Below are positions 1-59,663 of a stretch of 59,663 bases of DNA, piece after piece. Made by a program: the position numbers and the translations under genes. Position 1 is the stretch's first letter; every line of letters begins with the position of its first letter. Below the pieces are notes generated by a model. It ran no database searches and was not told the origin of the DNA. It was given only the letters and a program-made list of their open reading frames with translations. Origin of the DNA: Bacteroidota bacterium (GTDB taxonomy: Bacteria; Bacteroidota; Bacteroidia; Bacteroidales; UBA10428); contig QKEH01000001.1 in NCBI GenBank assembly GCA_003252385.1, positions 1-59,663 of the forward strand, read 5' to 3'.

Positions 1-1
1 A

Positions 2-2413
2 ATTATGGCCAACTTTATTGAATTTGCCGACGAAGAGTTCCTTTTTGCTTTTGCCCGCAATATTTCGGATCGGAAGCAGTCCGAGACTGCACTACGGCAA
101 AGCGAAGAACAGTTCAAACGAATTTTCAAGACCATTCAGGATGGCTATTTCTCACTGAGTATCTACGGGTTGATCCAAACCGTGAATCCTGCATGTATAG
201 CCGCACTGGGATACGGCGACGCCTGCCAGCTTATACAATTCAGATTTCAGGATGTTGTTTTGGCAAATCCCAAGCAGTTTAACCAGCTGCTTGATGAGCT
301 GCACAAAAAACAGGAACTCAACTCCTATTCCCTCTCCTTTAAGCGCAACGACGGCACACGGCTTTTGGCCGATTGCAACATTCATCTGCTACACACACCC
401 GAAGGCAAGGCTTACGCCATAGAGGGTACCTTTCGCGATAGTACCGAGCGCACCTGGGTGGAGGAAGCCATGAAGTCGGGGCTTTACCTGAATAAAATTA
501 TGCAGAACCTCAGTATTCCGGAGATGATTGATCAGTCACTGGAAGAAGCGGTTCGCCTTACGCGAAGTCATATTGGCTTTTTTCATTTTGTCAATGAGAA
601 GGAGGGTACCATCTCGCTACAAACCTGGTCGAAAGAAACCCTTACCCATTGCCAGGTTCCTGATAAGGAAGAACATTACCCTATAGCCAGGGCCGGAATT
701 TGGGTTAACTGCATACGGGAAAGACGCCCCATAATACACAACGATTACCAAAATGCGCCCGATAAAAAGGGACTGCCCCGGGGGCATTTCCCCTTGTTAC
801 GGCAAATCACTTTTCCTATCATCGACAACGATGAAGTGGTAGCCGTTATCGGAGTAGGAAATAAAGACTCCGACTACACCGATTTTGATCTAAACCAATT
901 GGTGTTCCATACGGAAAATATGTGGAGTGTCATTCGGCGAAAGGAGGCTCAACACGAACTACAAATTGCCAAAGAAGCAGCCGAGCAGGCCAATCGTGCC
1001 AAAAGCATATTCCTGGCCAATATGAGTCACGAAATTCGCACCCCTATGAATGCCGTGATTGGATTTGCCGATTTACTCAGCGCGCAGATCGATGATCCCA
1101 TCCAACAAAACTACCTGGAATCCATAAAATCGAGCGGGCGAACCCTGATGCACCTGATTAATGATATACTGGATCTTTCGAAAATTGAAGCCGGGCGTAT
1201 GGATATCCAGAAAGAACCTACCAATATCCGCAGTTTAATTGAAGAGATTATGGCAGTTTTCAGCCTAAAGGTGGAACAAAAAGGAATTGAACTGAAAGTA
1301 CATATTCCCGATGAACTGCCCAAACTCTTTGTGATCGATGAAATAAGGGTTCGTCAAATCATGCTCAATCTTATTGGTAACGCCATAAAATTTACCGAAA
1401 AAGGAGGGGTGCATATTAGTTGTAACTATCAGGATAAGGAACTGGAACTGACCGTTCAGGATACCGGAATAGGTATTCGTAAAGAGGCTCAGGAACAAAT
1501 ATTCGACTCGTTCCGCCAACAGGACGAACAGGACGTAAAAAAATACGGAGGCACTGGGCTTGGACTCGCCATCACCAAAAAACTGGTTGAACTGATGGAT
1601 GGAACCATTCTGCTAGAAAGTGAACCGGGCATGGGGAGCACCTTCCGAATACTGCTTAATAATATTTTGCCAGCCGCCAAGGAACGTTTTATACCGGAAG
1701 AATTCAAGTATCAAAGTATCGTATACGAACCTGCAACCATTCTTGTGGTCGATGACATTGAATCGAACCGGAATTTGCTTAAAGGGTACCTGTCACAAAC
1801 CCAACTTGTTATTTTAGAAGCTGAGAATGGTGAGGAAGCAGTTTTCGCCGCTCAGCAACTCCGCCCCGATTTGATCCTGATGGATATCCGAATGCCGGTG
1901 ATGGATGGATACGAAGCCACGCAACGAATCCGAAAGATCCCCAATTCAAGAATTCCGGTAATAGCCCTAACTGCATCCATCAATGTGCAAGCAAAAAGTC
2001 AGGAACTCAACCAGCTTTTCGACGGCATACTCTATAAGCCCTTGGTACCGTCGGAACTTCACCGAATGTTGGCAGCCCATTTGAAATTTAACCGCAAACC
2101 CCGTGCAACCACGCCCTCCGACAAAATAATTGAAGAACCTGTGGACCCCACCATTTCCGATACCGTCATACAGCAACTGGAAACGGAAATTGTGCCAATG
2201 ATCGAAGATATTCTGGACGCCTCCAATTTTACTTATTTTGAAGACGTCGCAAAAAAGATAGAACAACTTACCGACAAATGCTCCAATCATTCCCTCAAGG
2301 ACTTTAGCCGGAAACTAAACAGCTACACCAAAGGTTTTGACATCGAAAACATTCAACATCAAATAAAAAGCCTTCCCCAACTGATCGAGAAAATAAAATT
2401 ATCGTCCAAATAA
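2..2413 (+). CDS. Hybrid sensor histidine kinase, 5'-truncated by window edge (PAS-GAF-HisKA-HATPase-REC)
   Basis: Signal-transducing hybrid kinase. The frame is open to the left edge, and the first visible residues ([14 protein letters not shown]) look like the end of a PAS domain, so the Met at base 5 is internal and the true start lies outside the window. Numbering from that Met: PAS about 30-150, GAF about 165-315, a HisKA H-box with His342 (MSHEIRTP), HATPase with an N box (NLIGNAIKF), DTGIGI and GGTGLGLAI, then a receiver with phospho-acceptor Asp627 (LILMDIRMP) and the conserved KP (YKPL). A C-terminal region of about 100 residues follows the receiver and could be a degenerate HPt; I see no clear HPt histidine motif. 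No transmembrane segment is visible in this part. A second kinase gene starts 49 bp downstream, suggesting co-transcription. The ligand is unknown. Confidence 0.9.
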
Positions 2414-2462
2414 TGCGTTTATACCTATATAGTTTGTAAATTAACTATTCAAGAGTCCGCCT

Positions 2463-3575
2463 ATGAGTGTCAGCCATTTGCTAATTGTAGATGATATTGC
2501 GAAAAACATTCAGGTTGCAGCCAGTGTGCTGAAGAACGAAGAATGCAAAATCAGCTTTGCCCAATCGGGAGAAAAAGCGTTGGAAATTCTGGCTAAGGAA
2601 AAGATTGATCTGGTTCTTCTGGATGTAATGATGCCCAACATGGACGGATTTGAAGTGTGCGAAAGAATCCGGGAAAATCCTGACTTTAAGAATATACCGG
2701 TAATTTTTCTCACCGCAAAAACAGATACCCAAAGCATTACCCGCGCCTTTCAACTGGGAGGGGTCGATTATATCTCCAAACCTTTCAACAACGATGAGCT
2801 GCTGGCACGGGTTCGCACACACCTGCGACTGCACAACGCTTTGGAACAAATAGAAGATCAAAACAAACTCCTGCAGGATACCAATACGGTTAAAGATAAG
2901 CTCTTCTCCATTATTGCCCACGATTTACGAAATCCGTTCAATGGTCTTTTGGTGCTATCCGATATTTTAAGAACCAAATTCAACAGCATGAGGGCTGACG
3001 ATACTGCGAACATGATTGAGCTGATCTATCAGTCATCGCGCGATGGATACGACCTGCTGGAGAATCTTCTGGAATGGAGCCGTTCGCAGCGAAACCAGAT
3101 AGAATTTCGCCCCGGAACTGTCAACCTGAACCAACTTATCCAGGGCAACCTGCAGTTGCTCACCGCCATGGCTCAATCCAAGAAAATCAGTCTGACCACC
3201 GAACTTAAAGAATCCATCCGTCTGACAGCCGATTCGCATATGCTGGATACCGTAATCCGGAACCTGATTACCAACGCCATCAAGTTTACCCGGGCAGGAG
3301 GTTTTGTAAGTATTACGGCTGAAGAAAAAGAGCAGCAGGTTGTCGTAGCCGTAACCGATTCAGGAATTGGCATTGACGAAGATGAACTTGCGGATTTCTT
3401 CTCGAATATCGGAACGAAATCGACCCAGGGTACCTTCAACGAGAAGGGAACCGGTCTGGGGCTCATTCTGTGTAAAGAATTTATTACCCATCATCATGGA
3501 ACCATATGGGTTGAAAGACCCCCGATGGGTGGTTCGCGCTTTATTTTTTCAGTACCATCCTGTTTATCAGGTTAA
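2463..3575 (+). CDS. Response receiver-histidine kinase (REC-HisKA-HATPase)
   Basis: Soluble kinase with an N-terminal receiver (residues 1-125, Asp54 in LVLLDVMMP, Lys106 in SKPF), a short coiled linker, a HisKA domain with His153 (IIAHDLRNPF) and a HATPase domain (NLITNAIKF, DSGIGI, GTGLGLIL). This REC-first layout usually means the kinase is itself controlled by phosphorylation from an upstream hybrid kinase. The hybrid kinase encoded 49 bp upstream is the obvious candidate, which is inference from position. There is no output DNA-binding domain in either protein, so the final target is not in the window. The start ATG lies just after the neighbouring stop; no strong Shine-Dalgarno is seen, as is usual in Bacteroidota. 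Confidence 0.9.
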   Translation: MSVSHLLIVDDIAKNIQVAASVLKNEECKISFAQSGEKALEILAKEKIDLVLLDVMMPNMDGFEVCERIRENPDFKNIPVIFLTAKTDTQSITRAFQLGGVDYISKPFNNDELLARVRTHLRLHNALEQIEDQNKLLQDTNTVKDKLFSIIAHDLRNPFNGLLVLSDILRTKFNSMRADDTANMIELIYQSSRDGYDLLENLLEWSRSQRNQIEFRPGTVNLNQLIQGNLQLLTAMAQSKKISLTTELKESIRLTADSHMLDTVIRNLITNAIKFTRAGGFVSITAEEKEQQVVVAVTDSGIGIDEDELADFFSNIGTKSTQGTFNEKGTGLGLILCKEFITHHHGTIWVERPPMGGSRFIFSVPSCLSG

Positions 3576-3699
3576 AACAACACCGTACAAATCCCATGGT
3601 ATTAACAATAAAATCAAAATCGGGTGATCTTGTGAATTTGAAGTTTTGTTATTATTGTAGTAAATTAACTAATATTTTTTTGAGTCTATTATTAATACC

Positions 3700-3828
3700 A
3701 TGGGACGCACATTTAAAAAGCAAAAACAAGATGACAAACACCGTAAAGTAAAAACGGATCTCGTTAAAAAGCAGCCAAACAAACACTCAAAAACCTATAG
3801 TAAGTTTGGGGGCGAAGATGATGAGTAA
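3700..3828 (+). CDS. Small lysine-rich protein (42 aa), unknown
   Basis: A 42-residue reading frame starting MGRTFKKQKQDD and ending GGEDDE, rich in Lys and polar residues, with a short acidic C-terminus. It sits 33 bp upstream of another tiny basic protein on the same strand, and the pair end at a strong terminator, so they look like a two-gene unit. Such short Lys-rich proteins are often nucleic-acid or ribosome associated, but I recognise no family. Support is the ATG, the clean gap and the biased composition; a chance ORF cannot be excluded. Confidence 0.45.
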   Translation: MGRTFKKQKQDDKHRKVKTDLVKKQPNKHSKTYSKFGGEDDE

Positions 3829-3861
3829 ACAAAAATGTTCAATCCATAAATTTGATGAAAT

Positions 3862-4074
3862 ATGGCTACAAAAACTTCAACCAAAACAACGACAGTAAAA
3901 GCGAAAACCCCAAGTAAGACAACCGCAACAAAGGCTGCAAGCAGTAAAAAGGAAGTATCTCCGGAGGCCATCCAGCAACGTGCTCAGGAAATTTACCTGG
4001 AACGAATGCATTCTGGCCGGCAAGGCGATCAACTGTCGGATTGGCTGGAAGCTGAACAAGCACTGAAAGCCTAA
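3862..4074 (+). CDS. DUF2934-like small protein with Lys/Thr/Ala-rich N-terminal tail
   Basis: 70 residues. The first 32 or so are low complexity (Thr, Lys, Ala, Ser), like histone-H1-type tails. The rest (about 33-68) resembles the DUF2934 module: a helix with QQRAQEIYLER, then a loop, then LSDWLEAEQAL, which matches the family's usual pattern of an RA-x-E-x-Y-x-ER helix followed by a DWL-x-AE helix. The function of DUF2934 is not established. A basic tail joined to a compact helical module would suit nucleic-acid binding, which is inference only. A bidirectional terminator follows 17 bp after the stop. Confidence 0.7.
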   Translation: MATKTSTKTTTVKAKTPSKTTATKAASSKKEVSPEAIQQRAQEIYLERMHSGRQGDQLSDWLEAEQALKA

Positions 4075-4090
4075 CAACACGCATTATACT

Positions 4091-4127
4091 AACAAAAAAG
4101 CTTCCCGTTGCAGGAAGCTTTTTTGTT
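4091..4127. terminator. Bidirectional rho-independent terminator
   Basis: A perfect 15-bp inverted repeat: the left arm 4091-4105 begins with an A-run and the right arm 4113-4127 ends with a T-run, with a 7-nt loop. Because the arms carry A and T tracts on both sides, it can end transcription from both strands. It separates the rightward small genes from the leftward hom gene. Confidence 0.9.
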
Positions 4128-4275
4128 ATTTCATACTTAATACAAATCCGACTGCCAAGGAAGCCTCTTTTTCCGGTTCACCTACATCACAAAGTACCCA
4201 TCACAAGCCTGATGACGCCTGCCTTCCCTATTTTCGAGCAGGCAGGTACCGCCTTCTGATCAAAAAGGCCAAACA

Positions 4276-5598
4276 CTAGTACAAAATCGGGATGATTTTA
4301 GGTTCGGCCAGAAGCATGTCAGGCCGAATCTCTTTAATTCCGGCGATAGCAGCATGTATCTGATTTAAAGTACAAGGCATGGTAGCGATCGAGAAAATAG
4401 CACGATCGGTTTTATGACGATTGTGGCTTACCGTGTCAATGTTTATCCCCTGCTTACCGATAGAGGTTGTGGCAATACCGGTAACACCAGGTATATCTGC
4501 CGTCTCAAAGGTAATTATGTAGGGAAATTTATAATCCAGTGCATCGGTGATTTCCACATCCACATGAGCATGCCGGTCTTCGTGGTTGTTTTTGGCATGA
4601 CTGGCAGCAAAAACAATATCGGCAACAATGGAGCTGGCGGTTTCAGACGAACCGGCACCTGCACCTACCAAAATATGCAGGCCGGAATAAGTATTCACAA
4701 AACGTACGGCATTGGTTGCTCCACTAACCTCAGCCAGAAAATTGCTATTTTTCACCATCATAGGACAAACCGTAGCATATACCTTGCCGTTGGTTTTTTC
4801 AGCAAAACAAATCAATTTGATCTTACTGTCAATTTCAGTGGCAAATTCGATATCCGATTTATCAATTCCCTCTATTCCGGTTATAGAAAGTTCATCCTTG
4901 GAAACATCCAAACCAAATGCTAACTTGATGAGAATAATGAGTTTGTGTCCGGCATCGCCTCCATTGATATCCAAACTGGGATCTGCCTCGGCATAACCGT
5001 TCTCCTGAGCCAGCTTCAGCGCCTCAGCAAAACCCATTTTCTCCCGCTGCATCATGGTAAGAATATAATTGCTGGTACCATTCATTATTCCGGAGATGGA
5101 CTCAATCCGATCGCCGGTAAAACTTTCCTTAATGGTTTTGATAACCGGAATTGCTCCACATACAGCAGCTTCGTACCCAATACTCACATTGTTGATTTTA
5201 GCTGCTTCAAAAATGGAGGTTCCACGTTCGGCCAAAAGAGCCTTATTGGCCGTTACCAGATGCTTGCCCGCATGACAGACACTTATGGCCAGGTTTTCGA
5301 TAAAATCGTTACTCCCACCAATAGTTTCCACTACCAGATCAATATCCTGATCGTCCAGTATTTCCTTAATGTATTGTCCGGCCTCTTCTTTACTAAGCGC
5401 CTTGCCTCCTCCACAAAAATAATTTGCCGGTATCTGAAAACGGTTGATTGCTTCAGCAGGCTTAAGCTCTAAAATTTTCTTTAATGTTACCCGCTTGCCG
5501 GCTCTTACATTCAGGTCGTCAGCCATTTCGAGTACTATTTTGGCCACCCCGCCACCTACGGTTCCACACCCTAGAATGGCTATGTTGAAATCGTTCAT
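4276..5598 (-). CDS. hom: Homoserine dehydrogenase with C-terminal ACT domain
   Basis: Catalyses NAD(P)H-dependent reduction of aspartate semialdehyde to homoserine in the threonine/methionine branch of the aspartate pathway; cytosolic. The 440 residues show a Rossmann glycine motif (ILGCGTVGGGV, residues 8-18), the VTANKALLA strand, the GIMNGTSNYIL motif and the EADPSLDINGGDAGHK catalytic segment. The C-terminal 80 residues begin YIITFETADIPGVTGIA, a typical ACT regulatory domain, so threonine feedback is likely. It is the monofunctional form, without an aspartokinase domain. The symporter gene lies 84 bp upstream on the same strand. Confidence 0.95.
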   Translation of the reverse strand: MNDFNIAILGCGTVGGGVAKIVLEMADDLNVRAGKRVTLKKILELKPAEAINRFQIPANYFCGGGKALSKEEAGQYIKEILDDQDIDLVVETIGGSNDFIENLAISVCHAGKHLVTANKALLAERGTSIFEAAKINNVSIGYEAAVCGAIPVIKTIKESFTGDRIESISGIMNGTSNYILTMMQREKMGFAEALKLAQENGYAEADPSLDINGGDAGHKLIILIKLAFGLDVSKDELSITGIEGIDKSDIEFATEIDSKIKLICFAEKTNGKVYATVCPMMVKNSNFLAEVSGATNAVRFVNTYSGLHILVGAGAGSSETASSIVADIVFAASHAKNNHEDRHAHVDVEITDALDYKFPYIITFETADIPGVTGIATTSIGKQGINIDTVSHNRHKTDRAIFSIATMPCTLNQIHAAIAGIKEIRPDMLLAEPKIIPILY

Positions 5599-5682
5599 AT
5601 CAATACTATCTTATTTCGATGATTCACTGCGAAAATACGGTAAAAAAACCATTGACGAAACCCATACTTGCGATAATGTTTT

Positions 5683-7179
5683 TTAAACCTGCCCACCACC
5701 GTCAACTACTGGATACCTTCCGTTCAAAACCCGCCCCTGTCCAAGCGACAGCAGGTAAAAACCCAACAAGGCAATCAGCCCGTTAATCAACAGAATTTCG
5801 TAGCCCGAATGATATTCGGGGATGCAAGCTTCCAGGGCTAATTTACACAAGAAGCTCAATACAGGCGATAGTACAGCTACCACAGGAACCCAGAGGTCGC
5901 GCAGTTTTCGTTTTGTAAAAAGCCCAAAAACATACAGCCCCAGAAGAGGACCGTACGTATAGCCAGCTGCAATGAACAGGGAACTTATTACCGCTTCGTT
6001 GTGGAGCATCCGGAACAGATAAATGATGCATCCGATAAGTAATGACATGCCCACATGCACCCACCAACGTAAGCGACGCAGATGCGTTTCCGGTAACGCT
6101 CCGGCATTCAAAATATCCAGGGTAAACGAGGTGGTTAATGCCGTGAGTGCTGAGTCGGCACTGGAATACGCGGCGGCAACCAGCCCCAGAAGAAATACTA
6201 CCCCTATCCATTCGGGCAAATAACCTCCGGTTGCCAGCATGGGAAATAAATCGTCGGTTCGGGCAGGTAATTCAATCCCCTGATTCTGAGCCAAACTCAC
6301 CAGTAAAACTCCCAGAGTTAGAAATAACAGGTTAACCGGAACCAATAACGAACTGTACCAGTACATGTTCTTCTGCGCCTCGCGCAGGTTACGGCAGCTC
6401 AGGTTTTTTTGCATCATGTCCTGATCCAGCCCGGTCATAACAATCGTAATGAAGGCTCCGCTTAAAAATTGGCGGAAGAAGAAGTTTCGCGAACGCCAAT
6501 CGGTAAAATTAAAAATACGGGAATACTCACTCTCGCAAATGGTTGTGGCCAATCCGGAAAAGTTCAGATGAAGCGTTCGGCCGATATAAAGGATACTAAT
6601 ACCTACTGCAGCAAGCATAAAAAAGGTTTGAAGGGTATCCGTCCAAACAATGGTTTTAATCCCGCCTTTAAAGGTGTAAATGTAAATACAAGTTAAGGTA
6701 AACAGTACCGATACGGCAAAAGGCACATGCAAACGATCGAAAACTGCCAACTGTAAAACACTGGCCACAACAAACAACCGGAATGAAGACCCAATAATGC
6801 GGGAAAGCAAAAAGAAAATGGCGCCGGTTTTGTAACTGTACCAGCCAAAGCGTTTCTCCAGAAAAGTGTATATGGAGGTTAGGTTCAGCTTGTAATAAAC
6901 CGGAAGCAGAATATGAACAATGGCTGCATACCCCAGGAAATAACCCAACACCATCTGCATATAAAAAAACTTACTGGTTATGACCCAGCCAGGCACCGAA
7001 ATAAAGGTGATCCCCGAAAGGGAGGCGCCAATCATGCCAAAAGCCACAACGTACCACCTCGAATTCCGGTCGCCAATAAAAAAGCTGGTGCTGTCGACCT
7101 TTCGCGAGGTGAGGAAACTTATGAACAGCAATACGAGAAAGTATGCCGCAAGCAAACCAAGTATAAACAGGGGATTCAT
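5683..7179 (-). CDS. Sodium:solute symporter (SSS family)
   Basis: A 498-residue polytopic inner-membrane protein with about 13 hydrophobic segments. The N-terminal region (SFFIGDRNSRWYVVAFGMIG, then SLSGITFISVPG) is the typical SSS start, where TM1 and its unwound part help form the sodium site. A later segment with AAYSSADSALTALTTSFT resembles the TM8 sodium-binding region, where adjacent Ser/Thr residues coordinate Na+. The substrate cannot be read from sequence; known members carry proline, sialic acids, sugars, pantothenate or iodide. It is divergent from recR (97 bp between starts). Confidence 0.9.
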   Translation of the reverse strand: MNPLFILGLLAAYFLVLLFISFLTSRKVDSTSFFIGDRNSRWYVVAFGMIGASLSGITFISVPGWVITSKFFYMQMVLGYFLGYAAIVHILLPVYYKLNLTSIYTFLEKRFGWYSYKTGAIFFLLSRIIGSSFRLFVVASVLQLAVFDRLHVPFAVSVLFTLTCIYIYTFKGGIKTIVWTDTLQTFFMLAAVGISILYIGRTLHLNFSGLATTICESEYSRIFNFTDWRSRNFFFRQFLSGAFITIVMTGLDQDMMQKNLSCRNLREAQKNMYWYSSLLVPVNLLFLTLGVLLVSLAQNQGIELPARTDDLFPMLATGGYLPEWIGVVFLLGLVAAAYSSADSALTALTTSFTLDILNAGALPETHLRRLRWWVHVGMSLLIGCIIYLFRMLHNEAVISSLFIAAGYTYGPLLGLYVFGLFTKRKLRDLWVPVVAVLSPVLSFLCKLALEACIPEYHSGYEILLINGLIALLGFYLLSLGQGRVLNGRYPVVDGGGQV

Positions 7180-7275
7180 TCTATTTCAGAATTAAACAAG
7201 GTGTAATTTTAAACACTGCATTGGCAGATGACTGCAATGATAGTAATTTTACGGCATACCATACGCTGAAACATA

Positions 7276-7902
7276 ATGAACGATAATTACCCCTCCAAAC
7301 TATTACAAAGGGCAGTTGAACAATTTACCAAACTCCCCGGCATTGGCGAGCGTACAGCACTCCGTCTGGTACTTTTTCTCTTGCGTCTAAAAAAGGAGGA
7401 TGCGTTGGATTTTACCCGCAACCTGCAGCAATTTATTGAAGAAATCAAGTTCTGCCGGATATGCAACAACATCTCAGATTCCGACTGTTGCACCATTTGT
7501 TCGGATCCGCGACGAGCTCAAAACACCCTGTGTGTAGTGGAGAACATTAAAGATGTAATGGCCATTGAAAACACCAGTCAATACTTTGGCTTGTATCATG
7601 TACTGGGCGGAATTATTTCACCCATGGAAGGTATTGGCCCCGGCGATCTTTCCATTGACCTGCTCCTGGAACGCTTAAAACAAAACACGGTGGAAGAAGT
7701 TATTTTTGCATTAAGTGCCACCATGGAAGGAGATACTACGAATTACTACTTGTATAAAAAATTAAAGGACAGTGGTGTTAAAATATCCGTAATTGCCCGA
7801 GGCGTTTCCTTTGGCGACGAACTGGAATATACCAACGAACTTACCCTGGGACGTTCTATTCTTCACCGGACTCCCTTCGACGGTTACCCGTCAACGCGAT
7901 AG
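7276..7902 (+). CDS. recR: Recombination protein RecR
   Basis: Works with RecO and RecF to load RecA on gapped DNA. The 208-residue protein has the N-terminal helix-hairpin-helix (FTKLPGIGERTALRL), a C4 zinc finger (CRIC then CTIC, about residues 60-76), a Toprim domain with CVVENIKDVMAIE, and the C-terminal Walker-B-like region with TNELTLGRSILHR. The length is normal (about 200). The ATG at 7276 gives the expected N-terminus. The downstream gene has its own promoter-like box. Confidence 0.97.
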   Translation: MNDNYPSKLLQRAVEQFTKLPGIGERTALRLVLFLLRLKKEDALDFTRNLQQFIEEIKFCRICNNISDSDCCTICSDPRRAQNTLCVVENIKDVMAIENTSQYFGLYHVLGGIISPMEGIGPGDLSIDLLLERLKQNTVEEVIFALSATMEGDTTNYYLYKKLKDSGVKISVIARGVSFGDELEYTNELTLGRSILHRTPFDGYPSTR

Positions 7903-7970
7903 ACTCATCTTATTCACTGAAAGTAAAGTAATTGTTGAAATGTTTTTCCCGGGCATAGCCCGCAAGCCAT

Positions 7971-7978
7971 TACCTTTG
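7971..7978 (+). promoter_or_regulatory. Bacteroidota -7 box (TAnnTTTG) before the HU/SPOR gene
   Basis: TACCTTTG fits the Bacteroidota sigma-ABfr -7 consensus TAnnTTTG. It lies 25 bp before the ATG at 8003, and a T-rich stretch sits about where the -33 TTTG would be, though not a clean match. Its position supports 8003 as the start rather than upstream in-frame codons. Confidence 0.5.
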
Positions 7979-8002
7979 CAGGTAACAGTAATACCTTTCG
8001 CC

Positions 8003-9049
8003 ATGGAAAAAGCCTTACTTCAGATTCTTGAGCAAAACAACCGGGTGATTCTGCCGGAATTCGGAGCTTTTATTGTAAAGCAACGTACCCCCCTCACGAT
8101 TGTGTTCAACGAGTTCTTACAGTACAACGATGGATTGCTGATTGATCATATTTCAAAAAGTGAAGGTTGCACCCGCGATGAAGCCAAAGTTAAAATCGAA
8201 GAATTTGTTCACCAGATCAACCGGGAGCTTCAAAGCAAGCAAGAATGCCCCTTACGCGACCTGGGTATATTGCAAAAAAATGCTGCAGGCAAAATAACCA
8301 TCGAACAAGGCAGAATGCCGGCTTCGCCAGCCAGCGAAGTGGCCGACGTCGAAACCACGGATAAAGATTGGGTTACCCCGCCCCCATCTGATACGATATC
8401 CCTTGATACACCTGCGCCTATTTCGGAAACGCCTCCATCTGAGGCTCCAGTGCACAACACTGCGGAAGTGAATGCCAGCGATACAAATACTTCTCAACCC
8501 GCTTCTGAACCAACACAAACGCTGCATGAAACGCAGCAGGCAGCCCCAAAAGCGGTTGTACCCCCCACCCGTTCCAAAGAAAAACGCAAAAAACAGAACC
8601 TGCTTCTTTGGATTATGGTTATTGGGGTGAATGCCGCATTGGTGAGCTACTTTGTTTTTACCGATCAATTTAAAGGGCTTCGTCTTGGTGAAACCGATGA
8701 TAGCGAGGCATTTCTTGAAGAAACTATTATCGCAGAGCCTGGCTCCGTTACCGATCCGCAACCCATGGAAGTGCTGCCAGAGGCTACACCCGAAACGCAA
8801 CAACCTTCGCCAAAAAATGCCGGCGCAAAATACTATGTGGTGGCAGGAGTATTTGGCGAAGAAACCAATGCCGACAAACTGGTCAAAGAATTAAAGGCCA
8901 ATGGTTACCCGGCCGAAAAATTCGGAAAAATCGGGAATTTGTATGCCGTAAGCTACCAATGCCTTACTACCAAAGAAGAAGCCGACCAAGTTCTAATTAA
9001 GATCCAGCAAACGGTTAACCCCGAAGCATGGATTCGGACACAGAAATAA
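8003..9049 (+). CDS. HU-CCDC81-type domain / transmembrane / SPOR protein
   Basis: A 348-residue bitopic membrane protein. Residues 1-105 match the prokaryotic CCDC81-like HU domain (LEQNNRVILPEFGAFIV; a basic-acidic fold of the HU/IHF type). A Pro/Thr/Ser-rich linker follows (about 105-190), then a positive stop (RSKEKRKK), one TM segment (about 200-222), an acidic stretch, and a C-terminal SPOR domain (about 275-345, YYVVAGVFGEE start). SPOR domains bind denuded peptidoglycan at division sites. The topology puts the HU part in the cytosol and SPOR in the periplasm, so a link between nucleoid or cytosolic partners and the septum is plausible (inference). The Met at 8003 is chosen because the HU domain begins there and a promoter box lies between it and upstream starts. 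Confidence 0.85.
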   Translation: MEKALLQILEQNNRVILPEFGAFIVKQRTPLTIVFNEFLQYNDGLLIDHISKSEGCTRDEAKVKIEEFVHQINRELQSKQECPLRDLGILQKNAAGKITIEQGRMPASPASEVADVETTDKDWVTPPPSDTISLDTPAPISETPPSEAPVHNTAEVNASDTNTSQPASEPTQTLHETQQAAPKAVVPPTRSKEKRKKQNLLLWIMVIGVNAALVSYFVFTDQFKGLRLGETDDSEAFLEETIIAEPGSVTDPQPMEVLPEATPETQQPSPKNAGAKYYVVAGVFGEETNADKLVKELKANGYPAEKFGKIGNLYAVSYQCLTTKEEADQVLIKIQQTVNPEAWIRTQK

Positions 9050-9115
9050 ACGCAACATTCCATTTTTTTACGTAACTTAATTCGCTCTGACAGACCCCCG
9101 GAACAGAATGCAACT

Positions 9116-11029
9116 ATGGAGAGAATCAGTTTAAGTATGAAAATAAGCCGATTTCTTGGGTATCGATCCATCCTGAAGGACGCTACTTATCATAGCGATT
9201 TCTTACGTGAAGTAGCCCTTATCAACTTCAACCGGTTACGCATATTTGGCTATTTCCTGGCTGTTTTCAGTCTAACGCAGCTTTATAACGATTTTTTCAA
9301 TGGGAATTACTGGAAGGACTACCAGGTTAGTGCCTTTATGTTTCTGGATATCGTCCTGGGCATTATGGCGATTTGGATTTTAATCATAACCCTCTACCGA
9401 AGACCACGTTCCAAAGAACAAATTAAAAAATGGCACATTATTTCTACCTATGTTTATGTGTTCTTACACATACAATGGGGAACTGCCATCTCTCTGGTTG
9501 AAGTAAGCTCGGCAAACGGAGTGCCCACCTATCTGATCGGTGTATTTGCGGCTACTACAGTATTCCTTCTACAATCGCTCCCCATACTTCTGATTCTGAT
9601 TTTCAGCCTGGCATTTCTTTATTCGGGATTGATTTACAACAATATACCTACTGAACAAATTGTGAATCAGTTTGGACAGGTCCCTCCCTTGCTTTGTGTA
9701 GCCTGGATCGTTTCACGTGTATTAATGAACACGCGCATGCATTCCTTTTCGTATCAAAAAGAGGTGGAAATGGCACGGGACAACCTCGACCTTATGGTAA
9801 AGGAAAGAACCGTGGAGTTGGAAGAAGCCAATCTTCTTCTAAAAGATGAAATTCGGGAACGAAAAAAGTACGAACGGAGCCTGAAACGGGAAAAAAAGAA
9901 AGCCGAGGATGCCGATCAACTTAAATCCATCTTTCTTGCGAATATGAGTCATGAGATACGTACCCCGTTAAACGGTATCTTAGGTTTCGGCGATTTGCTT
10001 GACACTCCCAACATCACTGATGCTAAACGATCGAGATACATCAGCATTATAAAACACAACGGCCAGCAGCTTTTAAAAATTATCGATGACATTATGGATA
10101 TTTCCATGATTGAATCCAATCAGCTAAAAGTGAATATTATACCTTTCCGTCTCAAGCACTTATTTCCTCAAGCCCTGGAATTTTTTAACCAGGTAAAACA
10201 TAGTTCCGGGAAGAATGAAATCGCACTTTATAATGAAGGCACTGATCTTCCGGATGAAAAAACCATTGAAAGCGACCCTGTACGCATACAGCAAGTACTC
10301 TACAATTTATTGAACAATGCTATAAAATTCACTCACAAAGGGGAAATACGCTTTGGTGGAAAACTTTCGGAGAACTATGCCCTAATCTATGTTGAGGATA
10401 CCGGCATTGGCGTAACCCCTGAGCAAAGCATTTCCATTTTCGAACGCTTCCGACAAGGACAAGAAAGCACTTCGCGAGAATATGGCGGCACCGGCCTCGG
10501 CCTTTCTATCTCGAAAGGGATTATTGATTTGCTGGAAGGTATGCTCTGGGTAGATTTATCTTATACCGGAGGAGCCCGTTTTTGTTTTGCCATCCATCAG
10601 AAACAAGGCAAGCCCCTTCTCACCGGGCAAAGCCCAAATCAACTGGATAATCTTACTAACTATTGCACCATTATCTCCGACAGGGACAAAAAAGAAGGTC
10701 GTTTCCAGGATTTTTTTGTCAAATATTGGAAATTGAACATGAGACAATTATCCCTTGAGGAAACTAATTTCAGCCTGCCCCATCCGATTAGCGAAATACT
10801 GATACTTGACCTGGGTAAGCCCTACCTTACCGTGCCTGATTCCGTTAGAGAAATCATCCAAAGGAATCCTGAGTCTTACCCAGTCGCACTCGTCCGGAAC
10901 AATCCTTCGCTGCAACAGGAACTCCTGCAACTGGGTTGCGCCAAAGTATACACTTCCCCGTTTAACGCATTGGAGCTTTTTACGGATCTTGCTGAAAAAC
11001 TACAAGAGTCTGCTATTCCGGAGGCCTAG
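9116..11029 (+). CDS. Membrane histidine kinase with degenerate C-terminal receiver
   Basis: A 637-residue sensor. Residues 40-210 hold five to six hydrophobic segments forming an integral membrane sensor with little periplasmic sequence. A coiled coil (about 215-265) leads to the HisKA H-box with His279 ([15 protein letters not shown]) and a HATPase domain (NLLNNAIKF, DTGIGV, GGTGLGLSI). The last 120 residues keep a receiver-like pattern, with Asp565 in LILDLGKP where the acceptor sits. The N-terminal acidic pair is poor (IISDRD), and the conserved Lys of the KPF motif is replaced by Ser614 (YTSPF). This points to a receiver fold that has lost normal phosphotransfer chemistry. It lies 66 bp after the HU/SPOR gene. 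Confidence 0.88.
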   Translation: MERISLSMKISRFLGYRSILKDATYHSDFLREVALINFNRLRIFGYFLAVFSLTQLYNDFFNGNYWKDYQVSAFMFLDIVLGIMAIWILIITLYRRPRSKEQIKKWHIISTYVYVFLHIQWGTAISLVEVSSANGVPTYLIGVFAATTVFLLQSLPILLILIFSLAFLYSGLIYNNIPTEQIVNQFGQVPPLLCVAWIVSRVLMNTRMHSFSYQKEVEMARDNLDLMVKERTVELEEANLLLKDEIRERKKYERSLKREKKKAEDADQLKSIFLANMSHEIRTPLNGILGFGDLLDTPNITDAKRSRYISIIKHNGQQLLKIIDDIMDISMIESNQLKVNIIPFRLKHLFPQALEFFNQVKHSSGKNEIALYNEGTDLPDEKTIESDPVRIQQVLYNLLNNAIKFTHKGEIRFGGKLSENYALIYVEDTGIGVTPEQSISIFERFRQGQESTSREYGGTGLGLSISKGIIDLLEGMLWVDLSYTGGARFCFAIHQKQGKPLLTGQSPNQLDNLTNYCTIISDRDKKEGRFQDFFVKYWKLNMRQLSLEETNFSLPHPISEILILDLGKPYLTVPDSVREIIQRNPESYPVALVRNNPSLQQELLQLGCAKVYTSPFNALELFTDLAEKLQESAIPEA

Positions 11030-11270
11030 GCGCCATCCGTTTGCCACACCTGTCCTCCCTCATCTTCCGGTTAAGCATTACCTTATACCGTGGCTTACAA
11101 AACTTCAAGTTATCAGCATTAGCACCCCGGGGAGGGCGCGCATTAGCTCATAAACCTACTACTATCCAGCTGTTTAAAATTCCATGAATGCCCTGGCTGC
11201 AACTTGAATTTATCGAAGGTAGGCCACCATAAACCGATTACCGGAGAACAACCTAATCCGATACCCGGGA

Positions 11271-13190
11271 TTACTCCAAAAGAACATATCGGTTATTCGT
11301 GAGGTCAGTATCCGGAATTAAAGTCGAACCCAAATGCACCGATTGAATCGTTTTATTACCTGCCGGCAGGTTCACCTGAAGCCGATTGGTGTTCTTCCAC
11401 ACCTCCATCGGATACTCAAATGGCAATCTCGAACCATCGGTAGCGTACAGTTCCAGCAACACAGGGACAGGATAGGCGCCCAGTTTTTCAATGGTCAACG
11501 CAAGCGAATCGGCTTGCTGGATGGCACTCCGAACTGCCAGATCGGGCCAGCCGGAACCAAAAAACCAAGGGGTAATCACCCACTCCAGATCCTTACTGGT
11601 GTGATGCTGTAAGGTGGCAAACAAATCGTATGGGGTGGCATGTTTGTATTGCCAGATTTGAATAAAATCGGAAACCCCTTCCCGAAAAGCAACTTCTCCC
11701 ATATAAGTTTCGAGCATGGCGAAAGCAACGGAAGGTCTTATGTAACTGTAATTCTGGTACATCTGCCCCTTAATGCAATAGGATGGCACCTGAAGGGGAA
11801 CATCCTCGCTGCTTCCTGCCACACGGTTGTATTGCCGAATGAGTTTATCCAAAGAAAAGTATCCTGTTTCCAATTCATCGCTACAAGCCAACGGCAGATA
11901 GGTGGTTAAACCTTCATCCATCCATGAAAACACGTGCTCGTTTATCCCGGTAAGAAAAGGAAAATAGGCATGAGCTATTTCGTGCATGGCGAGATAGACC
12001 GTTGCCGAATGTGTATACATCGCCCCATTGTTCACAATCATCGGGTATTCCATGCCATCGGCCCCGTTGAATACCGTAACTCCGGGATAGGGATATTCCA
12101 CCCCGTAGGACCTTTGGGATAAACTGACAATAATTCTGGCTGCAATTCCAGCGACTTCATAAAAATTAGGCGCCCCTGCGGGATAAGCTGCAGCCACCTG
12201 TACCCGTTTTTCCGATGCCGGATTGGGTTGAACGGAACCTGCATCCCACAGGTACCGATCAGACACCCCAAAAGCAAAATCGGGGACACTATCCGCCTGG
12301 TAATGGTATACCGATTTTCGATGTTTCTTGCTCCAGCTCCCCGAATGCAAAGCTTCTGGCGTTAGCACTGATACAATGGTATCGGAGGTCTCCGCCAGGG
12401 AGAGTTGTCGGATAAGCTCTTCGGTGAGGATTTCGGAACGGTTCAGCCACTGCCCGGTTGCCCATACCATATAGGAAGCCGGCACCCGGATTCGAACATC
12501 AAACGAGTTGCAATCGTTATAAAACTCGTTGGTACCCGTGTAGGGGATTTCATCCCATCCATCCAGATCGTCGTATACCGCCACCTGCGGATACCAAAGA
12601 GCTACCAGGTAAGTTCCTTTATGGTACTTTCCGTAACGACGAACCGGTTCCTGCGGCACGGTAAATGCCCAATGCAGTTCCAGCTTCACGCTTTGTCCCG
12701 GAAGCAGGGGTTGGTCCAGATAAATGCGAACTACCGTGCCCTTGGTTACAACTGCTGCCGGGTTATTTCGTAGCAAGTCGTCCCCCTTGAGAAGGACCCG
12801 TAAAACCTCTACCCCACTATGTACCACCCCGGCACTCACCGGATCATCGCGAATTGCTCCTGTCTTATTGATATTCTGATACACCCGCAACACCAGCCAC
12901 ATCAAGGTATCCTGGCTGTTGTTCCTATAATCGATTATTGACTGCCCCTGCAATTTGCCATTCCGGGGATTAAAATCCACCTCGATAGAATACGCCGTGC
13001 GATTCTGAAAATAAGCAGCACCTGGTACGCCCTCATAGGTTCGGGTTCCCTGCTTCACCGCACGCTGAAAGCTCAGAGGAATATACTCCTGTGCATACGT
13101 CCATCCAAGAACCCCTGAGAGCAATATACCAACCAATACTCGTACCATCGACAATAACTGTTGACCGTAAAACGGGAGCCTGAAGTTCAA
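11271..13190 (-). CDS. M1-family (aminopeptidase N-like) metallopeptidase, exported
   Basis: A zinc peptidase of the gluzincin type. It carries HEIAH followed 18 residues later by the Glu of SWMDEG, the HExxH-x18-E zinc signature of M1. A GMEYPM segment stands where M1 enzymes have the GxMEN exopeptidase motif; it is not an exact match, so strict aminopeptidase activity is uncertain. The N-terminal beta-rich domain and the C-terminal beta domain fit the family. A signal peptide is clearest if translation starts at the internal Met at 13148 (MVRVLVGILLSGVLGWTYA), so the listed start may be 14 codons too long. It is divergent from the barrel gene by 59 bp. Confidence 0.85.
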   Translation of the reverse strand: MNFRLPFYGQQLLSMVRVLVGILLSGVLGWTYAQEYIPLSFQRAVKQGTRTYEGVPGAAYFQNRTAYSIEVDFNPRNGKLQGQSIIDYRNNSQDTLMWLVLRVYQNINKTGAIRDDPVSAGVVHSGVEVLRVLLKGDDLLRNNPAAVVTKGTVVRIYLDQPLLPGQSVKLELHWAFTVPQEPVRRYGKYHKGTYLVALWYPQVAVYDDLDGWDEIPYTGTNEFYNDCNSFDVRIRVPASYMVWATGQWLNRSEILTEELIRQLSLAETSDTIVSVLTPEALHSGSWSKKHRKSVYHYQADSVPDFAFGVSDRYLWDAGSVQPNPASEKRVQVAAAYPAGAPNFYEVAGIAARIIVSLSQRSYGVEYPYPGVTVFNGADGMEYPMIVNNGAMYTHSATVYLAMHEIAHAYFPFLTGINEHVFSWMDEGLTTYLPLACSDELETGYFSLDKLIRQYNRVAGSSEDVPLQVPSYCIKGQMYQNYSYIRPSVAFAMLETYMGEVAFREGVSDFIQIWQYKHATPYDLFATLQHHTSKDLEWVITPWFFGSGWPDLAVRSAIQQADSLALTIEKLGAYPVPVLLELYATDGSRLPFEYPMEVWKNTNRLQVNLPAGNKTIQSVHLGSTLIPDTDLTNNRYVLLE

Positions 13191-13249
13191 AAAAAAGCAC
13201 CATATTGCAAAATATTGCGTAATTTCTGCTGCCGTATTTTATTCTCGCC

Positions 13250-14620
13250 ATGAACTATTGTGCCAAAAGCTTTTTCATGCTCATTTCTCTGTGGGTATTG
13301 GTTCTGCCCAGCTTCGGAACCGAAACCGATTCTACACAATTTGAAATTCAACAAAGTGATGCACATCCCAAAAGTGGATGGTCGTTTGGCGGTATTCCGG
13401 CACTGGCGTACGATAGTGATCTGGGCTTTCTGTACGGAGCCATTCTCGAAGTTTGGGACTATGGCAACGGAACCAAATACCCTCGTTACGATCATTCGTT
13501 CTACATGGAATACTCCCGCACTACCAAAGGAAGTGGTATTGCACAAATTGTTTACGATTCACCTTCGTTGATTAAAGGTCTGAGAACCATAGGAGAGCTC
13601 AGCTTCCTTACGGAACAGGCACTTGATTTTTATGGTTTCAATGGCTACCGTTCCGGCTATGAATCACGGCTTGAAGACGACTCCCCCGATAACCCCGACT
13701 ACTTGTCGCGCCTGTACTACAGGCAATCCCGGGAAATGCTCCGGATACGAAGCGACTTTCAGGGCCGTTTCTTTAACCCCAGGCTCCAATGGGTGACAGG
13801 TTTCACCTATTATAGTATCCACCTCGACACGATAGATACCCCCCGGCTTAATAAAGGCAGACCCGATAACGAACAGCTGCCTTATATTGACGGCGGCTTG
13901 TACGGAAAATACGCGTACACCTGGAAGCTGATCCCTGAAGATCAAATACACGGTGGCTCCACAGCCCTTCTGAAGGCAGGGCTTATTTACGATACCCGGG
14001 ATAACGAAGCCAATCCGATGAAAGGATTCTGGACCGAGGCAGTCCTGCATTGGGCTCCTCCCTTACCGGATGCCGGCATTTCGGGCTTTGGTAAACTATC
14101 GGTAGTACACCGGCACTATTTCAGCCTGGTGCCCAACCGGTTTTCTTTAGTTTACCGCCTTGCCTGGCAATCCAAACTTTGGGGAACTATTCCGCATTAC
14201 CTGCTTCCGGTAGTTTTGAATGGAGGCACAGCCAAAGACCGCGATGGTGTGGGTGGCGCAAAAACCGCACGCGGAATTCTGCGAAACCGGATAGTTGGAG
14301 ACCATGTACTGTACGGAAATTTAGAATTGCGATGGAAAATCCTGCGTACCACGCTATTTAAAAAGGATTTCTATTTAGCCCTCAGTGCATTCTCCGATTT
14401 TGGGCGAACCTTTGGCGAATACCCGCTGGATACGCATCAGGTACCCGCCGAATTCCAACACCTCTTCCCCAATACCGGGGAACACCTTCACCTGAGCTAT
14501 GGTGCCGGAATCCACCTAGCTATGAACGAAAACTTTGTAGTAGCTGTCGATCAGGGTTATGCAATGGATCCACGTGATGGAGATCAGGGCTTATACATTG
14601 GCATGAATTGGTTATTTTAG
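13250..14620 (+). CDS. Outer-membrane Omp85/surface-antigen (D15)-type barrel without POTRA
   Basis: 456 residues with a signal peptide (MNYCAKSFFMLISLWVLVLP...). The C-terminal half shows the Omp85-superfamily signature: GLIYDTRDNEANPMKGFW, a canonical YDTRDn-x-NP-x-KG strand pair, and later ARGILRNRIVGDHVLYGNLELRW, like the L6-type region and following strands. There is no room for the POTRA repeats found in BamA/TamA, so this is a short, barrel-only member whose substrate is unknown. It probably shares a promoter region with the divergent M1 peptidase. It ends in LF, consistent with a terminal aromatic barrel strand. Confidence 0.8.
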   Translation: MNYCAKSFFMLISLWVLVLPSFGTETDSTQFEIQQSDAHPKSGWSFGGIPALAYDSDLGFLYGAILEVWDYGNGTKYPRYDHSFYMEYSRTTKGSGIAQIVYDSPSLIKGLRTIGELSFLTEQALDFYGFNGYRSGYESRLEDDSPDNPDYLSRLYYRQSREMLRIRSDFQGRFFNPRLQWVTGFTYYSIHLDTIDTPRLNKGRPDNEQLPYIDGGLYGKYAYTWKLIPEDQIHGGSTALLKAGLIYDTRDNEANPMKGFWTEAVLHWAPPLPDAGISGFGKLSVVHRHYFSLVPNRFSLVYRLAWQSKLWGTIPHYLLPVVLNGGTAKDRDGVGGAKTARGILRNRIVGDHVLYGNLELRWKILRTTLFKKDFYLALSAFSDFGRTFGEYPLDTHQVPAEFQHLFPNTGEHLHLSYGAGIHLAMNENFVVAVDQGYAMDPRDGDQGLYIGMNWLF

Positions 14621-14678
14621 CAAAACACTATGCAGGGCATACTGACTGCGGGTTGACAACAACAGACATCACCACATC

Positions 14679-15947
14679 ATGACTACTCAGCAGACCATTA
14701 GGAAAGATTTCCAGTTCTACAAGTTCTGTTTGTATGGTTTTCTAAAAAACCAACGCTTCTATGAGCCCTTCTTACTACTGATCTTTCTTCAAACCAAAGG
14801 ACTTTCCTTTTCCCAGATCGGTACCCTGTATTCGATCCGGTTTATTCTTCGTGCCCTTTTTGAAATACCCAGTGGCCTGCTGGCCGATGCTTTGGGCCGA
14901 AAAGGCATCATGCTTTTTGCCTATGCAATGTACATTGGCTCCTTTTTGGGCTACTACCTAGCTAACACCTACTACTGGCTCTGGATACCTACTGCACTTT
15001 TTGCCCTGGGCGATGCCTTCCGAACCGGCACACACAAAGCCATGATTTTTGAATACCTGAAACACAATGGCATGGAGAATTTGAAAGTAGCCTATTACGG
15101 CCATACCCGATCCTGGTCGCAAACCGGGTCGGCTATATCATCGCTGGTTGCTATGCTGCTCATCTTAGCCAGCCATAACTACAATGTTATTTTTCTATAT
15201 TCCTTAATTCCTTATCTGCTCGGGTTTGTTTTGCTGGCATCGTACCCTTCCTATTTGGAAGGAACTGATTCCCTTACCCATCCCGATAAAAAACCACCTA
15301 CCCTAGTTATGGTTTTTAAGGATATGGTTTCCTCCTTTCGCTCCCTTTCATCGCTGCGTTTGAGTATGAACGTATCTTCCTTCACCGGATTTTATTTTGC
15401 AGCAAAGGATTACCTACAGGTCTTTCTAAGCCTGTCGGTGGCATCGATACCTATTATTGCAAACTATTCCGGCTCCGTACAGGAAAAGGAAGTACTTCTA
15501 ATTGGCCCTGCCTATTTTGTTATCTATTTATTTACTGCATTGGCATCGCTCAAGAGCAGTAAGTTGTGCAGCCTTTTCTCCTCATATGGCCGCTACATGA
15601 ACCTGCTTCTGCTTGGGGGACTGGCTTGCAGCCTGGTAGCCGGCTTGCTTTCCGGAATGAAATTATCCCTATGGGCTTCATGTTGTTTTATTCTGATATT
15701 GGCCATAGAAAATGCCCGTCGCCCGGCCGGCGTAGCCCTGATGGCCGAAAGTTTTAATCCCAGGATTCTGGCCACTGTGCTTTCCATTGAATCCCAGTTG
15801 AGTTCAGTTCTGGCATCGGGGTTGAGCCTTATCATTGGAATCCTGGCCGACCGTATTGGCCCGGGATATGCGCTGTCGGGAAGTGCTTTGTTATTGCTAC
15901 TTTTGTACCCGCTTATCAGAATAAAATATTCAAGCTCATTTTCATGA
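14679..15947 (+). CDS. MFS transporter
   Basis: A 422-residue inner-membrane carrier with about 12 hydrophobic segments. The loop between TM2 and TM3 carries LLADALGRKGIM, a good MFS motif A. After it, AMYIGSFLGYY and later helices follow the usual pattern, and there is a central cytosolic loop around residues 190-215 (TDSLTHPDKKPP). The substrate is unknown; it resembles the drug/metabolite exporter side of the superfamily. Its stop overlaps the start of the WbuC cupin gene by 4 bp (ATGA), so the two are translationally coupled. Confidence 0.88.
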   Translation: MTTQQTIRKDFQFYKFCLYGFLKNQRFYEPFLLLIFLQTKGLSFSQIGTLYSIRFILRALFEIPSGLLADALGRKGIMLFAYAMYIGSFLGYYLANTYYWLWIPTALFALGDAFRTGTHKAMIFEYLKHNGMENLKVAYYGHTRSWSQTGSAISSLVAMLLILASHNYNVIFLYSLIPYLLGFVLLASYPSYLEGTDSLTHPDKKPPTLVMVFKDMVSSFRSLSSLRLSMNVSSFTGFYFAAKDYLQVFLSLSVASIPIIANYSGSVQEKEVLLIGPAYFVIYLFTALASLKSSKLCSLFSSYGRYMNLLLLGGLACSLVAGLLSGMKLSLWASCCFILILAIENARRPAGVALMAESFNPRILATVLSIESQLSSVLASGLSLIIGILADRIGPGYALSGSALLLLLLYPLIRIKYSSSFS

Positions 15948-16420
15948 TTGAGATCAACAACCAACTACTGGACACACTGGCACAGCAAGCCAGTGCTTCG
16001 CCTCGGAAACGTAAAAACCACAATTTCCATCCTGAAGCCGGCGACCCGATTCAGCGCATGCTAAACGCCTTAAATCCGGGAACATACGTACAACCTCATC
16101 GCCATATCTCCCCGTTGAAACGCGAAGTCTTTATCCTGCTCCGAGGCCGAATTGCCGTTCTGGAATTCGATGACCGGGGTGCCATTACCGGACACACCAT
16201 CCTGGATGCGCGCACCGGCAACCTGGGTGTGGAAATAACCAACGGTGCCTGGCATACCCTTGTGGTATTGGAAGAGAACAGCATCGTGTACGAAATCAAA
16301 GATGGCCCATATTTCCCGGTCGACGACAAAAACTTTGCACCCTGGGCTCCATCCGAAAACGCTCCGGGAAACCAGTGCGAGCAATACTTAAATCACTTGC
16401 TTCTGCAGCTGCCGTTGTAA
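15944..16420 (+). CDS. WbuC-family cupin protein
   Basis: A 158-residue cupin matching the WbuC family: an N-terminal RKRKNHNFHP segment, then NPGTYVQPHRHISPLKREVFILLRG, which supplies the cupin metal-type histidines and Glu, and a C-terminal NGAWHTLVVLEE motif. WbuC genes usually lie in O-antigen clusters and are thought to bind metal and perhaps a sugar derivative; the reaction is not known. Here it is coupled to an MFS exporter rather than to glycosyltransferases. The length is typical. Confidence 0.8.
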   Translation: MIEINNQLLDTLAQQASASPRKRKNHNFHPEAGDPIQRMLNALNPGTYVQPHRHISPLKREVFILLRGRIAVLEFDDRGAITGHTILDARTGNLGVEITNGAWHTLVVLEENSIVYEIKDGPYFPVDDKNFAPWAPSENAPGNQCEQYLNHLLLQLPL

Positions 16421-16445
16421 CCCCGTAACCGGCAGCCACAATTGA

Positions 16446-16476
16446 TTTGCACCGTGGGTCGATTATACTACCTTTG
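16446..16476 (+). promoter_or_regulatory. Bacteroidota promoter of hisS (TTTG -N19- TAnnTTTG)
   Basis: TTTG at 16446-16449, then 19 bases, then TACCTTTG at 16469-16476. Both boxes and the spacing fit the Bacteroidota housekeeping promoter. Transcription would begin a few bases downstream, leaving a short leader before the hisS ATG at 16497. It is the best complete promoter seen in the window. Confidence 0.7.
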
Positions 16477-16496
16477 TAGCGCTCAAAAAAAGAACT

Positions 16497-17873
16497 ATGC
16501 AAAAACCTGCTATTCCCAAAGGAACACGCGATTTTACTCCATCGGAAATGTTGCGGCGTGAGTATATTTTCAATACCATTAAAACGGTATTTAAGAAGTA
16601 CGGGTACGCCCCCATCGAGACACCGGCCATGGAAAACCTATCGACACTCCTGGGAAAATACGGCGAGGAAGGCGATAAGCTGCTTTTCAAGATTTTAAAT
16701 TCCGGCGATTTCCTGCAGAAAGCAGACAATACCATGGTGGCGAACAATGACAGTACCCGCTTTGCCTTACAAATTTCAGAAAAAGGACTCCGGTACGATC
16801 TGACCGTGCCCTTTGCCCGCTTTGTGGTACAGCACCGCAACGAAATCAGTTTTCCGTTTAAACGCTACCAGATACAGCCGGTTTGGCGCGCCGATCGCCC
16901 ACAGAAAGGCCGATATCGTGAGTTCTTCCAGTGCGACGCCGATGTGGTAGGCAGCGATGCCCTGATCAATGAGTTGGAACTGATTCAAATTATCGAAGAA
17001 GTATTCGGCCTGCTTAAAATGGAGGTTACCCTGAAACTGAACAACCGGAAAATTTTGGCGGGCATTGCAGAAATGATTGGCCTTCCGGATCGTTTGACCG
17101 ACATTACGGTTGCTATCGATAAAATAGAAAAAATAGGCCTCGAAAAGGTTGTTGAAGAGTTATTGCAGAAAGAGCTGCCCCCGGATTCGGTTCAAAAGCT
17201 GATCCCTTTCCTGAATATGCAGGGAGACAACACCCGGAAACTACAAACCCTTAAAAACCTGTTGAAGGAATCTGCAATTGGTTCAAAGGGGCTTGAGGAG
17301 ATCGAAACCGTTCTTTTCCTTTCCAGAGAAGTGGGTGTGCAATTAACTATTGTATTTGACCTTACCCTGGCACGCGGTTTAAACTATTACACCGGAGCCA
17401 TTATGGAGGTTAAAGCAAACGATGTAGCCATTGGCAGTATTTGCGGTGGCGGACGTTACGATAACCTCACCGGAATTTTCGGAATGCCCGATGTTTCGGG
17501 CGTAGGAATTTCCTTTGGAGCCGACCGCATCTACGATGTATTGAATCAGTTGAACCTTTACCCCGACCATGTAGAAACCGCTACCCGGCTTCTTATTCTG
17601 TGTTTTGGCGAGAAGGAGCAACTCCATGGGCTAAAATTGCTTCAAGCTCTCCGAAAAGCCGGTGTGCAAGCAGAAATACATCCCGATTTGGCCAAGCTTA
17701 AAAAACAAATGACCTATGCGAACAACCGAGGCATCCCATTTGTTTTATTGGTAGGCGAAGATGAAATAACTTCGAACACCTACACCCTGAAAAATATGCA
17801 AAGCGGCGATCAGAGCCAGCTTACCCTACCCGGGATCATTGAAAAGCTCAACCAAAACGAAGACGCTATTTAA
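16497..17873 (+). CDS. hisS: Histidine-tRNA ligase
   Basis: A class II aminoacyl-tRNA synthetase of 458 residues. Motif 1 region near KGTRDFTP; motif 2 with [17 protein letters not shown]; the histidine-specific [15 protein letters not shown] and [13 protein letters not shown] motifs; motif 3 with [13 protein letters not shown]; and a C-terminal alpha/beta anticodon-binding domain starting near residue 365. Length and motif order are normal. A good promoter lies directly upstream, and the gene is followed after 46 bp by the SOD-like gene, which may be read through from it. Confidence 0.97.
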
Positions 17874-17919
17874 AAATTTAGTAAGTTTGAAGCTGGATTG
17901 AAAAGACTAACAATACGTT

Positions 17920-18615
17920 ATGAATAAGCGTGATTTCATAAAAGCAGGGGTAGTCAGTTCCATTGCGCTGTTAAGCAGCCCGGTATGGGGCAAAGCAGTA
18001 ATGAATCGCAAAACGAAGATTTTTACACTGCCGACTTTACCTTATACCTTCGAGAGCCTCGAACCACAGTTTGACGGCCGAAGGTTGCAAGAACTTTACA
18101 CGTATCATCAACAACTCAATACCCGTTTCAATACAGAGTATCAAGCAACCGGCACCCCTCTGAGAACGGTTCGCGACATACTGCGGCAACCCAGTCATTT
18201 TTCCCAACGCTTTATTGCCTTAAGCAGCGAATACCTGAACTATAAAATATTCTGGAGATCACTTTCTCCCAACAGCTCGGGCCGACCCTCCGGAGATGTT
18301 CAAAAAGCCATTCTCTCCAGCTTTGGTTCTGTTGAAAATCTGAAAATGACCTTCTCGGCTCAGGCAGTAAATTGCCAGGATACCGACTGGCTGTGGTTGG
18401 TTGATACCCGGAACCAACTCAGCGTAGTAGCGACCTCCCAAACCCAAAATCCCTTCCTGCGCACGCTTCCCGACACCCAACGGGGGTATCCTCTGCTGGG
18501 CATTCCGCTTGCCTATCGGGGTATTCGCAGCAACGATGACTATCTGCAGGCCTTCTGGCAGGTGGCCAATTGGGACACCGTAACTTATAAACTCAAAAAC
18601 AGTAACCAGATTTGA
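17920..18615 (+). CDS. Exported superoxide-dismutase-fold protein lacking all metal ligands
   Basis: 231 residues. Residues 1-26 form a signal peptide with a KRDFIKAG start, close to a twin-arginine motif (Lys-Arg instead of Arg-Arg). From FTLPTLPYTFESLEP the sequence aligns without gaps to Fe/Mn superoxide dismutase and keeps the LSPN-x3-RPSG and DWLWLVD landmarks and the AFWQVANWD C-terminal helix. The four iron/manganese ligands are not kept. By my alignment the first His is Leu59, the second (NHxxxW) is Tyr108, the Asp of the DVWEH motif is Pro196 and its His is Arg200. It therefore should not bind metal at the classical site or dismutate superoxide; a binding or structural role is inferred. 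Its stop overlaps the next gene's TTG start. Confidence 0.8.
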   Translation: MNKRDFIKAGVVSSIALLSSPVWGKAVMNRKTKIFTLPTLPYTFESLEPQFDGRRLQELYTYHQQLNTRFNTEYQATGTPLRTVRDILRQPSHFSQRFIALSSEYLNYKIFWRSLSPNSSGRPSGDVQKAILSSFGSVENLKMTFSAQAVNCQDTDWLWLVDTRNQLSVVATSQTQNPFLRTLPDTQRGYPLLGIPLAYRGIRSNDDYLQAFWQVANWDTVTYKLKNSNQI

Positions 18616-19493
18616 AAATTTCATCCGTAGTCGGCAGCAGAATCCATACCAGTGTGGCTGTCGGGGTAATTTGCTTCCTTTTTAACCTACAGGTATCTGC
18701 CATCAATCCGGTATCCGTAGATAATATTCTTCAGGAATCCTTCAAGGTCAACCAATCCATTGACAGTATCAGCCTGACCATACTGCTCAATGAACGGGTA
18801 AACAACAAGATTATCCGGAAGAAAACCGATTTCAAAATTATCCAGCACCCCTACCAGGTTTACTTTATTCAGCACTACCCCAACGAGGGAATGGAATGTT
18901 TGTATAACGAGAAACTCCTGGGAAAGAAAGCACTGATTAACCGGAACACCGTAGCCTTTTCTTCCATAAAACTGGATCCTTCGGGTAATATCATGCGCAA
19001 CGGGAACCACCACTCCCTGTTTAAGGCAGGCTTTGGATATCTGGTAAACGTTTTACAACACCTGGCGGACAAATATCCTCCCGCCACCTCCAACTATTGG
19101 ACCTATATGGGCGTTGTTAAATACGATGACCAGTTGTGCTATAAGATCTCCTTTAAAAACCCGAATTTTGGCTATACCGACTATACCATTAAACCGGGCG
19201 AGAACCTGGAAGTAATCGCCATGCGCGATATGCTTTCAGATTACATGATCTTTGAGAAAAATCCGGAATTCAATTCCTTCGACGATTTCACGCCTGGCAA
19301 AACCATCAAGGTTCCAACGGATTATGCCCAGGAAATCATTATTTACATCCAAAAAGACCTCATGGTCCCCATTGGGTTGAAAACCTACGACCCCGATGGC
19401 CTTTTTGAGGAATATACCTACAAGAATATCGTCATGAGACCTCGATTCTCCAGCAAGGATTTCGATTATAACAATCCGCAATACGGGTTCTGA
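18612..19493 (+). CDS. DUF1571-like periplasmic protein with LysM-like segment
   Basis: 293 residues, starting at a TTG that overlaps the upstream stop by 4 bp. The N-terminus is a signal peptide (VAVGVICFLFNLQVSA). The body (about 45-190 and 240-293) matches the DUF1571 pattern, with a beta-rich ILLNERVNNKIIRKKTDFKI start and a GLFEEYTYKNI end, a fold related to lipoprotein-carrier-like half barrels. In the middle (about 190-237) is a LysM-like stretch, YTIKPGENLEVIA followed by NPEFNSF and PGKTIKVP, which suggests peptidoglycan binding. No activity is known for DUF1571. It sits 14 bp before the DUF4105 gene, so they are probably one operon. Confidence 0.65.
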   Translation: MKISSVVGSRIHTSVAVGVICFLFNLQVSAINPVSVDNILQESFKVNQSIDSISLTILLNERVNNKIIRKKTDFKIIQHPYQVYFIQHYPNEGMECLYNEKLLGKKALINRNTVAFSSIKLDPSGNIMRNGNHHSLFKAGFGYLVNVLQHLADKYPPATSNYWTYMGVVKYDDQLCYKISFKNPNFGYTDYTIKPGENLEVIAMRDMLSDYMIFEKNPEFNSFDDFTPGKTIKVPTDYAQEIIIYIQKDLMVPIGLKTYDPDGLFEEYTYKNIVMRPRFSSKDFDYNNPQYGF

Positions 19494-19507
19494 CCAAACC
19501 AAATCTC

Positions 19508-20725
19508 ATGAGAAGTGTATGGATAAATTTTCATTGGTATTTTTTCTTACTCCTTACTGCAGGAAACCTTGGTGCTCAGCCTGGCTCTTTTCCGGATCAG
19601 AAGAAGCCCGCAGTTAGCGATACGCTTTTAGTATCCCTGTTAACCTATTCGCCGGGAAGCGAACTGTACACGCTATTCGGACACAGCGCCCTGCGTATAC
19701 GCAACACCCATACGGGCGATGATGAAGTATATAACTACGGCACCTTCGATTTTGAACAACCCCATTTCTACCCTCGCTTTATTCAGGGCAATTTACTCTA
19801 TTGCATATCCAGCAGCGAGTATAAGCGTGAAATGCGTTATGCAAAACGCCACTTTACCCGTGTTATTGAGACGCCTCTAACACTCGATGATATCGAAAAG
19901 CGAAACCTGCTTAATTTTTTAAACACAAACCTGCTTCCCGAAAACCGAAACTACCGCTACGACTTTCTGTACGACAACTGCGCAACGCGCCTGCTGGATG
20001 TTCTGGAAAGGGTAATTCCCAACGGTCTTTCGGTACCTGCAGAAGCACTGCCCATACAAACATTCAGGCAACTCTTGCATCATTACACCCGGCAACGTCC
20101 CTGGTCCGAACTGGGAATTGATTTACTGATGGGACTACCTTCCGACCGAATGGCTCAGGCTAATCAAGTAGCTTTTCTTCCCGATTATTTGTATCTCCTG
20201 ATTAAAAACTGTCACAGAGAAGCCCCAATCCAAAATAGTACCATTACCGAAGCCGACCAACTGGTATGGGAAAGCCATTATCCTCCCACACCACCGCGAA
20301 TTACACCCGTACTGTTGTTTAGCTGTCTGGCACTTTTATTTCTGTTTTCAGCCGTAATCAACTCCTACTTCCGGAAGGTGCTTTTCCGTATCGGCAATGC
20401 CTTAGTACTGCTGATCGGCCTAATTTCACTGGTTCTACTCTATTTATGGCTGGGAACCGAACACTATATCTTTCGCTGGAATACCGACTTGGTTTGGGCA
20501 AATCCCTTGGTGCTGGTGGCTTTCTTTCTGCGAAAAAAATCATCCAGTGCGATGAGTTGGTTCTTTGGCAGCATGACTCTGCTGGCTTTATTCGGTGCAG
20601 CAGCCTGCCTGACCATACAGCACACCCCCGCCAATGCTGCAGTTGCCCTGGCAACCGGAGCTCACTTTTATGCGCTGTATCGCTCCATACGAACTACTGC
20701 AGTAACATCCACTTCTCCATCGTAA
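19508..20725 (+). CDS. DUF4105 protein, candidate lipoprotein N-acyltransferase (Lnb-like)
   Basis: 405 residues. After a signal or anchor segment (residues 8-23), residues 38-235 form the DUF4105 domain with FGHSALRI (His59) and YDNCATRLLD (Cys158), a His/Cys pair like that of papain/NlpC-type enzymes. The C-terminal 140 residues contain about five hydrophobic helices. As I recall, a DUF4105 protein of Bacteroides, Lnb, has been shown to N-acylate lipoproteins in place of Lnt; whether this one does so is inference. An Lnt homologue with an intact triad is also encoded in the window at 46.8-48.5 kb. The gene follows the DUF1571 gene closely. Confidence 0.75.
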   Translation: MRSVWINFHWYFFLLLTAGNLGAQPGSFPDQKKPAVSDTLLVSLLTYSPGSELYTLFGHSALRIRNTHTGDDEVYNYGTFDFEQPHFYPRFIQGNLLYCISSSEYKREMRYAKRHFTRVIETPLTLDDIEKRNLLNFLNTNLLPENRNYRYDFLYDNCATRLLDVLERVIPNGLSVPAEALPIQTFRQLLHHYTRQRPWSELGIDLLMGLPSDRMAQANQVAFLPDYLYLLIKNCHREAPIQNSTITEADQLVWESHYPPTPPRITPVLLFSCLALLFLFSAVINSYFRKVLFRIGNALVLLIGLISLVLLYLWLGTEHYIFRWNTDLVWANPLVLVAFFLRKKSSSAMSWFFGSMTLLALFGAAACLTIQHTPANAAVALATGAHFYALYRSIRTTAVTSTSPS

Positions 20726-20783
20726 TTACCCCTTCCTTGTTTCAATCTTTTTGGCTATCTTTTTAAGCAAATTGCTATCGGCC

Positions 20784-22220
20784 ATGTACAAAAGATTGCG
20801 GGAATTTCAACGAAAACAAATTATCTCCTTCCTCACAAAAAGCGACCCGGACAAACTCGTGGCGACTGGCTACAAAAAAGTAATCCCTGCATTCCGTAAA
20901 CTGGCCAAACAGTCGCCAGCTTATCGCACATTTCTGAAAGAACACCGTATTGATGCTTCTTCCATCCAAACTCTTGATCAATTTACAGGTAAAGTTCCCA
21001 TACTGAAGAAAGAAGACTTTTTCACCCCATATTCTGCAGAACAACTGCTGGGCAAACAGACAAAGTCAGTCAAACTGACCATGACCAGTTCCGGATTCTC
21101 TAATGCCTTTGCCTATGGTTTTCTCTCCAAAAAAGTGCTAAACAAAACGCCGCTGGGTGTAGACACTACTTTTGATTACTGGTTCGATATCAGTAACCGG
21201 AAAAGTTTTTTCATCAACTGTATGCCTATGGGGTTGCATGTAGAAACATCGTTACCCATGGCCGAAGTGAGTGTACGAAGCGATATGGCCATCGCGTTGT
21301 TAAAAAAGGTAGCACCCATTTACGACCAAACCATTCTGGTTGGCGACCCGCATTTTGTAAAAAAACTGGTGGAAGAAGGTTGTGCCGCAGGAATACCCTG
21401 GGGCAAGCTCAAAGTGAATATTATTACCGGACAGGACTGGCTTCCGGAAAACCTGAGAAGCTATCTGTCCGAACGTTTGGAGATTAACCTGAATGAAAAC
21501 CAACATCGGGGTATTTACGCCACCATGGGCATGACCGAAATGGGATTGAACGTTTTTCACGAATCGTTCCATACCGTGCAATTACGCCGTAACCTGATGA
21601 AGGATTCCGAATTGGCCAAACGTTTCGGCTGTTTGCCCAATGTGCCGCCCTGCATTTTTCATTATTATCCGTTTAGAACGTATATCGAAACAGCACAGAC
21701 CGCAATGGGACTCTCCGAGTTAGTATTCACCACGCTGGATCAAGACTCCCTGCTGCCCATGGTACGGTACGCTACCGGCGATACCGGCAGCATTGTGTCG
21801 TACCAGGAATTGGCGACTCAATTGAGTGAAAATTATTCTCAAATCATTCCCGATCTGAAACTCCCCTTGGGCTTCGTGCACGGCAGGGTTCCTACAGTTC
21901 AGCAAACTCTGCGCACAGAAACAATTAAGGAAGGCCTCTATGCCAACCCTGAAGTAGTCCCTATGATAACCGGTCTGTTTGGATTGAACCTAAAGCATGG
22001 CGTTTCCGAAATACATATCCACCTTAATCCAAATACAAAATCCTCCGAGACCATCAGGAAGAAAATTCACCACGCAATTTCCCAATATGTCTCAGAGGAT
22101 TTCTCGGTAGTACTAATTCCCTACTATAATTTCACCGAAGCGCTTTCGCTAAACTACGAGCAAAAACTGGCAGTGCGCTATAACCTAAGCCACCCGGATA
22201 CGAACGGGAGCCAGAATTGA
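20784..22220 (+). CDS. PaaK/LuxE-like adenylate-forming enzyme
   Basis: 478 residues from the ATG at 20784; an in-frame TTG lies 33 bp upstream but adds a poor leader. Motifs typical of acyl-adenylating enzymes of the phenylacetate-CoA ligase/LuxE group are present: TMTSSGFSNAFAYG (phosphate-binding loop), YATMGMTEMG (adenine pocket) and MVRYATGDTGSI (core ATP motif with Asp), with Lys in NYEQKLAVRY near the end. It would activate a carboxylic or fatty acid with ATP; the acid and acceptor are unknown. The coding end overlaps the end of the LuxI-fold acyltransferase gene on the other strand by 36 bp. It lies 58 bp after the DUF4105 gene. Confidence 0.7.
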   Translation: MYKRLREFQRKQIISFLTKSDPDKLVATGYKKVIPAFRKLAKQSPAYRTFLKEHRIDASSIQTLDQFTGKVPILKKEDFFTPYSAEQLLGKQTKSVKLTMTSSGFSNAFAYGFLSKKVLNKTPLGVDTTFDYWFDISNRKSFFINCMPMGLHVETSLPMAEVSVRSDMAIALLKKVAPIYDQTILVGDPHFVKKLVEEGCAAGIPWGKLKVNIITGQDWLPENLRSYLSERLEINLNENQHRGIYATMGMTEMGLNVFHESFHTVQLRRNLMKDSELAKRFGCLPNVPPCIFHYYPFRTYIETAQTAMGLSELVFTTLDQDSLLPMVRYATGDTGSIVSYQELATQLSENYSQIIPDLKLPLGFVHGRVPTVQQTLRTETIKEGLYANPEVVPMITGLFGLNLKHGVSEIHIHLNPNTKSSETIRKKIHHAISQYVSEDFSVVLIPYYNFTEALSLNYEQKLAVRYNLSHPDTNGSQN

Positions 22221-22814
22221 TTCGGTTTGATAGTATTCCCACAGATACGAATTGGTGGATTTCCACTGTTTCTCGCACTGCTCAATATTGCAAATGGAGG
22301 CCATGGTAAACCCGCCAAAATACATCGAAGGGGTTCCTACGGCATTAAGATAGAAACCAAAACGCCCCAACAAACGCACCAGCGAAGGTTCCAGTACAAA
22401 AATCCAGTTTTCGAGACCCATTTCTTTGCTGATCTGATAGGTTGCACGAAGAATACCATGCGTTACTTCAATTCGATTTTTGGTCGCGGTTACAATCAGC
22501 CTTGATAATTCAGCTACATGAACCGCTTTCCTGTAGCCACGGAACAACCCGGGATGGCTCTCGTAAGGAAGTTTGGAGTAATATTCGGCGGGTAGTATGC
22601 GCATATTTCCCACAACCTGGTAATTATCATCCATGGCAATTACATGGATTGCTTTGGAATCGTAGGAATCGGTCTCCATGCCATTGGGATAATCAGCGGA
22701 GGACATCCATCCCTTTTCTTCGCAGTACACTTTAAAACGTAAGCGATAGCTGCTTTGAAGTTCGTAATCGGAATCGGCTACTTTAAAGTACAGTTCTTTA
22801 CCAATGGTTTCCAT
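22185..22814 (-). CDS. LuxI-fold / PEP-CTERM-associated-type GNAT N-acyltransferase
   Basis: 209 residues. The sequence fits the autoinducer-synthase branch of the GNAT fold, which includes LuxI, FeeM-type N-acyl amino acid synthases and the exosortase-associated acyltransferases. The conserved LuxI residues can all be placed with correct spacing: Arg26, Tyr30 (LuxI Phe28), Trp36, Asp49 and Asp52 in ETDSYD, Arg72 in GNMRIL, and Glu102/Arg105 in AELSRLIV. An acyl donor and an amine acceptor are therefore expected. The product is unknown; AHL, N-acyl amino acid or another lipid signal are all possible. Its 3' end overlaps the convergent acyl-activating enzyme gene, and 290 bp of AT-rich DNA lies upstream. 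Confidence 0.75.
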   Translation of the reverse strand: METIGKELYFKVADSDYELQSSYRLRFKVYCEEKGWMSSADYPNGMETDSYDSKAIHVIAMDDNYQVVGNMRILPAEYYSKLPYESHPGLFRGYRKAVHVAELSRLIVTATKNRIEVTHGILRATYQISKEMGLENWIFVLEPSLVRLLGRFGFYLNAVGTPSMYFGGFTMASICNIEQCEKQWKSTNSYLWEYYQTESILAPVRIRVA

Positions 22815-23061
22815 AATGTAAGGTTTGAGAGGTTATTGAATTGTGAATTGTAACTATAAATTACAAAATCAACCTCATCAATACAATGGATATCAGGATA
22901 TTGAACTATACCGAATAAATTTAAAATTAAACAAATGTCCACATCAGAAATTATATGTGTCTGTTTGATAATGACTTACAGTAAATGGGCGTGTTGATAA
23001 AAAAAGGAATGGAAATAGATGATATTAATCACCTCATTTTCAGGGGATAATAAACGATGAT

Positions 23062-23078
23062 TTATATCATTAATATAA
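23062..23078. repeat. Hyphenated palindrome upstream of the acyltransferase gene
   Basis: TTATAT and ATATAA arms of 6 bp separated by 5 bases (CATTA), flanked by GAT on each side. It lies in the AT-rich 22815-23104 gap, about 250 bp upstream of the LuxI-fold gene start and just past the murI stop. It could be an operator or only AT-rich chance; there is no GC stem or T-run as expected of a terminator. Confidence 0.3.
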
Positions 23079-23104
23079 GATGACAACTATCATTTAATAT
23101 GTGC

Positions 23105-23911
23105 CTACTTCCAGAAATCGAGAACTTGGAGTTGAATTGCCTCCTCAAAAAACATACGGGCAATGGTTTCGAAATAACGGGTCATGTCCGAAACATAAAA
23201 CATATCCGAACCCGATGGAACGGTATCATTGAGCAAATTATAGTTGGCTAACAATTTACGAAGGCTTCCAGCTACAATTTTTCCGGAGTCGATAATATCT
23301 ACTTCAAAATTGTAGAACTTGCTAATCTGGTTTTTAATAATTGGGTAGTGGGTACACCCTAAAATCAGCGATTGAATATCGCTGATTTCGCGACGAGAAA
23401 GATAGTTCCGAATAATAGCGTTGCTGATATCATCGAAAATGAAGCCTTCTTCAATCATGGGAACAAATAAGGGAGTGGCCATGGACGATACCAACACGCC
23501 ACTTTTGAGAGCCTGTATTTTTTCCTCGTACATTTTGGTATCGATTGTACTTTTAGTGCCAATAACGCCAATCTCTTTGTAATCCGTACTGGCTACATAA
23601 TCGACTACCGGATCAATCACATTCAATACCAGGGATCGCCCATCAGCCCGATCCACCACCGTGTGATATGCATTGGATGAAGCTGAATTACAGGCTATAA
23701 CAATAACTTTGCAATGCTGTTCAATCAGAAAATCGGTGATATGGGCAGAATATTGCTGAATGGTATGCGGCGATTTATCGCCATAGGGCAGGTGAGCCGT
23801 ATCGCCAAAATAAATTAGCCGTTCGTTGGGCAAAAATTGGCGAATTGCTTTTGCCACTGTTAAACCACCCAAACCCGAATCGAAAATTCCGATAGCCTGT
23901 TGCTTGTCCAT
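23105..23911 (-). CDS. murI: Glutamate racemase
   Basis: Makes D-glutamate for peptidoglycan. 268 residues with IGIFDSGLGGLTVAKA at the start, YFGDTAHLPYGDKS, the first catalytic Cys in VIACNSASSNA, and the second in ILGCTHYP. This is a complete cofactor-independent racemase. It is the last gene of the leftward envelope cluster. A terminator-like hairpin stands directly upstream of its start, so its expression may depend on read-through or on a promoter I did not identify. Confidence 0.96.
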   Translation of the reverse strand: MDKQQAIGIFDSGLGGLTVAKAIRQFLPNERLIYFGDTAHLPYGDKSPHTIQQYSAHITDFLIEQHCKVIVIACNSASSNAYHTVVDRADGRSLVLNVIDPVVDYVASTDYKEIGVIGTKSTIDTKMYEEKIQALKSGVLVSSMATPLFVPMIEEGFIFDDISNAIIRNYLSRREISDIQSLILGCTHYPIIKNQISKFYNFEVDIIDSGKIVAGSLRKLLANYNLLNDTVPSGSDMFYVSDMTRYFETIARMFFEEAIQLQVLDFWK

Positions 23912-23924
23912 ATTTGCCCTTAAA

Positions 23925-23954
23925 TGAAAAAAGCCAACTCCAATAAGTTGGCTT
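23925..23954 (-). terminator. Rho-independent terminator between ompH and murI
   Basis: A 9-bp stem (arms 23931-23939 and 23946-23954, 6-nt loop). On the minus strand it is followed by a run of T residues, as expected of an intrinsic terminator after the ompH gene. It ends only 13 bases before the murI start codon, in the same transcription direction, so it may act as a leaky terminator or attenuator. Confidence 0.75.
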
Positions 23955-23973
23955 CTGTATCGTTTACGATTAG

Positions 23974-24498
23974 TTACTTTAAACCCAGTTCGGCCTTCAC
24001 CAAGGGCAGAATATCTTCCGAATCGGGAGCGGTATAAACAATTGTCCCCATTCCGGAGTCGAAGATATAGGTAAACCCATGCTCTGCAGCCACTTTATTA
24101 ACTGCGTTCAGCGCAGCCTCCTGTACGGGGCTAAACAACTCTACGCGTTTTTTCTGCAGATCCTGCTCGGCCGTTTGCTGAAAAGTTTGAATGCGATTCT
24201 GCATATCCTCCAGTTCTCCCTCTTTGGTGGCACGAGCCAGGTCGCTAAGTTTACCGCCTTCCAGAGCTACCTTGTAGGCTTCGTATTTTTTATTGAATTC
24301 TACGGTCATTTCGTCCAGAACTGCTTCATGCTCCTTGGCAAGCCTCTCCAGTTTCACCTGGGCACTGTCGCTTTGTGGCATGGCCGATAATAACTCCTGA
24401 CTGCTGATATGACCCAGTTTAACAGGCTTTTGGGCAATACCCGATAATGAACTTAATCCAATGAGCAGACTGGCAACCAAAATTCTATACTTTTTCAT
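23974..24498 (-). CDS. OmpH/Skp family periplasmic chaperone (first copy)
   Basis: 174 residues from the Met at 24498, chosen because it begins a clear signal peptide (MKKYRILVASLLIGLSSLSGIA); an in-frame upstream start would add a hydrophilic leader. The mature protein starts KLGHISSQELLSAMP, has a long charged coiled-coil hairpin (about 55-125), and ends with an ALNAVNKVAAEHGFTYIFDSG strand-helix region. Skp-like chaperones hold unfolded outer-membrane proteins on the way to BamA. It is paired with a second ompH gene and bamA upstream. Confidence 0.92.
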   Translation of the reverse strand: MKKYRILVASLLIGLSSLSGIAQKPVKLGHISSQELLSAMPQSDSAQVKLERLAKEHEAVLDEMTVEFNKKYEAYKVALEGGKLSDLARATKEGELEDMQNRIQTFQQTAEQDLQKKRVELFSPVQEAALNAVNKVAAEHGFTYIFDSGMGTIVYTAPDSEDILPLVKAELGLK

Positions 24499-24596
24499 GC
24501 TGATTTTAATTTTTCTTGAGTTTATTATAACTTCCCAACTTCCAGTGAGTTGTTTGTTTCTTGTCCGGCACACCGCAGGGTTACAAATGTATCAAT

Positions 24597-25112
24597 TTAA
24601 TTCTTATAACCTAATCTTTGCAATACTTCGTCGCTAACATCGTAGCGCGGATTGGTATAGAGCATGGTAGGGCCGCTGGACGAATCGAAAACTACCGCGT
24701 AGCCACTCTCATTGGCAATTTCCTTTACCGCATTGTATACTTCGTCCTGTATAGGTTTTATCAGCTCTTCGCGCTTCTTATACAACAAGCCTTCCTGTCC
24801 GAAATAATCGTTCTGCAGCTTCTTGGCTTCACGTTCTTTGGCAATGATCGCCTCTTCCATCTCGTTACGCTTTTCTTCGGTGAGCAGTACCTTTTCTGCC
24901 TGGTAGTTCTTCCAGAGCTTTTCAATCTCGTTGTACAGCGCTTGTACCTCGTCCTGATACACCTTCGACTGTTCATCCAGCTGGCTTTGAGCTGCATTAT
25001 AGGTAGGTATGTTTTGCAGAATATAATCCGTATCGACAAAGGCATACTTCTGAGAGTACGCCGAAAGCAAACCTGCCAATACCAACAGTCCAATTAAACT
25101 AATCTTTTTCAT
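24597..25112 (-). CDS. OmpH/Skp family periplasmic chaperone (second copy)
   Basis: 171 residues with signal peptide MKKISLIGLLVLAGLLSAYS, then KYAFVDTDYILQNIP (the family's VDxxxIL start), a long coiled coil rich in Glu, Lys and Gln, and a C-terminal AVVFDSSSGPTMLYTNP motif. It is clearly paralogous to the following ompH but diverged in the coiled coil. It lies 60 bp after bamA. A tandem pair of ompH genes behind bamA is the usual arrangement in Bacteroidales. Confidence 0.93.
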   Translation of the reverse strand: MKKISLIGLLVLAGLLSAYSQKYAFVDTDYILQNIPTYNAAQSQLDEQSKVYQDEVQALYNEIEKLWKNYQAEKVLLTEEKRNEMEEAIIAKEREAKKLQNDYFGQEGLLYKKREELIKPIQDEVYNAVKEIANESGYAVVFDSSSGPTMLYTNPRYDVSDEVLQRLGYKN

Positions 25113-25172
25113 ATCGAATTGGTTTTTATTTAATGGAGTATCACAATCAAAATTTATACCGAAAAGCCTACA

Positions 25173-27695
25173 CTAGAATTCCTGACCAATTACGAAATGC
25201 CATTGATGGGCTGACGGCTCTGTTGAAGAATCGTTATTCGGATCGAATCCATAACCATAATCCACGCCAAGCAGACCAAACATGGGCAGGAAAGCACGTA
25301 AACCCAACCCTGCGGCACGTTTAATCGCAAAAGGGTTAAAATCGTTCCACGACTGCCAGGCATTACCGCCCTCCAGGAACGCCAGGCCATAAATGGTCGC
25401 CGAAGGATTTAACGAGAACGGATATCGGAATTCAGCGTAGTATCGGGTATAAATATTCGCATCCAAATAATCGTATGCGGATCCGTTTGTATTGATCGGG
25501 CCAGTTAAAACCCGACCGTTTTCGTAACCTCTCAGTTTAATAATGTCGGTACCGCTCATGCTATACCCCGAAAGCCCATCACCTCCCACTCTAAAACGCT
25601 CAAATGGTGGGGCTCCCAGCTCATCGTTGTAGAATCCGAGATAACCAAACTCGGCACGCATGGCCAATACCAGGTTCTGTACCAGGCTGGTAAACCAATC
25701 GCCTTTAAAATTCCACTTGTAGAATTCCACATTCTTATAAAGTTGTTCTGCCGATAAACCAGCATAGCTCGTGTTGGTAAATGCCGAGTAAGGCGGTGTA
25801 ACTTCCAGCGACAAGCTAATGGAAGAACCCCTGCGGGGATAGATCATCTGATCCTGCGAACTTCTGGACAGGATAGTCTTAAAACTCAATAAATTATAAT
25901 CGCCGTTATAGAGCTCGCCAAGCCGGTAATTGTGGAGGAAATACCGTTTATATCCAATTTCGTTGTACAACGAGAAATAATCGTCCGGCCACTTCAATCT
26001 TCTGCCCAGTCCAATTGCTCCACCAAGGGTTCGAAACAATGGGTCATTTTCATCGAAGGTATTGGCCTGATAGCTGTATGCGTAATTCGTGTGTAAATTG
26101 GAGCAGTATAGCGAAACCGATAATGAATTGGGTTTTTTACCTCCAAACCAGGGTTCTACAAAACTGATGTTATAGCTCTGGTAGCTTTTACCGCTGGCCT
26201 GGGCTCGAATGGAAAGTGTTTGGCCATCGCCACTGGGCACCGGCCGCCATGCCTCTTTCTCAAAAAAGTTTTGCATGGAGAAATTGGAGAATTTAATCCC
26301 AATGGTACCCATAAATCCATAATATCCGCCCCAACCACCGGATAGTTCCAGCTGATCGTTGGCACGTTCCTCTAGGGAGTATTCAATATCTACCGTACCA
26401 TCAGCCGGATTGGGTATGGGATTAGGTGTAATGGTTTCGGGGTTAAAATGCCCCAGGGTGGCTAACTCCCGAACGGAACGTATGATGTCGGCACGAGAAA
26501 ATAGTTCTCCCGGCCGGGTATAGAGCTCCCGCCGTATAACGTGTTCATTAGTCTTGGTATTTCCTTTGATAATGATATTGTTCAAAGAAGCCTGTTTCCC
26601 CTCGTATATGCGGAGTTCCAAGTCGACGGAGTCGTTTTCGATATTGGCCTCAACCGGACTAACATTAAAAAACAAATACCCATTATCCATATAGAGTGAG
26701 GTAATGGCATCCTCATCGGTAGTCAGCCGGTCATTAAGCATTTTCTGGTCGTATACATCGCCAGCTTTCATGCCCAGTATTTGATCTAAATAGCTTGATG
26801 GGTATTTAGCATTTCCGATCCAGTTAACACTTCTAATGTGATAGGGCCGTCCTTCGGTCAGGACCAACTTTAACCCAATACGTTTTTCGTTGATCGGATA
26901 AGTTTCTTCCGATACAATCTTGGCATCCCGATAACCGCGTTCGTTATAAAACGATATCAGATTCTTTTTATCCTCCTTATACTCGTCATCCAGCAGTTTC
27001 GAACCTTTAAAGATATTCCAGTCACGTTGCTTGGTTTTTTTCATCACCCTGCGGAGACGTTTGTCGGAAAAACCCTCGTTCCCTTCAAATACAATCTCTT
27101 CAATTTTAACCCGGGCGCCTTTCTCAATCTGAATAGTCAGATTTACCATGCTTTTACTCGTCGTATCGTCTTCCATCTTCATCAGGATTTCTGCATTTAG
27201 GAAACCCTTTTCCTTTAAGTGGTTTTTAATAATATGACGCGTGGTATTTAACACATTTTCTGTAATTTGTGTCCCCCGGGTCAGGTTAATTTTTTCTTCC
27301 AGATCTCCGGATTCGGTTTTGTTTACACCATATATTTCCAAGTTACCCAGGCGAGGCTGTTCGGTTAACTGTATTTCCAGATAGGCTTTATCCCCTTCCG
27401 TTTTGCTCAACACAATCTGTACATCGGAGAACAAACCGTATTTCCAATACTTATGAATGGCATCGGAAATCTCGGGACCCGGAATTTTAATCTTCTGCCC
27501 CTTACTCAATCCGGAAATGGTGATTAAATGTCCGGGTTGTAGAAAACGAACACCTGTAACCTGAATATCTTCAATAACATATTCCTGAGGCCGGGAATAA
27601 TCCATCAATGGCACATTATTGGGGTCGATAACTTCCTGGGAAAACGATAAGAGCCCCAAAAAAGAGAATATGAGAGTGGAAATTACTTTTTGCAT
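25173..27695 (-). CDS. bamA: Outer-membrane protein assembly factor BamA
   Basis: 840 residues: signal peptide (1-19), five POTRA domains across about 35-430 (for example VIEDIQVTGVRFL and NNIIIKGNTKTNEHVIRREL at the starts of POTRA 1 and 5), then the 16-stranded barrel. The barrel keeps LRGYENGRVLTG, the region of the conserved RGF/RGY motif in loop 6, and ends in F (FVIGQEF), the C-terminal barrel signal. It inserts barrel proteins into the outer membrane. The gene lies 6 bp after uppS and 60 bp before ompH, consistent with one operon. Confidence 0.96.
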   Translation of the reverse strand: MQKVISTLIFSFLGLLSFSQEVIDPNNVPLMDYSRPQEYVIEDIQVTGVRFLQPGHLITISGLSKGQKIKIPGPEISDAIHKYWKYGLFSDVQIVLSKTEGDKAYLEIQLTEQPRLGNLEIYGVNKTESGDLEEKINLTRGTQITENVLNTTRHIIKNHLKEKGFLNAEILMKMEDDTTSKSMVNLTIQIEKGARVKIEEIVFEGNEGFSDKRLRRVMKKTKQRDWNIFKGSKLLDDEYKEDKKNLISFYNERGYRDAKIVSEETYPINEKRIGLKLVLTEGRPYHIRSVNWIGNAKYPSSYLDQILGMKAGDVYDQKMLNDRLTTDEDAITSLYMDNGYLFFNVSPVEANIENDSVDLELRIYEGKQASLNNIIIKGNTKTNEHVIRRELYTRPGELFSRADIIRSVRELATLGHFNPETITPNPIPNPADGTVDIEYSLEERANDQLELSGGWGGYYGFMGTIGIKFSNFSMQNFFEKEAWRPVPSGDGQTLSIRAQASGKSYQSYNISFVEPWFGGKKPNSLSVSLYCSNLHTNYAYSYQANTFDENDPLFRTLGGAIGLGRRLKWPDDYFSLYNEIGYKRYFLHNYRLGELYNGDYNLLSFKTILSRSSQDQMIYPRRGSSISLSLEVTPPYSAFTNTSYAGLSAEQLYKNVEFYKWNFKGDWFTSLVQNLVLAMRAEFGYLGFYNDELGAPPFERFRVGGDGLSGYSMSGTDIIKLRGYENGRVLTGPINTNGSAYDYLDANIYTRYYAEFRYPFSLNPSATIYGLAFLEGGNAWQSWNDFNPFAIKRAAGLGLRAFLPMFGLLGVDYGYGFDPNNDSSTEPSAHQWHFVIGQEF

Positions 27696-27701
27696 CCGTG
27701 G

Positions 27702-28463
27702 TTAACTGTTTTCATTTGGTTCTGTAGCGATTTGTTCGCTGGTTTTTCCAAAACGGCGTTCGCGGTTTTGGTAATCGGCAAGGGCTTCGTAGAAATGCTC
27801 TCTGCGAAAATCAGGCCACAAAGTGGAGGTGAAGTACAACTCGCTGTAGGCAATCTGCCACAGCAGGTAATTACTAATCCGATATTCCCCGCTGGTTCGG
27901 ATCAATAATTCCGGATCGGGCATATCGGCTGTATTCAGGTACGATTCAAATACCTTTGCATCAATATCTTCACTATCTATCCGCCCTTGTTTAACATCTT
28001 CAGCCAATTGTTTTACGGCCGATACTATTTCCCAACGCGAACTATAGCTCAAGGCTAACACCAGCGTGAGTCCTTTATTATCTTTCGTTTTATTTAGTGT
28101 AGCTTGTAAATTCTGAGCCACCGTGTCGGGTAACGAATCAATATCTCCAATCACCTTCAAGCGCACCTTATTGTCCATCAAGGTCTTGGTTTCTTTGGTA
28201 ATAGTGGCCACCAACAAGGCCATGAGTGCATCTACCTCGGTTCTGGGACGATTCCAGTTTTCGGTTGAAAAAGCGTAGAGCGTCAGATATTCGATGCCTA
28301 ATTCAGCAGCAGCCTCGACCGTATCGCGCACGGCTGTTACGCCGTTTTTATGCCCAAATATCCGGGGATTCCCTTTTTTTTTAGCCCAACGCCCGTTGCC
28401 ATCCATGATAATGGCTACATGCCGGGGCAATCGTTCCTTATCGAGCTGATCTTTCGCTATCAT
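27702..28463 (-). CDS. uppS: Isoprenyl transferase (undecaprenyl diphosphate synthase)
   Basis: Builds undecaprenyl diphosphate from FPP and IPP, the lipid carrier for peptidoglycan and surface glycans. 253 residues from the Met at 28463; the longer ORF would overlap the upstream gene and add a non-homologous leader. Signature motifs: HVAIIMDGNGRWAKKKG (catalytic Asp in the first), LTLYAFSTENWNRP, and the C-terminal DPELLIRTSGEYRISNYLLWQIAYSEL. The length fits cis-prenyltransferases. It lies between a PorG-like gene and bamA. Confidence 0.96.
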   Translation of the reverse strand: MIAKDQLDKERLPRHVAIIMDGNGRWAKKKGNPRIFGHKNGVTAVRDTVEAAAELGIEYLTLYAFSTENWNRPRTEVDALMALLVATITKETKTLMDNKVRLKVIGDIDSLPDTVAQNLQATLNKTKDNKGLTLVLALSYSSRWEIVSAVKQLAEDVKQGRIDSEDIDAKVFESYLNTADMPDPELLIRTSGEYRISNYLLWQIAYSELYFTSTLWPDFRREHFYEALADYQNRERRFGKTSEQIATEPNENS

Positions 28464-28480
28464 CGCTGTTCCGTTGTTGT

Positions 28481-29122
28481 CTAATCGTAAACCGGGCAAT
28501 CCGCCGCAAATTTAACAAACTTATAACTAATAAAAAGGCCGACAGAAGAATACCAGTCATTATTATTAATCAGATTCCGACCCAGCGGACTTTCCACACC
28601 ATCCAGGCTATCCGTAAACGTTTTTCTAAAACTCCACTCGCCTCCCAGGCTTAGTCGATCTGTTAAATTAATTTTCATGCCCACACCAAACGGAATGTTC
28701 AAAGTGCCAGATCCGGAAAGTACCAACGTGTATCCCAACCCGCCAGCTACATACAACGAATGCATCCAGGCATCATCGCCACTGATATAGGGTAGAAAGT
28801 TAAATTCGAACTGGGCGTTGTAGTCCAGTAACTGCGCGGAAAAGCTGGTTGGATTTCGTTCGGTGAACACCCGATCCGGAAAATCGGCATCGCTGCCTTG
28901 TAGACTCATATAATATCCGCTAATCCGCACTGCGTGCCGTTTATCGATATTCCAACGAAAAAAACCGGCAAAAGCCGGTTGCGTTTTATAAAATAGCCGC
29001 GTTGGATTGATTTCACCATTATAATAACATCCCCCGGCAATGATCCCAAAGTCCGTAAACCTTTGCGCTACAAGGGGCGTTATTGCAAGAATGGAAAAGA
29101 ATACAAGAAGGATGCGTTTCAT
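28481..29122 (-). CDS. PorG/DUF6089-like outer-membrane barrel
   Basis: 213 residues from the Met at 29122 (MKRILLVFFSILAITPLVA signal peptide); an in-frame Met three codons upstream is possible. FTDFGIIAGGCYYNGEINP followed by RISGYYMSLQGSDADFP and a LEF/FEFNFLPY strand is the pattern of DUF6089 proteins, the family of T9SS component PorG. PorG links the PorK/PorN ring to the outer membrane. Its position between nadK and uppS-bamA is also typical. A second barrel of similar plan is encoded just upstream, so assignment of the true PorG needs comparison. Confidence 0.75.
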   Translation of the reverse strand: MKRILLVFFSILAITPLVAQRFTDFGIIAGGCYYNGEINPTRLFYKTQPAFAGFFRWNIDKRHAVRISGYYMSLQGSDADFPDRVFTERNPTSFSAQLLDYNAQFEFNFLPYISGDDAWMHSLYVAGGLGYTLVLSGSGTLNIPFGVGMKINLTDRLSLGGEWSFRKTFTDSLDGVESPLGRNLINNNDWYSSVGLFISYKFVKFAADCPVYD

Positions 29123-29235
29123 GAAATACATCTTGGTCGCTAAAGAGAACGAAAGTACTAAGAATTTTAGCGCCCAAGATGCGAAATATTCTTAAAAAAA
29201 CATAAACGACCCGATTTGTGTGACCACCTCCTGAA

Positions 29236-30102
29236 CTACTGCATGGCTTTTCTGGCACTGCGAGGTACCCGGGCCTTTTTCTGTACTTTACCGGAACTGG
29301 CCCGATTGGAAGCGGCACGATAGTCACGATCCAGGAAGGTTGGTAATCCCTTGCGAGTGGTCTCCAAACGATAGGCCACCTGAAAATTCATGAAATAATA
29401 CACGTCGTTATGTTTCGAAGCCGCTGTTTGCGTGTAACCTTCCACATAATCGGAAAACGGGAAACGGTAGCCCAGCTCTGCCCCTATCACCCACCGGTCG
29501 CTTAATATATATTTGGTACCAATCCCGAAAGGAATAACAGCTCCCATGGCACTTCCATGAGCATCATCGTAGAATCGTTCCTGAGGCACAATAAGTTCGC
29601 GCGAGTGCGAATAAAAACCTCCTATCCCCACAAATCCATAGGCCGCCAGCGACATATAGTTGTTCAACATACCCCTCCGATTAAAAATAGCGGCCGTTTT
29701 GTATTTCTTTTCTTCCGCCAAAAAATAGTACTCCAATTGAGCCGATACCTCAGAGAGCATAATCTTGTAGCTGCGTCCCCGGTTGTTCCTGGATTCCAGA
29801 TCATCTCCATGCCCAAAACCCACAATACCGTTCACTTTTATCGAATACACCGGATCCAAACGATAGCGTACGTACACGGGAAAAGACATACGGGTTTCAT
29901 CAAACTTAATATCTTTTAAGCCGTACCAGTTAGCCTCATCAATGGTTCCTCCAATATCCCCAAACACCTGGGCAATACCGGCTCCGGCACCCACCTCATA
30001 GCGCCGCAGTTTCCATCGCTGCCCCAGGGCAGGAGCAACCAGAAGTACGCTGAAAAGAAACATAGTTAGGATTCTCAACTGCTTTTTACTGTACATGGCC
30101 AT
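29236..30102 (-). CDS. PorG/DUF6089-like outer-membrane barrel (second copy) with basic tail
   Basis: 288 residues with signal peptide (LTMFLFSVLLVAPALG). YEVGAGAGIAQVFGDIGG, an NWYGLKD segment and the SAQLEYYFL strand resemble DUF6089 proteins, as in the next gene downstream, so the two are likely paralogues or partners. The last 35 residues (after DRDYRAAS) are strongly basic (KVQKKARVPRSARKAMQ), unusual for a barrel terminus and perhaps periplasmic. The gap to the downstream paralogue is 113 bp, larger than elsewhere in this gene run. Confidence 0.65.
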   Translation of the reverse strand: MAMYSKKQLRILTMFLFSVLLVAPALGQRWKLRRYEVGAGAGIAQVFGDIGGTIDEANWYGLKDIKFDETRMSFPVYVRYRLDPVYSIKVNGIVGFGHGDDLESRNNRGRSYKIMLSEVSAQLEYYFLAEEKKYKTAAIFNRRGMLNNYMSLAAYGFVGIGGFYSHSRELIVPQERFYDDAHGSAMGAVIPFGIGTKYILSDRWVIGAELGYRFPFSDYVEGYTQTAASKHNDVYYFMNFQVAYRLETTRKGLPTFLDRDYRAASNRASSGKVQKKARVPRSARKAMQ

Positions 30103-30180
30103 GATGTATTTCTTTATTTCTGAGTTGTATTATTAAATTTACAATAAATCGATTTAAAAAAAAACTATCCGCGTTTTTCT

Positions 30181-31062
30181 CTAATTTCTTTTATCCACTC
30201 CCCACATCAACTTATTTCGTAAGGTGCTAAAGTAATTATTAAAAGGCAATTGTGCCATCTTCAATTCGCACACCGACTTGCGAATCAAAAATGTATTATG
30301 TTGACTATTAAATGCTTCACTCCTATTATCAACCGATACCAGAAAGTTTCCGCTCCTCGATTTTACCTCCAGGCGTATTTCCACGTCATCCGGAACCACC
30401 ACAGGACGAACCGTGAGGTTATGCGAAGCTATAGGAGAAAGTACCAGATTGTGTGACCCGGGTACTACGATGGGCCCTCCAACCGCCAGGCTGTAGGCCG
30501 TAGAGCCGGTGGGAGTGGAAATAATTAGTCCGTCCGTCCAATACGTATTCAGGAATTCATTATTGATAAACGCATCGATGGTTAACAAGCTGGTACCCTG
30601 CTTCTGAATGGTTACATCGTTCAATCCGATAGTATGCCGTCCAAATGGGTTAATGTCCGAATGAATCTCCAGAAGTGTGCGGCTTTCAATTTTATAGTTA
30701 CCTGCAAAAATGGCTTGTAATGCCTCCAGCAATTCTTCTTTGGAGATATTGGCTAAAAAACCCAAACGCCCTGAATTGATACCTATAACCGGAATATCAT
30801 ATCGTTGCAGGTAGCTGATACTTTCCAGAAACGTTCCATCCCCACCTATACTGAACAGAAAATCAATATCTTCAGGAATCCCTCTTTCTTCATTAAAAAG
30901 TAAAAACTCATTATATTCCAGGTGGGTTTGTTGTACAACATACTCGTACAAAGGCTTAAAAATGCACACTTCCTCCTTGCGTTCCTGCAGGCATTCCAGC
31001 AATTGCGTGATATACCGGTTAAAATCGGGGGAATACGTTCGGCCATAAATAGCAATCTTCAT
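30181..31062 (-). CDS. nadK: NAD kinase
   Basis: Phosphorylates NAD to NADP. 293 residues with the GGDGT motif (FSIGGDGTFLES), the NDVTIQK strand, the TGSTAYSLAVGGPIV motif and the HNLTVRPVVVPD C-terminal segment, all in order. The length is typical of bacterial NadK. It lies 13 bp after the CBS-domain gene, so the two are co-transcribed, and upstream of the PorG-like genes. Confidence 0.95.
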   Translation of the reverse strand: MKIAIYGRTYSPDFNRYITQLLECLQERKEEVCIFKPLYEYVVQQTHLEYNEFLLFNEERGIPEDIDFLFSIGGDGTFLESISYLQRYDIPVIGINSGRLGFLANISKEELLEALQAIFAGNYKIESRTLLEIHSDINPFGRHTIGLNDVTIQKQGTSLLTIDAFINNEFLNTYWTDGLIISTPTGSTAYSLAVGGPIVVPGSHNLVLSPIASHNLTVRPVVVPDDVEIRLEVKSRSGNFLVSVDNRSEAFNSQHNTFLIRKSVCELKMAQLPFNNYFSTLRNKLMWGVDKRN

Positions 31063-31075
31063 GGAAATAAAAAAC

Positions 31076-31741
31076 TTAGATACTCAGGTATTTCATGAAT
31101 AAATCGTAACGGTTCTCATAAAGGCTGTTCATGTCATTTTCATCCATAAAGGAAGCCTGAATAGTATAATCGTACCGAATAAAAGTTTGCACAATGGAGG
31201 TAAGATCTTTGCGGTTAATCTTGAGGGTTACTTCCATTTTAGTTGAATTTAATGGGCTTGTTATGTAAACACTCAAAATTTTCGCGTCGTTACTTTCCAC
31301 GATTTGTGCAATTTGCGACAGGGAATAATCGTTGGCATTTAAGGCCAGTACCAAAATACCACCGGGTTGTTTCAGCGCCGATACATCGGCAAAGTAGTGC
31401 AGTAAATCAGTAAGAGTAATTACACCCTGATATTGATTCTCAGCATTCAGAACCGGAATAATAGACAGTTGCAATTCCGAGGCCAGTTCCACCACCTCGT
31501 AAATATGCTGATCCAATGTTACATAAGGACTAAATAGCGATAAATTATGATTACCTATCGGTTCCTCAGCCATATTGTTGTCATAGATATCCTTGTCGGA
31601 AATGAGTCCCAAAAAATCGACATTATTTACGATAGGCAAGTGCGATATCCGAAAAATATCCATCCAGTAAAGTGCCTGTTGTCCACTGTCCGAGGTGCGT
31701 AGCGCCGGGATCACATCCGAAATCAAATCTTTTGCTAGCAT
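31076..31741 (-). CDS. CBS-domain protein with ACT-like C-terminus
   Basis: 221 residues from the Met at 31741 (MLAKDLISDVIPALRTSD); the longer ORF would run into pdxJ on the other strand. Two CBS repeats, with LPIVNNVDFLGLISDKDIYD and IIPVLNAENQYQGVITLTDLL, are followed by a domain starting GGILVLALNANDYSLSQIAQ that looks ACT-like. CBS pairs usually bind adenosyl ligands and regulate a partner; the coupling to nadK suggests control linked to adenine nucleotides or NAD, which is inference. It is divergent from pdxJ with 60 bp between starts. Confidence 0.8.
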   Translation of the reverse strand: MLAKDLISDVIPALRTSDSGQQALYWMDIFRISHLPIVNNVDFLGLISDKDIYDNNMAEEPIGNHNLSLFSPYVTLDQHIYEVVELASELQLSIIPVLNAENQYQGVITLTDLLHYFADVSALKQPGGILVLALNANDYSLSQIAQIVESNDAKILSVYITSPLNSTKMEVTLKINRKDLTSIVQTFIRYDYTIQASFMDENDMNSLYENRYDLFMKYLSI

Positions 31742-31764
31742 AAACCTTTTATCAGAAAATGACT

Positions 31765-31772
31765 TATTTTTG
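31765..31772 (+). promoter_or_regulatory. Bacteroidota -7 box before pdxJ
   Basis: TATTTTTG fits TAnnTTTG and lies 29 bp before the pdxJ ATG. No clear -33 box is seen at the expected distance. Confidence 0.4.
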
Positions 31773-31801
31773 TGCCCGTCCCACAACAAAAATAGCCGTG
31801 C

Positions 31802-32515
31802 ATGACCAGACTGAGTGTAAATATAAACAAAATAGCTACACTGCGGAACTCCCGGGGTGGTGATATTCCCAATGTAGTGGAAGCAGCCATCCGCTGTCAG
31901 CAATTTGGAGCCCAGGGTATCACCATTCACCCGCGCCCAGATCAACGGCACATCACCCGGAAGGATGTGTACGACCTGAAACCCGTTGTGTCCACCGAAT
32001 ACAATATAGAAGGTTACCCTTCCCGCGAGTTCATTGAGCTTGTATTAGAAATTCGACCTACCCAGGTAACCCTGGTACCCGATGCCCCCGATGCCCTTAC
32101 CTCCAACCAGGGTTGGAACGCAGTACAACATCGATCTATGCTGACAGACATTATTCGGGAATTTCAGACCGCAGGCATACGTACATCCCTGTTTGTCGAA
32201 ACAGATTTGGGAAACCTGGAAGCTGCAAAAGAAACAGGCACCGACCGGATTGAGTTTTATACCGAACCCTATGCCAAATTCTATTCACAGGATCGCGAAA
32301 AAGCGGTTGCCCCATTTCGCACTGCTGCTAAAAAGGCGGTTGAACTGGGCTTAGGAATCAATGCCGGCCACGATCTGAACCTGGACAACCTGAAATTTTT
32401 CTACCAAAACATACCTGCACTGCTCGAGGTTTCGATCGGTCATGCCCTCATTGCCGAGGCACTCTATCTGGGTCTCGAAACAACCATTCAACGCTATCTT
32501 GCCCAACTTCGTTAA
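31802..32515 (+). CDS. pdxJ: Pyridoxine 5'-phosphate synthase
   Basis: Condenses 1-deoxyxylulose 5-phosphate with 3-amino-1-hydroxyacetone 1-phosphate to give pyridoxine 5'-phosphate (DXP-dependent B6 pathway). 237 residues in a TIM barrel: [18 protein letters not shown] at the start, [16 protein letters not shown] (catalytic His region), [17 protein letters not shown], and the late [11 protein letters not shown] and [13 protein letters not shown] phosphate-binding motifs. The stop codon overlaps the ATG of the next gene (TAATG). Confidence 0.96.
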
Positions 32516-33318
32516 TGGAGCTCTATGCACAAAAAATTGGGTCGGGCACGCCAGTAGTAATCCTTCATGGCTTGTATGGTTCCGGCGACAACTGGCTTAC
32601 ACTGGGTAAAGAATTGAGTTCGACTCACACCGTGTATCTGGTCGATCAGCGCAATCACGGTCGCTCCGCCCATCATCCTAGTCTCAGCTATTCGGATTTG
32701 ACAGAGGATCTGCTCGAATTTTTAGACCACCGTCAATTACATCAAGTATCGCTGGTTGGCCACTCAATGGGGGGTAAAACGGCCATGAACTTTGCCCTCA
32801 CATACCCCGAACGGGTTGCTTCCCTCGTGGTCATTGACATTGCTCTCCGCTCCTACCTACATCCTGCCGAAAGACAATTGTATCTTCAGCACCAGTTTCA
32901 CCTCAAGGTCATTCATGCGCTGCTCAAACTGGATATCGACTATCCGGAAACCCGCGATGAAGTCGATAAACAACTAGCTCAACAACTCCCCCAGCCGGCG
33001 ATACGGAGTTATTTATTAAAGAACCTGAAGCGCGATAGTGACGGAAAGTTCTTCTGGGCCATCAATTTATCGTCGATACAGAATAACCTGGACCGAATTA
33101 TGGAAGGCATCCCCTGGACAGGCAAGACGTATCGACAACCCACTCTGATTATTGATGGGAAAAAGTCGGAATACATTCAACCCTCCGATTACGATGACTT
33201 TAAAAAGGCTTTTCCGGATGTACGAATCGAACAGCTCGATACAGGCCATTGGGTTCATGCCGAGAAACCAGAGGAATTACTGAATCTGTTACGCGGTTTC
33301 CTGTCTGTCAACTTCTGA
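32515..33318 (+). CDS. Alpha/beta hydrolase, YbfF/ABHD11-like esterase
   Basis: 267 residues. Oxyanion region HGLYGSGDNW, the DQRNHGRS motif typical of the YbfF group, nucleophile Ser84 in GHSMGGKTA, and the catalytic His in DTGHWVHAEKP near the C-terminus. The acid residue is probably the Asp of LIIDGKKS. The substrate is unknown, most likely short acyl esters or acyl-CoA thioesters, as for YbfF. Translationally coupled to pdxJ through a one-base overlap of stop and start. Confidence 0.88.
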   Translation: MELYAQKIGSGTPVVILHGLYGSGDNWLTLGKELSSTHTVYLVDQRNHGRSAHHPSLSYSDLTEDLLEFLDHRQLHQVSLVGHSMGGKTAMNFALTYPERVASLVVIDIALRSYLHPAERQLYLQHQFHLKVIHALLKLDIDYPETRDEVDKQLAQQLPQPAIRSYLLKNLKRDSDGKFFWAINLSSIQNNLDRIMEGIPWTGKTYRQPTLIIDGKKSEYIQPSDYDDFKKAFPDVRIEQLDTGHWVHAEKPEELLNLLRGFLSVNF

Positions 33319-33319
33319 A

Positions 33320-34048
33320 TCAGACCTTGGGCGGCACCCGTTCAATACGTTCTTCCGGAATCAAATCCATGGTTCTATAGCGTAAAAACAGCTGCACCAC
33401 AGCCACTACGTCGTTTTGGCAATAGCTAATAATTCGAGCTATGTCGCGATCCTCATAATATACCCCGGCTACCTGCGATCCGTCAATGTCGTTCTTTGGA
33501 CTGGGGATGCCAAAAATATGCGTTAACAGTTCCAATGACGTATAATGCTTATAATCGCCAAACTTCCACAACTCGAGCGTATCGAGGAACGGTACCTCCC
33601 AGGGTTTCTTGCCGGCAACATCCAGCGTATTCGGCAGGGGAATATGATGGATTAACATGCGCCGGGCAATAAACGGAAAGTCGAACTCCTTGCCATTATG
33701 GGCGCAAAGCAACAGATTTCTGGTTTTTGCGTACCCTTCCATCATGCCGGAAAAATCACGAAGCAGCTTAACTTCGTCATCGCCGGCATAGGAAGTAAGC
33801 CGTAATCCCAACCCCGAACCGGACAGAGTCACCACGCCGACCGATATGCAAACAATTTTTCCGAATTCCGCATAAATTCCCGCGCGCTGGTAAACAGCAG
33901 CGGCCTCTTCGCCTTCTTTCCTGAAAAACGCCGATTTTTTCGTCCACAAACGCTGCAGGGTATCATCCATTTCGCCAAAAGACGAGGTAAGCGGAACCGT
34001 TTCTATGTCTAAAAACAGGATATCGTGAATATTAATACCTCCTAACAT
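33320..34048 (-). CDS. DEDDy 3'-5' exonuclease, PolB-exonuclease-like
   Basis: 242 residues from the Met at 34048; the upstream ORF extension is non-homologous and is rejected. The three exonuclease motifs are clear: Exo I LFLDIETVP (Asp and Glu), Exo II HNGKEFDFPFIARRM (Asp), and Exo III YCQNDVVAV with the Tyr and Asp three residues apart, so it is the DEDDy type. The family is annotated as predicted 3'-5' exonuclease related to the proofreading domain of PolB; it is a stand-alone protein in Bacteroidota, and its cellular role is not defined. It is convergent with the esterase gene, with one base between stops. Confidence 0.85.
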   Translation of the reverse strand: MLGGINIHDILFLDIETVPLTSSFGEMDDTLQRLWTKKSAFFRKEGEEAAAVYQRAGIYAEFGKIVCISVGVVTLSGSGLGLRLTSYAGDDEVKLLRDFSGMMEGYAKTRNLLLCAHNGKEFDFPFIARRMLIHHIPLPNTLDVAGKKPWEVPFLDTLELWKFGDYKHYTSLELLTHIFGIPSPKNDIDGSQVAGVYYEDRDIARIISYCQNDVVAVVQLFLRYRTMDLIPEERIERVPPKV

Positions 34049-34376
34049 ACAGAATACGATTTTTAAGTTTAGTATATTGCTGCACCTTGCTCCAGCGTTC
34101 AGGTTACACCTGTAAACACGGGATCGAACCAATTCGCTGGCGCGAGTGTTACCTAAAATTAATGGGTATGCCTGGAATAAAAAAATATGTTGTGTTCGAA
34201 GTTGACAAACCCGGAGCCACAGGGAATGCATTACTGGTTACGCACCCCAAAACAGAAGATCCATGCCATACCCCAAAATATGCTATTTGTAACAACTCCC
34301 ATTAACCTTACGTAGGAAAGCGCTGAACCGTCTCCCTCCAGTATAAGGAGAGGAAACAGCCCCAAATCAAAAAACA
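34049..34376. other. 328-bp intergenic region, divergent exonuclease/manA
   Basis: Lies between the divergent starts of the exonuclease and manA. A 72-codon frame here shows no family resemblance and no proper spacing to neighbours, so I do not call it. No hairpin or promoter box stands out clearly. Confidence 0.4.
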
Positions 34377-35381
34377 ATGAAAGAACTCTATCCGTTTAAA
34401 TTCACTCCCATACTCTTTGATAAAATATGGGGAGGTGCCAAACTTAAGAGCGAACTTAACAAACCCATATCATCCCAAACCACTGGTGAAAGCTGGGAAA
34501 TATCGGGAGTACCCGGTTACGAGTCGGAAATAGCCAACGGGTATCTGAGTGGGAATAATCTAGAGGAACTTATTGAAGTATACATGGGCGACCTGGTAGG
34601 CGACCGCATCTATAATGAGTTTGGAACACAATTTCCTTTACTGGTGAAATTTATTGATGCCAACGATGTGCTATCCATACAAGTACACCCCAACGACCAA
34701 TTGGCTCGAAAACGACACAATTCTTTTGGAAAAACCGAGATGTGGTATGTGATGCAAGCCAACCCCGGCGCAGAACTCATTGTCGGTTTTAATTGTGAGG
34801 TAGATCGCGAAACCTATCTGAAACACGTAAACGAGAAAAAACTACCCGAAATTCTAAACTATGAGCAAGTAGAGGCTGGCGATGTCTTTCTGCTCCCGGC
34901 AGGTAGGGTACATGCCATAGGTTCCGGAATTCTGCTGGCCGAAATTCAACAAACCTCCGATATCACCTATCGTATTTACGACTTCGATCGACGGGATGCC
35001 CAGGGTAACCTGCGCGACCTGCATACAGATGCAGCAGTGGACGCCATTGATTTTACCACTCCTGAACGTTATAAGACCAATTATAAGGTGATCCCCAACT
35101 TTCCATCCACCCTGGTATCGTGCCCCTATTTCACCAGCATGATGATCGATCTGGACACTCCTCTGAAGAAAGACACAACCGATCTGGATTGTTTCATGAT
35201 CTATATGTGTCTGGAAGGAAGTTGCCGCATCGATTATTTTGATGAAGAAATGGTGTCCCTTACAAAAGGTGACACCGTATTGATACCGGCATCGGTAACC
35301 GAATACCGGCTCATTCCCGATCCAAAGGCACGGTTACTCGAAGTGTACATCCTCCCCAAAGAAGATAACCCTGAAGCATAA
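34377..35381 (+). CDS. manA: Mannose-6-phosphate isomerase, class I
   Basis: Interconverts fructose 6-phosphate and mannose 6-phosphate using zinc, feeding GDP-mannose synthesis. 334 residues with KIWGG near the start, the zinc ligand set in LSIQVHPND (Gln and His), EMWYVM (Glu) and GRVHAIG (His), and ISDITYRIYDFDR (catalytic Arg region). This is the shorter bacterial class I form. Its stop abuts the engB start with no gap. Confidence 0.95.
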   Translation: MKELYPFKFTPILFDKIWGGAKLKSELNKPISSQTTGESWEISGVPGYESEIANGYLSGNNLEELIEVYMGDLVGDRIYNEFGTQFPLLVKFIDANDVLSIQVHPNDQLARKRHNSFGKTEMWYVMQANPGAELIVGFNCEVDRETYLKHVNEKKLPEILNYEQVEAGDVFLLPAGRVHAIGSGILLAEIQQTSDITYRIYDFDRRDAQGNLRDLHTDAAVDAIDFTTPERYKTNYKVIPNFPSTLVSCPYFTSMMIDLDTPLKKDTTDLDCFMIYMCLEGSCRIDYFDEEMVSLTKGDTVLIPASVTEYRLIPDPKARLLEVYILPKEDNPEA

Positions 35382-35981
35382 ATGGAGATACAAGACGTTC
35401 GTTTCGTTAAAAGCAGCCCCGATGAAATAAGTTGCCCACAAGGCAATTTACCCGAATATGCCTTTGTTGGCCGATCAAATGTGGGTAAATCATCGCTCAT
35501 CAATTACCTAACCGATCGGAAAAACCTGGCAAAAACTTCGGCTCAACCCGGAAAAACCAAGCTCATCAATCATTTTTTGGTTGATGACTGCTGGTACCTG
35601 GTCGATTTGCCCGGTTATGGTTATGCCAAGGTCTCGAAAGGCGAACGAAAATCCTTCATGTCGTTATTGTACAACTACCTGGAACGTCGTGCCAGCATGG
35701 TATGTCTTTTTGTGTTAATTGACAGCCGGCATGCTCCTCAGAATAACGACCTGGAATTCATTCAGTGGCTGGGCGAAAATCAAATTCCTTTTGCATTGAT
35801 TTTTACCAAAACCGATAAACTGTCCGCTCTCAAACTGCAACAGTCCATTGAACAGTATAAAAAAACGTTACTCCAAACCTGGGAAAGCTTTCCGCCGTTT
35901 TTTATATCCTCTACCCTTGCAAAAACGGGGCGTGACGAGATTCTCCGGTTCATTGCCGACACCAAGGACTCCTCCGCATAA
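35382..35981 (+). CDS. engB: Ribosome biogenesis GTPase YsxC/EngB
   Basis: TRAFAC-class GTPase needed for 50S subunit maturation. 199 residues: G1 GRSNVGKSSL, a G2 Thr in the TSAQPGKTKLIN segment, G3 DLPGYGYA, G4 FTKTDKL, and G5-like ISSTLAKTG. All EngB motifs and the expected length are present. It starts immediately after the manA stop, so the two are co-transcribed. Confidence 0.95.
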   Translation: MEIQDVRFVKSSPDEISCPQGNLPEYAFVGRSNVGKSSLINYLTDRKNLAKTSAQPGKTKLINHFLVDDCWYLVDLPGYGYAKVSKGERKSFMSLLYNYLERRASMVCLFVLIDSRHAPQNNDLEFIQWLGENQIPFALIFTKTDKLSALKLQQSIEQYKKTLLQTWESFPPFFISSTLAKTGRDEILRFIADTKDSSA

Positions 35982-36053
35982 TGCCCATGCACCTGTTTAA
36001 AAGCCGTTGATTAATTAAAAACTCAAACATGCCGGTATTGCGGTGATATTGTT

Positions 36054-36061
36054 TACTTTTG
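36054..36061 (+). promoter_or_regulatory. Bacteroidota -7 box before prs
   Basis: TACTTTTG fits TAnnTTTG and lies 42 bp before the prs ATG. The -33 region lacks a clear TTTG at the normal distance. Confidence 0.4.
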
Positions 36062-36103
36062 CAGCGCCAAAACAGTATGTAACTGATTTATTCTTACTTA
36101 AAA

Positions 36104-37042
36104 ATGAAGATTAAAGCACCCATTAAGTTTTTTGCAGGCCGCTCATCGGTGTATCTGGCTGAGAAAATTGCAAAAAGTTACGGAACAGAACTCGGTTCTT
36201 CGTCAGTGCTGGAATTCAGCGATGGAGAATTTCAACCATCCTACCTCGAGTCGGTGCGAGGCTGTATTGTATTTATTGTTCAATCTACCTTCCCTCCACA
36301 GGACAACCTTATGGAGCTTTTACTAATGATTGACGCCGCCAAACGGGCTTCCGCCTACAAAGTGGTTGCAGTAATGCCCTACCTCGGACTGGCGCGCCAG
36401 GATCGGAAGGATCGTCCGCGTTGTGCCATTGGAGCCAAACTGGTGGCCGATTTACTGGTAACTGCAGGTGCCGACCGCGTGATGACCATGGATTTGCACG
36501 CCGATCAGATCCAGGGTTTCTTTGATGTACCGGTAGATCACTTGTATGCGTCGTCGCTTTTTGTGCCCTACCTAAAAAAGCTCGAGTTGCCCGACATGGT
36601 TATTGCTGCTCCCGACATGGGAGGTTCGAAACGCGCCAATGCCTACTCGCGCTATCTGAATAGCGAAATGGTAATTTGCTACAAGCTGCGTAAAAAAGCC
36701 AATGTTATTTCGGAGATGAAAGTGATTGGCGATGTGGAAGGCAAAGATATCATTATAGTAGACGACATGATTGATACCGCAGGCACTCTGTGCCTGGCAG
36801 CCGACATGATGATGGAACAAGGTGCCAGCAGTGTGCGTGCCGTAGCCACCCATCCGGTACTTTCCGGCCCGGCCTACGACCGCATCAATCAATCCTCCCT
36901 GAAGGAGTTGGTAGTTAGCGACACCATTCCATTGAAACAGGAGTGCGAAAAAATTCAGGTAATCTCCGTAGCCGACCTTTTTGCGGATGTAATTAACAAC
37001 GTATACAAATACAAGTCGATAAGCTCGAATTTTATATTTTAA
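36104..37042 (+). CDS. prs: Ribose-phosphate pyrophosphokinase
   Basis: Makes PRPP from ribose 5-phosphate and ATP for nucleotide, histidine and NAD synthesis. 312 residues with the FSDGEFQPSYLESVRG flexible-loop region, the RQDRKDRPRCAIGAK catalytic loop, MDLHADQIQGFFDVPVDHLYA, and the PRPP-binding VDDMIDTAGTL motif. A typical class I enzyme. Confidence 0.96.
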   Translation: MKIKAPIKFFAGRSSVYLAEKIAKSYGTELGSSSVLEFSDGEFQPSYLESVRGCIVFIVQSTFPPQDNLMELLLMIDAAKRASAYKVVAVMPYLGLARQDRKDRPRCAIGAKLVADLLVTAGADRVMTMDLHADQIQGFFDVPVDHLYASSLFVPYLKKLELPDMVIAAPDMGGSKRANAYSRYLNSEMVICYKLRKKANVISEMKVIGDVEGKDIIIVDDMIDTAGTLCLAADMMMEQGASSVRAVATHPVLSGPAYDRINQSSLKELVVSDTIPLKQECEKIQVISVADLFADVINNVYKYKSISSNFIF

Positions 37043-37046
37043 TCAC

Positions 37047-37054
37047 TATATTTG
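37047..37054 (+). promoter_or_regulatory. Bacteroidota -7 box before rplY
   Basis: TATATTTG fits TAnnTTTG, 88 bp before the rplY start. The long leader that results contains a small hairpin (37086-37101) described in the findings. Confidence 0.4.
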
Positions 37055-37142
37055 CACGCCTTTTTCACACGGCTTTTTGCCAGTGGTGTAATGGGGAACA
37101 CAGCTTCCAAGTAGCACAAGTCTAATATTTTAGAAAAGGAAA

Positions 37143-37766
37143 ATGAAATCAATTGAATTAAAAGCAAGCCTAAGGACTGAGTTAGGCAAAAAAGACACCA
37201 TGGCACTGCGCAGAGCCGGACAAGTGCCTTGCGTAATGTACGGCGGCGAAACCAACATTCATTTCGCTGCTTCAGCCAACGATTTTCGTCATATCATTTA
37301 CAGCAGCCAGGTTTTTCTGGTGAAACTCGATATGAATGGAAAACAGTACCAGGCAGTTCTGAAAGACATGCAGTTCCACCCGGTAAGCGATCAAATCCTT
37401 CACATGGACTTTATCCAGGTTTTTGATGACAAACCGGTTGTAGTAGATCTACCCATCACCGTTTCAGGTACCTCCAAAGGTATTTTGGCCGGGGGTAAAC
37501 TGCGTCAGCGTCGTCGCTACCTTAAAGTTAAAGGCCTGTTGAAAGACCTGCCCGAAAACCTGGTAATCGACATAACTCCGTTGAGAATAGGAAGTCACGT
37601 AAAAGTAGAGGATCTGAAATACACCAACCTTGAGCTGCTTGATCCGGCGAAAGCTTTGGTACTGGGTATTGCTGCTTCACGTGTTTCTAAAGGTGGTGCT
37701 GTGGCTTCCGACGAAGAGGAAGAAGGAGCAGAAGCAGCTGCTGAAACCGCTGCATCCGAAGAATAA
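37143..37766 (+). CDS. rplY: 50S ribosomal protein L25/general stress protein Ctc
   Basis: Binds 5S rRNA. 207 residues: an N-terminal L25 domain (MKSIELKASLRTELGKKD, then VPCVMYGG and MDFIQV) and the C-terminal TL5-type extension ending in an acidic Glu/Ala tail (SDEEEEGAEAAAE). The longer, CTC-type form is common in Bacteroidota. It lies 11 bp before pth, which is translated from a TTG. Confidence 0.95.
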   Translation: MKSIELKASLRTELGKKDTMALRRAGQVPCVMYGGETNIHFAASANDFRHIIYSSQVFLVKLDMNGKQYQAVLKDMQFHPVSDQILHMDFIQVFDDKPVVVDLPITVSGTSKGILAGGKLRQRRRYLKVKGLLKDLPENLVIDITPLRIGSHVKVEDLKYTNLELLDPAKALVLGIAASRVSKGGAVASDEEEEGAEAAAETAASEE

Positions 37767-37777
37767 ACCAACTGCAT

Positions 37778-38347
37778 TTGAAGTACCTTATTACGGGTTT
37801 GGGGAATATCGGTTCCGAATACCACAACACCCGACATAATATAGGATTTAGAATATTGGATGCCTTAGCCGGGGCATCCAATATTTCTTTTGAGGATCAG
37901 CGTTATGGCATGGTCAGCTCCTACCGTTTTAAAGGCCGTTTGTTTATTCTGCTAAAGCCATCGACCTACATGAACCGAAGTGGATTGGCCGTGGATTACT
38001 GGCTTAAAAAAGAAAAACTTACCACGGAAAACCTGCTGGTTTTAGTGGATGATTTAGCACTTCCGTTTGGAGCCGTTCGCGTGCGCCCAAAAGGAGGTGA
38101 TGGAGGTCATAACGGACTGGCAAATATCAACCAGGTATTAGGTACATCGAATTACGCGCGGGTGCGCTTCGGAATTGGCAATGATTTTTCCGCGGGAAAA
38201 CAGGTAGATTACGTGTTGAGCGACTGGTCCGAAGAGGAAACCCGGCAGTTGCCCGAAAAGCTGAATTCTTGCATCCAGATCATACAAAGTTTTGGCACTG
38301 TAGGCCTGCAACGCACCATGAATCAGTTCAACACGAACAAGGAATAA
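37778..38347 (+). CDS. pth: Peptidyl-tRNA hydrolase
   Basis: Frees tRNA from peptidyl-tRNA that drops off the ribosome. 189 residues: LITGLGNIGSEYHNTRHNIGF carries the catalytic His of the RHNIG motif, followed by KPSTYMNRSG, DDLALPFG and GGDGGHNGL. The start codon is TTG; the residues after it align exactly with the family's usual N-terminus, and no ATG is available nearby. Coupled to rplY by a short 11-bp gap. Confidence 0.95.
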   Translation: MKYLITGLGNIGSEYHNTRHNIGFRILDALAGASNISFEDQRYGMVSSYRFKGRLFILLKPSTYMNRSGLAVDYWLKKEKLTTENLLVLVDDLALPFGAVRVRPKGGDGGHNGLANINQVLGTSNYARVRFGIGNDFSAGKQVDYVLSDWSEEETRQLPEKLNSCIQIIQSFGTVGLQRTMNQFNTNKE

Positions 38348-38419
38348 TGTTCTGAAGGCTAATTGCTTTCTGACTTTTCCTGAATCTACGCTAACTTTAT
38401 TCTATCCAGCCCACTTTCA

Positions 38420-40552
38420 CTATAAATCAAGTTGCGCCTGATGTGTCCGGCTGGTATTCATCCGTATCTGTTCTTCCTGCCAGGTCAGGTATTTATTCAC
38501 TTTCTTAAGCAAATCGTCGATACGTAAGGGCTTGGCAATGTAATCGTCGCAACCGGCCTTTAGGCAACTTTCCTCATCAGTAGACATGGCATAGGCGGTT
38601 TGTGCAATAATGGGCAGGTTCTTGCGCTTGGATTTTATGTGTCGGGTTGCCTCAAAGCCATTCATATTAGGGAGTTTGATATCCATCAACACCAGGTCAA
38701 TGGTCAAATCTGCTTCACAACGGTCAATAGCTTCCAAACCATTAGTCGCCCGGTAGATTTTTGCTCCCGTAGGCACCAGAATAGTTTCCAATAGATTGTA
38801 GTTTACATCTTCGTCTTCGGCAATGAGTATGGTTTTACCTCTCCAATTGTAATCGTCCTTATAGTCGATTTCGGATGGACGATCGAGGTCGACGCCGGGT
38901 TTATACGGAATATTGAAATAAAAAGTCGACCCTTCATTTTTCTTGGATTCCACCCAGATGAATCCGCCCAATTTTTCTGCCAATCCTTTTGATATGGAAA
39001 GTCCCAGTCCGGTTCCTCCGTAAAGCTTACTGAAAGAAGTACTGGCTTGTCTGAATCGGTCGAATACGATTTTTTGTTCATCTTCGCTCAGGCCTATACC
39101 CGTATCTTTAACATAGAAACTGATATCTTTCCGCTTATTGACGTAATACCCAAACTCAATACTTCCCTCGTCGGTAAATTTAATGGCGTTGGATAGTAAA
39201 TTGGTCATAATTTGTTCCAATCGGACTTTGTCGGTAAACACGGCCGATTCCCGATCCTTCAGTCCAGGTTTGAAATGCAGTTCAATCTCTTTCCGCTGCA
39301 GCTCCAATTGATGCATATTGCTCTCATACAAATCGCTCAGCATTTTATTCAGATTGAAGTTTTTGTTGAAAATGGAGATTTGATCGGCTTCAATCTTGGA
39401 AATATCAATGATATCGGTGATAATATGGAGTAACTGACGACAATTGGTATTGATCAGGTCAACATATTGTTTGCGCTTTTCATCGGAGAGCACCCGGTTT
39501 CGGATCAGCGTGGCAAATCCTAGAATGGCATTCATGGGAGTGCGTATCTCATGACTCATGTTGGCCAGAAAGGCCGACTTCAGCTTATCACTTTCTTCGG
39601 CTTTCTCTTTGGATGCTTTTAGTTCGTCGTTAATGAGTTTGAGTTTAACGTTCTGCACAGCCAACTTTTCGGAGTAGTTGCGGATCTCTTCTTCGCTTCT
39701 TTTCCGTTTGGAAATTTCGAGCGATATACCCGTAATACCTATTACCTCTCCTGCAGTGTCGAATATGGGGGCTTTGAAGGTTTCAAACCAGGACTCGTTC
39801 ACTTTCTCTTCAAAGAAGAGCTGCTTTTTGGTACAAATAATCTTAAGGTCTTCCTCGCGATACCGCTGTGCCACCCGGTCGGGGTACAAATCGTAATCGC
39901 TCTTCCCTATAATTTCTTCCACGGTGCGGTTGAGCGATTGAGCAAAGGACTCATTAACCGACAGATAACGACCTTCACAATCTTTCAGCCAGGCATAATG
40001 AGGCAAGGTATTCAGAATAGCCTTCTTTTGTACCTCACTCTTCACCAAAGCTTCTTCGGTTTGTTTGCGGGTGGTAATATCGGTAACAATTCCTTCAATG
40101 GCCACGGCAACCCCTTCGGTATCCCGAATGATTAGATTTTTCTGTTGTATCCAACGCTCTTCCCCGTTTCGTTTAATAATCTTAATCTCATAGTATTCAG
40201 GAGCTTCACCCCGAAGCAAGGCCCTCCAATTCTTAATAAAGGGCTTAAAATATGAAGGATGAACAATCCGCCGTATCAGCAACGGTGTCTTGTAGAATGC
40301 TTCCGGCTCATAACCGAAGAGTTCCATGGACTGAGGACTTACATACTCGTAACGAAGTTCGGGAAGAACCAAACGGTACACTACATCGTTAACATTCTCT
40401 GTTATTCGATAGAATCGATCCTTATAGTAATTCTCTTTGGGTAAAAAGGATTTACGAAGCAGATTAACCTCTTCCTTTAACTTGAGGAGTTGTTCCTTGT
40501 ACTGCTGGTTCTGGAACTCCAGTTCGCTGTATGTAGGTGGTATTTTTGACAA
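38420..40552 (-). CDS. Hybrid histidine kinase (PAS-PAS-HisKA-HATPase-REC)
   Basis: A 710-residue soluble sensor. N-terminal coiled coil (1-40), PAS with PAC end (about 45-165), second PAS (about 170-295), coiled coil, HisKA with His334 ([15 protein letters not shown]), HATPase (NLLSNAIKF, DTGIGL, GGTGLGLSI), and a receiver with Asp624 (LVLMDIKLP) and KP (YIAKPL). No transmembrane segment. It is an orphan, with no DNA-binding response regulator nearby; phosphate would have to leave through an HPt or another receiver encoded elsewhere. It resembles the kinase at the left edge in overall design. Confidence 0.9.
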   Translation of the reverse strand: MSKIPPTYSELEFQNQQYKEQLLKLKEEVNLLRKSFLPKENYYKDRFYRITENVNDVVYRLVLPELRYEYVSPQSMELFGYEPEAFYKTPLLIRRIVHPSYFKPFIKNWRALLRGEAPEYYEIKIIKRNGEERWIQQKNLIIRDTEGVAVAIEGIVTDITTRKQTEEALVKSEVQKKAILNTLPHYAWLKDCEGRYLSVNESFAQSLNRTVEEIIGKSDYDLYPDRVAQRYREEDLKIICTKKQLFFEEKVNESWFETFKAPIFDTAGEVIGITGISLEISKRKRSEEEIRNYSEKLAVQNVKLKLINDELKASKEKAEESDKLKSAFLANMSHEIRTPMNAILGFATLIRNRVLSDEKRKQYVDLINTNCRQLLHIITDIIDISKIEADQISIFNKNFNLNKMLSDLYESNMHQLELQRKEIELHFKPGLKDRESAVFTDKVRLEQIMTNLLSNAIKFTDEGSIEFGYYVNKRKDISFYVKDTGIGLSEDEQKIVFDRFRQASTSFSKLYGGTGLGLSISKGLAEKLGGFIWVESKKNEGSTFYFNIPYKPGVDLDRPSEIDYKDDYNWRGKTILIAEDEDVNYNLLETILVPTGAKIYRATNGLEAIDRCEADLTIDLVLMDIKLPNMNGFEATRHIKSKRKNLPIIAQTAYAMSTDEESCLKAGCDDYIAKPLRIDDLLKKVNKYLTWQEEQIRMNTSRTHQAQLDL

Positions 40553-40855
40553 GTTATTCAGACTGTTTTAGGGCGAAAAGCAAGTTATGATAATTCATAT
40601 AAAAAACAAAATACGTTAAACTAATTTTGAATGCTAGTTTCAATTTATTGATTTAGTGCGCTTTACATAGTTACGTATCACATACTCTTTATGGACTGGA
40701 ATTGCACTGTCCTTATTGGTTGTTTCCGTCTATCCTGGCTCACCAACTCGGTTAATCCATAGAAAAAACGTGTTTTATCCCAAAAAGACAGGGATTCACA
40801 AATCCATTTCAACCCCAAAGTTACCATACGCGTACACCCTTGGAAATACCCTGTC
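40553..40855. other. 303-bp intergenic region between divergent hybrid kinase and TPR genes
   Basis: Holds the leaders and promoters of both flanking genes. I find no convincing TAnnTTTG box, hairpin or repeat in it; the 83-codon minus-strand frame at its edge overlaps the TPR gene and is a shadow. Confidence 0.4.
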
Positions 40856-41971
40856 ATGAACCTTCTCAACCTGAAGACTGCACTAAATTGCCTGCTTACC
40901 CTTTTCTTCATTGAATCTGCACAGGCCATTCCCGATGCAGAGCTGAATTCATTTGGCCATCACCTCGAAAGCTCCTTAAATAATGGCAATCCGTACTTTT
41001 TTAATCGCTCCTTCGATCTGAATGGTTTATTGGAATCCCTATACCTCCGCCACCCTGAAATGCAGGATTCGGAGTACAATACCGGATTTTCCGAAGGCAT
41101 ACAACACCACTTTGACCTGGGTAGCATGATTACACACTCGTTGCAGTATGGAGGAAGTATAACCTATCTACATGCCCTGAAGGAAAATAACGGTACACAG
41201 CTTTGCTTCCGGTTAATCGGTGCGTCGGGTATTGATTACTACCTGTTTAAGTTGACTGATAAGGATAAGTACATGGTTATTACCGATATGTATCTGGCCA
41301 GCAAGGGGGAATGGATCAGCCAAACCATTGAAGAAAATTACCAGCAACACCGTCCTGATTTGCGCAAAACGGAATCCATCCGGGAAAGCGAAGCTCCTCA
41401 GACCCTGCAGAATCTGAACCATAAAAGGAAATTCCGGGCTGCCTGGAAGGAATGGAAACAATTACCCTACAACATGCAGGTGACCAAGTCGTCGCTTTGT
41501 GCTGCCCTAATGTGTACGGGTAATTTAAGCCATGCCGATTTTATAAAAGGCTTTGCTCAATGGAACAAGCACTACCCCCAAGAACCTTCGAAATACCTGA
41601 TTCCGCTGAACAAACTTATTGAACATAAAGCCTATTCCCTGGCCCTGGCTTATACCGACAGCTTGTCGGCGTCGGTAGGTTCCGATCCTGCGTTACTAAT
41701 CTTTCGCGCCGACATACTGCACCGACAAGGTAACGAAGAAGAAGCGACCCGTGAACTTTCCCGGTTGATTGAAACCGATCCGCAATTCCAAACCGGTTAT
41801 ATCGCCCTGTTGGAATACCACCTGAAAGCACAACGCTTCCGCGAAGCCACAGAACTTTTGGATAGGATGACATTGGAATTCAATGCCTACAAGAACGAAT
41901 TACTCCCTTTGGTGGCCAACCACCGCCAGTTTATAAAATCCGATGTGTACCGGCATTGGATCCTGAATTAG
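40856..41971 (+). CDS. Exported TPR-like protein of unknown function
   Basis: 371 residues with a signal peptide (ALNCLLTLFFIESAQA). The first 160 residues are a mixed domain with no family I can name (YLRHPEMQDSEYN, LHALKENNGTQLCFRLIG). Residues about 190-360 are helical repeats of the TPR type, for example ALAYTDSLSASVGSDPALL, then ILHRQGNEEEATRELSRLIE and ALLEYHLKAQRFREATELL. It is probably periplasmic and involved in protein-protein contacts. Its 3' end overlaps the convergent gamma-carbonic anhydrase gene by 4 bp. Confidence 0.6.
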   Translation: MNLLNLKTALNCLLTLFFIESAQAIPDAELNSFGHHLESSLNNGNPYFFNRSFDLNGLLESLYLRHPEMQDSEYNTGFSEGIQHHFDLGSMITHSLQYGGSITYLHALKENNGTQLCFRLIGASGIDYYLFKLTDKDKYMVITDMYLASKGEWISQTIEENYQQHRPDLRKTESIRESEAPQTLQNLNHKRKFRAAWKEWKQLPYNMQVTKSSLCAALMCTGNLSHADFIKGFAQWNKHYPQEPSKYLIPLNKLIEHKAYSLALAYTDSLSASVGSDPALLIFRADILHRQGNEEEATRELSRLIETDPQFQTGYIALLEYHLKAQRFREATELLDRMTLEFNAYKNELLPLVANHRQFIKSDVYRHWILN

Positions 41972-42489
41972 CTGCCCTGGGTATACCACGATGCATAGGT
42001 TGCATAATTGGTGGCTATACCTTCGATCATGGTTCTGGACTGCTCCGGCTCAATATCTTTTACTTTCTTTGCCGGATTACCTGCCCAAACAGAGCCTGGC
42101 TCCACAACCGTATTGGATAACAGAATCGCTCCGGCAGCAATAATGGAATTTTCGCCCACTTCGGCAAAATCGAGCAAAATGGCTCCCATCCCAATAAGTA
42201 CATTCTTGTGAATTTTGGCACCATGAATTATGGCATTGTGGCCAACCGTAACGTTATCGCCAATTTCAACCACCGATTTGTTATAGAGTGTATGAAGCAC
42301 AGCCCCATCCTGAATGTTTACCCGATTTCCGATTCGAATCGGATTTACATCGCCTCGTAATACTGCATTGAACCAAATGCTGCACCCCTCACCTATTTCC
42401 ACATCACCAATGATGGTGGCATTTTCGGCCAGGTAGCAATCTGCAGGAATTTTGGGTGTAAAACCCCGAACCGATTTTATTAGAGCCAT
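41968..42489 (-). CDS. Gamma-carbonic anhydrase-like hexapeptide protein (YrdA family)
   Basis: 173 residues from the Met at 42489, preferred over an upstream in-frame Met because a promoter box lies between them and MALIKSVRGFTPKIPADCYLAE is the usual family start. Left-handed beta-helix hexapeptides run through the protein (for example IGDVEIGEGCSIWFNAVLRGD). The three histidine metal ligands are visible: His of VLHTLY, and the pair in GHNAIIHG. Activity as a carbonic anhydrase is unproven in most of this group; many are annotated only as hexapeptide transferases. Confidence 0.88.
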   Translation of the reverse strand: MALIKSVRGFTPKIPADCYLAENATIIGDVEIGEGCSIWFNAVLRGDVNPIRIGNRVNIQDGAVLHTLYNKSVVEIGDNVTVGHNAIIHGAKIHKNVLIGMGAILLDFAEVGENSIIAAGAILLSNTVVEPGSVWAGNPAKKVKDIEPEQSRTMIEGIATNYATYASWYTQGS

Positions 42490-42506
42490 ATTTGTTATTT
42501 TGCCGG

Positions 42507-42541
42507 CAAAGTTACACGATAACCAGTATCCATCCGGCAAA
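42507..42541 (-). promoter_or_regulatory. Bacteroidota promoter of the gamma-CA gene
   Basis: On the minus strand TTTG (complement of 42538-42541) and TAACTTTG (complement of 42507-42514), separated by 23 bases, slightly longer than the usual 19-21. It sits 18 bases before the chosen start and overlaps the stop region of the upstream barrel gene, so this gene can be expressed apart from the sigma-factor operon. Confidence 0.5.
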
Positions 42542-42547
42542 CCGGCC

Positions 42548-43180
42548 TTAAAATTTACCAAACTTAAACCTTAAACCCACCGAATAGTTCGTTAACGCAT
42601 CGGGTTGGGCGTAGTATTGACCCAGATCGATATCGGTCGTAAACCGATAGCTTCCAAAAGCCGACATACGCATAAAGCGGTTCAAATTGAATTCCAACTC
42701 CACGCCCGGCTCTACCAACATAAACACCCCGCTTTGTTCCACATAGGTTTCCACGGTATTATCCTGTTCGTACCAGGAGGTAGCTGCCACTCCGCCAATA
42801 CCGGCTAAAACCGGAAACGAAAGGTGTACCGGCCAATTTGGAAAAACAAACAATTCGGCAAAGAACCCCCCATAACCACCGGTAAGGTTAATTTTCTGAT
42901 TTAGAGCCGGTTCTTCATGATAATTGTTCATAAAACCGCCTCCTCCCACACCCAGCGCCAGCGTGTGTCCCAAAACAATCCCTCCTTTAGCATCGAAGGT
43001 TACCGCATCGTGACCATCAATAAACGAATACCCGAAGCCAAAACCTCCAAAGCCACCTATGGATTTTCCGCCAAATATGGTTCGGAACTCATCCTGATCC
43101 TTTTTTTGATCCAGTTCATCCTGTGCGGCTAATGGAAAGGTTAACCCCATCAGTAGCACTATGCTGTATATTTTATTCAT
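42548..43180 (-). CDS. Outer-membrane beta-barrel protein
   Basis: 210 residues with signal peptide (MNKIYSIVLLMGLTFPLAAQ), a short charged stretch (DELDQKKDQDEF), then a glycine- and aromatic-rich alternating pattern (IGGFGGFGFGYSFIDG, LALGVGGGGFMNN) and a C-terminal YSVGLRFKFGKF strand. It looks like an eight-to-ten-stranded barrel. The family is unnamed. It is the last gene of the leftward sigma-factor gene run. Confidence 0.7.
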   Translation of the reverse strand: MNKIYSIVLLMGLTFPLAAQDELDQKKDQDEFRTIFGGKSIGGFGGFGFGYSFIDGHDAVTFDAKGGIVLGHTLALGVGGGGFMNNYHEEPALNQKINLTGGYGGFFAELFVFPNWPVHLSFPVLAGIGGVAATSWYEQDNTVETYVEQSGVFMLVEPGVELEFNLNRFMRMSAFGSYRFTTDIDLGQYYAQPDALTNYSVGLRFKFGKF

Positions 43181-43191
43181 TACGCATTATT

Positions 43192-43683
43192 TTAGAAACG
43201 ATATTTCACTGCGAAGACAATATTGATTACCCGTAAACGAAAAAAACGATCCACCGAATATTCGAAATACGGTTGATTTGCCACAGAGAAGAGCAGGGGT
43301 AATTCCGATGCCATATAATCGATACCAGCCAAACCGTCGACCCCGAAACGAGGAGTCCACATCCAGTCGTGATAATATTCCCGGCCGAATGCTTTATAAT
43401 GATTGGTATACGCTACCCCGGCATGAATTCCGTAGCCGTATATAAATTTCAGGTTTTCGGATCGTTTCACACTTAAGGGCTTAAGGTATTCCTTTAGCCC
43501 AATAAATCGCATTCCTCTCTCCGAAAAACCTACCATACCTTCCACAGCATTTTCCTCGTCAAAAAACTGACGGTAGCTGAAAAAGGTGCCATCGCCTCCT
43601 CGCATGCCGGCATCGCGCGTGTAGTATTGCGCATGCACACCTGCAAACAAGCCCAGGAAGCATAATATACCCAGTAATTTCAT
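43192..43683 (-). CDS. Small exported barrel-like protein
   Basis: 163 residues from the Met at 43683, which begins a clear signal peptide (MKLLGILCFLGLFAGVHA); the ORF extension upstream lacks one and overlaps the previous gene. The body alternates aromatic and small residues (FIYGYGIHAGVAYTNHY) and ends in INIVFAVKYRF, the terminal-Phe pattern of outer-membrane barrels. No named family recognised. It sits 16 bp after the GIN-domain gene and 11 bp before the next barrel. Confidence 0.65.
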   Translation of the reverse strand: MKLLGILCFLGLFAGVHAQYYTRDAGMRGGDGTFFSYRQFFDEENAVEGMVGFSERGMRFIGLKEYLKPLSVKRSENLKFIYGYGIHAGVAYTNHYKAFGREYYHDWMWTPRFGVDGLAGIDYMASELPLLFSVANQPYFEYSVDRFFRLRVINIVFAVKYRF

Positions 43684-43699
43684 GAGTGCCTGCTTTAAA

Positions 43700-44431
43700 T
43701 TAATCCCGATGATGTAAATCGCCCGAACCATTAATGGAACTGCTCACCCGTGGGTTGCCATAATATATAACATCGCCCGAACCACTCATGTGAACATCGA
43801 GACTTTCGTAAGCAAAACAATACACATCGCCGGAACCGGTTGAATTCACCGAACAATCAACCGCCAACAAATCGTCGGCCAGAATATCGCCGGAACCAGA
43901 CAGGCGATGATCTACTGCATCCGTCTTGCCCCAAATGTCTACATTACCCGATCCGGACACCACCACATCGACTGTGCCGGTGCAAAAAACATCAGCAATA
44001 TCGATATCGCCCGACCCGCTGTTAGTGACTCGCAGGGTATTGCAATCCAACCGGTTAACATCCATATCGCCCGATCCGCTGCTAACAATTTTGTCCAGAG
44101 TAGGCACATGCAATTCAATGCTTACATTTTCGCGGGAATTGATGCAACGTCGTTCCTGAACGCTTATGTACAAATCGCCGTTACGAACCGTAGTTTCAAT
44201 AAAGGATAACAGGTTTTCATCGGCGGTAACTTCGACTAGGTACACGCTGTCTGAAACAATTTCCACATCGAAGCTGGTGGCATTCTCCACCCCGTAAAAT
44301 TCACGCACAATGCGTTCTTCGGTTTCCAGAATGCCATTTCCATCGATGCAATTATTGATCGAATCGCAGGACTGGCTTAAACCTGCCGCCAAGCCTAGCA
44401 GCATATAGCAATACAAGTGGTTCTTTTTCAT
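43700..44431 (-). CDS. GIN-domain (DUF2807) beta-helical protein with SGSGD repeats, probable lipoprotein
   Basis: 243 residues. The signal peptide ends at Cys22 (LSQSC), a possible lipidation site although the -3 residue is not ideal. The body is the head GIN domain (DUF2807), starting with REFYGVENATSFDVEIV and followed by about seven copies of an SGSGD or GSGN motif spaced roughly 20 residues, each a turn of a right-handed beta-helix. The function of the family is not established; many are tied to stress or envelope regulons. It is in the operon of the ECF sigma factor and next to a DUF4097-like protein of related architecture. Confidence 0.82.
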   Translation of the reverse strand: MKKNHLYCYMLLGLAAGLSQSCDSINNCIDGNGILETEERIVREFYGVENATSFDVEIVSDSVYLVEVTADENLLSFIETTVRNGDLYISVQERRCINSRENVSIELHVPTLDKIVSSGSGDMDVNRLDCNTLRVTNSGSGDIDIADVFCTGTVDVVVSGSGNVDIWGKTDAVDHRLSGSGDILADDLLAVDCSVNSTGSGDVYCFAYESLDVHMSGSGDVIYYGNPRVSSSINGSGDLHHRD

Positions 44432-44551
44432 CTCTTTGGAATTATTTTTTCAGTGGCAACCAGAATCTCCAAAAAATAGTCTTTTTTCCGCTAGGTTTTA
44501 CTACTAAATGAAATTCTATTTGCTTCATAGTTTAGGTAATTTACGGATTTA

Positions 44552-45634
44552 CTAGCGATGAACGATAGTGATGTAGCATTTTCGTTGTGCAACGATATTC
44601 ACCTTTCGGGCAGGATCGGAACCTACATTACCCACACGCCCATAAGTCAGCATCTGCTTTTCTTCAGCATTCACCACTTTGGTTTCCACCTTAGCCAGGT
44701 TGGTCGGCAGGCTAATAAAGGCATCGTTGTGATGGGTAATATCCAGCTGATAGGAAGTGTTCCGGTCAAATACCAGATCGATATCGGCATATTCGGAAGT
44801 CATGGTCATAAAGGAGAATCTGTCAGACACATGAGCTACTTTCAGATCGCCATATCTCGCGGTACTCCGAAGCTCTTTGTTCAAATTGTCAACGGTGATG
44901 TTGGAAAAGTACGAATCGATGGTGAGATTATCGGTTTGGTGAATTTCGTACTTGTCGCGCTTGGAATCCACCGTAAGATTATCCACCTCGTCGATGGTGA
45001 TGCGGGAAGATTTGGTTTCCATATTCAGGCTGGTGGCTTCGCGAATGTCCAAATCGGAATAGGAAGCCAGCACCTTGCCTCCCGAAATGGAGTTAATTGC
45101 ACCGTTGGCTGAACTCAGGCGAACGACCGGCGCACCCGATAACCGATTGGCCTTCATATCGCCATTGGAAAGCGAGATATCCAGTTGTCCGTTAAAATCG
45201 TCCATGTAAACATCGCCAAACTTGTTATCGATTTTCAGACTTACATAACGAGGTACGTAAACCATATAATTGATAACCACCTGATTGGACGGAATGAACG
45301 CATCGACCAAATCGGAAACCACCCCTGACTTGTTCATGAAGGTGGTTTTTGCCACCACATAGTACTTGGTGGCCGTAAACTCGAAGTTGATGCTGCTGCG
45401 GAGTTTATCCATTTTTTGATAGTTATTGGTGCTAATGCGCAAATCGGCTTCGAAACGCACACTGTCCTTATCCCAGGTAATAACATGTACCTTCCCGTAC
45501 TTATTCTGGATTTCCACGACCGATTTGTCGGTTACCCGGTAGTTCCGTACTTTTCTGTCGGAGTACACCTGCGCCCGGGCCCCTCCGGGGTACAGAAAAA
45601 GCACCAGCCATAAACATAGAACCATTCTGATCAT
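44552..45634 (-). CDS. DUF4097-like exported beta-helical protein
   Basis: 360 residues with a signal peptide (MIRMVLCLWLVLFLYPGGARA). The sequence has repeated short strands ending in Asp/Ser turns (KFGDVYMDDFNGQLDISLSN, GDMKANRLSG, SDLDIREA, SRITIDEVDNLTVDS), the pattern of DUF4097/DUF4098-type putative adhesins. It begins 4 bp inside the anti-sigma gene, so translation is coupled. It probably lies in the periplasm or at the outer membrane, perhaps sensing or responding to envelope state (inference). Confidence 0.75.
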   Translation of the reverse strand: MIRMVLCLWLVLFLYPGGARAQVYSDRKVRNYRVTDKSVVEIQNKYGKVHVITWDKDSVRFEADLRISTNNYQKMDKLRSSINFEFTATKYYVVAKTTFMNKSGVVSDLVDAFIPSNQVVINYMVYVPRYVSLKIDNKFGDVYMDDFNGQLDISLSNGDMKANRLSGAPVVRLSSANGAINSISGGKVLASYSDLDIREATSLNMETKSSRITIDEVDNLTVDSKRDKYEIHQTDNLTIDSYFSNITVDNLNKELRSTARYGDLKVAHVSDRFSFMTMTSEYADIDLVFDRNTSYQLDITHHNDAFISLPTNLAKVETKVVNAEEKQMLTYGRVGNVGSDPARKVNIVAQRKCYITIVHR

Positions 45635-46179
45635 ATCTGTTCCGTATTATGTAATTTTTCTTCATCGTTTTGTTCCGCCAGAAATTGAAGCATTTCCTCC
45701 AGTATGGAGATTCGCAAACGGTAGTTTTGTATCATGGCTTCAATTACCTCGTGGTTGGCAATATTATCTTTCAAATCGCTTTTTAAGCTGATGTAAACAC
45801 TGTCCAATTCCGACAGGTCGGCATGCAATTCGTTTTCAAGCGCCGGATTGCCGGCCAGGTAGGGTTTCACCTCCTCGAGTTTGGCCGAAATCATACCGGA
45901 ATAGTACATTTCCGCTTCCTGAAGCTCGGGAATTTGCAGCTCTACAGCCGCGGTTTTGGGTGCCTGATGCCCTGCGCGGTGCATCCAAAGTTGTTGCGAC
46001 AGCAGGGTGGCTCCGGCAATTACGAGTACAGCGGCAGCCCTGTACAGATAGCCTCGCCAAGGTATGCTACGTTTGGGTTGAATGTTCTTTTCCACCCGTG
46101 CCCAAAGTTCCGGACCGGGTTCGAACAGATCAAACGCTTCGCTATGCTCTCTAACAAATTCTTCCAATCGATCTTTCAT
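45631..46179 (-). CDS. Putative transmembrane anti-sigma factor
   Basis: 182 residues. An N-terminal cytosolic part (1-42, with LEEFVREHSEAFDLFEPG), one TM segment (about 45-62, RAAAVLVIAGATLLSQQL), and a periplasmic helical region rich in Glu/Leu. It overlaps the ECF sigma gene by 4 bp (ATGA), the usual arrangement of sigma and cognate anti-sigma. It lacks an obvious zinc anti-sigma HxxxCxxC motif, so the assignment rests on topology and context. Confidence 0.72.
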   Translation of the reverse strand: MKDRLEEFVREHSEAFDLFEPGPELWARVEKNIQPKRSIPWRGYLYRAAAVLVIAGATLLSQQLWMHRAGHQAPKTAAVELQIPELQEAEMYYSGMISAKLEEVKPYLAGNPALENELHADLSELDSVYISLKSDLKDNIANHEVIEAMIQNYRLRISILEEMLQFLAEQNDEEKLHNTEQI

Positions 46180-46724
46180 GATGAGGCATTTGTTAAAATT
46201 TCTTTCATCTTATGTTTGGCTCGCGAAAATTGCGACTTTGAGGTCGATTCGCTAATCCCTAGTATCTGTGCAATTTCTCCATGGTCGTATCCCTCAATGA
46301 GGTACAGTGAGAATATCACCCGGTAGCCATCGGGTAGCTCTCCCATGGCTTTGTGGATTCGTTGTACATCCAGCTCGATATCTTTTTCGTTGGAGGTACT
46401 TTCCGCGGGAACTTCAAGTTCCTGATCGGTGAATATCAGATCCGCTTTTCGTTTTTTAATGTGGTTGATGCATTTATTCACCACGATACGCTTAAGCCAC
46501 GCTCCAAACGATGACTCGTACCGAAACGAGTCGAGTTTAAGAAACGCTTCCGAAAAAGCATCCTGCAACAAATCTTCAGCCTCAGCCTGATGGTTCATCA
46601 TACGGCAGCAGATATTGTACATGGCCTTTGCATAGAGTTTGTACAATTGATACTGTGCCTTCTGATTACCAGCCTTGCTTAGCTCGATAATGTCGCGATG
46701 TATATCCTGGTATGCTACCTCCAA
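46176..46724 (-). CDS. RNA polymerase ECF-type sigma factor
   Basis: 182 residues with sigma region 2 (YNICCRMMNHQAEAEDLLQDAFSEAF, then FGAWLKRIVVNKCINHIKKRK) and region 4 (LPDGYRVIFSLYLIEGYDHGEIAQILGISESTSKSQFSRAKHKMKEIL), joined by a short variable linker as in ECF factors. It directs transcription of a small regulon, probably including its own operon: an ECF-like promoter lies just upstream. The partner anti-sigma gene overlaps its stop. Confidence 0.93.
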   Translation of the reverse strand: MEVAYQDIHRDIIELSKAGNQKAQYQLYKLYAKAMYNICCRMMNHQAEAEDLLQDAFSEAFLKLDSFRYESSFGAWLKRIVVNKCINHIKKRKADLIFTDQELEVPAESTSNEKDIELDVQRIHKAMGELPDGYRVIFSLYLIEGYDHGEIAQILGISESTSKSQFSRAKHKMKEILTNASS

Positions 46725-46746
46725 GTTTCTTCAGATTTTCGCTAGT

Positions 46747-46774
46747 AATGACAAGCAAAAGGTATTACGGTTGC
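46747..46774 (-). promoter_or_regulatory. Candidate ECF autoregulatory promoter
   Basis: On the minus strand a GCAACC box (complement of 46769-46774), then 16 bases, then GTCATT (complement of 46747-46752). The AACC -35 with a GTC -10 at this spacing is typical of ECF promoters, and it lies 22 bases upstream of the sigma gene start. This suggests autoregulation. Confidence 0.5.
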
Positions 46775-46843
46775 ACGCGTGGAGTAAATTTCTAAAAAAA
46801 ATACCACTTTTCGCGATAACATCTACCCGGAAGGCAGGGAATA

Positions 46844-48460
46844 TTACGATTTAGAAGCAGTCAACCTCCTACGTAGCAAGGGGTTAACTACTAAAAGCAG
46901 GAGCAAAACCACGGCCAGAAAGAAAGCCGACCGACCCAGGTAATCGCCATGTTTCACATAGAAGGTTAGAGCATCATTAGACCGCAGGCTGTCGCGCAAG
47001 GTTCCCCGCTTCCACCAGCCCATTTCCATAAGCACATCGCCCCGTTGATTGATCATACTGGAAATGCCGGTATTGGCCGAACGGGCAATGCTTCTGCGGG
47101 TTTCAATGGCACGTAACGAGGCCAGGGCATTGTGCTGCCGGTGCCCCGGGGTGTTGCCCCACCATCCGTCGTTGGTAATTACAAAGAGATAATTCGCACC
47201 CTTGTGAATGTATTCGGTGACAAATTCTCCAAATACCGATTCGTAACAAATAACAGGGCCGATCTTCAGACTGTCGTTAGCCGGTTGAAATACATCACGC
47301 TCCAACTGAGTGCCGTGGGTGCGAAAAATTCCACCCAAATCCAACATCAAACCCTTAAGGGGTGCAAATAGCCAGGTATAGGGCATTTTCTCTACCCCGG
47401 TAACCAGCTTCGATTTGTGATAAATCGGAATTTCGGGGGTAGTATCCAGCTGAATGGCCGAATTGTAACTATCATAGTAATACCCGGTATTTCCCAATGG
47501 ATTGGACGTGGCCGTGCGCTCGAATACCTCGTAGCGGCGGTAACACATAATACCGGTTATGTAACTTATTTGAGGATGATCTTTTACCAGATGCTTAACC
47601 AAAAGGAAATCGGGCACCTGATCAAAATAACCGATCCATATCGATCCGCAAATTGAAGTTTCAGGAGCCAACACCCAGGTCGTGCTATCGGTGATGGCAT
47701 GGCGCGCCTCCTCGATCTGTATCCGAGTTTGTTCAATACTGGGCATGTCGTTAAACTTCATATAGGGGTCAATGTTGGGTTGCACCACAACCACTTCACG
47801 TGTCAATCCACTTTCTCGGTATATAGCATAACGCAGGTACGAGCCCGCGGCGGGTAACAGCAACACCAGGAAAACCGCCACTATTGTAAGGCGTTGCTGC
47901 TTAAAGGCAATGCCGTTTGTTTTCTTCCAAAGCAGATCGTACAACAGTACGTTTACCAACAGAACCCAAAGTGAGCCTCCAAAAACACCGGTGTACTCAT
48001 ACCATTGCACCCAGCGAACGGAGTACAGAAATCCGTTTCCCAGTGTTAACCACGGCCAGGCAATTTCACCGTGGGTGTAAGCAAACTCACAGGCCAACCA
48101 AAAAACAATAAAAGAAGCATACCCCGGCACCCGGCCAAACTTACGTTTCACCAGAGCATATAACATAAACGGAAACGACATCAAAACCCCGCTAACCAAT
48201 AGGGCAGCCAGGAGACCGGCATACGAGGCATTTTTTATCCACCAGGTATCCAGCAGGTTCCAGGTAAGCACAACAATTGCCCCATAGTAGTACAAGTTCC
48301 AGCCACTGGCATCGGCACGGTGCCGGGCCATATCCTCTTCCAGTACCAAGAACGGGATAAATCCGACAAAGAGTAAAAGAGGGCTTCCCCATTCATACCA
48401 TGCCAGGGATAGCAGTATACCTGAGGATAGGGCCAAAATGATGCGCTGAAGCTTTGTCAT
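46844..48460 (-). CDS. lnt: Apolipoprotein N-acyltransferase
   Basis: Transfers the third acyl chain onto diacylated lipoproteins in the inner membrane. 538 residues with about six N-terminal TM segments, then a nitrilase-like periplasmic domain, then a C-terminal TM anchor. The catalytic triad is intact: Glu of VLAPETS, Lys of YHKSKLV, and Cys of VICYESVFGE. The downstream NDGWWGNTPGHRQH motif is also present. The window encodes a second candidate lipoprotein N-acyltransferase at 19.5 kb (DUF4105), which makes the division of labour a question. Confidence 0.95.
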   Translation of the reverse strand: MTKLQRIILALSSGILLSLAWYEWGSPLLLFVGFIPFLVLEEDMARHRADASGWNLYYYGAIVVLTWNLLDTWWIKNASYAGLLAALLVSGVLMSFPFMLYALVKRKFGRVPGYASFIVFWLACEFAYTHGEIAWPWLTLGNGFLYSVRWVQWYEYTGVFGGSLWVLLVNVLLYDLLWKKTNGIAFKQQRLTIVAVFLVLLLPAAGSYLRYAIYRESGLTREVVVVQPNIDPYMKFNDMPSIEQTRIQIEEARHAITDSTTWVLAPETSICGSIWIGYFDQVPDFLLVKHLVKDHPQISYITGIMCYRRYEVFERTATSNPLGNTGYYYDSYNSAIQLDTTPEIPIYHKSKLVTGVEKMPYTWLFAPLKGLMLDLGGIFRTHGTQLERDVFQPANDSLKIGPVICYESVFGEFVTEYIHKGANYLFVITNDGWWGNTPGHRQHNALASLRAIETRRSIARSANTGISSMINQRGDVLMEMGWWKRGTLRDSLRSNDALTFYVKHGDYLGRSAFFLAVVLLLLLVVNPLLRRRLTASKS

Positions 48461-48487
48461 AGAAACTGTATGGAATTATTTTGGAAG

Positions 48488-48495
48488 CAAAGATA
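48488..48495 (-). promoter_or_regulatory. Bacteroidota -7 box before lnt
   Basis: TATCTTTG on the minus strand, fitting TAnnTTTG, 27 bases before the lnt start. A -33 TTTG is not clear. Confidence 0.45.
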
Positions 48496-48559
48496 TTCAA
48501 GCATTTCAATTCTGGTAAGGATCAGAACCGGCATTTAACCCTATGTGATGGCTTTTAAC

Positions 48560-48567
48560 TATTTTTG
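48560..48567 (+). promoter_or_regulatory. Bacteroidota -7 box before the M3 peptidase gene
   Basis: TATTTTTG fits TAnnTTTG, 20 bases before the ATG at 48588. A TTTA stretch about 20 bases upstream could be a weak -33. Together with the lnt box this forms a divergent promoter region of about 130 bp. Confidence 0.45.
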
Positions 48568-48587
48568 CGCAACACAATACCAAACGT

Positions 48588-50615
48588 ATGAACCCACTTT
48601 TAGAAAGCTATACCTCCCCATTCGAAACCGTGCCTTTCGACCGTATACAGCCAGAACATTTTAAACCGGCGTTTGAACAAGCCTTTCGGCAGGGACGCGA
48701 AGAAATTCAACAGCTCACCGCTGCCACTGCCCCCCCGACTTTCGATAATACCATCGCCGCGTTGGATCAATCGGGCCAACTGTTGGGTGAGCTGTCTGCA
48801 ATACTGTTTAACTTGAATCATGCCGAAACCAGCGACCCCATTCAGGAACTGGCACGTGAAATAGCGCCACTTTTATCGGAGTTCCACAGCGAAATTACCC
48901 TGAACGAACTCCTCTTTGCGCGAGTAAACGAAGTTTACCAGAACGGACGGCAGGGACTGAACCGCGAACAGCTCCAATTGCTCGATAAAACCTATAAAAG
49001 CTTTGTTCGAAGCGGTGCCAACCTGAACGATGCCGATAAGGAAAAATTCCGCGCCAACAGTAAACTACTTTCGGAGCTTTCGGTTCGGTTTAGTGAGAAT
49101 GTACTAGCCGAAACCAACGCCTATACCCTCCACCTCCAGGATGAGAATGACCTGAAAGGCCTCCCCCGGAGCGCGGTTGACCAAGCCCGCGAGGAAGCCG
49201 AACAGTCCGGTAAAACCGGTTGGCTGTTCACCCTGCAGCAACCCAGTTTTATGCCATTTCTGAAATATGCCGATAACCGCGAACTCCGCCGTCAGATGGC
49301 GGTTGCCAGCGGAACCCGTGGTTTACATGGAAATGAAAACGACAACCGGGAAATTATTCGGCAAACCGTATCGCTGCGCAGACAGCAGGCTGCCTTGCTG
49401 GGCTTTCCCAACTATGCCAGCTACGTACTTGACAACCGCATGGCTCAAAACCCTGAGAAAGTGTACAAATTCCTGAACAACCTGAAGGATGCCTACTGGG
49501 AAGCAGCGCAACTTGAGGTAGCAGCCGTTCAGGAACACGCCAACCAATGTGGCGCCGATTTCAAACTACACGGCTGGGATTGGTCGTACTATGCCGAAAA
49601 GTTGAAAGAAGCCCGCTATCAGCTCAACGACGAAAGCCTCCGCCCCTACTTCGAACTGGAAAACTGCGTCACACAGGTATTTCAACTGGCTCAAACCCTC
49701 TACCGGATAACGTTCGCCGAGAACCATCAAATTGCCAAATACCACCCGGACGTTCGCTGCTACGAGGTGTACGACTGGGATCAAAGCTATCTGGGTATCC
49801 TTTACATGGATTTCTTTCCCCGAAAAACCAAGAAACCCGGTGCCTGGATGACTGAATTTCGCGACCAGTTTATTGATCAGAAGATGAACCACCGGCCGCA
49901 TATTTCGCTGGTTTTCAACTTTCCTAAAGCCACCGCCGAGCAACCTGCCCTGTTAACCTACGACGACCTGCGTACTTTGCTGCATGAATTTGGCCACGGT
50001 CTTCACGGGTTGTTTAGTAATGTAACCTTCAAGTCGCTCTCCGGCACATCGGTATATCGCGACTTTGTAGAACTGCCATCGCAAATCATGGAAAACTGGG
50101 CCGAACAAAAGGAATGGCTGTACCGGATTGCCCGGCATTATCAAACCGGAGAAGCTATGCCCGATGCCATGATTGAAAAAATTCTGGAAGCACGCAACTA
50201 CAATGAAGCCTATTTCGGAATGCGCCAACTCGGTTTTGGCTACCTCGATATGGCCTGGCACACCCTGGATAAGGACTTTACCACCGATGTGACAGGTTTC
50301 GAGAAGGAAGTAATGCAACCCTTGTCGCTACTACCACAAAACGAAAACACAGCCATCAGCCCCTCCTTCAGCCACATCTTCTCCGGAGGCTATGCCACCG
50401 GCTATTATGGTTACAAGTGGGCCGAGGTACTTGATGCCGATGCCTTCTCCCGCTTTCAGGAACAGGGTATTTTCGATACGTCAACCGCTCAACAATTCCG
50501 CGACACCATTCTGTCCAAAGGAGGTTCCGAACATCCCATGAAGCTTTACATCGATTTTCTGGGTAGAGAACCCCGGGTAGATGCTCTTTTAAAACGAAGC
50601 GGGTTTCTGAAGTAA
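48588..50615 (+). CDS. M3-family oligopeptidase (Dcp/OpdA-like)
   Basis: A zinc oligopeptidase of 675 residues. The active site HEFGHGLHGLFSN has the HExxH motif, with the third ligand Glu further on in the ELPSQIMENWAEQ segment, as in thimet/Dcp enzymes. The long helical N-terminal region (1-350) and the C-terminal FSHIFSGGYATGYYGYKWAEVLDADAFSRF motif are typical of M3. No signal peptide, so it is cytosolic and probably degrades peptides from protein turnover. Family members include dipeptidyl carboxypeptidase and oligopeptidase A, which cannot be told apart safely here. Confidence 0.93.
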   Translation: MNPLLESYTSPFETVPFDRIQPEHFKPAFEQAFRQGREEIQQLTAATAPPTFDNTIAALDQSGQLLGELSAILFNLNHAETSDPIQELAREIAPLLSEFHSEITLNELLFARVNEVYQNGRQGLNREQLQLLDKTYKSFVRSGANLNDADKEKFRANSKLLSELSVRFSENVLAETNAYTLHLQDENDLKGLPRSAVDQAREEAEQSGKTGWLFTLQQPSFMPFLKYADNRELRRQMAVASGTRGLHGNENDNREIIRQTVSLRRQQAALLGFPNYASYVLDNRMAQNPEKVYKFLNNLKDAYWEAAQLEVAAVQEHANQCGADFKLHGWDWSYYAEKLKEARYQLNDESLRPYFELENCVTQVFQLAQTLYRITFAENHQIAKYHPDVRCYEVYDWDQSYLGILYMDFFPRKTKKPGAWMTEFRDQFIDQKMNHRPHISLVFNFPKATAEQPALLTYDDLRTLLHEFGHGLHGLFSNVTFKSLSGTSVYRDFVELPSQIMENWAEQKEWLYRIARHYQTGEAMPDAMIEKILEARNYNEAYFGMRQLGFGYLDMAWHTLDKDFTTDVTGFEKEVMQPLSLLPQNENTAISPSFSHIFSGGYATGYYGYKWAEVLDADAFSRFQEQGIFDTSTAQQFRDTILSKGGSEHPMKLYIDFLGREPRVDALLKRSGFLK

Positions 50616-50779
50616 CTACTTTCACCCCACAAAAACTTTCTCTCGGGCAAAACCTCTGACTGAAATAGCCCTGCCGGCAGAATCCATACCATGGAATTCG
50701 CATCGAGAGGTGGATGTTGCCTGCTTCCAAACGGAGAGAACGTATTTTTGACGGAATAATTCTGAATTTCAAGAACAAA

Positions 50780-50825
50780 TATGTCATATTGTCATCTTTC
50801 GATCGACAACTTATGTCATGTTGAC
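50780..50825 (+). promoter_or_regulatory. Direct repeat upstream of hsp20, possible activator sites
   Basis: TATGTCATATTG at 50780-50791 and TATGTCATGTTG at 50812-50823 match in 11 of 12 bases, 32 bp apart (about three helical turns). The second copy continues into the palindrome GTCATGTTGAC (50815-50825), and the first is followed by TTGTC/GACAA arms. This is the arrangement expected of paired activator or repressor sites just upstream of a promoter. Confidence 0.55.
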
Positions 50826-50838
50826 TGCTTACATGCCA

Positions 50839-50854
50839 TGGCACGTAACTTGAT
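50839..50854 (+). promoter_or_regulatory. Sigma-54-type promoter candidate for hsp20
   Basis: TGGCACG then TAAC then TTGAT matches the RpoN consensus TGGCACG-N4-TTGC at every position except the final C, which is A. The GG and G(C) elements are exactly 12 bases apart. Transcription would start about ten bases downstream, giving a leader of about 50 nt before the ATG. The -12 mismatch makes this a candidate, not a certainty. Confidence 0.5.
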
Positions 50855-50898
50855 TTTTCCCTTCCAGAAACTTAAAAATTAATATTTACTAAATTAAT

Positions 50899-50904
50899 AG
50901 GAGG
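50899..50904 (+). promoter_or_regulatory. Strong Shine-Dalgarno (AGGAGG) before hsp20
   Basis: A full AGGAGG 8 bases before the hsp20 ATG. Other genes in this window lack strong Shine-Dalgarno sequences, as is normal for Bacteroidota, so this one stands out and fixes the start codon. Confidence 0.75.
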
Positions 50905-50912
50905 ATCAAGTC

Positions 50913-51356
50913 ATGTTACCAACCATTGTAAGAAAAAGAAACTATGTATCGCCCAGTGTTTTCAACGGATTTTTTGGCGATGATTATCTGAGTGATTTCT
51001 TCAGTCTTGGAAAACCGGCAGCCCGCAGCTACAGCCCGTCGGTTAACGTTCAGGAACTGGAAAAAGAATACCGAATTGATGTAGCAGCACCCGGCCTCGA
51101 AAGGGAAGATCTTAAAGTATCGGTGGAAGAAGGAGTGCTTACCATTTCCTCGGAAAAAGAAAGCTCGAACGAGGAAAAGAACGAAGGCTACCTGCGTAAA
51201 GAATTTGGGCACTACGCCTTCAAACGCTCCTTCACCCTGCCGGACGAAGTGGACGCAGAAAAGATCAGCGCCAAACACAAAAACGGCATTGTAAGCATTC
51301 ATCTGCCCAAAACCGAAGTAAAAGTGAACCCTGCTAAAACCATCACCATATCGTAA
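50913..51356 (+). CDS. Hsp20/alpha-crystallin family small heat-shock protein
   Basis: A holdase chaperone that binds unfolded proteins. 147 residues: an N-terminal region with NGFFGDDYLSDFFSLG, an alpha-crystallin domain starting PSVNVQELEKEYRIDVAAPGLEREDLKVSVEEGVLTI, and the C-terminal KNGIVSIHLPKTE followed by a short tail. The domain structure and size are typical. It has an unusually strong ribosome-binding site and a candidate sigma-54 promoter, which suggests tight, stress-induced control. A terminator follows 20 bases after the stop. Confidence 0.95.
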   Translation: MLPTIVRKRNYVSPSVFNGFFGDDYLSDFFSLGKPAARSYSPSVNVQELEKEYRIDVAAPGLEREDLKVSVEEGVLTISSEKESSNEEKNEGYLRKEFGHYAFKRSFTLPDEVDAEKISAKHKNGIVSIHLPKTEVKVNPAKTITIS

Positions 51357-51376
51357 CCAAAGGTTTCATCCTTTTT

Positions 51377-51412
51377 AAAACGCAACTCCACCCGGGGTTG
51401 CGTTTTTTATTT
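51377..51412 (+). terminator. Rho-independent terminator after hsp20
   Basis: A 10-bp stem (arms 51377-51386 and 51397-51406), extended inward by three pairs including one G-T, with a 4-nt loop and a T-run afterwards. It isolates hsp20 from the gld genes. Confidence 0.85.
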
Positions 51413-51415
51413 TTG
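51408..51415 (+). promoter_or_regulatory. Bacteroidota -7 box before gldA
   Basis: TATTTTTG fits TAnnTTTG, overlapping the tail of the hsp20 terminator and about 110 bp before the gldA ATG. No clear -33 box. Confidence 0.3.
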
Positions 51416-51525
51416 TACGAAAGAGTATAAATACGTGGTTTTCTTTGTTAATTTTTCTAAAAAGGGTTGATGGATATCTAACAAAATTCTTCTTTTGTCG
51501 ATCGATAAAAGAAACTTTAATCAAT

Positions 51526-52455
51526 ATGGATATTATTGTAGATAACATCAGCAAGCATTTTGGCACCCAAAAGGCAGTTGACCAGGTATCCTTTCAGGTA
51601 AAAACCGGCGAGATCCTGGGATTTCTGGGTCCGAACGGGGCCGGGAAATCGACCACCATGCGTGCCATAACCTGTTACTTAACCCCTACCTCGGGCGACA
51701 TTCGTGTCGGGGGATATTCCATTCACGAGAATCCGGAAGAAATTAAGCAGAATATTGGCTACTTGCCCGAATCGAATCCGCTCTATCAGGACATGCCCGT
51801 ATTGGATTACCTGCGTTTTGTAGCCGAAATCCACAAAATACCGAAAGAAAAAATACCGGGCCGCATTCGCGAAATGGTGCGTACCTGCGGACTGGAAGCC
51901 GAGAAGCATAAGAAAATTGCTGAACTTTCGAAAGGATACAAACAGCGTGTCGGGCTGGCGCAGGCACTCATACACGACCCACAGGTGCTGGTGCTCGATG
52001 AGCCAACTTCCGGACTGGATCCCAACCAGATTATTGAAATCCGGGAACTGATCCGTGAAATTGGACGCGAAAAAACGGTAATCCTCAGTTCGCATATCCT
52101 GGCCGAAGTGGAGGCCACCTGCGATCGGATTCTGATTATCAACGATGGTAAAATTGTTGCCGATGGCACCTCCAGCGACTTGCGCAAGAAAGCCCAAAAC
52201 AAGGAGATCCTGAAAATCACCATCGAAGATGCCGACAAGAACGATATCTTCAAAGCCCTGCAGTCGTTACAGAACACCCAAATGGTGGATATTCTTTCGC
52301 AAAGCGGCAATAGTTTTGAACTCCAAAGCAAACCGGGAACCTCGTCGCGCCGGGATGTATTCCGCCTGTGTGTAGACCGTGACTGGATGCTCACCGAAAT
52401 GACCCCCACCGAAACCAAGCTCGAAGATATTTTCCGTGAATTAACCATGAACTAA
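51526..52455 (+). CDS. gldA: Gliding-type ABC transporter ATP-binding protein GldA
   Basis: 309 residues from the Met at 51526, chosen because MDIIVDNISKHFG is the normal ABC start; the longer ORF adds a non-homologous leader. Walker A GPNGAGKSTT, signature LSKGYKQRVGLAQ, Walker B VLVLDEPTSGLDP, and the H-loop SSHIL are all present. With GldF and GldG it forms an ABC exporter required for gliding in Flavobacterium; in non-gliding Bacteroidota the same operon is common and its cargo is not known. Confidence 0.9.
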   Translation: MDIIVDNISKHFGTQKAVDQVSFQVKTGEILGFLGPNGAGKSTTMRAITCYLTPTSGDIRVGGYSIHENPEEIKQNIGYLPESNPLYQDMPVLDYLRFVAEIHKIPKEKIPGRIREMVRTCGLEAEKHKKIAELSKGYKQRVGLAQALIHDPQVLVLDEPTSGLDPNQIIEIRELIREIGREKTVILSSHILAEVEATCDRILIINDGKIVADGTSSDLRKKAQNKEILKITIEDADKNDIFKALQSLQNTQMVDILSQSGNSFELQSKPGTSSRRDVFRLCVDRDWMLTEMTPTETKLEDIFRELTMN

Positions 52456-52469
52456 AAAGCCCACACACT

Positions 52470-53195
52470 ATGACAACTATATGGATACTTGCCAAACGCG
52501 AACTGAAGTCCTTCTTCGACTCGTTACTGGCATACATTACAATTATTGCGTTTCTGGTTTTCACCGGTCTGTTTACCTGGATCATCGGACGTACCGTTTT
52601 CCTGATGTCTGAAGCCAGCATGCAATCCTTCTTTGGGGTAGCCTACTGGGCGCTGTTTTTCTTTATTCCAGCACTTACTATGAAACTCATTGCCGAGGAA
52701 CACAGCAGCGGCACCCTGGAACTGATCCTCACCAAACCTATTTCGGAACGACAATTGGTACTGGGTAAGTTTCTGGCGGTATTTATTCTGATCGCCCTGT
52801 CGCTGATGCTGACGCTCCCCTATTACATTACCATTGCATCCATCGGGCCTATTGACCACGGCGCAACCACTCTGGGATACCTGGGACTGCTGCTGATGAG
52901 CGCCGCATACATTGGTATTGGAATTTTTGCCAGCAGCCTCACCAGCAATCAAATCGTATCGTTTTTACTGGCACTGTTCATCGGAATATTTTTCCACCTG
53001 CTGTTCGAACTCATTGCTCGCTATTTTCCGGGGGCGATTGGCAACACATTAAGCTACTTAAGTCTTTCGACCCATTACGAATCTATTACGCGGGGGGTTG
53101 TCGACAGTCGTGATATCATTTACTTCCTGGCTGTTGTCTTCCTAAGCCTCTTTGGCGCTCAAATGGCCATCAGCCGTAGAAATTATACCAACTAA
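52470..53195 (+). CDS. gldF: GldF-like ABC-2 type permease
   Basis: 241 residues with six hydrophobic segments of the ABC-2 fold. The MTTIWILAKRELKSFFDSLLAYI start and the ALTMKLIAEEHSSGTLELILTKPISERQLVLGKFLA loop between TM2 and TM3 are typical of GldF. It is 14 bp after gldA and 19 bp before gldG, so they form one operon. Confidence 0.9.
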   Translation: MTTIWILAKRELKSFFDSLLAYITIIAFLVFTGLFTWIIGRTVFLMSEASMQSFFGVAYWALFFFIPALTMKLIAEEHSSGTLELILTKPISERQLVLGKFLAVFILIALSLMLTLPYYITIASIGPIDHGATTLGYLGLLLMSAAYIGIGIFASSLTSNQIVSFLLALFIGIFFHLLFELIARYFPGAIGNTLSYLSLSTHYESITRGVVDSRDIIYFLAVVFLSLFGAQMAISRRNYTN

Positions 53196-53214
53196 CACTT
53201 TTATCAGGAACATT

Positions 53215-54723
53215 ATGAAGTCAAGAAAGAACATTACTTTATATAGCCTGCTGGTGGTTGGCGTAGCCATTTTAGTTGGCTACCTGTCGAACCAATTATC
53301 GGTACGGCTCGATTTTACCGAAGACCACCGGTTTACCCTCAGCGATGCCACACGCGACCTGCTGCAGGAGCTGGAAGAACCCATCACCATCACCGCCTAC
53401 TTCTCGGACAATCTGCCCCCCCAATTGCTGCAGATTAAACGCGAATTCCAGGATCTGCTCACCGAATATTCGCGTAGCGCCAAAGGCAATCTGGAATACG
53501 AATTTGTGGATCCCCTTAAAGATGAAAACATTCAAGCCGTAGCTTCTCGCGACGGGGTAAACCCCATTCAGTTGCAGGTTGAGGAGAAAGACCAGGTGAA
53601 AGCCCAGGTAGCCTATATGGGCGCAGTGATTCAGCTGGGCGAAGAAACCGAAGCCATTCCCATGATTAGTGCCATTCAGGGTTTGGAGTATAAAATATCG
53701 TCGTCCATTAAGAAACTGGCTGTTACTGAAAAACCGTTGGTGGGCTTTGTACAAGGACACGGCGAAGCAAGTTTTGGTGAAATCTGGGAGGCCAAACAGG
53801 CACTCGACGTATTGAACAAAACCGAACTGGTGAACCTGTCGGATAGCTCGCTGGATGTAAACAAATACAACACCCTGGTATTCTTGGGGCCGAAAGATTC
53901 CCTTAGCGGCTACGAACTGGCGCGGGTTGATGCCTACATCCAACGCGGAGGCCGCATACTGGCAGCCCTTGATCGTTCTGACGCCGATTTAACCACCGAA
54001 CAATTTACCCACCCGGTAAACACTGGTTTGGAACAGCTGCTGGCCAGCCGTGGCATAGCAGTTAACGACCATTTGGTAACCGACCTCAACTGCCAGCGCG
54101 GATTGATACAACCCCGTCCCGGCTACATTATGCAGGTTACCATACCATATTACATCATTGCCAAGAACTTCGAGGACCACCCCATTTCTTCCGGACTCGA
54201 ACAGGTTATGTTCAGCTTTGCCAGCTCGGTCGATTTTCGTGGTGATAGTACGGTGAAATTTATGCCCCTGATTGAATCTTCGGAACATTCCGGGTCGCAA
54301 TCCACAACCGTACAAATAGATATTACCAGCCAGTATACACCGGCAGAATTCCCCCTGAGCCACCTCACCCTGGCCGCCGCCCTCGAAGGCAGCTTTCAGG
54401 GAAGTGCCCCCACCCGTATGGTTATTGTTGGTGACGGCGACTTTGCCAAACCCGGACAACGCGGACAACAAGTGAACCCTGACAACGTGAATCTTCTGGT
54501 AAATGCGATCGATTGGCTTTCGGACGATACCGGTCTGATACAACTGCGTACCCAGGGAGCCACCGCACGCCCACTCGATGATATTGAAGAAGGCAAACGC
54601 ACCTTCCTGAAATACCTCAACTTCCTGTTGCCTGTTGTTCTGGCTCTGATTTATGGAATTATCCGTTTCCAACGTAACCGCATGATTCGATTGAAAAGAA
54701 AGGAGGCCGGCTATGTCTACTAA
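53215..54723 (+). CDS. gldG: Gliding motility-associated ABC transporter component GldG
   Basis: 502 residues from the Met at 53215 (MKSRKNITLYSLLVVGVAILVGYL, an N-terminal TM); the longer ORF start overlaps gldF and is rejected. The body is the GldG/ABC-type uncharacterised periplasmic domain (LDFTEDHRFTLSDATRDLL, then KPLVGFVQGHGE) with a C-terminal TM followed by a basic tail (FQRNRMIRLKRK). It is the auxiliary subunit of the GldAFG transporter. The last 11 bases overlap the next gene. Confidence 0.9.
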   Translation: MKSRKNITLYSLLVVGVAILVGYLSNQLSVRLDFTEDHRFTLSDATRDLLQELEEPITITAYFSDNLPPQLLQIKREFQDLLTEYSRSAKGNLEYEFVDPLKDENIQAVASRDGVNPIQLQVEEKDQVKAQVAYMGAVIQLGEETEAIPMISAIQGLEYKISSSIKKLAVTEKPLVGFVQGHGEASFGEIWEAKQALDVLNKTELVNLSDSSLDVNKYNTLVFLGPKDSLSGYELARVDAYIQRGGRILAALDRSDADLTTEQFTHPVNTGLEQLLASRGIAVNDHLVTDLNCQRGLIQPRPGYIMQVTIPYYIIAKNFEDHPISSGLEQVMFSFASSVDFRGDSTVKFMPLIESSEHSGSQSTTVQIDITSQYTPAEFPLSHLTLAAALEGSFQGSAPTRMVIVGDGDFAKPGQRGQQVNPDNVNLLVNAIDWLSDDTGLIQLRTQGATARPLDDIEEGKRTFLKYLNFLLPVVLALIYGIIRFQRNRMIRLKRKEAGYVY

Positions 54724-55702
54724 AACAAACATCAAGAAACTCAGCATTGCATTTGGCGTACTACTGGCATTAAGCGCCCTGGTACTGATCCGAAACAACA
54801 GCAAATCGGAGGCAAGCCGAAACCGAACCTTTCAAAGTGAACTTTGCGATTTCGACTCCTCCAAAGTAAGTGATATCACCATCTATCCTAAAAGAAAGGG
54901 GGAGGCAATACAACTGCACCGGCAGAATTCGGACTGGTATGTTACCATTAACAACCAGCAGTATGCGGCCGACCAGGGAACCATCAGCAACATGCTGGCG
55001 CTGCTTATGCACTTGCGGGCCACGCGCATTGCTGCCACCGATAAGTCGAAATGGGAAAAATACGAGGTTACCGATTCGCTTGCACTGCGTGTGGAACTGA
55101 AAGCCGGTTCCAAGACCGTGGCCGACCTGATGATGGGTAAATTCAGCTATCAGCAACCAAAGAACACCGATCAAAACCCCTATGCGCAGCGGCAAATGGG
55201 TAAAATGACCAGTTACCTGCGCCTGAACGGAAAAAAGAAGGTATTTGCCACCGATGGCCTTCTGTCCATGACTTTCAACCGTCAGGCCGACGATTTCAGA
55301 AACCACAAAATTCTAGCCACCCAAAAACAGCAATTGGATCATATTGAAGTGACCTTGCCGGGCGAAAGCTATGAACTCAAAAAAGAGGGGCTCAACTGGA
55401 TACTCGATGGGCAAAAGGTTGACAGCCTGCAAATGGAAAGCTATTTGTCCGGATTGGAATACCTGAGCAGCGGGAAATTTATCGATAAAAATGCCCTTCC
55501 GAATCAAACCGTAACGCACAAACTCATTCTCCATGGCAAAGCACTCAGCGCACCCGTTGAAGTGCAGGTTTTTGCCGCCGACACCGCCGTAGTTGGTATG
55601 GTATCGTCGCAAAACAAAGGCAACTGCTTTAATACCAAGGAAACCAACCTCATGGAGAAATTGTTCAAAACCCAAGCCTATTTCCACCAAAGCATACAAT
55701 AG
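54713..55702 (+). CDS. DUF4340 protein, GldAFG-associated
   Basis: 329 residues with one N-terminal TM (LSIAFGVLLALSALVLI), then a periplasmic domain of DUF4340 type made of repeated beta-alpha units: DSSKVSDITIYPKRKGEAIQLHR, then LNGKKKVFATDGLLS and LPGESYELKKEGLNW. DUF4340 genes frequently follow gldG-like genes, so it is probably a periplasmic partner of the transporter. It overlaps gldG by 11 bp and ends 23 bp before a strong terminator. Confidence 0.85.
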   Translation: MSTKTNIKKLSIAFGVLLALSALVLIRNNSKSEASRNRTFQSELCDFDSSKVSDITIYPKRKGEAIQLHRQNSDWYVTINNQQYAADQGTISNMLALLMHLRATRIAATDKSKWEKYEVTDSLALRVELKAGSKTVADLMMGKFSYQQPKNTDQNPYAQRQMGKMTSYLRLNGKKKVFATDGLLSMTFNRQADDFRNHKILATQKQQLDHIEVTLPGESYELKKEGLNWILDGQKVDSLQMESYLSGLEYLSSGKFIDKNALPNQTVTHKLILHGKALSAPVEVQVFAADTAVVGMVSSQNKGNCFNTKETNLMEKLFKTQAYFHQSIQ

Positions 55703-55725
55703 AAAGAGTGTCTTACAGGTTAACT

Positions 55726-55755
55726 AAAGGCGCCCAGTTGGGGCGCCTTTTTATT
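55726..55755 (+). terminator. Rho-independent terminator after gldAFG-DUF4340
   Basis: A perfect 10-bp GC-rich stem (arms 55726-55735 and 55741-55750, 5-nt loop) followed by T residues. It ends the gld operon. Confidence 0.9.
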
Positions 55756-55871
55756 TCTTGTCCGGAATAATTTTCAAATATTCCTTTACGAACCAAATTA
55801 CGATTGCCGAACTGAGATCCTTCGGTCAGACGTGTCGTTGGATCTCTTAAAGTAGCAGTACTGGGAAAGTC

Positions 55872-56063
55872 TTACCATCCTAACAGTAAATTCTTAACAC
55901 AGGTATCATCTTGCTCTATCTTAACCAAACCTGCCAATACCTTCGCCCTACGTTGCATACATAAGAGCACAACAAAGTATTTGGTTTCATAACGCGTTTC
56001 AACCACCCCATCGCATCCCGGATTAACGTATATGAACTTATACAACTCTTCTTTATAGGTCAT
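55872..56063 (-). CDS. Doubtful small ORF in the gld/SprF gap
   Basis: 63 residues from an ATG at 56063 (MTYKEELYKFIYVNP...), possibly longer from a GTG at 56168. Cys-containing, mixed charge, no family resemblance. It could be a real small gene or a relic in the 487-bp gap between the gld terminator and the PorP/SprF gene; the rest of that gap shows nothing else. Confidence 0.25.
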   Translation of the reverse strand: MTYKEELYKFIYVNPGCDGVVETRYETKYFVVLLCMQRRAKVLAGLVKIEQDDTCVKNLLLGW

Positions 56064-56189
56064 AATCAGGTCGCTTGCAGTACGAACGGACCGATGTGGG
56101 ATGTGCTTTAAAACCGTTCCCTTCCCTAATTTGGATATTTTGCCTTGATATAGGACTAAAGACCACACAGCAGAGCTGCTAAAGATCCA

Positions 56190-57170
56190 CTAATACACAT
56201 TCAACCACCGGTACCTTCGGGTGGTTTCGCCTAATTGTACTGCCAATAGGATTTCGTGCGAACCATAGTTGGTTTTCCGTATCTTGGACAAGGTCATATC
56301 AAACGCATAGGCAAAAAAGTAACGATCGAGTTGAAGCCCTCCCAGCAGGGACAGGGTATTTCCTGTTTTGTACGATAATCCGCCCCAATATTCCTGATTA
56401 ATTATGCCTTTCACACTAATATCCAGTTGATTTTGAGAACGATTGACTTCAGATAATTTGATAAGCATGCCCGGCTCAAAAACCAGGTTTCGGTTATACG
56501 AATATTTATACCCCCCCATAAAATAATGCAGCCGTCCAATACCGTAATTTTCTTCAATGGATCCGCCCCACTGCACCGACGATTTGGAAACATTATGTAC
56601 CGAATACCCGGCATAGTAATCTTTTGCGGAAAGATATGCCCCGAAATTAAAATCCAGAATCCAGCGGCGGGTTTTATCGCCCAACAGCAAGACATCCGCC
56701 TGCTCGTCGGAAAGTACAATTTCCGATGAATTTAACCCCAAATTGGACAGTACAGGCGACAAGCCAAAGGAAAGCTGCTGGCTACCCATCTTCATATGAA
56801 AGGCATAGGTGGCATTCATGCCGGTATGCGTAAGGGTACCGTATTTCTCATTAAACAATTGCACGCCGGTACCTACTGTACCGGGTTTAAACAACTTCAA
56901 TTTCCGTCGAATGTTCCGTCGTGGCCTTCGGTTTTGTTGAAATATCCGGGTATCGAAAGTTACGGTGTGAAATTTGGGCGCCCCTTTAAACCCCACCCAT
57001 TGCTCGTAGGCTGTCATCTTAACCACCGAAATATTCTCACTTCCTGCTACCGCCGGATTGAACAAATACTTATTAAACGTAAACTGGCTGTACAAGGGTT
57101 GTTGCTGGGCAAACACCCTGCTGCCTGTAAGCAGCACCAACACTAGTATTTGGATGTAAGTTCGGTTCAT
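56190..57170 (-). CDS. PorP/SprF family type IX secretion outer-membrane protein
   Basis: 326 residues from the Met at 57170 (MNRTYIQILVLVLLTGSRVFA signal peptide); the ORF extension upstream is rejected. QQPLYSQFTFNKYLFNPAVAGS is the hallmark N-terminus of PorP/SprF proteins, followed by repeated barrel strands such as FSYNRNLVFEPGMLIK-like segments and the LSYKTGNTLSLLGG region. In Flavobacterium such proteins are needed to export and anchor adhesins with type B sorting domains. It lies 64 bp after the adhesin gene on the same strand, so it is probably its partner. Confidence 0.9.
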   Translation of the reverse strand: MNRTYIQILVLVLLTGSRVFAQQQPLYSQFTFNKYLFNPAVAGSENISVVKMTAYEQWVGFKGAPKFHTVTFDTRIFQQNRRPRRNIRRKLKLFKPGTVGTGVQLFNEKYGTLTHTGMNATYAFHMKMGSQQLSFGLSPVLSNLGLNSSEIVLSDEQADVLLLGDKTRRWILDFNFGAYLSAKDYYAGYSVHNVSKSSVQWGGSIEENYGIGRLHYFMGGYKYSYNRNLVFEPGMLIKLSEVNRSQNQLDISVKGIINQEYWGGLSYKTGNTLSLLGGLQLDRYFFAYAFDMTLSKIRKTNYGSHEILLAVQLGETTRRYRWLNVY

Positions 57171-57234
57171 TTGGATGTGTACGTGCGTCGGCCCTTCGGT
57201 TTTCAAGGCATGAAAATAATACAATTTGCCCTGA

Positions 57235-59663
57235 TTACCTTACAATAGTAACCGTTCCCTTTATGGGTTTCATTCCCTCCGCTTTAAAATCGATGATATA
57301 ATAATAGGTGTCCATGGGCAACTCTTTACCCCGATAGGTTCCATCCCAATCGTTGGCATATCCGCCAGTGCAATGGTAGATCAAGGTACCCGTGCGGTTA
57401 AATATGCTGATCTCGGTATCGGGGAAAAGGTCGATATTTTTTATTTCCCATTTGTCGTGCACATCGTCTCCATTGGGGGTAAAGGTGTTGGTAATTTCTT
57501 TAAAAAGTTTATTGGGATCACATTCACCCACAAAAAGGGTATCGCTTCCGGTACAATTGTAGTCGTTGGTGACCATAACCCAAATTTGGCCGGCATTGGC
57601 GTATATCTGCTGCGATGCCCCCCTGTTTCCGGTTGACCACTCATAGCGACGAAACTCCGGAAGATCAATGATATACATTTCGTCGGCACAAAGGGTTGTG
57701 TCCCTGCCCAAATCCACTTCCGGGCTCCGATGTACAGTTACGTTTACGGTATCATTCGTCCGACACCCCTTGTCGTCCAACATTTCCAGACAAATGGTCT
57801 CAGTTGTACTGGCCCGGTAATCTATAGCCACGCTACCATTCTGCCATACCTGCGAAACAAAACCTGCAGGTACTGTAAAGGTATGGCTTTCACCTTCGCA
57901 CAAATCAACATCTGCTCCCAGATCGATATCCGGTGCTGAAACGAATACTGCTTCTTCGCGAACCGTACTTTGGCAGCCAAAAGCATCCGACGCCCATACG
58001 TATATCGAATAGATACCTTGTTGAACGTTCCAGTCCATTGTCATCACATCGCCTTGCTGATCCTCAATGCCAAGAGCCGGCACTTTCCAGATATGTGTAA
58101 TACCATTCAAAGGGTTCATGGTATAAACTCGTTCATCTCCCTTACATATCACCTCCAGATAATTCTGAGCGGGATCCTGTACCTGTATCTCTCCAACGGC
58201 AGGTATGGGATGATTCACCGCATAGATATCCATCCAATTGCCTACACATCCGGTTACTGAATTTACTGCACGAACCCAGAACTGAATTGAATCTTCTCCG
58301 GGGACTGTAGGGTAAACCAAACGATACGGCACTGTATTATCCGCATAGTAAATGGTGGAACCACCATCACGCGAGAATTCCACCCCATCACCATCCGGCG
58401 TGGCGGCTTCCATTTCAAACTGGCTCATTCCGCAACCCTCCTGAACGGTAACGGTAATACTCAATGGTCTAACTACACGAACCGTATGTTGAACCGTCGC
58501 TGTTACGCCATCGGTTACCGTTAGGATAATCTGCTTATCGCCGGGACTGCTGTACGAAACACTTACCGGCCCTTCGCCAATAGCCGTGGCGGGGGTTGCA
58601 TCCATGCCAAAATCCCAAGAATACGTGGCATTGGTTGAGGTTCCTGTCGTGGTGCTTTGGAAACTTAAAGTTTCATTTATACAACTGGTACTGCGATCCA
58701 CGGTAAAATCAGGGTAGAGTCCACATCCCTGGAGATTCACCGTTATTGCCTTGGTTTCACCAACACATCCTTCCGTATTCACTTCGTATACATAGATTCG
58801 TCCGCTACCATCGTTAAAATCTACGGAGATGGAATTCACCCCTACCCCGGAAGTATCTGTGGTGAGTGCAGCACTGGAAGGAATTCTCCAATAGTATTTT
58901 GAACCGACCGCTCCGTTTACGGTAAAGATTTCTCCGGTTGCATGGCATGCCGGTGAAGTATTACCGGTTATTTCCGAAGTAACAGGTATAGGTAGTACTG
59001 TCACGGTAAAAGCTGCAGTACTTTCATTATCCGATTCATCTTTTACGCGGTAGGTAACCCGGGAAACACCGGGGCTGAAATGCATTCCGCTGGCATCATT
59101 ACTTCCGGTAGCCATGGTAGCTCCTGTAATGGTATAACTTACCTCCAGGGTTGCCGGGTCGGAACAATTATCCGTAAAACTCGTGGGCGCAATGCCTCCA
59201 ACCACAGCTCCCGAAGCATCGTCCGCACATACGGTCAAGTCAGCAGGAACAGTCAGTTCCGGATTTTCATTGTCCGGAGCTACAGTGATGGTGAAGCTAC
59301 AAGTGCTCGCATTGCCCGCTGCATCGGTAGCCGAATAGCTGATGGTGGTGACCCCTGCCGGGAAACGATCGCCCGAGTTCAGGCCGCTGCCATCGGTGCG
59401 TACGGGAATAATGGCTCCGTCGCAGTTGTCGGTAGCCGTGGGGGCGGTAAAAGTTACGATAGCGCCACAACTGCCGGCGTCCATGGCCACACTCCGGTTG
59501 GCCGGACAGCCGCTGATTGCCGGTGCCTGGGCATCGGGAGCTACGGTGATGGTGAAGCTACAAGTGCTCGCATTGCCCGCTGCATCGGTAGCCGAATAGC
59601 TGATGGTGGTGACCCCTGCCGGGAAACGATCGCCCGAGTTCAGGCCACTGCCATCGGTGCGTA
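57235..59663 (-). CDS. Large surface adhesin, HYR/PKD repeats, T9SS type B sorting domain (5'-truncated)
   Basis: The frame is open to the right edge, so the N-terminus and signal peptide lie outside; about 808 residues are visible. From N to C: HYR repeats (for example VTTISYSATDAAGNASTCSFTITV, with TATDNCDG before it) that are nearly identical in DNA, a further HYR-like unit with SFTDNCSDP, Ig-like regions, a PKD domain (YSWDFGMDATPATAIG), then more Ig-like units. The last 85 residues (TNTFTPNGDDVHDKWEIKN, IFNRTGTLIYHC, WDGTYRGKELPMDTYYYIIDF) are the gliding-motility-associated C-terminal domain used as a type B T9SS signal. A very large cell-surface adhesin is expected. Confidence 0.92.
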   Translation of the reverse strand, partial: RTDGSGLNSGDRFPAGVTTISYSATDAAGNASTCSFTITVAPDAQAPAISGCPANRSVAMDAGSCGAIVTFTAPTATDNCDGAIIPVRTDGSGLNSGDRFPAGVTTISYSATDAAGNASTCSFTITVAPDNENPELTVPADLTVCADDASGAVVGGIAPTSFTDNCSDPATLEVSYTITGATMATGSNDASGMHFSPGVSRVTYRVKDESDNESTAAFTVTVLPIPVTSEITGNTSPACHATGEIFTVNGAVGSKYYWRIPSSAALTTDTSGVGVNSISVDFNDGSGRIYVYEVNTEGCVGETKAITVNLQGCGLYPDFTVDRSTSCINETLSFQSTTTGTSTNATYSWDFGMDATPATAIGEGPVSVSYSSPGDKQIILTVTDGVTATVQHTVRVVRPLSITVTVQEGCGMSQFEMEAATPDGDGVEFSRDGGSTIYYADNTVPYRLVYPTVPGEDSIQFWVRAVNSVTGCVGNWMDIYAVNHPIPAVGEIQVQDPAQNYLEVICKGDERVYTMNPLNGITHIWKVPALGIEDQQGDVMTMDWNVQQGIYSIYVWASDAFGCQSTVREEAVFVSAPDIDLGADVDLCEGESHTFTVPAGFVSQVWQNGSVAIDYRASTTETICLEMLDDKGCRTNDTVNVTVHRSPEVDLGRDTTLCADEMYIIDLPEFRRYEWSTGNRGASQQIYANAGQIWVMVTNDYNCTGSDTLFVGECDPNKLFKEITNTFTPNGDDVHDKWEIKNIDLFPDTEISIFNRTGTLIYHCTGGYANDWDGTYRGKELPMDTYYYIIDFKAEGMKPIKGTVTIVR
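59281..59402 (-). repeat. HYR repeat DNA, copy 1
   Basis: 122 bp that recur at 59542-59663 with two differences, giving a repeat period of 261 bp (87 codons). Part of the tandem HYR array in the adhesin gene. Confidence 0.9.
59542..59663 (-). repeat. HYR repeat DNA, copy 2 (cut by window edge)
   Basis: Matches 59281-59402 in 120 of 122 bases. The array continues beyond the window. Confidence 0.9.

Follow-up and report, generated by a model that had tools for sequence, protein, structure and literature searches.

The window analysed here, a stretch of 59,663 nucleotides from a bacterium of the order Bacteroidales (Bacteroidota; contig QKEH01000001.1), carries two convergent genes, one for an enzyme resembling acid-adenylating proteins, hereafter called the ligase, and one for a GNAT of the LuxI fold. 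Both frames are intact, and overlap tail to tail exactly as a first-pass annotation of this DNA had described (Table 1). The start of the ligase is less sharply defined, as a longer frame from a TTG at 20751 is also possible, and the N-termini of the relatives leave the choice between ATG and TTG unsettled. The pair is flanked on one side by genes for SOD-like, DUF1571 and Lnb-like proteins, and on the other by a block which we take, from sequence likeness, to encode MurI, two OmpH proteins, BamA and UppS in this order. The same block is found in the related genomes G001, G002 and G004.

Table 1. Location in the window of the two genes and of the residues discussed in the text
Feature	Position	Strand	Remarks
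Ligase reading frame	20784..22220	+	ATG at 20784, stop ends at 22220; 478 aa
GNAT reading frame	22185..22814	-	ATG at 22814, stop ends at 22185; 209 aa
Tail-to-tail overlap of the two frames	22185..22220	.	36 bp
Ligase SSG loop, residues 102-104	21087-21095	+	core motif
Ligase E252	21537-21539	+	core residue
Ligase D333	21780-21782	+	core residue
Ligase G367-R368	21882-21887	+	core residues
Ligase K461	22164-22166	+	C-terminal, invariant
GNAT R26	22737-22739	-	
GNAT W36	22707-22709	-	
GNAT D49	22668-22670	-	
GNAT D52	22659-22661	-	
GNAT R72	22599-22601	-	
GNAT E102	22509-22511	-	
GNAT R105	22500-22502	-	

The ligase escapes the common profile collections. Ten members of the family compared with Pfam gave either no match or chance matches only, and the LuxE model was absent from the matches of all ten up to E 1. 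No NCBIfam cut-off was reached by the window ligase, all matches being far below; TIGR02155, the model of PaaK phenylacetate-CoA ligases, scored 18 bits against an equivalog cut-off of 646.3. Compared alone with solved structures, the window ligase gave only chance-level matches, BT_0428 (E 0.026) ranking below influenza polymerase chains. A profile of the ten members retrieved BT_0428 (E 3.4e-11), PaaK2 (E 2.6e-10), ClxA (E 2.2e-8) and, at a distance, the LuxE chain 7xc6_E (E 1.1e-6). With the predicted structure (mean pLDDT 83.0, below 50 at residues 452-478) the best Foldseek matches were BT_0428 (E 2.0e-18) and PaaK1 (E 2.8e-17); matches to these two, AjiA1, NatL2 and ClxA ranged from 2e-18 to 2e-16, at 14-18% identity. 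The PaaK/LuxE likeness proposed by the first-pass annotation is thus established by the structural match and the ten-member profile, though Pfam is blind to it. The ligase is probably an acid-adenylating enzyme of the PaaK/LuxE fold, member of a family still without a name, and probably activates an organic acid.

Fold and core motifs are shared with PaaK1, BT_0428, NatL2, ClxA and LuxE, and the SSG loop, E252, D333, R368 and K461 are kept in all 12 aligned pair ligases. The pair ligases differ from PaaK-type enzymes not only in sequence and in escaping Pfam, but also at the second position downstream of the GR motif, where an Asp is expected, presumably the hinge Asp of the A8 motif in such enzymes. 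This residue is found in none of the 12 pair ligases, and in 8 of 11 relatives outside their clade. Since it is missing in every member, and the C-terminus is modelled poorly, the formation of a thioester is uncertain, and K461 is only a candidate for the adenylation lysine. In a tree of 23 ligases, built after trimming the over-extended L120 and L121 frames to the matched part, the 12 pair ligases make up one clade (support 96/96).

The GNAT exceeds the gathering cut-off of PF00765 (41.7 bits, cut-off 24) and the cut-offs of PF13444 (39.9 bits, 22.4) and TIGR03694 (122.5 bits, 111.95). The latter, which describes exosortase-associated acyltransferases, is the only NCBIfam model passed; all 11 pair GNATs that were aligned match it at E <= 1e-3. 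The FeeM model PF21926 scores just below its gathering cut-off (24.9 bits, 27), and reaches 45.7 bits in the GNAT of the gammaproteobacterial pair L026. Scores with the NCBIfam models of acyl-homoserine lactone (AHL) synthases are far below the thresholds (NF010408, 31.6 of 292; NF052393, 29.1 of 250). The AlphaFold2 model (mean pLDDT 85.5) matches TofI, LasI and BjaI first among solved structures (E about 2e-11), RpaI with E 9.5e-10 and FeeM with E 1.3e-7, and the LuxI fold formerly assigned to the protein is borne out by this structure-based search. By sequence, the nearest solved structures are those of AHL synthases, headed by the CoA-dependent BjaI and including RpaI and MesI; these three are among the nearest by fold as well. 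A FeeM-type GNAT, above the PF21926 cut-off, has been also identified in G008 (L014:11288-11938), a member of the window's genus in which the ligase was not found; the gene next to it presumably encodes a short-chain dehydrogenase-like protein.

Seven residues, R26, W36, D49, D52, R72, E102 and R105, had been taken as evidence for LuxI-type catalysis. All are present, and are invariant in the six Bacteroidota pair GNATs, the window's included, but six of them also occur in exosortase-type and other acyltransferases. In an alignment of 66 rows these six were found in all pair GNATs (13/13), plasmid-borne AHL synthases (5/5, excluding I_L125, translated in the wrong frame), exosortase-type GNATs (25/25) and other Bacteroidota rows with a full N-terminus (14/14), weak TIGR03694 matches which we assume to be mostly OlsB-like. 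The last count leaves out the truncated B_L068, L070, L073 and L076, the partial B_L072, and B_G008, which lacks E102 and R105; N_L127, assigned to no group, has N at D49. Loci L086-L115 (30 in number, 29 above the TIGR03694 cut-off and L115 below) contributed one GNAT each, and five of them are not counted as exosortase-type (L097, L107, L109 and L114 were dropped, L108 was kept as X_G099b). Among the seven residues only W36, judged from the alignment, leans towards AHL synthases, being W in 5/5 of these, 2/25 exosortase-type GNATs and 1/14 other Bacteroidota rows. In pair GNATs position 36 is W in 9/13 and F in three gammaproteobacterial proteins, and the residue of P_G833 is ambiguous. C31 is found in 13/13 pair GNATs and 23/25 exosortase-type GNATs, and in 0/5 AHL synthases. 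The signature R, D, D, R, E-S-R plus C31 is common to pair GNATs, TIGR03694 acyltransferases and NasY/FeeM.

The GNAT tree includes 57 of the 66 rows (six short or partial Bacteroidota rows, two over-long exosortase-type frames and the L125 frame were dropped); the bootstrap is not fully settled, and several branches are long. The five AHL synthases form a clade of their own (100/93), which contains no pair GNATs. The latter fall into three well-supported branches, and lie with a second G099 copy on one side of a branch that is not firm (69/94). A topology uniting the six Bacteroidota pair GNATs with AHL synthases is not rejected (p-AU 0.35). A different Bacteroidota protein, B_L069 (L069:1159-1737, genome G450), carries W36, is adjoined by a second GNAT frame, and stands beside the AHL-synthase clade (99/91, long branch); possibly, it is a closer relative of AHL synthases than the window GNAT.

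All 12 genomes in which the ligase clade was found encode a LuxI-fold GNAT, and the two genes are adjacent in 11. The pair spans Bacteroidota, Gammaproteobacteria and Nitrospirota. Co-occurrence in other genomes, which the first-pass annotation had proposed to survey, is therefore supported, and neither of the two results named beforehand as fatal, lack of co-occurrence or a fold other than LuxI, was found. A set of 99 genomes, comprising the window's own and those of relatives in its genus, family and order, gave GNAT matches in seven and ligase matches in eight. Strong matches to either gene come from the same six genomes (G000, the window's own, G001, G002, G004, G014 and G015), the remaining ones (GNAT in G008, ligase in G090 and G074) being weak. 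The six genomes belong to one family, so their joint profile does not represent six independent events. Genes are adjacent and convergent in five of them, with a 36-bp overlap in the window and gaps of 8, 33, 90 and 355 bp in the others; in G014 they lie on different contigs. Scanning GTDB contigs with the six Bacteroidota ligases gave nine loci, five of which were the known Bacteroidota relatives. The four new ones, in Gammaproteobacteria (L026, L027) and Nitrospirota (L029, L030), all have an adjacent LuxI-like GNAT. Of four ligase matches in 198 Nitrospirota genomes, two (L117, L118) were strong and new, again with the GNAT adjacent. A neighbouring GNAT hence accompanies 6/6 strong loci located outside the family, all found by ligase sequence alone. 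The order of the genes varies among phyla. They are convergent in Bacteroidota; on one strand, the GNAT precedes the ligase in Gammaproteobacteria, and follows it in Nitrospirota, where the frames overlap in L029 and L030. Because the pairing is conserved, chance can be excluded as its source, and genetic linkage supports a functional link between the two genes. At L027:1873-3647 (genome G100) two tandem pair-type GNATs are followed by one ligase, and this by a protein with a PEP-CTERM-like tail; a possible outcome of the tandem arrangement is head-group diversification.

Among other TIGR03694 loci and more distant ligases the association was not found. Of 30 gammaproteobacterial TIGR03694 loci only L109, which is the L027 genome itself, has a ligase within about 1.5 kb; once the two pair genomes are subtracted, the count is 0/28 (flanks of three cut by contig ends). 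No ligase was near the GNAT at 19 weaker Bacteroidota loci. The ligase profile matched 12 of 229 gammaproteobacterial genomes, the two strong matches being the pair genomes, and no GNAT lies within about 1.5 kb of the other ten (109-170 bits; four flanks cut short). These ten (L131-L140), which include the distant ligases of L131-L137 (135-170 bits), were considered as family members and discarded, having no pair-type GNAT nearby; they were not placed in the tree. Six of the ten genomes encode a TIGR03694 protein above cut-off, though away from the ligase, compared with 21 of the 217 others (Fisher p 2.5e-4, with no correction for kinship). In a sample of 395 Bacteroidota genomes, a ligase above 175 bits is confined to the window's genome, weaker ones being matched in 28 others, and the TIGR03694 cut-off is likewise exceeded nowhere else; at E <= 1e-3 the model is matched in 64 of the 395, the window's own included. 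In 228 genomes of the order a strong ligase is found only in the window's, G090 having a weak one. In all, no pair-type GNAT was detected near 16 distant ligases, these ten and six others, all below 175 bits (about 1.5 kb inspected on each side for most), nor any GNAT with 18 further weak Bacteroidota matches (L045-L062). G143, G905 (Nitrospirota, 149 bits), G090, G074, Nonomuraea L120 and Gemmatirosa L121, the six others, were likewise rejected as family members, having no pair-type GNAT nearby and falling outside the pair clade in the tree. Next to the G143 ligase (L063:8597-11215, 164 bits) is a gene for an Acg-type nitroreductase-fold protein, an arrangement which possibly represents a different ligase-containing pathway.

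Some pairs have further neighbours. An Amidohydro_2 protein (PF04909) adjoins the ligase in G002, G004, G014 and G015, where it is cut off by the contig start, and is one gene away from it in G001. Among its relatives of solved structure are 5-carboxyvanillate and gamma-resorcylate decarboxylases; the closest one is uncharacterised. No match to the amidohydrolase was found in the window's genome, and it is also absent from the gammaproteobacterial and Nitrospirota pair loci; it was therefore discarded as an obligatory third part, and seems to be accessory. Between amidohydrolase and ligase, G001 has a gene for a B12-binding radical SAM protein that exceeds the cut-off of the RiPP C-methyltransferase model TIGR03975 (L010:12545-14500); it is seen at this pair locus only. 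In G014 a gene for a ThiF-family adenylyltransferase directly precedes amidohydrolase and ligase (L064:9410-11060); judged by eye, no ThiF-like gene is seen in the gene lists of the other pair loci. Partners of the oxazolone type, ThiF plus nitroreductase, were dropped, the former being seen in G014 and the latter beside the distant G143 ligase. A LuxR-type receptor was dismissed as partner too, since the domain PF03472 was detected in 0/12 pair genomes (the E. coli control was positive; bins are incomplete). Both gammaproteobacterial pair loci have a neighbour protein ending in a VPEPATL-type tail, which we take to be PEP-CTERM. The exosortase model PF09721, the only one used, was matched in one of ten pair genomes tested (G015, 27 bits, on a contig of 6354 bases), and not in the window's genome. 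An exosortase partner is hence not supported there, a weak rejection, because PF09721 was not matched either in the two genomes whose pair loci encode PEP-CTERM-like proteins; low sensitivity of the search, or incomplete bins, may account for this.

The history of the two genes is not the same. Identity of the flanking BamA-like protein is 81% between G001 and G004, followed by G002 (74%) and the window (66-68%), and the GNAT tree groups G001, G004 and G002 in the same way. In the ligase tree G001 and G002 share a divergent type, and G004 groups with the window. As read from these sequence comparisons, the ligase at this site has been exchanged for one of another type, next to GNATs that are closely related to each other. 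Such an exchange would be expected if the acyl part of the product were determined by the ligase. The GNAT tree also places the window GNAT outside G014 and G015 (97/92), unlike the expectation from kinship, so the history of the GNAT itself may not be simple.

Activation of an acid followed by its transfer to an amine would be the most economical function for the pair, and we favour, with a probability of roughly 0.6, a two-enzyme N-acylation module yielding an N-acyl amino acid or amine. The ligase would use ATP to adenylate one particular free carboxylic acid, and the activated acyl group would be loaded onto CoA or an acyl carrier. With this group the GNAT would then acylate an amino acid, or an acceptor derived from one, on its amino group, to give a signal, a surfactant or a lipid precursor. 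In the relatives, the amidohydrolase may supply or trim the acid. This chemistry is deduced from the folds and the conserved residues. The order in which the reactions take place and the passage through a thioester are putative, and so are the identities of acid and acceptor and the role of the module. A surface-helix motif of LuxI proteins is treated as a guide to ACP versus CoA donors in PMC4234381. Against the module stand the split contigs of G014, the missing Asp of the ligase, and the lack of the amidohydrolase in the window's genome. Moreover, the genes are convergent in Bacteroidota, and therefore not part of one transcript.

The latter arrangement and the G014 split could also mean that the genes are neighbours without joint function, held together by shared inheritance or co-transfer, and four genus members do carry the pair beside the same murI-like block. 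This is very improbable, given that linkage is kept across three phyla and three gene orders, that it has two genomic surroundings within the family (G015 differs), and that it survived the exchange of ligases. The pair might otherwise synthesise genuine acyl- or aryl-homoserine lactones, from an acyl-CoA made by the ligase and with S-adenosylmethionine as the acceptor for the GNAT, as RpaI does with p-coumaroyl-CoA. The PF00765 score, the nearest solved relatives, the W36 bias and the tolerated union with AHL synthases in the tree all go in this direction. Yet PF03472 was not found in the pair genomes, the scores with AHL-synthase models are low, position 36 is F in three gammaproteobacterial pair GNATs, and AHL synthases cluster apart. 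We consider this reading unlikely, and the view that the catalytic residues point specifically to an AHL synthase is not supported, six of the seven being shared with other acyltransferases, and TIGR03694 alone among the NCBIfam models being passed. With RpaI and p-coumaroyl-CoA ligase the pair has in common the idea that an unusual acyl-CoA is provided by a ligase; CoA-dependent AHL synthases rely on cellular CoA ligases, and that of RpaI is a general cellular one, according to PMC10470506. The window ligase, in contrast, belongs to a separate family with genetic linkage to the GNAT.

The TIGR03694 matches, the tailed proteins beside both gammaproteobacterial pairs, and earlier reports that genes for N-acyl amino acid synthases are linked to PEP-CTERM genes (referred to in PMC4897644 and PMC7293339) would fit a role in a surface system, PEP-CTERM/exosortase or polysaccharide, where an N-acyl amino acid or an acylated amino sugar anchors or modifies surface material. 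We regard this as improbable, as PF09721 hit a single pair genome, not the window's, with the caveat on sensitivity and bins given above, and as TIGR03694 exceeds its cut-off in no other sampled Bacteroidota genome. Pair GNATs further differ from TIGR03694 acyltransferases in lying on separate branches, and in having an adjacent ligase. The N-acylation module is also comparable to the Tyz/Oxz acyl-oxazolone pathways, in which TyzA, an N-acyltransferase of the LuxI/FeeM fold, acts together with ThiF-like and nitroreductase enzymes on an N-acyl amino acid (PMC10404671); the ThiF homologue of G014 recalls the cyclases TyzB and OxzB. In contrast to the pair, the assays of TyzA used acyl-CoA, and the main text of the same source nowhere contains the term acyl-CoA ligase.

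The ligases may even be an unrecognised family of adenylating enzymes dedicated to LuxI-fold acyltransferases, passing the acyl-adenylate directly to the GNAT, so that N-acyl signals or lipids of a new class would be produced in uncultured Bacteroidota, Nitrospirota and Gammaproteobacteria. We hold this rather doubtful, though the A8 hinge Asp is missing in every member, and a hand-over without a free CoA or ACP thioester may thus occur. In literature searches, which left most subscription journals outside coverage, no paper was found on this ligase-GNAT pairing, nor one joining a phenylacetate-CoA ligase with an exosortase; publication elsewhere is possible. What is new here is a genetically linked ligase family that Pfam does not see, and the finding flags it. 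If direct hand-over takes place, a different ligase type next to an unchanged GNAT would alter the acyl part of the product. The pair itself provides a handle for genome mining of N-acyl compounds in Bacteroidota and Nitrospirota.
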